Source: Dehalococcoidia bacterium (GTDB lineage Bacteria; Chloroflexota; Dehalococcoidia; Tepidiformales; Tepidiformaceae). From it: DNA of 34,421 bases. Under the pieces are notes generated by a model. The model searched no databases and was not told the DNA's origin. It saw nothing but the letters and a program-made list of their open reading frames with translations. A program made the position numbers and the translations under genes. The stretch lies in NCBI GenBank assembly GCA_007118095.1, contig SKSF01000144.1, positions 1-34,421 on the forward strand, in the 5' to 3' direction. Positions 1 through 34,421 of this stretch are shown here, one piece after another (the first letter of the stretch is position 1; every line of letters begins with the position of its first letter).

Positions 1-33
1 CGGCAAGCGCCAGAGCACCGAATCAGGTCGTCG

Positions 34-1133
34 CTAATCCCAATAGTTAGACGTGTGCAGTAAGATTGGGTTCCCCAAGGAATCGTACGTGTAGAACCGA
101 GTCTCACCAGCATTGGCGTCGTAAACCCAATACCCGTCCTGATGGTTCATCCGGTGTTCGCCGCCCCCAATTGGGAACGAATCGCCCGTCGGATATCCGA
201 GGTGATGCAATCCGTCCTCCCCGTTGGACCAGATGTCAGTGAATCCGCCAAGGGGGCCGCGGCTCATGAACGCTGCGCTCTCCCCATCGCCCATGAATAT
301 GGCGTGCTCGCCTTCACCCGAACCGGCCCCCTTGAAGGTTTGGATGATTCCACTTCGGCTATTCGAAGTGCACTCATACCAACCTGGCGTGCCACCAGTG
401 CCGCAGGGGCCTCCCGTGTAACGCCCAGGACTCCATGCGGGAATCGACGAAGTCGACCCAACAGGGTCCCACCCACCGGCGTCCTCGTACTTGTCGTGAA
501 GATCTTCGTCCCAATCGATGGGAGGAGTCGTGTAGCCTGGCGCGAGGTTGTCTGAATCTGCCCAATCATCATGCACGAGCGTGTGCGCGAAATTCGAAAC
601 GCCGGCCATGGTGAAGTCTTGCGATATCACACTCGTAGTGCTCGTATTCTCCTGGAAATGCAGATGATCATCGTAGTCGCCCGGTTCGCTGCCCGTGGTT
701 CCCGTGTAGGAAATATGACGCCCCTGGGCAACGAACATCGATCCCGCAAAGTAGCACTGGTCGGGATGAGCGTAAAGGTGTGAGGTATTTCCATGCGTGA
801 TACGAACAGCGAATCCGAGATTTGCCGACCTCAAATCTTGGCAGACCGCTGTTCCGTCCCGCGCCGCCCAGATCGGCTGGTTACCACCACCGCCAGTGAG
901 GCTGAAGTCGACCGCGTGGGCTAGCGACCCCGTATGACTAACAGGCCCATTCCAGCCCTGTGTGATCCTCCATGCATCATCATATGTCCACGGCCACCGG
1001 TATTCATCCCAGACGTTTCGCTTGGGTGGTCCGGCGGGCTTTGCGCTTCAGCAATGCCACTCGCCCCTCCGGATAGGAAAATCCCCAACACATAGACCGC
1101 GAGTGCACTAATTAGGAGTCGCGTGCTCTGCAT
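34..1133 (-). pseudogene. Secreted M23 family metallopeptidase with LGFP-like C-terminus, frameshifted
   Basis: This is a LytM/M23 zinc peptidase gene broken into two frames. The ATG at 1133 opens a signal peptide (hydrophobic stretch LLISALAVYVLGIFLSGG, likely cleavage after AEA); that frame runs on to a stop at 921-923. The peptidase domain lies in another frame, open from a TGA at 1048-1050 down to 34, with no usable start codon before a TTG at 834 that would fall inside the domain. M23 hallmarks visible in the second frame are SHTGSLAHAVDF (His and Asp zinc ligands), a GFAVRITHG strand, HLYAH and DHLHF (HxH ligand pair). The C-terminal part has an LGFP-like unit (LGYPTGDSFPIGGGEHRMNH). 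Rejoining the frames needs a -1 shift between about 1050 and 1003. It follows the 1141-1875 gene by 7 nt. It could be a true pseudogene, a sequencing error or recoding; I favour one of the first two. Confidence 0.75.
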
Positions 1134-1140
1134 GCCGACC

Positions 1141-1875
1141 CTACCTTGCGTCAATCGATTGGAGAATGCCGAGCAGCGTCGTAACCTGCTCGTCCTCCTC
1201 GGCGGGCGTCGCTATGCCAAAGATGTGCAACGTTCCAGGCCCGAGTTCGAGACTCCCGGTGGCCACCACACGTCGGGGACCATGCTCATCATCGAAGTCG
1301 CGGACCTGAACCTCCCGTCCGTCAACGCTCATGGTGGTGCTGTCAAACACGGTCGCATCCGATTCCCCGAACGGAATTGGTTCGACATCCTCCGGGAGGA
1401 AGACGATCGACACTGTGAGCTGTTCATCCCGCCACTCATGTGCCGGCATTGGAGTCCGATCGTCCTCGTTCTCCGGTCGGATCACGAGCTCATAGATCGG
1501 AACGCCTGGATCTCCAACGATATAGTCATCCCATTCTCGGATCGTGTACGCGAAAGATTCTGGCATCAGGGCCGTCGCCCATACTTGCTCCTCATCAACA
1601 AGGATCCACTCGTCTGTGTCGACCTCGCTGGCTAGCTCTGCCAAGCGTCCTTCACCTTCGATAGATGTCCCCTCGGGAGTCTCTGTTGGCTCAGGTGTGG
1701 CCGTACCATCCTCACCGGTTGCACCTTCCGCGGCTTCAGTGGGCACCGGTGTTTGCGTCGCTTGCTCCTCACTTGAGGTCTGAGTAAACGGCCCGCTCGT
1801 GAGCAATACCACACCGGCTGCTGCTACGCCGCCACCCGCAAGAATCGCGCCCAGCGCTGCTGCTGCTAATTTCAC
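1141..1875 (-). CDS. Putative secreted or membrane-anchored protein of unknown function
   Basis: The 244-residue product is not recognised as a family. It begins with a short N-terminus and a hydrophobic Ala/Gly/Val segment (about residues 3-26) that would act as signal peptide or membrane anchor. There follows a Thr/Pro/Glu/Gly-rich low-complexity linker (about 30-75) typical of extracellular stalks, then an acidic globular domain of about 165 residues. The GTG start at 1875 is supported by a strong purine-rich ribosome site (AAAGGGGGAAG) just upstream. It lies 7 nt upstream of the broken M23 peptidase gene on the same strand, so the two probably form one cell-surface unit. Both stand in DNA that looks less GC-rich than the rest of the window. 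Confidence 0.6.
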   Translation of the reverse strand: MKLAAAALGAILAGGGVAAAGVVLLTSGPFTQTSSEEQATQTPVPTEAAEGATGEDGTATPEPTETPEGTSIEGEGRLAELASEVDTDEWILVDEEQVWATALMPESFAYTIREWDDYIVGDPGVPIYELVIRPENEDDRTPMPAHEWRDEQLTVSIVFLPEDVEPIPFGESDATVFDSTTMSVDGREVQVRDFDDEHGPRRVVATGSLELGPGTLHIFGIATPAEEDEQVTTLLGILQSIDAR

Positions 1876-2018
1876 GTGCTTCCCCCTTTATTTTCCGGCA
1901 TGTGATCTCGACGACAGTTACCGCCTGCAATGCCTATAGCGAGCGACACCAGCAGTTTTCCGGGGGGGCAATGGTTCCTGCTGGACAAGTCGGCCTTCCA
2001 TGCAACAGAGATGGTCGC

Positions 2019-3230
2019 CTACCCCAGCACGCCGTCCGTCGCCAGCCGGTTCAGCTCGTCACCTTCGATGCCCAACTCGGCGAGCACGTCGAAGGTGTCC
2101 TGTCCGGGCGTCGGGGCGGGGCCGCGCACGCCGGTGTCCGACCCGTAGACCTTGAACGGCGTGTCCAGCGTCTCGCCGCGCCCGAACGACATGTCCGTCT
2201 CGGTGATCCAGCCCATCTCGCGCACCTGCGGGTCGTCGATGACATCGGTGGTCGTCGCCACCGGCGCCCAGATGATCTCCTGCCGGTCGAGCTCCGCCGC
2301 CCAGTGCGAGAGGTTCTGCGTCTTGATGACCGGGTCGATCTGCGCCGTCAGCTCCGCGCTCCCGGCGAGCAGCTTCGCCATGTCGTCGTACTGGCCTTCC
2401 TGCGCCCACTCGGGGTGGCCCAGGATCTCGCAAAACCGCGGCCACGCGTTCGGGAACGGCACCGGGTTCACCAGCAAGATCCACTTCCCATCGGCGCACT
2501 CGTACGAGTTCCAGACCGGGTGCGTCGGCGCCTGCCGGCTGATGCGCGGCGGGTGCTGCCGCGACAGCAGCGCCGCCGAATAGTCGCCCGCAATCGTCCA
2601 CATCCCCGTGCCCTGCAGCGTCACCTCGACATGCTGGGGCACGCCGTCCCGGTCGCGCACGCGGAGCCCCGCGAGCACCGCCGAGAGTATGTTGAGCGCC
2701 GTCGCATGGTCACCCTGCCCGCCCCGGCAGAGTGGCGGCGGCGCGTCGGGCTCGGCGAGCAGGCTCATGATGCCCGAGCGCGCCCAGTAGGCCGCGTAGT
2801 CGTACCCGGCGCGGTTCTCGTCCGGCCCGCGCGTCCCGTAGCCGCTAAACGAGCAGTACACGACCCGGGGATTCGCCGCGGACACCGCCTCCCAGCCCAG
2901 GCCAAACCGCTCGCGCCGCCGCGGGATCAGGTTCGTCACGAAAACGTCGCAGTCTGCTGCCAGCTTCTTCACCACGTCCGCGCCGCCCGGCTTGTCCAGG
3001 TCGACCGTCACCGACCGCTTCCCAAAGTTGTCGAGCTCGAATGCGGCATTCCCGGGGAACTCGTAGTCGTACCCCAGCGAGCGGAGCTGAAACCCGCGGA
3101 ACATGTCGCCCCCGGGCGGCTCGATCTTGATCACCTCGGCGCCCAGGTCGGCCATAAGGCGCGTCGCGGCGGGCGCGGCCAGCCAGTTCGCTACTTCGAC
3201 AACACGGATACCATCGAGCGGTGCTGACAT
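2019..3230 (-). CDS. Class III (CaiB/BaiF) CoA-transferase, copy 1
   Basis: A 403-residue family III CoA-transferase, which moves CoA between carboxylic acids through an aspartyl-CoA mixed anhydride. The N-terminus GIRVVEVANWLAAPAATRLM followed by ADLGAEVIKIEPPGGD is the characteristic CoA-binding start of the family. The likely catalytic aspartate is Asp174 in GGQGDHATALN. Length matches the family norm of about 400. ATG at 3230 has a GGAGGAAG ribosome site and a TACATT box 29 nt upstream. It lies 63 nt behind a same-length paralog (3294-4505), so the two may be co-transcribed or separately promoted. The substrate cannot be told from sequence; bile-acid, carnitine-like or steroid/terpenoid acyl-CoA substrates would fit the nearby P450 genes. 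Confidence 0.9.
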   Translation of the reverse strand: MSAPLDGIRVVEVANWLAAPAATRLMADLGAEVIKIEPPGGDMFRGFQLRSLGYDYEFPGNAAFELDNFGKRSVTVDLDKPGGADVVKKLAADCDVFVTNLIPRRRERFGLGWEAVSAANPRVVYCSFSGYGTRGPDENRAGYDYAAYWARSGIMSLLAEPDAPPPLCRGGQGDHATALNILSAVLAGLRVRDRDGVPQHVEVTLQGTGMWTIAGDYSAALLSRQHPPRISRQAPTHPVWNSYECADGKWILLVNPVPFPNAWPRFCEILGHPEWAQEGQYDDMAKLLAGSAELTAQIDPVIKTQNLSHWAAELDRQEIIWAPVATTTDVIDDPQVREMGWITETDMSFGRGETLDTPFKVYGSDTGVRGPAPTPGQDTFDVLAELGIEGDELNRLATDGVLG

Positions 3231-3293
3231 GGGACAACTTCCTCCGTTGGATGGGGCGCAATGTAGGCCCCGGCGCGCGGCGATTACAAGCGC

Positions 3294-4505
3294 TCAGCCA
3301 AGCACGCCGTCGCTGGCGAGCCGGTCCAGGGTGTCGTCGTCGATCCCGAGGTCGGCGAGGACGTCGAACGTATGCTGACCGGGGCGCGGCGCCGGCCCGC
3401 GGATACCCACATCCGCACCGTAGACTTTGAAGGGCGCGTTGAGGGTTTCGATCGGCCCAAACGAGCCCTCTGTCTTTGTTACCCAGCCCATTTCCCGCAC
3501 CTGCGGGTCATTCAGCGCCTCCAGCAGGGTCGCGACCGGCGCCCAGATGATCCCGTTCCGGTCGAAATCGGCGCCCCAATCGGCCAGGCTGCGCGTCGCC
3601 ATGACGGGGTCAATGGCGGCCACGGCCGACGCGCTGTCCGCGATGAAGCGGTCCATGCTGTCCCAGTAGCCGGGCCCCGCCCATTCGGGGTGTCCCAGCA
3701 CGCTGCAGAAGGCCGGCCACCGGTCCGGGAAAGGCGAAGGGTTCACGAGCAGGACCCAGCGGTCATCGCCGCAGCGGTACACGTTCCGGAGCGGGTGGGT
3801 GGGCGCATCGCGGCTCACCCGTGGCGGGTTCTGCCCGGCGACGAGAGCGGTGGAGGCGTCGCCCGCAATGCTCCAGAGGCCGGTGCCCTGGAGCGAAAGC
3901 TCCACGTGTTGCGCCTCCCCGGTCGCGTCGCGCTGGCGCAGGCCAATCAGCACAGCGGCCAGCAGGTTGAGCGCCGTGCTGTGGTCCCCCTGGCCCGCCC
4001 GGCATGACGGCGGCGGCTCGGACGGTTCCCCCAGGAGTGACATGATGCCCGACCGCGCCCAGAACGCCGCGTAATCGAAGCCCCCACGATCCTGGTCCGG
4101 CCCTTCCGACCCATAGGCGGTGAGCGACGCATAGACCACCCGCGGATTGATAGCGGCAAGCTCGTTGAAACCCAGGCCAAAGTGGTCGCGCCGCGCCCGT
4201 GTCAGGTTCAGCACGAAGATGTCGCAATCGGCCGCAAGCTGTTTCACGAGCTCTGGCCCGCCGGGCTTCTCAAGGTCGATCGTGATGGACCGCTTGCCGA
4301 AGTTGTCGACCTCGAACGCCGGGCTGTCGGTGAACTGGTAGTCATACCCCAGCGACCGCAGGGCAAAGTGCCGGAGCATGTCGCCCGCCGGCGGTTCCAC
4401 CTTGATGACGTCCGCGCCCAGGTCGGCCATGAGGCGCGTTGCAGCCGGGGCAGCGAGCCAGTTCGCCACCTCGATCACACGGATCCCGTTGAGCGGTGCA
4501 GACAA
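3294..4505 (-). CDS. Class III (CaiB/BaiF) CoA-transferase, copy 2
   Basis: Paralog of the 2019-3230 gene. With the TTG at 4505 as start, both proteins are exactly 403 residues and align without gaps over the first 180 residues, where I count 129 identities by hand. The TTG start is preferred to an ATG at 4535 because GGAAGGAGGG sits 7 nt before it and because it gives the same MSAPL-type N-terminus. The catalytic Asp is again at 174 (AGQGDHSTALN). It begins 54 nt after the end of the PfkB kinase gene on the same strand. Tandem copies of this family may form two separate homodimers with different acid substrates or an interlocked heterodimer; the sequence does not decide. Confidence 0.9.
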   Translation of the reverse strand: MSAPLNGIRVIEVANWLAAPAATRLMADLGADVIKVEPPAGDMLRHFALRSLGYDYQFTDSPAFEVDNFGKRSITIDLEKPGGPELVKQLAADCDIFVLNLTRARRDHFGLGFNELAAINPRVVYASLTAYGSEGPDQDRGGFDYAAFWARSGIMSLLGEPSEPPPSCRAGQGDHSTALNLLAAVLIGLRQRDATGEAQHVELSLQGTGLWSIAGDASTALVAGQNPPRVSRDAPTHPLRNVYRCGDDRWVLLVNPSPFPDRWPAFCSVLGHPEWAGPGYWDSMDRFIADSASAVAAIDPVMATRSLADWGADFDRNGIIWAPVATLLEALNDPQVREMGWVTKTEGSFGPIETLNAPFKVYGADVGIRGPAPRPGQHTFDVLADLGIDDDTLDRLASDGVLG

Positions 4506-4559
4506 TACGCGCCCTCCTTCCAGGAGCTGGCGCATTCTGTCCGCGAAACCGGCACGGCT

Positions 4560-5498
4560 TCAAGCGCCGGGCACTGCCTCGATGCGCTTTGCTATCTCCG
4601 CACGTCGCGGCATAGCCGCCTGCGCCCCTGCGCGTTCAATGCACAGCGCGCTCGCTGCGAGGCCGGTCTGCACCGCTTCGCGAAGCCCGGCGCCCGCCGC
4701 GAGCGCGGCGGCCACCCCACCGTTGAACGCATCGCCCGCTGCCAGCGTCGACACCACCTCGGCCGGCAGCGCCGGGAAATGTCCTTTGACGCCCTGCGCG
4801 TCAACAAAGCACCCCATCTCGCCCAGCGTCAGGATCACGCCAGCGGCGCCCTGTGAGCGGAGCGCCGCGGTGGCGTCGGCCGCATCAGCGACGCTGGTCA
4901 CGGCCACGCCCGACAACGCCTCGGCCTCCGTCTGGTTCGGCGTCACCAGGTCGACATACGGGAGCAGTTCGACGCCATCCGGCCGTGCGGGTGCGGGGTC
5001 GAGCACGGTCGTCACCCCGTGCTCCCTGGCGGCGACGAGCGCAGCCCGCGTCGTCTCCAGCGGTATCTCCTGCTGGACAAGCAGCACGGCCGCGCCGGGT
5101 GCGCACGCCGCGACGGCGTCGACCTCCTCCTGCCCACATTTGAGGTTCGCGCCATAGACGGCGGTCACCGTGTTCTGACCGTCCCGGTCGACGAAGATGA
5201 CGGCTATCCCGCTGTCCTCGCCGCTATCAACCGCCGTGGCGTCGATCTTGATTTCGTCGTCCGCGAGGAGCTGGCGCAGCTCCTGCCCGTAGGCATCGTC
5301 ACCCACGCGCCCCACCATGTGGACGTTCCGCGCCCCATCGAGCGCGCGGGCAGCGGCCACCGCCTGGTTCGCGCCCTTGCCGCCCGGCGTGGTGGCGAAC
5401 CGCGAACCCTCGACCGTTTCGCCGGGACGCGGCAGCCGGGGTGTCTCCACCACCAGGTCCATGTTGATACCGCCGAACACCATGACATCGCCGCTCAC
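4560..5498 (-). CDS. rbsK: PfkB-family carbohydrate kinase, ribokinase-like
   Basis: A 312-residue ribokinase-type sugar kinase that phosphorylates a sugar hydroxyl with ATP. Visible family marks are the N-terminal MVFGGINMDLVVETPRLPRP strand and substrate loop, the signature TPGGKGANQAVAAARAL, and a C-terminal STLAAGDAFNGG segment carrying the catalytic-base Asp and the anion hole (usually GAGD, here AAGD). The start is the GTG at 5498 rather than an ATG at 5528, because GGGGAGGTG precedes it and its first two bases overlap the upstream stop as GTGA, indicating translational coupling to the PHP gene. Ribose is the most likely substrate by overall resemblance, but other sugars or nucleosides are possible. 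No sugar transporter lies next to it. Confidence 0.87.
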   Translation of the reverse strand: MSGDVMVFGGINMDLVVETPRLPRPGETVEGSRFATTPGGKGANQAVAAARALDGARNVHMVGRVGDDAYGQELRQLLADDEIKIDATAVDSGEDSGIAVIFVDRDGQNTVTAVYGANLKCGQEEVDAVAACAPGAAVLLVQQEIPLETTRAALVAAREHGVTTVLDPAPARPDGVELLPYVDLVTPNQTEAEALSGVAVTSVADAADATAALRSQGAAGVILTLGEMGCFVDAQGVKGHFPALPAEVVSTLAAGDAFNGGVAAALAAGAGLREAVQTGLAASALCIERAGAQAAMPRRAEIAKRIEAVPGA

Positions 5499-6529
5499 GA
5501 TTGCACCTCCCCGTGGCCTGTTGCCCATTCTGCCAGCGCGTCCGCCTCCATCGTGTTGACGACGCGTTCCGCCGTGATGCCGCAGCCTGCCGCGCGGTCA
5601 CAGCCGAGCGCAAGCCAGTCGAGCTCCCCGGGGGCGTGGCCATCGCTGTCGATGGCGAAGAGACACCCCGCGTCCCGCGCCTCCGCCATCAGCCTCCGGG
5701 GCGGGTCGCGGCGGTCCGGCCGCGAGTTGATCTCGACCGCCTTCCCATACTCGGCGCACGCTTCGAACACTGCAGCTGCGTCGAATTCCGATTCCGGCCG
5801 GTCCCCGTTCGATTTGCGCATCCGCCCGGTACAGTGGCCGAGGATGTCCATATTAGGGTTGCGGATCGCGGCCAGCATCCGCTCCGTCATCTCCTTCCGC
5901 GGCATCTGCAACTTGCTGTGGACGCTCGCCACCACGACGTCCAGGCGCGCCAGCAGGTCCGGCCGCTGGTCGAGCGAACCATCCGGCAGGATATCCGTTT
6001 CGATGCCGGTCAAAATGCGAAACGGTGCCAGCCGCCGGTTGAGCTCTTCAAGCTCGTCGAGCTGGGCCTCCAGGCGCTCAGCGCTCAGCCCACGCGCCAC
6101 CTGCAAACGCGGCGAATGGTCAGTCAGGACGATGTACCCATGCCCGGCATCCCGCGCGGCGTCCGCCATCTCTTCGATGGATGTTTTCCCGTCGGACCAC
6201 TCCGAGTGGGTGTGGCAATCGCCGCGAAGCGCCTCCCGTAGCGCCAGCGCATCCCCTTCGAGCGTCGGCAGAACTGAGTCCTCCGCTTCCAGGTCGGCGA
6301 GCCGCTTCGGTGCCTTCCCTTCGACAGCCTCCTTGATGACCTGCGCGGTCGACGACCCGACACCGGGGAGTTGCTGCACCTGCCCCAGCGAGACCAGGTC
6401 CGATAGCTGCTCCGCGCTGAGTTCATCGACCGCTGCTGCCGCCTTGCGATAGGCCGATGAGCGCCGCGACGACCCCAATTCCCTTTCGATGAGGTGTGCA
6501 ATGCGGCGCAACGCCGCTGCCGCTTCCAT
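5495..6529 (-). CDS. HhH/PHP-domain phosphoesterase (PolX-like without the polymerase core)
   Basis: The 344-residue protein joins an N-terminal helix-hairpin-helix region like the 8-kDa domain of family X DNA polymerases (residues about 1-80, hairpin at LPGVGSSTAQVI 54-65) to a PHP phosphoesterase domain (about 103-335). PHP metal-site residues include His106, His108 (DCHTHSEWSDG), TDHS, GIETDIL, SVHS, GHCTGR, INSRPDRRD and a terminal DSDGH. Bacterial PolX is about 570 residues; the palm and thumb polymerase domains are absent here. Similar short HhH-PHP proteins are common in actinobacteria, so this is a known architecture and not a deletion product. A nuclease or DNA 3'-end processing role is inferred. 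ATG at 6529 lies 6 nt after a TAGGCT box, so the message is probably leaderless; the stop overlaps the kinase start. Confidence 0.85.
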   Translation of the reverse strand: MEAAAALRRIAHLIERELGSSRRSSAYRKAAAAVDELSAEQLSDLVSLGQVQQLPGVGSSTAQVIKEAVEGKAPKRLADLEAEDSVLPTLEGDALALREALRGDCHTHSEWSDGKTSIEEMADAARDAGHGYIVLTDHSPRLQVARGLSAERLEAQLDELEELNRRLAPFRILTGIETDILPDGSLDQRPDLLARLDVVVASVHSKLQMPRKEMTERMLAAIRNPNMDILGHCTGRMRKSNGDRPESEFDAAAVFEACAEYGKAVEINSRPDRRDPPRRLMAEARDAGCLFAIDSDGHAPGELDWLALGCDRAAGCGITAERVVNTMEADALAEWATGHGEVQS

Positions 6530-6535
6530 TCCTCT

Positions 6536-6541
6536 AGCCTA
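6536..6541 (-). promoter_or_regulatory. Putative -10 box TAGGCT of the HhH/PHP gene
   Basis: TAGGCT on the minus strand ends 6 nt before ATG 6529. The intervening AGAGGA could also serve as a ribosome site, so this is the least clear of the leaderless cases. Confidence 0.5.
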
Positions 6542-6572
6542 CCGCCGGCAAGCGTCCGCCGTGAGCAGCGTG

Positions 6573-6578
6573 TACCAT
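6573..6578 (+). promoter_or_regulatory. Putative -10 box TACCAT of the DinB-like gene
   Basis: TACCAT lies 40 nt before ATG 6619; the leader contains CTGGAGG as ribosome site. It fires divergently from the PHP promoter 32 nt away. Confidence 0.35.
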
Positions 6579-6618
6579 CAGGCACCAGCAATACCCGTTC
6601 CAACTACTGGAGGTTTCC

Positions 6619-7047
6619 ATGGCAACACCCGACGAACTTCGCGAACAGCTCGCAGCGGCCCGGGCCGAATTCCGCAGTGCGCTCGAACAGGTGGGCGACG
6701 CATGGGAGAAGCAGCCCGCTGGCGGCGGCGAAGGTGAAGAATCGTGGTCACCCCGCCAGGCTGCCGAGCATGCGATTGGCACCGAGACCTTTTTCGCGAC
6801 CGCGGTCTGCAAGGCCTGCGGATATCCCGGCGTCGATAAGGTCGACACGAACTACCCCACTGCACAGGATGCACTCAAGGCCTTTGACGAAGTGGTGGAG
6901 ATGTGCAACAAGAAACTGAAGCACATCTCCGAAGGTGACCTTCAGCAGACGCATGAGCGCTTCGGCAAGGTGGAAGATCTGCTCAACATGAACATCAACC
7001 ACATGCGCGAACATGCCGCGCAGATGAAGGAAACCGCCGGAGTCTAA
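6619..7047 (+). CDS. DinB-like four-helix-bundle protein
   Basis: A 142-residue, largely helical protein resembling the DinB/YfiT metal-dependent four-helix-bundle superfamily. Supporting marks are the N-terminal ARAEFRSALEQVGDAWEKQP helix, a SWSPRQAAEHAIGTETFF segment with the typical helix-2 His, and a C-terminal NHMREHAAQMKE helix with His residues that would complete the metal site. Members act as thiol-dependent transferases or have unknown roles; no substrate can be named. ATG at 6619 has CTGGAGG upstream. It is followed after 20 nt by the LiaF-like gene, so the two are probably co-transcribed. A second, more typical DinB-family gene lies at 21274-21783. Confidence 0.65.
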   Translation: MATPDELREQLAAARAEFRSALEQVGDAWEKQPAGGGEGEESWSPRQAAEHAIGTETFFATAVCKACGYPGVDKVDTNYPTAQDALKAFDEVVEMCNKKLKHISEGDLQQTHERFGKVEDLLNMNINHMREHAAQMKETAGV

Positions 7048-7067
7048 CCGGGAAGAAAACCACCACC

Positions 7068-7565
7068 ATGAAGAAGTTCCTCGCACTGCTCGCACTCCTG
7101 TCGGCCGCGGCAGCGATCATCTCTATCGTCACCCGCGTCCAGGCGCGCCGGCGCGACGCCTACGGGGACGAGGAGAGCGACACGTTCGACCTGGTCGTCG
7201 CCTGCGAAGGCCGGGAGTTCGAAAGCCGGGCACGCTCGTTCGCGGGCGGGTCGCTCCTCGTCGTCTGCGGCGGCGCGGATATCGATCTCCGCAACGCCAG
7301 GCTGGACCCCATGGGCGCCTACCTTGAGGTCGATTGCTGGCTCGGCGGTATCGAGATCATCGTCCCCGACAACTGGCGCGTCCTGCTCAACACGCACAAC
7401 TACGGCGGCGGCGCCGAGAACCAGGCCGAGGAACTCTCGGCTGGACTCCCGGAAGACGCGCCAACGCTCGAAATAGATGCCCGGATCGGCCTCGGCGGAC
7501 TCGATATCCGGCCTGTCGGTGCGCCCGACGAAGCCCGGGCCGCGACCGAACAGGCGCCGGCCTAG
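7068..7565 (+). CDS. LiaF-like membrane-anchored protein
   Basis: A 165-residue protein with an N-terminal transmembrane anchor (KKFLALLALLSAAAAIISIV, residues 2-21), a basic stop-transfer (RVQARRRD) and a C-terminal beta-rich domain resembling the LiaF/DUF2154 cell-wall-antibiotic-response domain: SLLVVCGGADIDLRNARL, then LGGIEIIVPDNWRVLL and a closing LGGLDIRPV repeat of the same strand pattern. Proteins with this domain sense or modulate envelope stress, usually with a LiaRS-type two-component system, which is not in the window. It follows the DinB-like gene by 20 nt. Its stop TAG shares the palindrome CTAG with the stop of the convergent gene at 7562, so the two coding regions overlap tail to tail by 4 nt. 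Confidence 0.65.
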   Translation: MKKFLALLALLSAAAAIISIVTRVQARRRDAYGDEESDTFDLVVACEGREFESRARSFAGGSLLVVCGGADIDLRNARLDPMGAYLEVDCWLGGIEIIVPDNWRVLLNTHNYGGGAENQAEELSAGLPEDAPTLEIDARIGLGGLDIRPVGAPDEARAATEQAPA

Positions 7566-8554
7566 TCGCCGGTTTGCAGTGACTCGTCGCCCGGCGCGTC
7601 TTCCGCCCCGGCCGGCGCCGGTGCGGCCTCGCGCATCATCTCCATCCGGAGCCGCGGCTCTTCGCCCGCGGTTTCGGATGGCTGCCGCCACATCCAGAGA
7701 CGCACGCCCCCTTGCCCATCCGGCGCCTTCAGCAGCGCCGAGGCATAGGCACACCTCGGCTCACCGGGAAGCCCGGCCGGCGGCGCTTCCAGGAGCGCCA
7801 GCGGAATCCGCCGCACATCCATCCAGGCTTCCACCTTGAAATCGCTCCGGCGGATAGGAGGAAGTGGCTTCACCGTGTTCGCAAGGATCCGCATCGGCCG
7901 GTCGAAGTGCAGCGTGACGTCGCGCGTCACCTTCCGCCCGTCGCTCGGCAAACCGTCCCGGAGGGACCGCTCATTCTGCGGGACCTTCATCCACCGCCGC
8001 AGCAGCTCGTTCGGCGTGAAGTGCCGCCCCTGCGGGTTCGCGAAGAGCTCGTCCTTCGGAGTGAACTTCTGCTCGAGCAGGTTCTTCGGCAGCCCCGGGA
8101 CAGGCGGCAGCGAGATGTTCCGGACGCGCCACTGCATCGCCTGCGATTCGAACGTGGTACGTGACAGCCACGACGGCAGGCCCTCGGACTCCGTCTCGCC
8201 GGGAACGATCAGCGCAACACCTTCTTCGTCCGCCCGCTTGCGAGCCGGCCGGCTGAACCCGTTTGCGCAGACCACGGCCGCGCCGCTGGCGTCCGCCCCG
8301 CGGGCGAAGCCGGCCATCGCGTCGACCGCTTCGATGGCCGCCGATTCATCACCGGTGACAAACGCAACCCCGTAGAGCTGCTCGTCCGACCCCTTCGGCA
8401 GATAGACCGCCGCGTCCAGCGGCACCAGGTCGCCAGTCTTGCGGGCGCGGACAGTCGTCTCGTAGGCGACATGTCCACCGGCGGCGGCTGCCGCGAGTTC
8501 CAGGATGGCGACGATTCGGTCATACGGCGGGGGCAACGTCTGCGGGTTTGTCAT
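7562..8554 (-). CDS. Restriction-endonuclease-fold-like protein, active site apparently degenerate
   Basis: A 330-residue protein. Residues about 10-120 follow the pattern of a Mrr-like PD-(D/E)XK domain: a leading helix, YETTVRARKTGDLVPLDAAV with a possible active-site Asp, a following strand, then ASGAAVVCANGFSRPARKRA and DEEGVALIVPG, which matches the late strand-helix-strand of such nucleases. The expected (D/E)XK strand reads GVAFVTGDES and lacks the Glu and Lys, so catalysis is doubtful. The C-terminal 200 residues are not recognised. ATG 8554 has CGGAGGCG upstream and a TAGACT box 15 nt from the start. Function is unknown; a DNA-binding or nucleic-acid-linked role is only an inference from fold resemblance. 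Confidence 0.5.
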   Translation of the reverse strand: MTNPQTLPPPYDRIVAILELAAAAAGGHVAYETTVRARKTGDLVPLDAAVYLPKGSDEQLYGVAFVTGDESAAIEAVDAMAGFARGADASGAAVVCANGFSRPARKRADEEGVALIVPGETESEGLPSWLSRTTFESQAMQWRVRNISLPPVPGLPKNLLEQKFTPKDELFANPQGRHFTPNELLRRWMKVPQNERSLRDGLPSDGRKVTRDVTLHFDRPMRILANTVKPLPPIRRSDFKVEAWMDVRRIPLALLEAPPAGLPGEPRCAYASALLKAPDGQGGVRLWMWRQPSETAGEEPRLRMEMMREAAPAPAGAEDAPGDESLQTGD

Positions 8555-8569
8555 AGCACTTCGCCTCCG

Positions 8570-8575
8570 AGTCTA
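8570..8575 (-). promoter_or_regulatory. Putative -10 box TAGACT of the 8554 gene
   Basis: TAGACT on the minus strand, 15 nt before ATG 8554, with a CGGAGG ribosome site in between. Confidence 0.4.
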
Positions 8576-8610
8576 CCGCAGGTTTCGACTCCAATCGCAC
8601 ACCACGGCAC

Positions 8611-8949
8611 TCACTGGTTTCGCGGCCCGAAGATGATGACGAGGAACCCCACAAGCGCGATCAGCGCGCCGGTGACGTCCCAGCGGTCCGGCCGCCAGCC
8701 ATCGATGACCATGCCCCAACCCATCGCCAGCACGATGAACACGGCGCCATAGGCGACGTAGATCCGCCCGAACTCCGCATCCGACTGCAGCGTGTGCACA
8801 ACACCGTAGCCCACGAGCACCAGCGCGCCGACAAGGCCCACGGGAAACGGACGGTCCTCCCGCAGCCACTGCCACACGAGCCACCCCCCGCCGAGCTCGC
8901 AGAGACTCGCCAGCACAAACAACCCAAGGGTCCGTGGCACTTCGGGCAT
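8611..8949 (-). CDS. YnfA family (UPF0060) small membrane protein
   Basis: A 112-residue inner-membrane protein with four predicted transmembrane helices. It matches YnfA/UPF0060: LFVLASLCELGGGWLVWQWL at the start, GRIYVAYGAVFIVLAMGW in the third segment and DRWDVTGALIALVGFLVIIF at the end, all recognisable from the E. coli protein. Members are small-multidrug-resistance-fold proteins and YnfA has been linked to efflux in enterobacteria; substrate here is unknown. The start is the ATG at 8949, which gives the family length; upstream in-frame starts add about 100 residues with no membrane or family character. A TACACT box lies 11 nt upstream and no clear Shine-Dalgarno sequence is present. Confidence 0.85.
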   Translation of the reverse strand: MPEVPRTLGLFVLASLCELGGGWLVWQWLREDRPFPVGLVGALVLVGYGVVHTLQSDAEFGRIYVAYGAVFIVLAMGWGMVIDGWRPDRWDVTGALIALVGFLVIIFGPRNQ

Positions 8950-8960
8950 GCTGGCGGCAA

Positions 8961-8966
8961 AGTGTA
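8961..8966 (-). promoter_or_regulatory. Putative -10 box TACACT of the YnfA-like gene
   Basis: TACACT on the minus strand, 11 nt before ATG 8949, leaving at most a few nucleotides of leader. Confidence 0.35.
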
Positions 8967-9010
8967 ACGGCACGCGCCGCTGACGCACTGACCGCACCGC
9001 CAGGCCCGGA

Positions 9011-9016
9011 TAGACT
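9011..9016 (+). promoter_or_regulatory. Putative -10 box TAGACT of the RNase HI gene
   Basis: TAGACT ends 6 nt before GTG 9023; the six bases GGCCAC contain no ribosome site, so the transcript would start at or next to the GTG. Confidence 0.5.
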
Positions 9017-9022
9017 GGCCAC

Positions 9023-9721
9023 GTGCCCACTGCCGAATTCACCTGTGAAACATGCGGCGCCAGCTTCTCGCTCGCCCCCGCAGTCCGTGCAAAGTATCCC
9101 CGCTGGACCCCCCGCCACTGCCTCGATTGCTCTGGCAAAGGGAAGCTCGGAAACGGCGGAAGCCCCCGGAAAAAGCCCGGCAAGAAGGCCATGACGGCGA
9201 ACGCGGGCGGAAATGGCGCGGGAGGCAACGGTTCTGCGACCGGTGCCCTCACGCTGGCGGAAGTGCTCGAACGCTACACAGAGGGACCGCAGGACGGGGT
9301 CTTCACCGACGGCTCATGCCAGGGCAACCCCGGCCCCGGTGGCTGGGGCGCGGTCTGGGTACGAAACGGCGAAGTCGTCGACCAGCGCTACGGCTTCGAC
9401 CCGGAGACCACGAACAACCGCATGGAGCTCACCGCCATCATCGAAGGCCTTTCGATGCTCCCGCCGGACGCGGAAACAAACCTGTATACGGACAGCCGGC
9501 TCGTCGTCGACACGCTCACAAAGTGGGCTGCGGGCTGGGAAAAGCGCGGGTGGCGCCGCAAAGACGGCGAGGTGAAGAACCTCGAGCTCGTCCAGCAGGC
9601 CTATGAGCTCACAAAGAAGCGCCCGGGTGTCCACATCAAGTGGATCCGGGCGCATGACGGTTCCCGTTGGAACGAATACGCAGACGCGCTGGCCACAGCG
9701 CATCTGCGCGAACGTCTTTGA
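9023..9721 (+). CDS. rnhA: Ribonuclease HI with N-terminal zinc finger
   Basis: A 232-residue type I RNase H that cleaves the RNA strand of RNA-DNA hybrids. The catalytic set is complete: Asp96 (FTDGSCQGNPGPGGWGAV), Glu135 (NNRMELTAIIEG), Asp157 (LYTDSRLV) and Asp221 (WNEYADALA), with the auxiliary His211 (RAHDG). In front of it is an extension of about 90 residues, made of a four-cysteine zinc-binding module (Cys8, Cys11, Cys33, Cys36) and a Gly/Asn/Lys-rich flexible linker (about 37-75). Standard bacterial RNase HI is about 155 residues and lacks this module; it may add nucleic-acid binding. The GTG start keeps the finger intact and lies 6 nt after a TAGACT box. Its stop is 1 nt from the stop of the convergent 9723 gene. 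Confidence 0.92.
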   Translation: MPTAEFTCETCGASFSLAPAVRAKYPRWTPRHCLDCSGKGKLGNGGSPRKKPGKKAMTANAGGNGAGGNGSATGALTLAEVLERYTEGPQDGVFTDGSCQGNPGPGGWGAVWVRNGEVVDQRYGFDPETTNNRMELTAIIEGLSMLPPDAETNLYTDSRLVVDTLTKWAAGWEKRGWRRKDGEVKNLELVQQAYELTKKRPGVHIKWIRAHDGSRWNEYADALATAHLRERL

Positions 9722-9722
9722 A

Positions 9723-9956
9723 CTATGCGGTGGGTTCGGCCGGCGCGGGCAGTTCCTTCTTCTCCTCCGAAGGTGCGCGCAGCAGCGCTTCGAGGGTGAA
9801 GCCAAGGTCACCCTGCTCACAGAGCGAACCGCAATAGGTCATCTTCAGCGATGAACTGGGCGAACGGCGCCAATCGTACGTAAGCCCGCAGCGCTTGCAG
9901 GTGCGGAGATGATTCTGTTGGTCTTCGGCGCCCGGCACTTTGTCAGATGCTGTCAT
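9723..9956 (-). CDS. Small four-cysteine zinc-binding protein
   Basis: A 77-residue hydrophilic protein with a CKRCGLTYDW knuckle and a second TYCGSLCE knuckle about 18 residues later, consistent with a single structural zinc site. The tail is rich in Glu, Lys, Pro and Ala. No family name is offered. The start is the ATG at 9956 because AGGAGG stands 6 nt before it; an upstream in-frame start at 9992 has no ribosome site. Roles such as a nucleic-acid or protein adaptor are possible. It converges on the RNase HI gene with a single nucleotide between the two stop codons. Confidence 0.6.
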   Translation of the reverse strand: MTASDKVPGAEDQQNHLRTCKRCGLTYDWRRSPSSSLKMTYCGSLCEQGDLGFTLEALLRAPSEEKKELPAPAEPTA

Positions 9957-10253
9957 TGGTGGCCTCCTGCCCGGGTCGCGACGTCGGGGCATCGCTCACC
10001 GGCTACTTCCTACGGTACAGCCGTCCCGCCGCTCGATCATCCGCCATTTGGGCGGGGACGCCTCCCCATCCGGACAGGGTGTGTGACCGGCGCCACGAAA
10101 TGCAGTCCGCAACCTGCCGCCGTCCCTTGCCCGCCCACAACTACCCTGGAACACACCACGCTCCCCCGGAACATGGCATGATATCGCTGCAGAGTCGCGG
10201 AAAGGCCCGTGGGATCCGCTAGAATGCGGGCCGATACCCGCGCGGAGGGGGAG
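9957..10253. other. Divergent intergenic region with promoter elements
   Basis: About 300 nt between the small zinc-protein gene (minus) and the cytidylate-kinase-like gene (plus). It holds the AGGAGG of the former, the TAGAAT box (10220-10225) and GGAGGGGGAG ribosome site of the latter, and a small inverted repeat GCGGG/CCCGC at 10226-10241 that would fold at the 5' end of the plus-strand message. No convincing open frame, RNA gene or repeat was seen. Confidence 0.45.
10220..10225 (+). promoter_or_regulatory. Putative -10 box TAGAAT of the cytidylate-kinase-like gene
   Basis: TAGAAT, 28 nt before ATG 10254; the leader carries a GCGGG/CCCGC hairpin and a strong ribosome site. Confidence 0.45.
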
Positions 10254-10889
10254 ATGAACACCCGTGTGATCACGATAGCGCGGACCATTGGGTCGCTGGG
10301 GGAGGACGTCGCGCGGACAATCGCACAGCGGCTGGACTTCCGGTACGTCGATTACCAGATCATCCAGGACGCAGCCCGCGAGGCCGGTGCATCGCCGGAA
10401 GCAGTGGGCGAAGCCCAGCGGACGCCCTCCATTATGACGCGCCTCCTGGAAACCCTCGCCCGCAACCCCAGCATGCCGGAAGCCGTCTGGGCAAACCCCA
10501 CTCCGCTGGTCGAATCGCCCCTTTATACGTCGAGCGATTACCGGAAGTTCGTGGAACACGTCATTGTCGATATCGCGGACCGGGGCGACGCCGTCATCGT
10601 TGGCCATGCGGCGCAGGCTGTGCTTCGCGGGCGCCCGGACACGGTCCGCACCCTGGTCAGTGGCAGCCTCGACCACAGGGTGCGCCGCATCATGAGCGGT
10701 ATGGGGATGGAGGAATCCGCCGCGCGGAAACTCGCCCGCCGTTCAGACCAGGACCGCGTCATTTACATGGACCGGTTCTACGAGACCCCCTGGCTGTCAC
10801 CGGACACGTACGACCTCTGCATCAACACCGACCACCTGAACCCCGAGCAGGCGGCCGAGATCGTCATCAAGACAGCGGAGTTGCGTTAA
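10254..10889 (+). CDS. Cytidylate-kinase-like family protein
   Basis: A 211-residue protein of the cytidylate kinase-like P-loop group. The N-terminus VITIARTIGSLGEDVARTIA followed by QRLDFRYVDYQIIQDAAREAG follows the pattern of these proteins (strand, loop, helix, then a YxDxxI segment). Later ADRGDAVIVGHAAQAVLRG and a basic lid region (RRIMSGMGMEESAARKLARRSDQDRVIYM) also match. The Walker A loop reads ARTIGSLGEDV without the usual GK(S/T), so nucleotide-kinase activity is uncertain. ATG 10254 is chosen because GGAGGGGGAG precedes it immediately and the family N-terminus starts there. It is followed after 20 nt by a small membrane-protein gene. Confidence 0.75.
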   Translation: MNTRVITIARTIGSLGEDVARTIAQRLDFRYVDYQIIQDAAREAGASPEAVGEAQRTPSIMTRLLETLARNPSMPEAVWANPTPLVESPLYTSSDYRKFVEHVIVDIADRGDAVIVGHAAQAVLRGRPDTVRTLVSGSLDHRVRRIMSGMGMEESAARKLARRSDQDRVIYMDRFYETPWLSPDTYDLCINTDHLNPEQAAEIVIKTAELR

Positions 10890-10909
10890 CCTGAGCTGCG
10901 GAGGCGCGT

Positions 10910-11206
10910 GTGGACATCGTCACGGCTTTCGCCCTGGTTTTTCTTGTCGGCCTCGCCGCAGCCTGGATACACGAACAACGCGTATGGAAGCGATTCCACA
11001 CGGCGCCAGTGCATGAGCCCGGGCCAGCAGCCCTGCTGCACACCGAACTACTGCGAGCCGGCGTGCGCGTCCGTTTCAAATCGACCAACGCCCTCACCGT
11101 CACCGCGTTGAGCCATCAGCTCTCAACGGTCGTGCTCGTTCACCGCGACGACGTCCACCACGCCGAGCGGGTCCGCGAAGACCTCCGCCAACGCGGAGAG
11201 CTCTGA
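10910..11206 (+). CDS. Small membrane-anchored protein, DUF2007-like tail
   Basis: A 98-residue protein with one N-terminal transmembrane helix (IVTAFALVFLVGLAAAWI) and a cytosolic part with the order helix-strand-strand: PAALLHTELLRAGVRVRFKS, STVVLVHRDDVHHAERVREDL. This resembles DUF2007-type signal-transducing-like domains (a LL..L...GI.. helix followed by the V.V...D...A ... L pattern), but the match is weak. GTG 10910 has GGAGG 6 nt upstream. It lies 20 nt after the cytidylate-kinase-like gene and is probably co-transcribed. No function is proposed. Confidence 0.5.
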   Translation: MDIVTAFALVFLVGLAAAWIHEQRVWKRFHTAPVHEPGPAALLHTELLRAGVRVRFKSTNALTVTALSHQLSTVVLVHRDDVHHAERVREDLRQRGEL

Positions 11207-11293
11207 ATCCGTGCCTCATGGCTGCGTGAAGACGTGGGCGAACCCCCTTCATTCCACGATGTGATCTGCGTTACACTCCAGTCGACCGACCGG

Positions 11294-11317
11294 TAAACTG
11301 GCTGCCAATGGCAGCTA
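11294..11317 (+). promoter_or_regulatory. P450 array promoter region: TAAACT box and inverted repeat
   Basis: TAAACT at 11294-11299 is a possible -10 box, 31 nt before ATG 11331. Directly after it lies the inverted repeat GCTGCC-AAT-GGCAGC (11301-11315), which would be either an operator or a hairpin at the very 5' end of the P450 message. A second TTACACT lies at 11269-11275. Confidence 0.4.
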
Positions 11318-11330
11318 TTGGAGTGACCCC

Positions 11331-12605
11331 ATGACGCAGGTAACGCTGAAGCCCGAAGACATCAACCTGAACGACCCGGAAATTTTCGAACGCAACCAGG
11401 CCCACCAGGTTTTCGACTATCTCCGCAACAACGAACCGATCCACTGGAATCCCGAAGGCGAGCGCAACGTGGGCTACTGGAACATCACGAAGTACGAAGA
11501 CGTGATGTTCATCTCCCGCAACCCCGAGCTCTTCATCTCCAGCAAAGGCATCACGTCGTTCTATCCGAAGGACGAATCCGAGCTCGATGAGCAGATGAGC
11601 GGCAACGGCAAGATGCTCATCACCATGGACCCCCCGCGCCACGTCCGCCTTCGCCGCCTGGTGAACAAAGGGTTCACCCCGCGCGCAGTGAACGCGATGG
11701 AAGACCACATCCGCGAGATCACCAACCAGGTGCTCGACGACGTCGCAAAGAAGGGCCGCTGCGACTTCGTACTCGATGTCGCCTCCCAGCTCCCGCTCGC
11801 CGTCATCTGCGGAATGATGGGGCTCGAAAAGAAAGACTGGCCCTACATGTTCGAGCTCACCAACAAGGTCCTCGGGCAGGGCGACCCCGAATACCAGACC
11901 GATGCCCCTGAAGAGTTGCGCGGCACACCCGAAGGAGCCCGCATCGCCGGGCAGATGGGCACCATGCAGATGTTCGGCTTCTTCGCCCAGCAACTCCAGG
12001 ACCGCAAGGAGCACCGCAAGGACGACCTCATCAGCCTGCTCGTCGACTCCGAAGTCGACGGCCAGCACCTCACCGACGAGGACATCCTCTGGTTCTGCTT
12101 CCTCCTCATCCTCGCCGGGAACGAAACCACGCGGAACGCCATTTCCGGCGGTCTGCTTGCACTCTCCGAACACCCTGACCAGCGGCAGCAGCTCCAAAAC
12201 GACATGTCCATGCTGCCCACGGCGATCGAAGAGATCCTCCGCTGGGTCTCCCCCGTCACCCACATGGCCCGCGTCGCCACGCAGGATGTCGAAATTCGCG
12301 GCACCACCATCAAGGAGGGGCAGCGCGTCGTCATGTGGTACCCCTCGGTCAACCGCGACGAGGACATCTTCCCCAATCCGCACACCTTCGACATCACCCG
12401 CCAGCCAAACGACCACCTGGCCTTCGGCATCGGCGAACACTTCTGCCTCGGGGCCGGCTTCGCCCGCCTTGAGCTCAAAGTCATGTTCGAAGAACTCTTC
12501 CGCCGGTTCCCGGACATCGAAAAAGACGGCGAACCCGAACGGCTCCGCTCCACGTTCATCGGCGGCATCAAGCACATGCCCGTGAAGTTCACCCCCGAAG
12601 CCTGA
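11331..12605 (+). CDS. Cytochrome P450, copy 1
   Basis: A 424-residue soluble bacterial P450 monooxygenase. The I-helix oxygen-activation motif AGNETTRN starts at Ala262, the ExxR pair is Glu301/Arg304 (EEILRW), and the heme loop FGIGEHFCLGAGFARLEL gives the thiolate ligand Cys372. The MWYPSVNRDEDIFPNPHTFD stretch and N-terminal YLRNNEPIHWN resemble the CYP124/125/142 type that hydroxylates steroid side chains and branched lipids; the substrate is inferred only. No membrane anchor is present. ATG 11331 has TTGGAG upstream. It heads an array with a ferredoxin and two further P450 genes; no ferredoxin reductase is encoded in the window. Confidence 0.93.
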   Translation: MTQVTLKPEDINLNDPEIFERNQAHQVFDYLRNNEPIHWNPEGERNVGYWNITKYEDVMFISRNPELFISSKGITSFYPKDESELDEQMSGNGKMLITMDPPRHVRLRRLVNKGFTPRAVNAMEDHIREITNQVLDDVAKKGRCDFVLDVASQLPLAVICGMMGLEKKDWPYMFELTNKVLGQGDPEYQTDAPEELRGTPEGARIAGQMGTMQMFGFFAQQLQDRKEHRKDDLISLLVDSEVDGQHLTDEDILWFCFLLILAGNETTRNAISGGLLALSEHPDQRQQLQNDMSMLPTAIEEILRWVSPVTHMARVATQDVEIRGTTIKEGQRVVMWYPSVNRDEDIFPNPHTFDITRQPNDHLAFGIGEHFCLGAGFARLELKVMFEELFRRFPDIEKDGEPERLRSTFIGGIKHMPVKFTPEA

Positions 12606-12623
12606 CAGGCGCGATACCATACC

Positions 12624-12646
12624 GGCCGGGGCAGGCTGCCCCGGCC
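12624..12646 (+). other. Intercistronic hairpin between P450 and ferredoxin
   Basis: GGCCGGGGCA (12624-12633) pairs perfectly with TGCCCCGGCC (12637-12646) around a 3-nt loop. No T-run follows, so it is not a standard terminator; it may stabilise the upstream message or lower read-through. Confidence 0.5.
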
Positions 12647-12676
12647 ACTCTGTGCCTGAATTATTGGAGGAAGACC

Positions 12677-12877
12677 ATGCGCGTATTCGTTGACCCGGAC
12701 CTCTGCGAGGGCCACTCGAAATGCGAAAAGTCCGCCCCGGCGGTCTTCGAAGTCCGTGACGACGACCTGAGCTATGTCCTGCTCGACCCCGTCCCCGAAG
12801 AGCACCGCGAAGGCGTCGAACGCGCCGTCCGCGTTTGCCCACGGGGCGCCATTGCCATGACCGAAGACAACGAATAA
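12677..12877 (+). CDS. [3Fe-4S]-type ferredoxin, P450 redox partner
   Basis: A 66-residue small ferredoxin of the type encoded beside P450 genes in actinobacteria and relatives; it hands electrons one at a time to the P450 heme. The cluster motif is Cys10-x2-His13-x2-Cys16 with the last ligand in Cys54-Pro55. His stands where [4Fe-4S] ferredoxins have the second Cys, which is the mark of the P450-linked [3Fe-4S] or histidine-containing group. The sequence is acidic, as usual. ATG 12677 is preceded by TTGGAGGAAG. It lies between P450 copies 1 and 2 and is the only ferredoxin in the window, so it may serve all three P450s. Confidence 0.93.
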   Translation: MRVFVDPDLCEGHSKCEKSAPAVFEVRDDDLSYVLLDPVPEEHREGVERAVRVCPRGAIAMTEDNE

Positions 12878-12882
12878 ACCCT

Positions 12883-12979
12883 CCCGGGCAGCCCGGGGCT
12901 ATTTGCGGGCGGCGCCCCCTTGAGGCGCCGTCGCGCCTTCGGTACGGTCAAATCAGTGCAACATGGCACGAATCGTGCC
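12883..12979 (+). other. Cluster of three inverted repeats between ferredoxin and P450 copy 2
   Basis: Three inverted repeats lie in the gap: CCCGGGC-A-GCCCGGG (12883-12897), CGGCGCC-7 nt-GGCGCCG (12910-12930) and GGCACGA-A-TCGTGCC (12965-12979). None has a T-run. The last one ends 14 nt before the P450 start and could be a transcription-factor operator or a stem next to the ribosome site. Confidence 0.45.
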
Positions 12980-12993
12980 GATTGGAGAAGCCG

Positions 12994-14259
12994 ATGACCC
13001 AGCTCGCAACACCGCTGGACGAACTCAACCTCAACCGTGCAGATCTCTTCGAACAGGGACAGGCGCACGATGTGTTCCGCTACCTGCGCGAACACCAGCC
13101 CGTGCACTGGAACCGCGAAGGAAAGCGCAACGTGGGCTTCTGGAACATCACGAAATACGAAGACGTGATGTTCATCTCCCGCAACCCCGAGCTCTTTATT
13201 TCCAGCAAGGACATCGGCTCCGCCTACCCAAAGGACGAATCGGAGTTCGACCCCGAAACCGACGACCGCGGCAAGCACCTCATCAAAATGGACCCGCCGC
13301 GCCATGTCCGCGTGCGCCGGCTGGTGAACAAGGGATTCACCCCGCGCGCCGTGAACGCGCTCGAACCGCATATCCGCGAGATCACCAACCACATCCTCGA
13401 TGACATCGAGCACAAAGAGCGCACCGACTTCGTCCTCGATGTCGCCTCTCAGCTCCCGCTCGCCGTCATCTGCGAAATGATGGGCGTCCCCCGCAAGGAC
13501 TGGCCCTACATGTTCCAGCTCACGAACAAGGTGCTCGGCGCAGCGGACAGCGAATACCAGACCGACGTCCCGGACGAGATCCGCGGGACCCCGGAAGGCG
13601 CACAGGAAACGGCCCGGCAGGGCATGCGCGAAATGCGCCAGTACTTCGCCGCCCAGCTCGCCGACCGCAAGGGCGAGCGCAAGGACGACCTGCTGAGCCT
13701 GCTGGTCGACTCGGAAGACAAGGGAGAGACGCTCACCGACGACGAGATCCTCTGGTTCGCCTTCCTGCTCATCGTCGCGGGCAACGAGACCACCCGAAAC
13801 GCCATCTCCGGCGGGCTTCACGTCCTCTCCGAACACCCGGAGCAGCGCAAAAAGCTCCAGGACGACATGTCCCTCCTCCCGTCCGCGGTCGAGGAGATAC
13901 TTCGCTGGGTCTCCCCCGTCATGCACATGGCCCGCGTCGCCACCGACGATGTCGAAATCCGCGGTACCCGGATCAAGAAGGGCGAACGCGTCGTCATGTG
14001 GTACCCCTCGGTCAACCGCGACGAGGACATCTTCGCCGACCCCTATACCTTCAACATCACCCGTGACCCCAACGACCACCTGGCCTTCGGGATCGGCGAA
14101 CACTTCTGCCTTGGCGCTGGCTTCGCCCGCCTCGAACTAAAGGTGATGTTCGAAGAGCTCTTCCGCCGCTTCCCCGATATCCAGGTCGACGGCGAACCGG
14201 AGCGCCTGCGCTCCAACTTCATCGGTGGCGTGAAGCACCTGCCCGTGAAACTTCGCTAA
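12994..14259 (+). CDS. Cytochrome P450, copy 2
   Basis: A 421-residue P450 with the same layout as its neighbours: N-terminal LNLNRADLFEQGQAHDVFRY, I-helix AGNETTRN, EEILRW and heme loop FGIGEHFCLGAGFARLEL with Cys372. The start is the ATG at 12994, with TTGGAGAAG upstream; the frame remains open farther back but the extra residues overlap the ferredoxin gene and lack family character. It is closest to copy 3, with which it shares a 95-nt stretch of identical DNA (13798-13892 against 15126-15220), a sign of recent duplication or gene conversion. The substrate-contact regions (between about residues 180 and 240) differ most among the three copies. Confidence 0.93.
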   Translation: MTQLATPLDELNLNRADLFEQGQAHDVFRYLREHQPVHWNREGKRNVGFWNITKYEDVMFISRNPELFISSKDIGSAYPKDESEFDPETDDRGKHLIKMDPPRHVRVRRLVNKGFTPRAVNALEPHIREITNHILDDIEHKERTDFVLDVASQLPLAVICEMMGVPRKDWPYMFQLTNKVLGAADSEYQTDVPDEIRGTPEGAQETARQGMREMRQYFAAQLADRKGERKDDLLSLLVDSEDKGETLTDDEILWFAFLLIVAGNETTRNAISGGLHVLSEHPEQRKKLQDDMSLLPSAVEEILRWVSPVMHMARVATDDVEIRGTRIKKGERVVMWYPSVNRDEDIFADPYTFNITRDPNDHLAFGIGEHFCLGAGFARLELKVMFEELFRRFPDIQVDGEPERLRSNFIGGVKHLPVKLR

Positions 14260-14268
14260 CCGCACGCT

Positions 14269-14307
14269 GCCGCCACCAGCCGGCCCGCCTCCCGGCAACC
14301 TGGCGGC
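14269..14307 (+). other. Nested inverted repeat ahead of P450 copy 3
   Basis: GCCGCCA (14269-14275) pairs with TGGCGGC (14301-14307), and inside it GCCGG (14279-14283) pairs with CCGGC (14292-14296). It ends 14 nt before ATG 14322, just ahead of the GAGAGGAGAG ribosome site. Confidence 0.4.
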
Positions 14308-14321
14308 GAGAGGAGAGATAG

Positions 14322-15587
14322 ATGACGGCACCCGCCTGGACGCTTGAAGACCTGAACCTCAACGCCCCGGACCACTTCGAACGCGGGGAAGCGCACGAGA
14401 TATTGCGCTACCTGCGGCAGCACCAGCCGGTCCACTGGAACAAGGAATGGCAGGGGCGTGTCGGCTTCTGGAACATCACGAAGTACGACGACGTGATGTT
14501 CATCTCCCGTAATCCCGAGCTGTTCATATCCAGCAAGAACATCAGCTCCGCCTACCCCATCGACGAGTCAGAGATCGACCCCGAGACCGACGGCCAGGGC
14601 AAGCACCTCATCACGATGGACCCGCCGCGTCATGTCCGCATGCGGCGGCTCGTAAACAAGGGCTTCACCCCGCGCGCGGTCAACGCGCTCGAACCGCACA
14701 TCCGCGACATCACGAACCACATCCTCGACGACATCGAGCACAAGGAACGCACCGACTTCGTCCTCGATGTCGCGTCCCAGCTCCCGCTCGCCGTCATTTG
14801 CGAAATGATGGGCGTCCCCCGCAAAGACTGGCCGCTCATGTTCCAGCTCACCAACAAGGTGCTCGGCTCCAGTGACCCTGAATACCAGGACGATATCCCT
14901 GCTGAGATGCGCGGCACGCTCGAAGGCGCCCGCATGACGAACAAGAACGGCCGCCTCCAGATGTTCGAGTACTTCCAGCAAGCCATCGAAGAGCGCCGGG
15001 CCAACGGCGGGGAAGATCTGCTCAGCACCATCGTCGAGTCCGAAGTGGACGGCCAGGAGCTCACCGACGAGGAGATCCGCTGGTTCGCCTTCCTCCTGAT
15101 CGTCGCCGGGAACGAGACCACCCGGAACGCCATCTCCGGCGGGCTTCACGTCCTCTCCGAACACCCGGAGCAGCGCAAAAAGCTCCAGGACGACATGTCC
15201 CTCCTCCCGTCCGCGGTCGAAGAGATCCTCCGCTGGGTCTCACCCGTCATGCACATGGCCCGCGTCGCCACCGACGACGTCGAAATCCGCGGCACCCGGA
15301 TCAAGAAGGGCGAACGCGTCGTCATGTGGTACCCGTCGGTCAACCGGGACGAAGAAGTCTTCCCCGACCCCTACACCTTCGACATCACCCGCGAACCCAA
15401 CGACCACCTTGCATTCGGGATCGGTGAACACTTCTGCCTCGGCGCCGGCTTCGCCCGCCTCGAACTAAAGGTGATGTTCGAGGAGCTCTTCCGCCGCTTC
15501 CCGGATGTCCAGGTCGAAGGCGAGCCGGACCGCCTGCGCTCGAACTTCATCGGCGGCGTGAAGCACCTGCCCGTGAAGCTCCGCTGA
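14322..15587 (+). CDS. Cytochrome P450, copy 3
   Basis: A 421-residue P450, same length as copy 2, with AGNETTRN, EEILRW and FGIGEHFCLGAGFARLEL (Cys372). The middle of the protein (YFQQAIEERRANGGEDLLSTIVESE) is clearly different from copies 1 and 2, whereas residues from the I-helix to the C-terminus are almost the same as in copy 2. This suggests one shared redox partner and heme environment with divergent substrate pockets. The ribosome site GAGAGGAGAG precedes ATG 14322. It is the last P450 of the array; the next gene downstream is a decayed small gene. Confidence 0.93.
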   Translation: MTAPAWTLEDLNLNAPDHFERGEAHEILRYLRQHQPVHWNKEWQGRVGFWNITKYDDVMFISRNPELFISSKNISSAYPIDESEIDPETDGQGKHLITMDPPRHVRMRRLVNKGFTPRAVNALEPHIRDITNHILDDIEHKERTDFVLDVASQLPLAVICEMMGVPRKDWPLMFQLTNKVLGSSDPEYQDDIPAEMRGTLEGARMTNKNGRLQMFEYFQQAIEERRANGGEDLLSTIVESEVDGQELTDEEIRWFAFLLIVAGNETTRNAISGGLHVLSEHPEQRKKLQDDMSLLPSAVEEILRWVSPVMHMARVATDDVEIRGTRIKKGERVVMWYPSVNRDEEVFPDPYTFDITREPNDHLAFGIGEHFCLGAGFARLELKVMFEELFRRFPDVQVEGEPDRLRSNFIGGVKHLPVKLR

Positions 15588-15608
15588 GCGACTGCACACC
15601 GTCCTGGC

Positions 15609-15777
15609 GTGAAGACGACCCGGTACTTTGAGACCGTGCGCAGCCGGGCGGATCGCACCGTGATTCGCGCTCTGGGGAAAGGTTGCCGCGATAACCGACG
15701 GCTATCGTCGCGTTATCCTGTTCGCGGACGACGAGACCGTCCATCACGCCTTCTTCGATCGCAGGTTCCAGCTGTGA
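15609..15777 (+). pseudogene. Decayed small gene (DUF4258-like), partner of DUF2283
   Basis: The DNA before the DUF2283 gene encodes two pieces of one small protein in different frames. From GTG 15609 it reads KTTRYFETVRSRADRTVIR; then, one frame over from about 15664, LWGKVAAITDGYRRVILF and ADDETVHHAFFDRRFQL, ending at the TGA 15775-15777. The start and end resemble short proteins of about 75-85 residues (TTRYFE... near the N-terminus, a conserved ETVHNAFFDR-like C-terminus) often found next to DUF2283; I associate them with DUF4258, with moderate confidence. The intact family has about 20 more residues in the middle, so an internal deletion with frame change is the simplest reading. Its stop overlaps the DUF2283 GTG as GTGA, the relic of a coupled pair. 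Confidence 0.6.
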
Positions 15778-15971
15778 AAGTGCACTATTTCGAGGAGACC
15801 GACACCCTGTACATCGAGCTCCGCGGCGCCAAAATCGCCGAGACACGCGATCTCGATGAGAACACGCTGCTTGACCTCGACAGCACCGGGAACCTGTGCG
15901 CCATCACCATCAAGCACGCCAGCGACCGCACCGACGTCCACCGGGTCACGGTTGAAAGTCTGGCCGCCTGA
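15774..15971 (+). CDS. DUF2283 family small protein
   Basis: A 65-residue protein of the DUF2283 family: VHYFEETDTLYIELRGAKIA, then ETRDLDENTLLDLDSTGNLC followed by AITIKHAS, matching the family pattern of a strand-rich domain (D.LYI.L, a Glu/Asp-rich hairpin, then G.L.gIei..AS). The GTG at 15774 is preferred since the fold starts there and it overlaps the stop of the preceding decayed gene by four bases. DUF2283 genes often sit beside small DUF4258-type genes and have been suspected of being antitoxin-like; no activity is established from this sequence. The stop is 3 nt from that of the convergent hemerythrin-like gene. Confidence 0.8.
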   Translation: MKVHYFEETDTLYIELRGAKIAETRDLDENTLLDLDSTGNLCAITIKHASDRTDVHRVTVESLAA

Positions 15972-15974
15972 CCA

Positions 15975-16457
15975 TCACTCCCGCGGCTGGGGGGCGGCCT
16001 CCAGCTCCGGGACGTATGCGTCCACGTCTTCCTTGAGCGCGTCAAGCTCGCCATCTGTGAGCTTCCCCTGCGTCACCTCGAACAGCACCCGTTCTTCCCA
16101 CCGGATGTGGTCCTGCAGGCGCTGGCCAAACTCGCCCAGGGCTTCCCGCCGCTCGGCCGGGTCCGACGTATCGCGCATCCTCGAAACGAGCGCTGCCATA
16201 TCCAGGTGGTCATGCGTCGTCCGTTCGATCGTTTCGTCGCCACCGGGGACGTGCCGGACCAGCCTCGCCAGGAGACACTCCCCCTCCACCCGGAAATGCG
16301 GCAACAGACCCGCCGACCAGAACGCCAGGAGGTCGCTGTACAGCTCCTCGGCCGCCGCATCGTCCGCTTCCGGCAGCTCCTTCAGGATGCGCCGCGCCAT
16401 CACCAGCCCGTGGTGGTGGTCCCAGGAAAGCCGAACCAATCGCTCGTCACGCTTCAT
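15975..16457 (-). CDS. Hemerythrin HHE-domain protein
   Basis: A 160-residue four-helix protein of the hemerythrin/HHE cation-binding family. His-rich helix motifs are visible: LSWDHHHGLVMARR near the N-terminus, LLPHFRVEGECLLARL, THDHLDMAALV and DHIRWEERVLFEV. Together they provide the His and Glu/Asp ligands of a non-heme di-iron site. The DHHHGL type resembles proteins involved in oxygen, nitric-oxide or iron-stress responses. The start is the ATG at 16457, which lies 7 nt after a TAGGCT box and begins just before the first helix; a longer frame to 16595 runs into the divergent AOR promoter and adds no recognisable sequence. Confidence 0.85.
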   Translation of the reverse strand: MKRDERLVRLSWDHHHGLVMARRILKELPEADDAAAEELYSDLLAFWSAGLLPHFRVEGECLLARLVRHVPGGDETIERTTHDHLDMAALVSRMRDTSDPAERREALGEFGQRLQDHIRWEERVLFEVTQGKLTDGELDALKEDVDAYVPELEAAPQPRE

Positions 16458-16464
16458 GACCCGC

Positions 16465-16470
16465 AGCCTA
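16465..16470 (-). promoter_or_regulatory. Putative -10 box TAGGCT of the hemerythrin-like gene
   Basis: TAGGCT on the minus strand, 7 nt before ATG 16457; GCGGGTC between them has no purine-rich ribosome site. Confidence 0.5.
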
Positions 16471-16535
16471 CCACCCTCTGCCGCGCATGGCCCTTTCACG
16501 GAAGACCGCAACCCACCGCCAACGGATGACTGCTG

Positions 16536-16541
16536 TAGGAT
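16536..16541 (+). promoter_or_regulatory. Putative -10 box TAGGAT of the AOR gene
   Basis: TAGGAT, 37 nt before ATG 16579; the leader carries ACAGGAGG as ribosome site. It is divergent from the hemerythrin promoter 66 nt away. Confidence 0.4.
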
Positions 16542-16578
16542 GTCCTCCACGGCAGGCAGAGATGACAGGAGGCTGCGT

Positions 16579-18270
16579 ATGGATATCGACCGCATTGTCC
16601 GCGTTGACTTGTCGAGCGGCGCTATCCGAGAAGAACAGGCGCCATCCCGCTACGAAATCCTCGGCGGGCGCGCCCTGACCGCACAGATGCTGCTCGATGA
16701 GACCGACGCACGCGTACATCCCCTTGCGAAAGACGCAAAGCTCTTCATCGCGCCCGGGCTCCTGGGCGGCACCGCCGTCACCACCAGCGGCCGCACCAGT
16801 TTCGGCTTCAAAAGCCCCCTCACCGGCGGTACAAAAGAAGCCAACGTAGGTGGCCAGCTCGGCCACCGGCTCGCGCGCCTCGGCATCAAGGCTATCGTGC
16901 TCGAAGGGACCTCGCCCGACGGCTGGCAGCGGCTGGACATCGATAACGACGGTGTGCGTCTCTCGGATGCGAGCAACCTCGCGGGCCGGTCAAACTACGA
17001 CCTCCACCGCGAACTCGTCGGCGAAGCGCTCAACACCCGCGCCGCTGCCACCATTGGGCCCGCCGGCGAGCACCGCCTCTCCTCGGCAAGTGTCGCCGTC
17101 ACCGACCCCGAAGGCCGCCCCACCCGTCACGCAGCGCGCGGCGGGCCGGGCGCCGTGATGGGCGCGAAGGGACTCAAAGCTATCGTGGTCGACGACGATG
17201 GCGCGCCCCGGGTCGTCCCTGGCGAGAAGAAGGACGAGTTTCGCAAGGAAGTCACCAAGTTCAGCAAAGTCGTGCTCGAAGACCCGCGCACGCACAACCT
17301 GAACAAGACCGGCACCGCTGGCGTTGTGAAATTCGTCAACCGCGACAACGTGCAGTCGATGCCCACGCGGAACCATCGCCACGGCACCTGGAGCCTCGCC
17401 GACACCATCAGCGGCCAGGAGATCGACCGGCTCGGCCAGGAACGCGGCGGCAAGATGCTCCCCTGCATGGCTGGCTGCGTCATCAAATGCGCCATCCTCT
17501 TCAACGACGAACACGGCCAGCACGTCACCAGCGCGCTCGAATTCGAGACCATCGCGCTGCTCGGCTCGAACTGCGAGATCGGTCCCGCTGACGCGGTCGC
17601 CGAACTCGACCGCATGTGCGACGACATCGGTCTCGACACCATCGAAGTAGGCAACGCGATGGGCGTCGCCATGGAAGCAGGCGTGCTCCCCTGGGGCGAC
17701 TTCGAAGGTGCAAAGCGCCTGCTCGAAGAGGTACGCGAAGGCACGCCGCTCGGCCGCATCATCGGCAACGGCACAGCCCACGTCGCCCGCACCTACGGCA
17801 TCGACCGCGTGCCGGTGGTCAAGGGCCAGGGCCTACCCGCCTGGGAGCCACGCACCCTGAAGGGTATGGGCATCACCTACAGCACCAGCCCGCAGGGCGC
17901 CGACCACACAGCCGGCATGGTCACGGCCCGCGGCGCAACCGCCGACACCCTGGTGAAGCAGAGCCGCCACGAACAGCTCGTGATGATGGCCATCGACTCG
18001 GTCGGCGTGTGCCAGTTCTCGAATGCGCTGCCCGGCGATATGGCCACCTTCGTCGCCAACCGCTTCGGTATCGACTACGACGACGGCAAGGTGCTGGAGA
18101 TGGCCCGTTCCGGGATCGACGCCGAGCGCGAGTTCAATCGCCGTGCCGGGTTCGATAAGGGCGACGACCGCCTGCCCGCCTGGCTGCTCGACGAACCGCT
18201 GGAACTGCCCGACGGCCCCGGCACCTTCGATATCGACGACGCGCTGGTCGACGCGGTCTGGTCATCGTAG
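16579..18270 (+). CDS. aor: Aldehyde ferredoxin oxidoreductase family protein (tungsten/molybdenum bis-pterin)
   Basis: A 563-residue AOR-family enzyme; members oxidise aldehydes to acids (or reduce acids) with a W- or Mo-bis-pyranopterin and one [4Fe-4S] cluster, passing electrons to ferredoxin. The N-terminal domain shows RVDLSSGAIREE, LGGRALTAQMLLDE and TSGRTSFGFKSPLTGG, then NVGGQLGHRLARLGIKAI. The cluster ligands are Cys296, Cys300 and Cys304 (CMAGCVIKC, spacing x3-x3) and Cys478 (GVCQFS). The classic archaeal AOR spacing is CxxCxxxC; the spacing here is that of a bacterial subgroup. ATG 16579 has ACAGGAGG upstream. No small ferredoxin subunit is adjacent, so it would use a free ferredoxin. 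The natural aldehyde is unknown. Confidence 0.9.
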   Translation: MDIDRIVRVDLSSGAIREEQAPSRYEILGGRALTAQMLLDETDARVHPLAKDAKLFIAPGLLGGTAVTTSGRTSFGFKSPLTGGTKEANVGGQLGHRLARLGIKAIVLEGTSPDGWQRLDIDNDGVRLSDASNLAGRSNYDLHRELVGEALNTRAAATIGPAGEHRLSSASVAVTDPEGRPTRHAARGGPGAVMGAKGLKAIVVDDDGAPRVVPGEKKDEFRKEVTKFSKVVLEDPRTHNLNKTGTAGVVKFVNRDNVQSMPTRNHRHGTWSLADTISGQEIDRLGQERGGKMLPCMAGCVIKCAILFNDEHGQHVTSALEFETIALLGSNCEIGPADAVAELDRMCDDIGLDTIEVGNAMGVAMEAGVLPWGDFEGAKRLLEEVREGTPLGRIIGNGTAHVARTYGIDRVPVVKGQGLPAWEPRTLKGMGITYSTSPQGADHTAGMVTARGATADTLVKQSRHEQLVMMAIDSVGVCQFSNALPGDMATFVANRFGIDYDDGKVLEMARSGIDAEREFNRRAGFDKGDDRLPAWLLDEPLELPDGPGTFDIDDALVDAVWSS

Positions 18271-18287
18271 GCCCACCGGCGCCCTGC

Positions 18288-18293
18288 TAGGAT
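18288..18293 (+). promoter_or_regulatory. Putative -10 box TAGGAT of the Uma2 gene
   Basis: TAGGAT ends 6 nt before ATG 18300; GACGAT between them contains no ribosome site. Confidence 0.5.
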
Positions 18294-18299
18294 GACGAT

Positions 18300-18905
18300 A
18301 TGGCAACACCGCCCCAGTCACGGCAGCTTACCGCTGACGAGTTCGACGAGCTCCCGGAACCGGAAGACGGGAGCAAGCTCGAACTCGACGAAGGCGTCGT
18401 GGTCGTCGCACGGCCCGCCCCGGAGTCCGAAGACGCCATGGTGACCTTCGAACACGGCCGCCTGCAGCGGCGCATCAGCAGTGCCCTGGGCGCTTTCGCG
18501 GACGGGCACCGTATCGGCGATGTCACTGTCGAGGCGCACTTTCGCTTCAGCCCCGGCGCCGGCGAGCCCGAGGTCGTGCGCGGCCCCGATGTCGCCTTTG
18601 TCCGCGCCGAAAACCTCCCGGACGCCTCACGGCTCAAGCGTGGCTCGGTGCCAGTCGTACCCGACCTCGCCGTCGAAGTCGTCAGCCCGTCCGATCGCGC
18701 CGAGGACATCGAACGCAAGACCCGTCAGTACCTGGCGGGCGGCGCGGCGCGCGTCTGGGTCGTATACCCAACCGACGATACCGTCGTTGTCTTCCGTGAC
18801 GATGGCGGCGGCCACCGCTATTCCCCGGCCGACACCCTCACCTCCGAAGATGCGGGCTTCGCCATCCCCGGTTTCGCTCTTCCGCTGTCCGAACTCTTCG
18901 CCTAG
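18300..18905 (+). CDS. Uma2 family (DUF820) PD-(D/E)XK nuclease-like protein
   Basis: A 201-residue Uma2/DUF820 protein, a restriction-endonuclease-fold family widespread in cyanobacteria and Chloroflexota. The active-site pattern is visible: VRGPDVAFV (Asp), PDLAVEVVSPSDRAEDIERK (Glu in EVVSPSD and the following Lys), QYLAGGAARVWVVYP. The N-terminal LTADEFDELPEPEDGSKLEL is the usual start (L..eef..lpe.d...ElidG). Biological function of the family is not established; roles in DNA processing or mobile-element control have been suggested. ATG 18300 lies 6 nt after a TAGGAT box without a ribosome site. The stop is 5 nt from that of the convergent MFS gene. Confidence 0.87.
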   Translation: MATPPQSRQLTADEFDELPEPEDGSKLELDEGVVVVARPAPESEDAMVTFEHGRLQRRISSALGAFADGHRIGDVTVEAHFRFSPGAGEPEVVRGPDVAFVRAENLPDASRLKRGSVPVVPDLAVEVVSPSDRAEDIERKTRQYLAGGAARVWVVYPTDDTVVVFRDDGGGHRYSPADTLTSEDAGFAIPGFALPLSELFA

Positions 18906-18910
18906 CGGCG

Positions 18911-20251
18911 CTATTCACCGCCGCCGGCGGTAGGCACGACGCCCGGCTGTGCTGTGGCGGTGTTTTCAGCCGCCTTCACGGGCCTGGCAAACAACACTAC
19001 GACGGCCGCCGCATACGTCATCAGAGCCGTGATGGTGAACGGGATGGTGTAGCCAGTGAACTGATCATCGAGCACACCGACGAGGAATGGGCCGCCACCG
19101 CTCCCGACCTGCCCGGCAAAGCTGATCAGCCCGAACACCATGCCGAACGACACCGCACCGAAAATCTCGCCAACCAGCAGCGCCTGCATCATGTACACGT
19201 TGCCGATGGTGAACCCGAAGATGAGCGTCAGCACCCACGTCGCGGCGATGTTCTCGATGTGCAGCACGAGCAAGACGGCCGTTCCCTGGAGCACGAAGAG
19301 GCCGAAGGTCAGCAGGCGTTTGTCGATGGCGTCGGCGAAGAGGCCGACGATGAGCCGCGCCACGATGCTCCCGAACGCCGTGAAGCTGAGCGCGAACGCA
19401 GCCTCGCTGCGCGATCCCATGCGTTCTTCCAGGAACGAAATCTGGTGGATCACAAACCCGGTCTGCGCCATCAACACCGTGAGGAAGGCGATGAGGATCG
19501 CCCAGAAGGAAAGCGTGCGCAGCACCTCGGACCGCTGCCAGGCACGCAGCTGCACCTCATCCGAAAGCTGCGTGGCGGTCGCCGGGGGCGGAGGCGGCGG
19601 CACCTTCCCGTCGGGCTCCATCCCGATCTGCCGCGGGTCCCACACAAGCACGAGCAGGATCATTGGCAGCGCCACGGCGACAACCAGCACTCCCATCAGC
19701 GGCGCCGCCAGCTCGGTTCCGCCAATGTCCACCAGCCGCGCAATGAGCGGCGACAGGACCACGCCGCCGGCCGAGACGCCGGTGGCGGAGATGCTCATCG
19801 CCCGCGCCCGCCGCCGCACGAACCAGCGGGTCATAATTGAGTTCACCGCGACAGCGGTCGACATCCCGAACGCAACCGCGAGCACGCCATAGACCAGGTA
19901 AAGCTGCCAGAGATTGTCGACAAACCCGATGGATGAGGCCGCCACACCCTTGATGAGGATGCCGACGAGCATGAATTTCAGCGGCCCGGACCGGTCGATG
20001 CGCGGCCCGACGATCGCGCCAACAATGCCAGCGACACTGAAATACAGGCCGGTCGCCCCGCTGACCGCCGTGTTCGAAAAGTCGTGCTCCTCCTGGAGCG
20101 GGCTCAGGAACACGGCCAGCCCGTAGTACCCGACACCGACGCCCACGAACATGAGCACCGCGCACGCAAGCGTCACGTACCAGCCGTAGTAGATCGATTT
20201 CGGGAGAAAGTGGTACGCGGGCGGGTACTTGAACGGCTGGTTGCTCGTCAT
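18911..20251 (-). CDS. MFS transporter, oxalate/formate antiporter or monocarboxylate-like
   Basis: A 446-residue major facilitator with about 12 transmembrane helices. After a cytosolic N-terminus comes YYGWYVTLACAVLMFVGVGVG, where the YYGW start is typical of the OFA/monocarboxylate-type carriers. A DRSGPLKFM loop between helices 2 and 3 and FVRRRARAMSISATGVSAGG around helix 4-5 also fit. A long Pro-rich central loop (KVPPPPPPATATQL) separates the halves. Substrate is probably an organic acid but is not determined. The start is the ATG at 20251, which lies 7 nt after a TAGACT box and begins before the first helix; a TTG at 20278 has no support. It follows the divergent or convergent neighbours with tight spacing. 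Confidence 0.85.
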   Translation of the reverse strand: MTSNQPFKYPPAYHFLPKSIYYGWYVTLACAVLMFVGVGVGYYGLAVFLSPLQEEHDFSNTAVSGATGLYFSVAGIVGAIVGPRIDRSGPLKFMLVGILIKGVAASSIGFVDNLWQLYLVYGVLAVAFGMSTAVAVNSIMTRWFVRRRARAMSISATGVSAGGVVLSPLIARLVDIGGTELAAPLMGVLVVAVALPMILLVLVWDPRQIGMEPDGKVPPPPPPATATQLSDEVQLRAWQRSEVLRTLSFWAILIAFLTVLMAQTGFVIHQISFLEERMGSRSEAAFALSFTAFGSIVARLIVGLFADAIDKRLLTFGLFVLQGTAVLLVLHIENIAATWVLTLIFGFTIGNVYMMQALLVGEIFGAVSFGMVFGLISFAGQVGSGGGPFLVGVLDDQFTGYTIPFTITALMTYAAAVVVLFARPVKAAENTATAQPGVVPTAGGGE

Positions 20252-20258
20252 TCGCGCC

Positions 20259-20264
20259 AGTCTA
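20259..20264 (-). promoter_or_regulatory. Putative -10 box TAGACT of the MFS gene
   Basis: TAGACT on the minus strand, 7 nt before ATG 20251; the intervening GGCGCGA has no clear ribosome site. Confidence 0.5.
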
Positions 20265-20335
20265 ATCGATCGACCCAATAGCAGCGCGCGACAGGACGGA
20301 AGGTTCGCCCTGCCTGCGCACCACCATCGAGTCTC

Positions 20336-21130
20336 TTACCGTCCGATGAACGTCGGCTCCCGCTTTTCGACGAAGGCGGCGGCCGCCGCCTTGTGGTCCT
20401 CGGTCTTGCCGCTGGCCACCATATTGTCCGCTTCCTTCGTCAGGGTGTCGCCAAAGGTGTTCGTCGCGCCGAAGACAAAATTCTCCTTCATGCGCCCGAA
20501 GGCGAGCGTGGGACCCGCGGCCAGTTCGCGCGCCAGGCCCTTCGCCTCCTCCATGAAGGAGTCGTGCGGCGCCACGCGGTTCACCAGTCCCAGGTCGAGC
20601 GCTTCCTGCGCGCTCAGCATGCTCGACAGGAAGTACAGCTCGCGCGCCTTCGAAGGGCCAACCAACCGCTGGAGCAGCCAGGTCCCGCCAAAGTCACCGC
20701 TGAACGCCACGCGTGCGAACGCGGTCGTCAGGCGCGCCTGGTCGCTCGCGATGCGTAGGTCGGCCGCCAGGGCGACGCTCAACCCGGCGCCCGCAGCCAC
20801 GCCGTTGAGCGCGGCAAGCGTCGGCTTCGGCATTTCGAACAGCAGCCGCGAAATCTCCTCCTGCTGGCGCAGCGTCTCCCTCCGGTCGACGAGGCCGCCG
20901 CCACCTTCGTTGCGCTCCGCCATGCCCTTCACATCGCCGCCAGCGCAAAACGCGCGGCCGTTGCCGGTCACCATCACTGCGCGCACCTCCGGGTCGTCCG
21001 CGGCCTGCTGGCCGTACCCAACAAGCTGGTCCAGCAGGTCGCCGTCCATCGCGTTCATCGACTCGGGGCGGTTCAGCGTCATGATCGCCACCGCGCCATC
21101 GCGTTCGTAGAGCACCTTTTCGTCGCTCAT
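20336..21130 (-). CDS. Enoyl-CoA hydratase/isomerase family protein
   Basis: A 264-residue crotonase-fold enzyme acting on acyl-CoA thioesters. Visible marks: VAIMTLNRPESMNAMDGDLL at the start, the oxyanion-hole segment GNGRAFCAGGDVKGMAERN, PKPTLAALNGVAAGAGLSVALAADLRIA, and VAFSGDFGGTWLLQRLVG where the second acidic catalytic residue is Asp rather than the Glu of classic hydratases, as in several isomerase-type members. The start is the ATG at 21130, with GAGG upstream and a TAGAAT box 31 nt away; longer frames add basic low-complexity residues. Hydratase versus isomerase activity is not decided. It could serve the same acyl-CoA pathway as the CoA-transferases, though it is 16 kb from them. 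Confidence 0.88.
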   Translation of the reverse strand: MSDEKVLYERDGAVAIMTLNRPESMNAMDGDLLDQLVGYGQQAADDPEVRAVMVTGNGRAFCAGGDVKGMAERNEGGGGLVDRRETLRQQEEISRLLFEMPKPTLAALNGVAAGAGLSVALAADLRIASDQARLTTAFARVAFSGDFGGTWLLQRLVGPSKARELYFLSSMLSAQEALDLGLVNRVAPHDSFMEEAKGLARELAAGPTLAFGRMKENFVFGATNTFGDTLTKEADNMVASGKTEDHKAAAAAFVEKREPTFIGR

Positions 21131-21161
21131 CAGGAGCCTCACTTCAGAATTTGGTAGGGGG

Positions 21162-21167
21162 ATTCTA
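21162..21167 (-). promoter_or_regulatory. Putative -10 box TAGAAT of the enoyl-CoA hydratase gene
   Basis: TAGAAT on the minus strand, 31 nt before ATG 21130, with a GTGAGG ribosome site in the leader. Confidence 0.45.
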
Positions 21168-21273
21168 GCGCGGTACGCCGAAACCTTCAGCGTCGCCAGT
21201 CTTCCCCTTATAGCTGGTGGGCCTCGCATGAGAGGAGGTAGTGCGGAGCGTATTCTTCAGCGGGCGTGATGGC

Positions 21274-21783
21274 TCAGGTGCGGCCCTGCTCGGGTACCGG
21301 GTCGCCCACGGCGTCGCGGTGGGCGATGACCTGTTCGATGTGCTCCTCGCCGTGACGCGCACCGCGCCGCAACAGCTCGGCCACGCTGATCGGCCCTTCG
21401 GCGCTGTGCATGCCCGTCCGCTCCCAGGCTGCCGCATCACACTGTTCAAGCAGCTCGCCCACCGCGAATCGCAGGTGCTGGAAGAGCGCCAGCGAGAGCT
21501 CGGGGTCGCGCCACAGGTAGTGGAGCCGGCGCTTGAAGGCTTCTTCGTCGTAGGCGGGGATGGGAGGATCGTCCGCGGAGAGGATCGCGAAAATCCGGCT
21601 CGCCCGCATGACCTCCGTATCGACCAGGTGGATCACGATGTCGCGGATCGACCAGTCCGAACCCGCGGGGCGCCGGTTCAGTGCGCCGGCATCCAGGTTC
21701 GCCAGCGTGGCGCGGAGCCGCGCCGGCGCCGTGACGTACGACGCCATCGCCTCCTGCAGCTCATCCGGCAGTCTGTGGGGCAC
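21274..21783 (-). CDS. DinB family protein
   Basis: A 169-residue DinB_2-type four-helix protein. Characteristic segments are LRATLANLDAGALNRRPAGS followed by DWSIRDIVIHLVDTE (the metal-binding His of helix 2) and ARHGEEHIEQVIAHRDAVG near the C-terminus (the remaining His ligands). Such proteins are metal-dependent, thiol-linked transferase or hydrolase relatives of YfiT and DinB; the reaction is unknown. GTG 21783 is the start, since it lies 6 nt after a TAGAAT box and the family N-terminus (LPDELQEAMASY) begins directly behind it. The promoter region is shared with the divergent dnaJ gene: the two start codons are 74 nt apart. Confidence 0.82.
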   Translation of the reverse strand: MPHRLPDELQEAMASYVTAPARLRATLANLDAGALNRRPAGSDWSIRDIVIHLVDTEVMRASRIFAILSADDPPIPAYDEEAFKRRLHYLWRDPELSLALFQHLRFAVGELLEQCDAAAWERTGMHSAEGPISVAELLRRGARHGEEHIEQVIAHRDAVGDPVPEQGRT

Positions 21784-21789
21784 GCCACG

Positions 21790-21795
21790 ATTCTA
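21790..21795 (-). promoter_or_regulatory. Putative -10 box TAGAAT of the DinB family gene
   Basis: TAGAAT on the minus strand ends 6 nt before GTG 21783; CGTGGC between them contains no ribosome site. Confidence 0.5.
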
Positions 21796-21826
21796 CCGCG
21801 CATTTCTTTCCTGTCCCCCTGAGCAG

Positions 21827-21853
21827 TTAGCACTCTGTTTGATACACTGCTAA
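21827..21853 (+). promoter_or_regulatory. CIRCE operator (HrcA binding site) of dnaJ
   Basis: TTAGCACTC-N9-CACTGCTAA compared with the CIRCE consensus TTAGCACTC-N9-GAGTGCTAA: the left arm is perfect, the right arm matches 7 of 9, and the spacer is exactly 9. It ends 4 nt before the dnaJ ATG, leaving no room for a ribosome site, and it contains TACACT (21843-21848), which may be the -10 box. HrcA bound here would block RNA polymerase directly. No hrcA gene is in the window. Confidence 0.85.
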
Positions 21854-21857
21854 CGCT

Positions 21858-22997
21858 ATGCCGAGTGCACAACGCGATCTCTACGAAGTGCTGGGCGTCA
21901 GCCGGGGCGCAGGTGCCGAGGAGCTCAAAAAGGCCTACCGCAAGAAGGCCATGGAGTTCCACCCGGACCGGAATAAGTCCGAAGACGCAGCAGAGAAGTT
22001 CAAAGAGGTCAATCACGCCTACGAAGTCCTCTCGGACCCCAACATGCGCGCGCGCTACGACCGCTTCGGGCATGCCGGGGTCGACCAGAACGGCGGCGCC
22101 GGCGGCCCGCAGGGATTCGAGGGCTTCTCCGACTTCGAAGGCTTCGGCGACATCTTCGATGCCTTCTTCGGTGGCTCCCGCCGTTCGCGCCGCCGCCGTG
22201 GCCCGGCCCGCGGCGCCGACATCCGCATCGCCCTCGACCTCACCTTCGAAGAAGCAGCCTTTGGCTGCGAAAAAGAGGTCACCTATGCCCGGGCCGAAGG
22301 CTGCGACGACTGCGACGGCTCCGGTGCAGCGCCCGGGACCGAGCCCGAGAACTGCTCCACATGTAATGGACAGGGCGAGGTGCGTCGCTCCCAGCAGAGC
22401 GTGTTCGGCCAGTTCGTCAACGTTGCCACCTGCAACCGCTGCGATGGCGAAGGGCGCGTCATCACGAGCCCCTGTGTGGTCTGCCGCGGGACTGGCCGCA
22501 AGAGCCAGGAGCGCACGATCACTGTGAAGGTCCCCGCCGGCGTCGATACGGGCCAGCAGATCCGGCTCACCGGCGAAGGCGAAGTCGGCCCCCGTGGTGG
22601 CGAACCCGGCAGCCTCTATGTCGTCCTCCGCGTCGAGGAGCACCCCCAGTTCGAGCGCGCCGACCAGCACATCCTGTACGAGTACCCGCTCAACATCGCG
22701 GCGGCGACGCTCGGGACAACAATTACGATCCCGACCCTCGACGGCGAAGAAGAGATCGAGATCCCTCAAGGGACACAGAGCGGCGAAGAGTTTGTCCTCA
22801 AGGGGTACGGCATCCCGCACCTGCGCGGCAACGGCCGCGGCGACATGGTCATCCGCGTCACTGTGGTCACCCCCGAGAAGCTCACGGACGAACAGCGTGA
22901 TCTCATGGAGCGGCTCGCCGAAACGATGGGCACGCCAACGCTCCCGAAACGCAAGCGCGGCCTCTTTGAGCGGCTCCGTGACGCCGTTTCCGGCTAG
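21858..22997 (+). CDS. dnaJ: Chaperone protein DnaJ
   Basis: A 379-residue full-length DnaJ (Hsp40), co-chaperone that stimulates the DnaK ATPase and delivers unfolded clients. The J domain covers about residues 7-70 with His35-Pro36-Asp37. A Gly/Phe-rich linker follows ([20 protein letters not shown]). The zinc-binding region has all four CxxCxGxG repeats ([32 protein letters not shown]). C-terminal substrate-binding domains and the [15 protein letters not shown] tail complete it. A CIRCE operator precedes it, so heat-shock control by HrcA is expected. It heads a dnaJ-prmA-rsmE order known from other bacteria; dnaK and grpE are not here. Confidence 0.97.
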
Positions 22998-23014
22998 CCC
23001 GGTACCGTCCGTCC

Positions 23015-23914
23015 ATGTCCACACTCTGGTACGAGATAACCGCAAGCACGCCACCCGGCCAGGTCGAAGCCGTCTCCGAAATCATGCGGAACGCTTCGCC
23101 TGGCGGGCTGAGCGTCGAAGAACCGATGGACCTCATCGGGATGGACGAGGGGTTCCACGTGCGGGAAGGGGAACCTGTCCTTATCCGCGCCTACCTGCCC
23201 GTGAGTGAGCTTGGCGCCGTCCTGACCGACGACCTTCGCACCCGGCTGCAGGACTTCCCGGGCGTCGAACTGACCGCGAAACCACTCTTCGAACAGGACT
23301 GGTCCGTGAGTTGGCGCGAGTTCTTCGGCGTCGTCGATACCGGCGGCCGCCTCGTCATCGTGCCCTCGTGGATCGAACACGAGCCACGTCCGGACCAGCT
23401 CGTCATCAGGCTCGACCCCGGGCAAGCCTTTGGCACCGGCCACCACGAGAGCACACGGCTCTGCATGGCTTCGATGGAAACGCTCGTCGAGCCCGGGATG
23501 ACCGTACTGGACGTCGGCACCGGCTCGGGCGTGCTTGCCATCGCCGCCGTGCTCCTCGGCTCCGGACCGGTAACCGGGATCGATATCGACCCCATCGCGG
23601 TGGATGTCGCCGTGGAAAACACAGAAGTGAACGGGGTGGCAGACCGGATCACACTGCGGCCGGGCGTGCTCGAACCGGGGCACGGTGCCCGCTACGGCAT
23701 GGTGGTCTCGAACATCAACCGCGACGCGAACGCGGCACTGGCGCCCGCCTTCGCCGAGGTCACAGAACCCGGCGGCGTACTCATCCTCAGCGGCTTCCTG
23801 GCCGAGCATGCGGCCACTGTGACAGCCGCGATGACGGCATACGGGTTCAGATTACGTGAAAAACGCCACGAACGAGACTGGTGTATGTTGGCGTTTATTC
23901 GCAAAGCGGAATAG
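23015..23914 (+). CDS. prmA: Ribosomal protein L11 methyltransferase
   Basis: A 299-residue PrmA, which trimethylates ribosomal protein L11 using S-adenosylmethionine. The N-terminal substrate-recognition domain (about 1-105) is followed by the family hallmark LDPGQAFGTGHHESTRLCM, SAM motif I LDVGTGSGVLAIAA, the acidic GIDIDPIAVDVAVENTEVNG and the motif IV region VVSNINRD. Length is normal for the family. ATG 23015 lies 17 nt behind dnaJ on the same strand without an obvious ribosome site. The position supports co-transcription with dnaJ under the CIRCE promoter. Motif IV in the reference proteins usually reads N-I-L/V, so SNINRD is a slight variation. Confidence 0.95.
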   Translation: MSTLWYEITASTPPGQVEAVSEIMRNASPGGLSVEEPMDLIGMDEGFHVREGEPVLIRAYLPVSELGAVLTDDLRTRLQDFPGVELTAKPLFEQDWSVSWREFFGVVDTGGRLVIVPSWIEHEPRPDQLVIRLDPGQAFGTGHHESTRLCMASMETLVEPGMTVLDVGTGSGVLAIAAVLLGSGPVTGIDIDPIAVDVAVENTEVNGVADRITLRPGVLEPGHGARYGMVVSNINRDANAALAPAFAEVTEPGGVLILSGFLAEHAATVTAAMTAYGFRLREKRHERDWCMLAFIRKAE

Positions 23915-23935
23915 CCATTCCGCATACCCGGCGCG

Positions 23936-23941
23936 TAAAAT
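23936..23941 (+). promoter_or_regulatory. Putative -10 box TAAAAT of rsmE
   Basis: TAAAAT ends 6 nt before GTG 23948; TCATGT between them has no ribosome site. It suggests that rsmE has its own promoter besides read-through from prmA. Confidence 0.45.
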
Positions 23942-23947
23942 TCATGT

Positions 23948-24682
23948 GTGGCACACATTCCGCGCCTCTACACACCAACCCGGCTTGAACCGGGCCCCCT
24001 CGCTCTCGAAGGCGCACTGGCCCGCCGTGTCAGTACTGTCCTCCGCCTCAAGGAAAGCGACCGCTTTCTCGTTTTCTCGGGCGACGGCAAAGAGTGGCAG
24101 GTCCGGATCGAAAACATCGGCCGCCAGCGCGTCCACGTGACCGTGGAAGAGGAGCTCCGCAGCAGCCCACTCCAGGCCCCTCAGCTCGAGCTCGCAGTCT
24201 CCATCGTCCGTGCCAACCGTATGGACTGGGCGATCGAGAAGTGCACCGAAGCCGGCGCAGACATGATCCAGCCCATCACCACCGACTACGCGAACCGTGG
24301 CAGCGCGGACTCCCGCTCGCGCCGCGAGCGCTGGGAACGCATCGCTATCGAAGCCACCGAGCAATGTGGCCGTCTCTATGTACCGGACATCCTGGAGCCG
24401 CTCGCCTTCAGCGAGTGGCTGGAGCAGCGGCACGATACCGTGTTCTTTGGCGACCCTGCCGGGATTCCCTGGGAGTCCGCCCGCGCACAGATCCCGGCCG
24501 AGGGCACGCTGTCGTTCGTCGTCGGGCCCGAAGGGGGCTTCTCGCCGCAGGAGACCGAAGCGCTCCGGTCGGCCAACGCCGTCGGCGTTTGCCTGGGGCC
24601 CTATACGTTGCGGACGGAAACCGGCGCATTGGTTGCAGCGGCCCTTGTGCGTTCCAGTGCCGTGGGCCAACAGGGCAAATAA
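23948..24682 (+). CDS. rsmE: 16S rRNA (uracil1498-N3)-methyltransferase
   Basis: A 244-residue RsmE of the SPOUT class, which methylates N3 of U1498 in 16S rRNA. An N-terminal PUA-like domain (HIPRLYTPTRLEPGPLALEG; RRVSTVLRLKESDRFLVFSG) precedes the SPOUT domain with its C-terminal knot FVVGPEGGFSPQETEAL and LGPYTLRTETGALVAAAL, the diagnostic motifs of the family. The GTG at 23948 is chosen because it gives the usual MxxIPRLY start and follows TAAAAT by 6 nt. It lies 33 nt behind prmA; the order dnaJ-prmA-rsmE is a conserved heat-shock and ribosome-modification group. Confidence 0.95.
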   Translation: MAHIPRLYTPTRLEPGPLALEGALARRVSTVLRLKESDRFLVFSGDGKEWQVRIENIGRQRVHVTVEEELRSSPLQAPQLELAVSIVRANRMDWAIEKCTEAGADMIQPITTDYANRGSADSRSRRERWERIAIEATEQCGRLYVPDILEPLAFSEWLEQRHDTVFFGDPAGIPWESARAQIPAEGTLSFVVGPEGGFSPQETEALRSANAVGVCLGPYTLRTETGALVAAALVRSSAVGQQGK

Positions 24683-24728
24683 GGTGGGTCACACGAGGAC
24701 GTCAGCACTTCGCAGTGCCGGGCGGTCG

Positions 24729-24734
24729 TACACT
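24729..24734 (+). promoter_or_regulatory. Putative -10 box TACACT of the 24741 gene
   Basis: TACACT ends 6 nt before ATG 24741. The spacer GGAGCC has a GGAG, but it ends only 2 nt before the ATG, too close for a normal ribosome site. Confidence 0.45.
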
Positions 24735-24740
24735 GGAGCC

Positions 24741-25133
24741 ATGCAGGTAGCACGAGGGCTTGCCATCGCGTTCGGTATCTTCGCGGCAGCGTTCGCCCTT
24801 CACGTCGTAGCAGGCCGGTTGAGCCAGGACTGGCTCTTCACGATCGCCGTGGCCCTGATCTACCTCGCCGCGACCGGCTTTGGTGTCATCGCCGTCGCGA
24901 CGTCCGGCGGTGGCCCCGGGAGTCGGACCACCCTCGTTGCCGGCAGCATTGCCGGCGTTGTCCTCACCATCAGCGCACTCTGGGCTGCGAACGACCGCGC
25001 ATTCGCGTGGTGGCAATTCCCGCTGGCGCCCGCGCTGGTCGCGCTGACGAGCGTCGTGCTCGCCGGGGGATGGGCCGCCCTCAGGCGCACGCGGCGACGC
25101 CCGCCGCGCCACGCAGCCGCGCAAGGCGGTTAA
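24741..25133 (+). CDS. Small four-helix membrane protein of unknown function
   Basis: A 130-residue hydrophobic protein with four likely transmembrane segments: LAIAFGIFAAAFALHVVA, WLFTIAVALIYLAATGFGVI, TTLVAGSIAGVVLTISALWA and PLAPALVALTSVVLAGGWAA, and an Arg-rich cytosolic tail (RRTRRRPPRH). No family is recognised. The start is the ATG at 24741, 6 nt behind a TACACT box; the same frame is open upstream but there overlaps rsmE. It follows rsmE by 58 nt and converges on the 25143 gene with 9 nt between stops. Confidence 0.6.
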   Translation: MQVARGLAIAFGIFAAAFALHVVAGRLSQDWLFTIAVALIYLAATGFGVIAVATSGGGPGSRTTLVAGSIAGVVLTISALWAANDRAFAWWQFPLAPALVALTSVVLAGGWAALRRTRRRPPRHAAAQGG

Positions 25134-25142
25134 CGTGCGCGC

Positions 25143-25421
25143 TCAGCCTTCCTCGTGATCCCAGTCCTGGTCGCTGTATTCTTGCCCGCCGGCAAGGTGG
25201 ACCGCGCTTCCCCACGCCAGCAGAAAGGCGACCAGGGCAACGGGCAGAGCCAGGGGAATCAACCACGGGCTTTTCAACGCCATGCCCAGCGCCACTCGCC
25301 CTGCACCGAATGCGAAAGCCCCGAGCGCCACCCCACGCCACGCCAGCGCGAACGGCGGGACACGCTCACGCCAGGTTCTTCGCGCCGCAGCTTCCTCAAG
25401 CGTAGGGTCGGGAAACTCCAT
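25143..25421 (-). CDS. Small two-helix membrane protein of unknown function
   Basis: A 92-residue protein with a charged N-terminus (PDPTLEEAAARRTWRERVPP), two hydrophobic segments (ALAWRGVALGAFAFGAGRVA, weaker, and SPWLIPLALPVALVAFLLAW, clear) and an acidic tail ending DQDWDHEEG. No family is recognised. Its ATG shares one base with the stop of the Trm112-like gene (TGATG), so it is translated by coupling with that gene and may act with it. Confidence 0.6.
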   Translation of the reverse strand: MEFPDPTLEEAAARRTWRERVPPFALAWRGVALGAFAFGAGRVALGMALKSPWLIPLALPVALVAFLLAWGSAVHLAGGQEYSDQDWDHEEG

Positions 25422-25603
25422 CAGTCGCGCAGGTCAGGCGGCAACATGTTGGGAATGCCATCGTCGATGGGAAAGGCCACGCTGCAGCGGCTGCAGTCGA
25501 AACGCCCTTCCACAATGTCGTCATCCGACTCCTTGAAAGTGACGAGTGAGAGCTCGCCCTTGCAGATCGGACACACCAGGATAGAAGTCAGATCTCGTCG
25601 CAC
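25421..25603 (-). CDS. Trm112-like zinc-ribbon protein
   Basis: A 60-residue Trm112-family (UPF0434/YcaR-like) protein. LTSILVCPICKGELSLVTFK gives the first zinc knuckle (CPIC), FDCSRCSVAFPIDDGIPNML the second (CSRC) and the invariant AFPI.DGIP.ML ending. In eukaryotes and archaea Trm112 activates several methyltransferases; the bacterial homologs are small and mostly unassigned. The GTG at 25603 is chosen over an upstream start at 25678 because it gives the family length and lies 6 nt after a TACGAT box. It is translationally coupled to the following small membrane-protein gene. Confidence 0.85.
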   Translation of the reverse strand: MRRDLTSILVCPICKGELSLVTFKESDDDIVEGRFDCSRCSVAFPIDDGIPNMLPPDLRD

Positions 25604-25609
25604 GGGACA

Positions 25610-25615
25610 ATCGTA
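25610..25615 (-). promoter_or_regulatory. Putative -10 box TACGAT of the Trm112-like gene
   Basis: TACGAT on the minus strand ends 6 nt before GTG 25603; TGTCCC between them contains no ribosome site. Confidence 0.45.
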
Positions 25616-25719
25616 GCCCGGATGCGCCGCTGGGTCAGCCTTCACGTTCGTCTTGAACTTTGCCGGGCCCTGGGCCAAGGTGCGATCAACGAGCCATCCG
25701 CAGGAGGATCCCCGGCAGT

Positions 25720-26304
25720 ATGCCCATCCATTGGCTCACCATCCTCCTTCTCGGCATAGTGGCGCTGTTCACCTGGCGCGCCTACCGCGCCGGATTCATC
25801 CGCGAGCTTGTCTCCCTTGCCGCCGTCATCCTGGCGATCCCCATCGCCGGCCTTTTCTACGACGACCTTCACCCGAAGGTCGAACCCCTCATCGGAAGCT
25901 CGGTACTCGCGGCCCTCATCTCCTTCGGCGCGCTGCTCGTAGGCGTGATCATCGCCGGGCAGGTGGTCGCCCATCTCCTGCGCAAGGGAGCGACCATGCT
26001 GAACCTGGGGATTGCCGACCGGTTCGCCGGGGGCGCCTTTGGGCTGGTCAAGGGTCTGCTCGTGTGCCAGATCATCCTTATCGCTCTCGTCGCCTTCCCG
26101 CGCCCCGACCTCCGCGAGCACATCGACGACTCCCGCGCCGCTCGGACCATGCTCGACGGCTCTCACTTCGTGCTGGCGCTGCTTCCCGGCACCTTCGGCG
26201 ACAGCGTCTCCGACTTCCTGGAGGCGCGCTATCCGGGAAGCGGCGCCGCCGCCGGAGCCCCGGGCGCGCCAGCGATAATCGTCCGCGTGGACCACTCGTC
26301 ATGA
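25720..26304 (+). CDS. CvpA family membrane protein
   Basis: A 194-residue CvpA-like inner-membrane protein with four transmembrane segments: HWLTILLLGIVALFTW, LVSLAAVILAIPIAGLFY, SVLAALISFGALLVGVIIAG and AFGLVKGLLVCQIILIALVA. The YRAGFIRELVSLAA stretch and the amphipathic helix NLGIADRFAGGAFGLVKGLL are family hallmarks. CvpA was first linked to colicin V export in E. coli and contributes to envelope and stress tolerance; exact activity is unclear. ATG 25720 is used because no closer in-frame start exists, although AGGAGG ends a rather long 12 nt upstream. Its stop overlaps the kinase start as ATGA. Confidence 0.82.
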   Translation: MPIHWLTILLLGIVALFTWRAYRAGFIRELVSLAAVILAIPIAGLFYDDLHPKVEPLIGSSVLAALISFGALLVGVIIAGQVVAHLLRKGATMLNLGIADRFAGGAFGLVKGLLVCQIILIALVAFPRPDLREHIDDSRAARTMLDGSHFVLALLPGTFGDSVSDFLEARYPGSGAAAGAPGAPAIIVRVDHSS

Positions 26305-27203
26305 CCACCGCCGGGGAGGAAGTCGACCCGGCGGCGATCGCCGCCTCGCTCGGGGTCGAAAGTGCAACACGATTCAAGGTAATGAAGGGTGGCTGGGACA
26401 ACAGCCTCTGGCTCTTCGGAAACGCCGAACGCCAGCGCCGGGTGCTTCGCCTCTTCCGCGTAAGCGGCAGCCTCGAAGAGACCCGAGCCGCTGCGGAAAA
26501 CGAAGCGCTCGCCATGTCCCTCGCGCGGGAGGCGGGACTGCCTGTCCCGGCTGTGGTGGCGCAAGGCCTCCACGAAGGTATCCCCGCCGCGGTCCACGAA
26601 TGGATGCCCGGCCAGACGCTCGCCGACAAGCTAAAAGGCTGGCCCACACGCGCCCGGGTCCTCGGCCGGGCGATGGGCCGTCTCCAGGCGCAGGTCCACG
26701 GGTGCCCGGTCACCGGCCTCCGCCCGCTGGCTGCCTTCGACTGGGACGAACGCCTGGACGACCCCGCACTTGCGGCGGCGGCGCGCGACGCAATCAGCGA
26801 TGAGCTCCGCTTTTGCCACCTGGACTTTCACCCCTTCAACCTGCTCGTCCAGGGCCGCGAGATCTCGGCGCTGTTGGATTTCCGGAACGCGGCAGCGGGT
26901 GATCGCCGCGTCGACCTTGGACTCACGTGGGCGCTGCTCACCGCGCCGCCCCTCCCCCGGGGCATGCAGGGGCGGGCAGTCCAGGCGGTCATCCGGCGCC
27001 TGGCCGCAGGCTGGCGCGAAGGCTATACGGAAGCCGCGGGGGAATTCCCGCTCACCCCGCTCTTCGAAGCGGTCGGCCTCGCCGCCTACCGGACGGAATT
27101 CCTCCGCGCCCGCAACGATGGCCGTGGCTGGGCCACAAAGCGCGACATTTCCCGGCTCACGGAACTGCTGGACGAGCGAAAAACAACGCTCGGTATCCGC
27201 TGA
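26301..27203 (+). CDS. Aminoglycoside phosphotransferase-fold kinase
   Basis: A 300-residue APH/choline-kinase-like protein. The catalytic loop is CHLDFHPFNLL (His173, Asp175, Asn180) and the metal-binding Asp lies in SALLDFRNAAAGDRRVDLGL, the Brenner and DFG-like motifs of the family. The N-lobe has WDNSLWLFG, RRVLRLFR with a candidate ATP-binding Lys/Arg, and ENEALAMSLAREAGLPVPAV. The substrate may be a small alcohol, amine, homoserine-like compound or antibiotic; nothing indicates resistance in particular. ATG 26301 overlaps the CvpA stop by four bases, which implies coupled translation and is a good reason to reject a longer frame through the CvpA gene. Confidence 0.83.
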   Translation: MTTAGEEVDPAAIAASLGVESATRFKVMKGGWDNSLWLFGNAERQRRVLRLFRVSGSLEETRAAAENEALAMSLAREAGLPVPAVVAQGLHEGIPAAVHEWMPGQTLADKLKGWPTRARVLGRAMGRLQAQVHGCPVTGLRPLAAFDWDERLDDPALAAAARDAISDELRFCHLDFHPFNLLVQGREISALLDFRNAAAGDRRVDLGLTWALLTAPPLPRGMQGRAVQAVIRRLAAGWREGYTEAAGEFPLTPLFEAVGLAAYRTEFLRARNDGRGWATKRDISRLTELLDERKTTLGIR

Positions 27204-27238
27204 CGCTGCGCATTACCGGTCTGCGTGGGGCGCAGTGC

Positions 27239-27244
27239 TAGGAT
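27239..27244 (+). promoter_or_regulatory. Putative -10 box TAGGAT of the ABC operon
   Basis: TAGGAT ends 6 nt before GTG 27251, with GTGCCC between. An AGGA inside it could alternatively be a ribosome site at 7 nt; both readings favour GTG 27251 over GTG 27245. Confidence 0.45.
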
Positions 27245-27250
27245 GTGCCC

Positions 27251-28174
27251 GTGCCCCTGCTCGAAACGGACCGCCTCACAAAGGAATACCCCGGCGTCAC
27301 GGCACTTGATGCGCTCACGCTCAGCGTGGAGCCCGGCATCATCGGACTCATGGGCGCGAACGGCGCCGGCAAAAGCACGCTCATCAAGATCCTGCTCGGG
27401 CTCATCCCGGCTACCTCCGGCAGCGCGAAGCTCCTGGATTACGACGTCGTCCGCGAGGGGCTCGAATTGCGACGTTATGTCGGCTATATGCCCGAACATG
27501 ACTGCCTCCCCACCGACGTTTCGGCGACCGATTTCGTCTCGCACATGGCACAGATCAACGGGCTCCCCGGCGCCGCCGCCCGCGAACGTACCGCCGAGGT
27601 ACTCCGCCACGTCGGCCTCTTTGAGTCGCGTTACCGCGACATCCGGGGCTACTCCACGGGGATGAAGCAGCGCGTGAAGCTGGCGCAGGCACTGGTCCAT
27701 GACCCCCGCGTCCTGCTCCTCGACGAGCCGACCAATGGGCTCGACCCGGCCGGGCGCGACGACATGCTCGACCTCATCCGTCGTACCGGGCGCGAATTCG
27801 GCATCTCCATCTTTCTCTCGTCGCACCTGCTCGGCGAAATCGAACGCGTCTGTGACCACCTGGTGGTGATCGAAGCCGGGCGCCTCCTTCGTGCGGACAG
27901 CATCGCGTCCTTCACGCGCGAAACCGGCGGGCTGACAGTCGAAGTGGACGGCGACGCGGACGAGATGGCCAAGCGACTCCACGCCCAAGGGTTCGAGGTC
28001 ACCGCTGACCGCCACATCCTGCTGATCTCCGGCAGCGACGACGTCTACGACGCCATCCGGGACGAGGCAGTCGACCTCGGGCTCGGCATCATCCGCATGG
28101 AACACCGGCGGCATCAGCTCGAAGACCTGTTCCGCGCGGCGGCAAACCCGGAACCCGAGGCCACCCATGCCTGA
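27251..28174 (+). CDS. ABC transporter ATP-binding protein 1
   Basis: A 307-residue ABC ATPase of the ABC-2/NatA type. Walker A GANGAGKST (residues 35-43), signature YSTGMKQRVKLAQAL (a YSTGM variant of LSGGQ), Walker B RVLLLDEPTNGLDP and H-loop LSSHLLGEIERV are complete. A C-terminal 70-residue extension (TVEVDGDADEMAKRLHAQGF onward) is usual in this group. It is the first of four genes; its last 8 nt overlap the start of the permease at 28167. The start choice, GTG 27251, follows from the spacing to TAGGAT or AGGA. Substrate unknown. Confidence 0.93.
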   Translation: MPLLETDRLTKEYPGVTALDALTLSVEPGIIGLMGANGAGKSTLIKILLGLIPATSGSAKLLDYDVVREGLELRRYVGYMPEHDCLPTDVSATDFVSHMAQINGLPGAAARERTAEVLRHVGLFESRYRDIRGYSTGMKQRVKLAQALVHDPRVLLLDEPTNGLDPAGRDDMLDLIRRTGREFGISIFLSSHLLGEIERVCDHLVVIEAGRLLRADSIASFTRETGGLTVEVDGDADEMAKRLHAQGFEVTADRHILLISGSDDVYDAIRDEAVDLGLGIIRMEHRRHQLEDLFRAAANPEPEATHA

Positions 28175-29051
28175 AGAGGCACAGGGGAACATCTACGACC
28201 TTGGCTACCGGGGCTACGAGGGGCCACGCCTCGGCCGGGGACACGCCATCTTCACGCTCTACAAAAGCAGCCTGCGGAGCGCCTTCGGCCTGGGCCGGGG
28301 CTTCGGCGCCAAGTTCTTCCCCATGGGCCTCACCGTCCTCGCGTTCTTCCCGGCGGTCATCCAGCTCGCCATCGCCGCCCTGGCGGAAGGCGTCGTCGAC
28401 CTCTTCGAAGCCGCGTCCTACTACGGCTACACCCAGGTCATCCTTGCCATCTTTTGCGCTGCCGTGGCGCCGGAACTCGTCGGACGCGACCAGCGCACAA
28501 ATACGCTCACGCTCTACTTCTCACGCGCCTTCCAGCGGCTCGACTACGCAGCCGCCAAGTACGCTGCCCTCGCCACCGCACTGCTCGCGCTCACGCTCGC
28601 GCCGCAGGTGTTGCTGTTCATCGGAAACGGGTTCGCGGGCGAGGATCTGCCAGGCTACATCCGCGACGAATGGACGCAGGTCGCGCCGATCGTTGTCAGC
28701 GCAGTCCTGCTGTGCGCCTACATCGGCGGGATTTCGCTCGCGATCGCCGCGCAAACGCCCCGGCGCGCCTACTCCACGGTCGCCATCCTCGCTGCGTTCA
28801 TGGTGACCTGGATCATCGGCGACATCCTGGCCCACACCGTAGAACGCGCCATCGCACTCCCGTTCGTGCTCCTGGCCCCCTTCCATGTGATGCGGGGCTT
28901 CACGCTTTACCTCTTCGGCGAGGACCCGGGGACGAATTCGGGACTTGCCCAGCTCGACGTCCACGGCGCGATCTACCTGGTCACCGCCATCGCCTTCGCC
29001 GCCGTCACCGCCGCCCTGCTCTATCGCCGCTACCGGGAGCTGGCCGCATGA
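28167..29051 (+). CDS. ABC-2 type permease 1
   Basis: A 294-residue membrane protein with about six transmembrane helices (for example GLTVLAFFPAVIQLAIAALA, YAALATALLALTLAPQVLLF, VVSAVLLCAYIGGISLAIAA, VAILAAFMVTWIIGDILA, LVTAIAFAAVTAALLY) and a soluble N-terminus beginning GNIYDLGYRGYEGPRLGR, a recurring start of this permease subfamily. It would pair with the ATPase encoded just upstream. Both ends overlap neighbours: ATGCCTGA with the ATPase and ATGA with the second ATPase, so the operon is translated as a coupled unit. Confidence 0.85.
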   Translation: MPEEAQGNIYDLGYRGYEGPRLGRGHAIFTLYKSSLRSAFGLGRGFGAKFFPMGLTVLAFFPAVIQLAIAALAEGVVDLFEAASYYGYTQVILAIFCAAVAPELVGRDQRTNTLTLYFSRAFQRLDYAAAKYAALATALLALTLAPQVLLFIGNGFAGEDLPGYIRDEWTQVAPIVVSAVLLCAYIGGISLAIAAQTPRRAYSTVAILAAFMVTWIIGDILAHTVERAIALPFVLLAPFHVMRGFTLYLFGEDPGTNSGLAQLDVHGAIYLVTAIAFAAVTAALLYRRYRELAA

Positions 29052-30010
29052 CACAGGTCACGACCACCAGCGATTCGACCCCAAAGCCAGGCGGCCAGCC
29101 TGCCGTCGAGCTCGCGAACGCGTCCCGCTGGTACGGGAACCTGGTCGCCGTGAACGACATCTCCTTCGACCTCTACCCGGGCGTCACCGGGCTCCTGGGC
29201 CCCAACGGCGCCGGGAAGAGCACCATCCTCCACATGCTCGCAGGCTTCCTGCGGCCATCGAACGGCGACGTGCGCATCCTGGGACAGCCAGCCTGGCGCA
29301 ACACCGAAATGTACCGCCGCCTCGGCCTCGTGCAGGAGCAGGAAGCGGTCTACGTGTTCCTCACCGGGTACGAATTTGTCCTGGCAAGCGCGCGGCTCCA
29401 TGGCCTCCCCGATCCCCACCAGGCGGCCCGGGCGGCCATTGAGACCGTGGACATGGAGGAGTTCGCCGGCCGCGCGACAGGCACCTACTCGAAGGGCATG
29501 AAGCAGCGCATCAAGGTCGCCGCGGCCATCGTCCACAACCCGGATGTGCTCCTGCTCGACGAGCCCTTCAACGGGATGGACCCGCGCCAGCGCATCCACA
29601 TGATGGACCTCCTCCAGCAGATGGCCGCAGCCGGCAGGACCATCGTCTTTTCGTCCCACATCCTCGAAGAGGTCGAACGTGTAGCCGATAACGTGCTGGT
29701 CATCGTGGCGGGCCGCCTCGCCGCGTCGGGCGATTTCCGCGCCATCCGAAAGCTCATGACCGGCCGCCCGCACACCTTCACCATCCGTTCGAGCGACGAC
29801 CGCGCGCTGGCGTCCGCGCTCATCCAGGACCCATCGGTCTACGGGGTCGACCTCGACGGCAATGAGTCGCTCGTCGTCCGCACCCGCGAACTCTCGGCAT
29901 TCGCCCTCGCGGCGCCGCGCATCGCGAAGGAAGCGGGCATCCGCCTGGTGGAGCTCCGGCCAACCGACGAATCCCTCGAGAGCGTCTTTTCCTACCTGGT
30001 GGAGCAATGA
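29048..30010 (+). CDS. ABC transporter ATP-binding protein 2
   Basis: A 320-residue ABC ATPase, related to but distinct from the first in the operon. After a polar 20-residue N-terminus it shows Walker A GPNGAGKST (51-59), Q-loop LVQEQEAVYVF, signature YSKGMKQRIKVAAAI, Walker B DVLLLDEPFNGMDP (Phe in place of Thr) and H-loop FSSHILEEVERV. The C-terminal region (GRPHTFTIRSSDDRALASAL) resembles the extension of the first. ATG 29048 overlaps the permease stop by ATGA and the stop overlaps the second permease start likewise. Presumably the second ATPase-permease half of one or two exporters. Confidence 0.93.
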   Translation: MTQVTTTSDSTPKPGGQPAVELANASRWYGNLVAVNDISFDLYPGVTGLLGPNGAGKSTILHMLAGFLRPSNGDVRILGQPAWRNTEMYRRLGLVQEQEAVYVFLTGYEFVLASARLHGLPDPHQAARAAIETVDMEEFAGRATGTYSKGMKQRIKVAAAIVHNPDVLLLDEPFNGMDPRQRIHMMDLLQQMAAAGRTIVFSSHILEEVERVADNVLVIVAGRLAASGDFRAIRKLMTGRPHTFTIRSSDDRALASALIQDPSVYGVDLDGNESLVVRTRELSAFALAAPRIAKEAGIRLVELRPTDESLESVFSYLVEQ

Positions 30011-30744
30011 ACCGCGTCATCTTCGAGATCACCCTCCGGCAAGTCCTGGGCCGCCGCCGCACCATCATCATGGCGCTGGTTGCGCTCGTGCCGGTTGGGC
30101 TGTCCCTGCTCGTCCGCTGGGGCGGCGATGGCGTCCACCCGGACGAGTGGGCAGCGGAGTTTCTCTACCCGGTGCTGATTGTCGGGGCGCTGCTGCCGCT
30201 CGCTGCGCTCGTATTTGGCACGGCCGTGCTCGGCAGCGATTTCGACGACGGGACGGCGGTGTACCTGCTCACGAAACCCCTCAAACGGCGCGAGATCATC
30301 ATCCCCAAGCTCGCCGTCGCCTGGGTCGTGACGGCCGCCACGATGGCGCTCAGTAGCGTCGCCGCCGGGGTCGTCACGTTCGCCACGGAAGGCGACCCAC
30401 AGATCGCCGCCGGGTTCACGGCCGCGACGCTGGTCGGGGCGCTCGTCTACTGCGCCCTCTTCCTGGCGCTGAGCATCATCACCGGCCGCGCGCTCATCAT
30501 CGGGCTGGCGTACGTCTTCGTCTGGGAAGGCGTCATCACCGGGCTTTTCGCCGGTACCCGCAACTTCAGTGTCCGCGAATACACCCTGGCGCTCAGCGAG
30601 CGGCTCAGCGGTGCACCGCCGGACCTGTTCACAGCACAGCTTGGCGAAGTCGCGGCCATCGTCGGCATGGCCATCGCGCTGGTCGGCGCAACCTGGATTG
30701 CTATCCGCCAGCTCGAAGTGTGGGAGATCGGCGAACGCGCCTGA
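30007..30744 (+). CDS. ABC-2 type permease 2
   Basis: A 245-residue membrane protein with five to six transmembrane helices (RRTIIMALVALVPVGLSLLV, PVLIVGALLPLAALVFGTAV, LAVAWVVTAATMALSSVAAG, LVGALVYCALFLALSIITG, AAIVGMAIALVGATWIAIR). The cytosolic loop DFDDGTAVYLLTKPLKRREI followed by IIPKLAV is a typical ABC-2 permease feature. It closes the four-gene operon; no intrinsic terminator with a T-run was seen behind it, and the next gene on the other strand ends 81 nt away. Confidence 0.85.
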   Translation: MNRVIFEITLRQVLGRRRTIIMALVALVPVGLSLLVRWGGDGVHPDEWAAEFLYPVLIVGALLPLAALVFGTAVLGSDFDDGTAVYLLTKPLKRREIIIPKLAVAWVVTAATMALSSVAAGVVTFATEGDPQIAAGFTAATLVGALVYCALFLALSIITGRALIIGLAYVFVWEGVITGLFAGTRNFSVREYTLALSERLSGAPPDLFTAQLGEVAAIVGMAIALVGATWIAIRQLEVWEIGERA

Positions 30745-30825
30745 CCATCACGTTCGACTCGTTCCATGCGCGGGCAAACTTGGGGCTTGCTTCGAGCATG
30801 TCATCGAACGGGCGTTGTAGCCGGC

Positions 30826-31194
30826 CTATCCGCCGGCCAGCTTCACCCGGTGGCCCATCGCTTCGATGCGCTCGCGCAGGGCTTCGCGTTGATCCCCCTG
30901 GATGCTGAGCACTCGGCCGTCACGGGAGCCACCCGTCCCCAGCGCTTGCTTGAGCTTCTTGAGGGTCGCGTCGAGCTCGGCCTCGCTGCCGGGGAGCCCG
31001 GTGATGAGCGTGGCGGCCTTGCCGCCTTTCCCCGCTTTGCCGCGGTGCAAACGCACGACGCCGTCATCCGGCGCCTGCGGCCCCGCCGAAGCAGGCGCCT
31101 GCTTCGCCTTCTTCGGCCGCGCCTTGCTGTCGCTCGCCGGGCGCTGCCGCCCGCCTTCGGTCGAATACACCAGCCGTGAATTGTCCCCGCTCAC
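30826..31194 (-). CDS. SUI1/eIF1-family translation-initiation-like protein (YciH type)
   Basis: A 122-residue bacterial eIF1-like protein. The SUI1 domain fills the C-terminal two thirds: VRLHRGKAGKGGKAATLITG, LKKLKQALGTGGSRDGRVLS followed by IQGDQREALRERIEAMGH, closely following the E. coli YciH pattern (r..kgrkGK.vT.i.Gl......lk.lak.LKk.cG.GG.vkdg.ieIQGd.r). The N-terminal 45 residues are Lys/Ala/Pro-rich and probably flexible. It may bind the 30S subunit. GTG 31194 begins 37 nt behind the PAC2 gene on the same strand and has no TANNNT box of its own, so read-through from the PAC2 promoter is likely. Its stop lies in a small GCCGGC-6 nt-GCCGGC hairpin (30820-30837). Confidence 0.9.
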   Translation of the reverse strand: MSGDNSRLVYSTEGGRQRPASDSKARPKKAKQAPASAGPQAPDDGVVRLHRGKAGKGGKAATLITGLPGSEAELDATLKKLKQALGTGGSRDGRVLSIQGDQREALRERIEAMGHRVKLAGG

Positions 31195-31231
31195 CCGTCA
31201 CCAGCCTGCACATGCCCCCGGCGCGGCGACG

Positions 31232-32113
31232 TCAGTCGTCGTTGCTGCCGCGAAGCAGGTCTTCGATGTCGCGCAGCACGTCGTCCGCCGAGGGCAAATC
31301 TTCGCTTTCGAAGTCCTGCGGTTCTGCCGACGGCTCGTCCTCGCCGTAATGTTCCTCCAGCGTCCGCACGTACTGGTGGATCTGATCGTCCCCGGCGGAG
31401 GCTTCCTCGACGCGCTGCATAAACTGTTCACCGAGTTCCGGCAGGTCCCCCATGGGGATTTCGAAGCCCGAAACGCCACCGAACGCCTTCAGCAGCGCCA
31501 TAGTCGCCGCCGGGTTCTCCGCCACATTCAGATAGTGCGGGACGCCCGCCGCGAGGCTGATCAGCGGCGCCGAGCGGTCGCGCAGCGCGTCGTGCAGGAC
31601 GCCCACAAGGCCCGTGGGTCCCTGGTACATGGACCGCCCGAGGCCGTAACGCGCCGCGAGCTCCGCATCGGCAGAAGAGCCGGTGATGGGTATCGGGCGG
31701 GTGTGCGGCGTGGCCGCGGGGCGTGCGACGAGCGTGCACACGAGCGAGGGCGAATAGGCCGCGATCGCGTCAGCCATGCGCGTCGCGAAGGTCTGCCAGC
31801 GCAGATTCGGCTCGACGCCGCTCACCACGATCAGGTCATTCGGTGCATCGGGCATGCGCACCGAATAAACCTCGTTGCGAGGCCATTCAATCTCGCGCCG
31901 GCCGCCATCAACGATACGCACCGTGGGGCGGGTATCGGTGAAGACGTAATACTCCTCCGGGTCGACGTTCAAAAAGCACTCGCCGCCGAAGGTCTCTACG
32001 ATGTGTGCTGCAGCATCGGTCGTGACAGTCCCGGTATCGCTCCACCCGGTGAAGGCGATGAGCACAACCGGGCTGCGCAGGCCGTCGACATGGGTAACGT
32101 TAAATCCGTCCAC
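31232..32113 (-). CDS. PAC2 family protein
   Basis: A 293-residue PAC2-domain protein, similar in fold to the archaeal/eukaryotic proteasome-assembly chaperone PAC2 and common in actinobacteria and Chloroflexota. Visible marks: SPVVLIAFTGWSDTGTVTTDAA, VDPEEYYVFTDTRP, NDLIVVSGVEPNLRW, YGLGRSMYQGPTGLVGVLHD and SLAAGVPHYLNVAENPAATMALL, all hallmarks of the bacterial group. A tail of about 50 residues is strongly acidic (EDEPSAEPQDFESEDLPSAD). Whether it binds a proteasome or any protease is unknown; no proteasome gene is present in the window. GTG 32113 is 6 nt behind a TAGAAT box. The SUI1 gene follows in the same direction. Confidence 0.88.
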   Translation of the reverse strand: MDGFNVTHVDGLRSPVVLIAFTGWSDTGTVTTDAAAHIVETFGGECFLNVDPEEYYVFTDTRPTVRIVDGGRREIEWPRNEVYSVRMPDAPNDLIVVSGVEPNLRWQTFATRMADAIAAYSPSLVCTLVARPAATPHTRPIPITGSSADAELAARYGLGRSMYQGPTGLVGVLHDALRDRSAPLISLAAGVPHYLNVAENPAATMALLKAFGGVSGFEIPMGDLPELGEQFMQRVEEASAGDDQIHQYVRTLEEHYGEDEPSAEPQDFESEDLPSADDVLRDIEDLLRGSNDD

Positions 32114-32119
32114 CCGGCC

Positions 32120-32125
32120 ATTCTA
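32120..32125 (-). promoter_or_regulatory. Putative -10 box TAGAAT of the PAC2 gene
   Basis: TAGAAT on the minus strand ends 6 nt before GTG 32113. An ATGACC lies 17 nt upstream of it as a possible weak -35. Confidence 0.5.
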
Positions 32126-32157
32126 GAAGCTACGTCCCGCTCGGTCATACCCGGCCC

Positions 32158-32970
32158 TCAGCCAGCCGGGGTGCGAAGGTCGGCGCGCCGGTAGTACATC
32201 GACTGCCCGGAGCCGCCGTTCCGCACCATGATGACCTCCGCCATGATGCTCACCGCGATCTCCTCGGGCGTCTCGGCGCCGATGTCGAGCCCGATTGGCG
32301 TGCGCACCTTCGCCAGCTCCTCCGGGTCGAACCCTTCGTCGCGGAGATGTTCCAGCACGGTCGACGTCCGCCGTTTCGAGCCGATCATGCCGAGGTAGCG
32401 CGCCCCACGGCCAAGGCACCGCCGCAGGGAGAGCTCATCCTGGCGGTGGCCACGCGTGACCATCACGATGTGCGTGTTCGGCGTGATCTTGAACTCGTCC
32501 AGCGCCTTCTCGAAATCCTCACAGATGACCTCGTCCGCCTCCGGGAGCAGCGCGGGGTCGGCGAAGTCGTCGCGGTCATCGAGCACGGCCACGTGGAAGT
32601 CGAGCAGGTCCGCCATCTTCGCCAGCGACCGCCCAATGTGGCCCGCCCCCACCACGAGGAAGACCGGTTTCGCCTCCACCACTTCCACGTACACGCTCGT
32701 GGCGCCGTCCACCTGCCGAGTGGTCAGTTCCCCGCCGGACACGTAGACGGTCTCGGTCTCGTGCCGGTCGAAGGCATCGAGCGCATACCGGGTGAAAAGC
32801 TCATCCAGCTCCCCGTCGCCGAGCGTGCCCATCCGCTCACCCGAGCGCTCAACCAGCATCCGGTGTCCCGGTTGCAGCGATTCATTTGGCCCCGGTTCGA
32901 GCACGGAGGCAAGCACCACAGGGTCGCCGCCTTCCGCCGCGGTCACCAGGCGTCGTGTCAGCTCCAGCAT
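32158..32970 (-). CDS. XdhC/CoxI family protein (molybdenum hydroxylase maturation)
   Basis: A 270-residue XdhC-family protein. The N-terminal XdhC domain (MLELTRRLVTAAEGGDPVVLAS, ending PGHRMLV) is followed by a Rossmann domain: KPVFLVVGAGHIGRSLAKMA, VAVLDDRDDFADPALLPEAD, HIVMVTRGHRQDEL, ARYLGMIGSKRRT, and the terminal IGLDIGAETPEEIAVSIMAE. Family members insert or sulfurate the molybdenum cofactor of xanthine-dehydrogenase and CO-dehydrogenase-type enzymes. No hydroxylase gene lies in the window; the AOR at 16579 is a different enzyme class and is not an expected client. The ATG at 32970 is preferred to a GTG at 32991 because GGTGG precedes it and TATATT stands 9 nt upstream. Confidence 0.9.
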   Translation of the reverse strand: MLELTRRLVTAAEGGDPVVLASVLEPGPNESLQPGHRMLVERSGERMGTLGDGELDELFTRYALDAFDRHETETVYVSGGELTTRQVDGATSVYVEVVEAKPVFLVVGAGHIGRSLAKMADLLDFHVAVLDDRDDFADPALLPEADEVICEDFEKALDEFKITPNTHIVMVTRGHRQDELSLRRCLGRGARYLGMIGSKRRTSTVLEHLRDEGFDPEELAKVRTPIGLDIGAETPEEIAVSIMAEVIMVRNGGSGQSMYYRRADLRTPAG

Positions 32971-33080
32971 ATCGCCACCAATATACGGCACCGCGCCCCA
33001 CTGCGGGCGAGCCTTGCCCCGATTTCGCCCGAGCGCCCGGGCCAGCGTACCCTAGAAAGGTCACGATCAACGGAGGAGTC

Positions 33081-34328
33081 ATGAACGTACTGAGCCATCG
33101 CGACCCCGATGTCGCTGCAATGATCGAAGACGAAGAGACGCGCCAGGTGGAAACGCTTGAGCTCATCGCCAGCGAAAACTACGCCTCGGCAGGCGTCCTC
33201 GAAGCCACCGGCTCGGTCCTCACCAACAAATACTCCGAGGGCTACCCCGGCAAGCGCTATTACGCCGGTAACCAGCACGCCGACCGCATCGAGTCGCTCG
33301 CCATCGACCGCGCCCGGGAACTCTTCGGCGCGGAACACGCCAACGTCCAGCCCACCAGCGGCGCCGAGGCCAACATGGCCGCCTACCTGGCATTTGTGAA
33401 CCCCGGCGACACCATCATGGGCATGGAGCTCTCCCAGGGCGGCCACCTCACGCACGGCTCGCCTGTGAACTTCAGCGGACGCTTCTACAACTTCGTCCCC
33501 TACTCGGTCGACCGCGAGACGGAGACCGTCGACATGGACGAGGTCCGCCGTGTCGCCCGCGAGACGAAGCCGAAAATCATCGTCAGCGGCGCGACCGCCT
33601 ACCCGCGCACCGTCGACTTCGACGCCTTTGCGGATATCGCGAAGGAAGTCGGCGCACTGCTCATGGCCGACATGTCCCACATCGCGGGCCTCGTCGCGGG
33701 CGGCGCCCACCCCTCCCCGGTGCCGCATGCCGACATCGTCACCACCACCACCCACAAGACGCTGCGCGGCCCGCGCGGCGCCCTCGCGCTCTGCAAGAGC
33801 GACCACGCCGAAGCGCTCGACAAGGCCGTGTTCCCCGGCACGCAGGGCGGGCCCCACATGCACACCATCGCCGCCAAGGCAGTTGCCTTCGGCGAAGCGC
33901 TGTCGCCCGAATTCAAGCACTACGCACGCCAGGTGGTAGAGAACGCCGTTGCGTTCGGCGAAGCGCTCCAGGAAGGCGGCCTGCGGCTCGTCTCCGGTGG
34001 GACCGACAACCACCTCCTGCTCGCCGACTGCAACACCAAGGGGATCAGCGGCCTGAAGGCGCAGAACGCGCTCCAGGGCGCCGGCATCATTACCAACCGC
34101 AACACCATCCCCTACGACGAGCGTTCCGCCTATGTCACGAGCGGCCTGCGGCTCGGCACCGCGGCGCTCACCTCGCGGCAGATGGGCACCGACGAGATGC
34201 GCCGCGTGGCGAAATGGATCAACCGCGTGCTCGACGACCCGGATGGCGAGGGCGTCCGCGAAACCGTCCGCCAGGAAGTAGCCGAGTTCGCGCGGACATA
34301 CCCGGTTCCTGGCATCAGCGACCGGTAA
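33081..34328 (+). CDS. glyA: Serine hydroxymethyltransferase
   Basis: A 415-residue PLP enzyme that interconverts serine and glycine with tetrahydrofolate, the main source of one-carbon units. Complete hallmark sequence: ETLELIASENYASAGVLEAT, NKYSEGYPGKRYYAGNQHAD, QPTSGAEANMAAYLAF, DMSHIAGLVAGG and the PLP-lysine motif VTTTTHKTLRGPRGA with Lys226. Length and C-terminus are standard. The ATG at 33081 has CGGAGGAG just upstream and TACCCT or TAGAAA 22-27 nt away as possible -10. The starts of XdhC and glyA are divergent, about 110 nt apart. A strong intrinsic terminator follows the stop by 27 nt. Confidence 0.98.
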   Translation: MNVLSHRDPDVAAMIEDEETRQVETLELIASENYASAGVLEATGSVLTNKYSEGYPGKRYYAGNQHADRIESLAIDRARELFGAEHANVQPTSGAEANMAAYLAFVNPGDTIMGMELSQGGHLTHGSPVNFSGRFYNFVPYSVDRETETVDMDEVRRVARETKPKIIVSGATAYPRTVDFDAFADIAKEVGALLMADMSHIAGLVAGGAHPSPVPHADIVTTTTHKTLRGPRGALALCKSDHAEALDKAVFPGTQGGPHMHTIAAKAVAFGEALSPEFKHYARQVVENAVAFGEALQEGGLRLVSGGTDNHLLLADCNTKGISGLKAQNALQGAGIITNRNTIPYDERSAYVTSGLRLGTAALTSRQMGTDEMRRVAKWINRVLDDPDGEGVRETVRQEVAEFARTYPVPGISDR

Positions 34329-34355
34329 AGCCCGCAGAACGCGAGCAACCCACCC

Positions 34356-34392
34356 AAAAGGCCGCGCCCGGACATCCGGGCGCGGCCTTTTT
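34356..34392 (+). terminator. Rho-independent terminator behind glyA
   Basis: A 17-bp perfect inverted repeat: AAAAGGCCGCGCCCGGA (34356-34372) pairs with 34375-34391 across the centre CA, and the right arm runs into TTTTT (34388-34392). The A-run on the left side makes it potentially bidirectional. It is the clearest terminator in the window. Confidence 0.9.
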
Positions 34393-34421
34393 GCGTAAGC
34401 ACGGTCAAACCCCGCGGGAGC

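Follow-up and report, generated by a model that had tools for sequence, protein, structure and literature searches.

The window, by which we mean the whole 34,421-nucleotide stretch of DNA analysed here, belongs to a draft assembly (3.23 Mb, 227 contigs) and contains a tandem array of cytochrome P450 genes. The gene order is P450 (copy 1, hereafter c1), ferredoxin, P450 (c2), P450 (c3), a DUF2283 reading frame and, at 15859-18267, a gene for an aldehyde ferredoxin oxidoreductase (AFOR). The genes and intragenic segments under discussion are as follows:

11331-12605, + strand: P450 copy 1 (c1), 424 aa, from reading frame and alignment.
12677-12877, + strand: 66-aa single-cluster ferredoxin, encoded between c1 and c2 (Pfam Fer4_15, E 2.9e-14; Fer4_13, 3.3e-11).
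12994-14259, + strand: P450 copy 2 (c2), 421 aa (PF00067, E 3.7e-40; best PDB match CYP125MRCA 8vxi, E 9.7e-118).
13534-13752, + strand: fast-diverging segment of c2, residues 181-253 (from amino-acid identity to c3 and dN/dS).
13750-14259, + strand: putatively homogenised C-terminal part of c2, residue 253 to stop, with an approximate start (scan break at residue 263; from identity, pS drop and amino-acid ratio).
13798-13892, + strand: 95-nt block in c2, 31 full codons (269-299) and two bases of codon 300 (exact, maximal match to 15126-15220).
14322-15587, + strand: P450 copy 3 (c3), 421 aa (PF00067 in a search of its own genome; 81.5% amino-acid identity to c2).
14862-15080, + strand: fast-diverging segment of c3, residues 181-253 (same basis as in c2).
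15078-15587, + strand: putatively homogenised C-terminal part of c3, with an approximate start (same basis as in c2).
15126-15220, + strand: 95-nt block in c3 (exact, maximal match to 13798-13892).

The encoded proteins match the P450 profile PF00067 and carry AGNETT at residues 262-267, ExxR at 301 and Cys372, which we take to be the I-helix acid-threonine motif, the ExxR motif and the heme cysteine; all three stand at the same numbers in c1, c2 and c3, as an earlier sequence-only reading of this DNA had noted for the cysteine. Of the solved structures, those of an ancestral CYP125 (CYP125MRCA 8vxi) and of CYP124 (6t0f/2wm4) come closest, and the array P450s form a Chloroflexota branch, 32-34% identical to the five Mycobacterium loci found. 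Judged by similarity, c2 and c3 are CYP125/CYP124-like P450s, for which steroid or branched-lipid oxidation is a candidate role. The best named relatives derive from MAGs of Dehalococcoidia, Chloroflexota and a Tepidiforma sp. and from Tepidiforma flava, which points to a Tepidiformaceae-like genome; among c1-c3 it is c1 that stands closest to the genes of relatives (whose family P450s match it best).

At 20 of the 26 loci of relatives a small ferredoxin gene lies immediately 5' of such a P450, and at 4 of the 26 an AFOR-like gene adjoins the P450; the count leaves out our own loci, distant rows and repeat rows from one contig. The arrangement suggests that an electron-transfer or aldehyde pathway is shared. 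One same-genus genome (G001; L113 1-2600) has upstream genes syntenic with window 10209-15587 and yields no P450 match in the 1.9 kb from its cytidylate-kinase-like gene to the contig end, indicating that, as far as that contig reaches, members of the genus differ in having the array. Our own genome carries a fourth close P450 gene (c4) on contig C22 (L040 1944-3206), with 71% identity to c2; it sits on a long branch and adjoins a frame that reads as SDR-like from its sequence, on a contig of only 3863 bases.

The sequence-only reading had singled out the 95-nt block shared by c2 and c3 as a sign of gene conversion or recent duplication. The identity itself is confirmed, third positions included (31 consecutive ones agree), and the match cannot be extended; the block lies, as had been described, after the I-helix and up to the ExxR region, starting just past AGNETT and ending just short of E301. 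Its surroundings were said to diverge strongly, and this holds for the middle of the genes (47% amino-acid identity over residues 181-253) and fails for the flanks of the block, as residues 253-421 are 92.7% identical at the DNA level, against 77.4% for residues 1-252. How unusual the run appears depends on the null. When the 208 mismatches of the whole gene are dealt randomly by codon position, P is 5e-5 (the floor of 20,000 trials); when the dealing is confined to the last 507 nt and its 37 mismatches, P is 0.009. Restricting the run test to degenerate codons with the same amino acid gives P 0.019 for the whole gene, 0.021 with stratification by amino acid, and 0.024 and 0.032 for two cuts of the C-terminal part. 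Over the 377 polymorphic sites of the three genes the c2-c3 run is again at the floor (P 5e-5), and over 111 silent sites P is 0.045 before correction for three pairs. Confined to the 149 codons shown to tolerate change, the longest-run test fails to reach significance (P 0.18 for the whole gene, 0.24 for the C-terminal part), and c2 equals c3 at 13 of 13 such codons inside the block versus 86 of 136 outside (Fisher P 0.005), or versus 44 of 65 in the C half outside the block (P 0.016).

A control bears on the reading of these values. One tandem pair of a relative (G029), 74% identical overall, has an exact run of 70 nt over the heme-binding motif, where the DNA is conserved in ten related genes; long exact runs can thus arise from conservation. 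Conversion in that pair was considered and rejected, the 70-nt stretch differing at 3 of 72 sites between the G029 and G013 orthologues, close to the average of 3.9%. We conclude that the 95-nt block is by itself moderately unusual and suggestive, a pointer rather than a proof; it may represent a smaller tract of later date, the most fortunate portion of a larger tract, or chance.

The more substantial signal extends from the I-helix region to the stop codon. Residues 254-344 are identical between c2 and c3 at 91 consecutive positions, and synonymous divergence along the genes is not uniform: c2-c3 pS falls from 0.435 (residues 1-250) to 0.232 (residues 251-421), against 0.458/0.467 for c1-c2, 0.449/0.432 for c1-c3, 0.504/0.609 for c1-c4, 0.536/0.554 for c2-c4 and 0.523/0.533 for c3-c4. 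Expressed relative to the mean with c1, c2-c3 pS is 0.96 before residue 252 and 0.52 after, a drop with P 0.0003 for a fixed break that was picked after seeing the data, and P 0.016 in a free scan, in which the best break falls at residue 263. At codons with the same amino acid in c1-c3 the drop is smaller (0.386 to 0.266; pairs with c1, 0.42/0.42 and 0.43/0.41); at same-amino-acid codons the identical fraction is 0.72 in the N-terminal versus 0.82 in the C-terminal part, a marginal difference (Fisher P 0.049), and a maximum chi-square test finds no break (P 0.22). Altogether, c2-c3 divergence in the C-terminal part amounts, relative to the N-terminal part, to about half for synonymous sites and to a fifth for amino acids. 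The likeness stops at the gene ends, given that neither the 5' nor the 3' flanks of c2 and c3 show similarity above shuffles (P 0.53 and 0.56).

Placed within the family, this pair is extreme. We aligned 39 sequences, from 42 extracted matches and three own copies, after dropping six partial rows (three of G015, and one each of G024, G010 and G006). The ratio of C- to N-terminal amino-acid divergence for c2-c3, 0.19, is the lowest of 123 family pairs of 70-92% identity (next 0.455, median 0.68), and the corresponding pS ratio, 0.54, ranks below all others among 291 pairs in the pS range 0.25-0.50 (next 0.63; 35 sequences, four distant rows left out). A rate-stratified amino-acid test sees 9 c2-c3 differences where 26.3 are expected, which is at the floor; the test is also low in the five other own pairs (P 0.00025 to 0.035) and in that respect is not specific, the effect for c2-c3 being larger (0.34 of expectation versus 0.69-0.81 in the other own pairs). 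Among relatives, eight aligned tandem pairs show no homogenisation (C/N ratios 0.54-0.60), and these pairs form two separate lines in both whole-gene and C-part trees.

Topology tests, run on 15 of the 39 sequences, give a less decided picture. For residues 1-240 the best grouping is c2 with c4, and c2+c3 is rejected (p-AU 0.04 for nucleotides, 0.03 for amino acids); for residues 241-421 c2+c4 is again preferred and c2+c3 is not rejected (0.125 and 0.052). Over the whole gene c2+c3 is rejected (0.037 and 0.014), and a likelihood walk finds no significant topology switch along the gene (P 0.32 and 0.38). Only within a 96-nt tract do c2 and c3 group without c4 (support 98/91); in a quick tree of all 39 sequences, with the cut placed at residue 251, c2 joins c3 (support 0.48). 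The c4 branch is long, and signal past residue 256 is near nil (+0.5 log-likelihood units for nucleotides, -0.3 for amino acids).

We consider it probable, if well short of certain, that c2 and c3 are old tandem paralogues whose C-terminal part, some 500 nt, became homogenised through ectopic recombination inside the genome, gene conversion being its simplest form. The alternative of recent duplication raised by the sequence-only reading is out for the whole gene, as the N-terminal pS of c2-c3 (0.435) equals that of either copy to c1; conversion is the half of that reading that stands, with C-terminal pS at half that of the pairs with c1. Homogenisation likewise stands as a description, with the unit enlarged from the 95 nt to the whole I-helix-to-stop part. 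The first copy has no clear part in the exchange: stretches of low pS occur between c1 and c2 (residues ~31-80) and between c1 and c3 (~180-270), and the corresponding run tests give P 0.044 and 0.116 at all sites and 0.78 and 0.85 at silent sites, such that conversion with c1 is not claimed.

The same observations could be produced, in principle, by selection without any recombination, with a C-terminal part kept slow by purifying selection, a fast N-terminal part and F-G segment, and the 95-nt run as a favourable conserved stretch. Such an account would sit well with the identical best topology in both parts, with silent-site tests that are weak or non-significant, with the exact 70-nt match that a relative's pair shows where the DNA is conserved, and with a family variability that is lower in the C-terminal than in the N-terminal part (0.242 versus 0.382). 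Constraint should, however, lower the other pairs too, and in those pairs the C-terminal pS equals or exceeds the N-terminal value; nor does it readily place c2-c3 at the extreme of both the 123 and the 291 pairs. We regard this account as unlikely, while granting it some weight.

Two further explanations concern how the genes, or their assembly, were joined. Unequal crossing-over in the I-helix region would leave one copy a hybrid, with its C-terminal part and 3' flank newly duplicated; the direct tandem repeats speak for this, and the pattern of divergence expected inside the genes is the same. At this age a duplicated 3' flank should nevertheless remain recognisable, and the 3' flanks of c2 and c3 are 39% identical ungapped (P 0.56), over a comparison of only 62 nt, making this route very improbable. 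An assembly artefact, for which a draft of 227 contigs and the contigs of three other genomes that end in the same gene (residues 268-275) might speak, appears to us barely credible: the frames are intact, 37 differences remain in the last 507 nt, and a half-swap at the common block would exchange the halves rather than make them alike.

Under the favoured reading, gene conversion between c2 and c3, the course of events would begin with direct tandem P450 paralogues of considerable age. Homologous recombination between them would then have made the C-terminal part alike, from residue ~253-263 to the stop, in its simplest form as a non-reciprocal conversion within the direct tandem array. The tract would end inside the coding sequence, bounded on the left by the more divergent N-terminal part (the edge being approximate, residues 253-263) and on the right by the dissimilar 3' flank; a tract confined to the genes fits the dissimilar flanks, since a crossover would have duplicated the 3' flank. 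Amino-acid distances to c4 in the C-terminal part are alike (c2-c4 0.213, c3-c4 0.219), and neither copy is marked as donor.

The segment just upstream would have stayed outside the tract and diverged fast. Residues 181-253, presumably the F-G region by P450 topology, have amino-acid identities of 47% (c2-c3), 60% (c1-c2) and 53% (c1-c3), and between c2 and c3 the segment is sharply bounded, its neighbours (residues 106-180 and 254-344) being 96% and 100% identical. Over residues 181-245 dN/dS is 0.66 for c2-c3, 0.71 for c1-c3, 0.39 for c1-c2 and 0.36 for c2-c4, against 0.06-0.20 in eight pairs of relatives. This fits a diversifying substrate part, and relaxed constraint would give the same picture. 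The proposal that a substrate half diversifies while a heme/redox half is homogenised is accordingly borne out in part, by the high dN/dS of residues 181-245; its division is too clean, in that substrate-contacting stretches near ExxR and the C-terminal end (as we assume from P450 topology) fall in the homogenised part. The c2 and c3 enzymes would probably have their heme and redox-partner surfaces in common and act on different ranges of substrates.

In genomes of three other genera a contig breaks off within the P450 gene, at residues 268 (L063 1-4209, G015), 269 (L064 1-5184, G010) and 275 (L065 1-5651, G006); on the G015 contig the reading frame of the first P450 copy shifts near residue 275-283. 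Searches with the terminal 101 bases of each contig, in the binned contigs of the same three genomes, return only the end itself and matches of 79-87%, and no exact 20-mer is common to the G015 contig end and the first copy on that contig. It is tempting to extend the case into a core-and-cassette scheme, in which the CYP125-like arrays of this family repeatedly copy an I-helix-to-stop core between tandem copies while the F-G lid (181-253) is kept diverse. The elevated F-G dN/dS (0.36-0.71 versus 0.06-0.20) and the three contig ends hint at such a scheme, the eight relatives' tandem pairs and the repeat search at the contig ends so far lend it no support, and we think it quite doubtful; if true, it would yield enzymes with a common redox partner and heme chemistry and different substrates.

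Comparable processes are described in the literature. The tandem immunity-gene paralogues esaG and tipC recombine via blocks of high similarity (PMC9484751); like c2/c3 they are tandem bacterial paralogues, and, in contrast to one P450 pair in one genome, they are small genes in many copies with population data. Partial conversion of P450 paralogues is reported for the insect pairs CYP6B8/CYP6B28 and CYP6B9/CYP6B27, where it is 5'-polar (PMC7830528), whereas in c2/c3 the 3' part is affected, and for human CYP21A2, where partial conversion is disease-causing (PMC4076195) and the donor is a pseudogene, whereas the c2 and c3 frames are both intact. Long-lasting concerted evolution in prokaryotes, as in tuf, also involves paralogue conversion within one genome (PMC6053082), there keeping whole genes alike over long times, here affecting part of a gene in one lineage. 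In the titles and opening abstract lines returned by full-text searches of open-licence literature, no bacterial P450 gene-conversion case stood out, and no paper mentioning both Tepidiforma and cytochrome P450 came up.

The c2/c3 case adds to known kinds, namely conversion of P450 paralogues in insects and humans and recombination or conversion of bacterial paralogues, and leaves the understanding of P450s and of gene conversion as it was. If correct, it would exemplify, among bacterial P450s, how conversion can divide a homogenised heme/redox part from a substrate-access part that is free to vary, and would serve as a warning that whole-gene trees of such arrays combine two histories.
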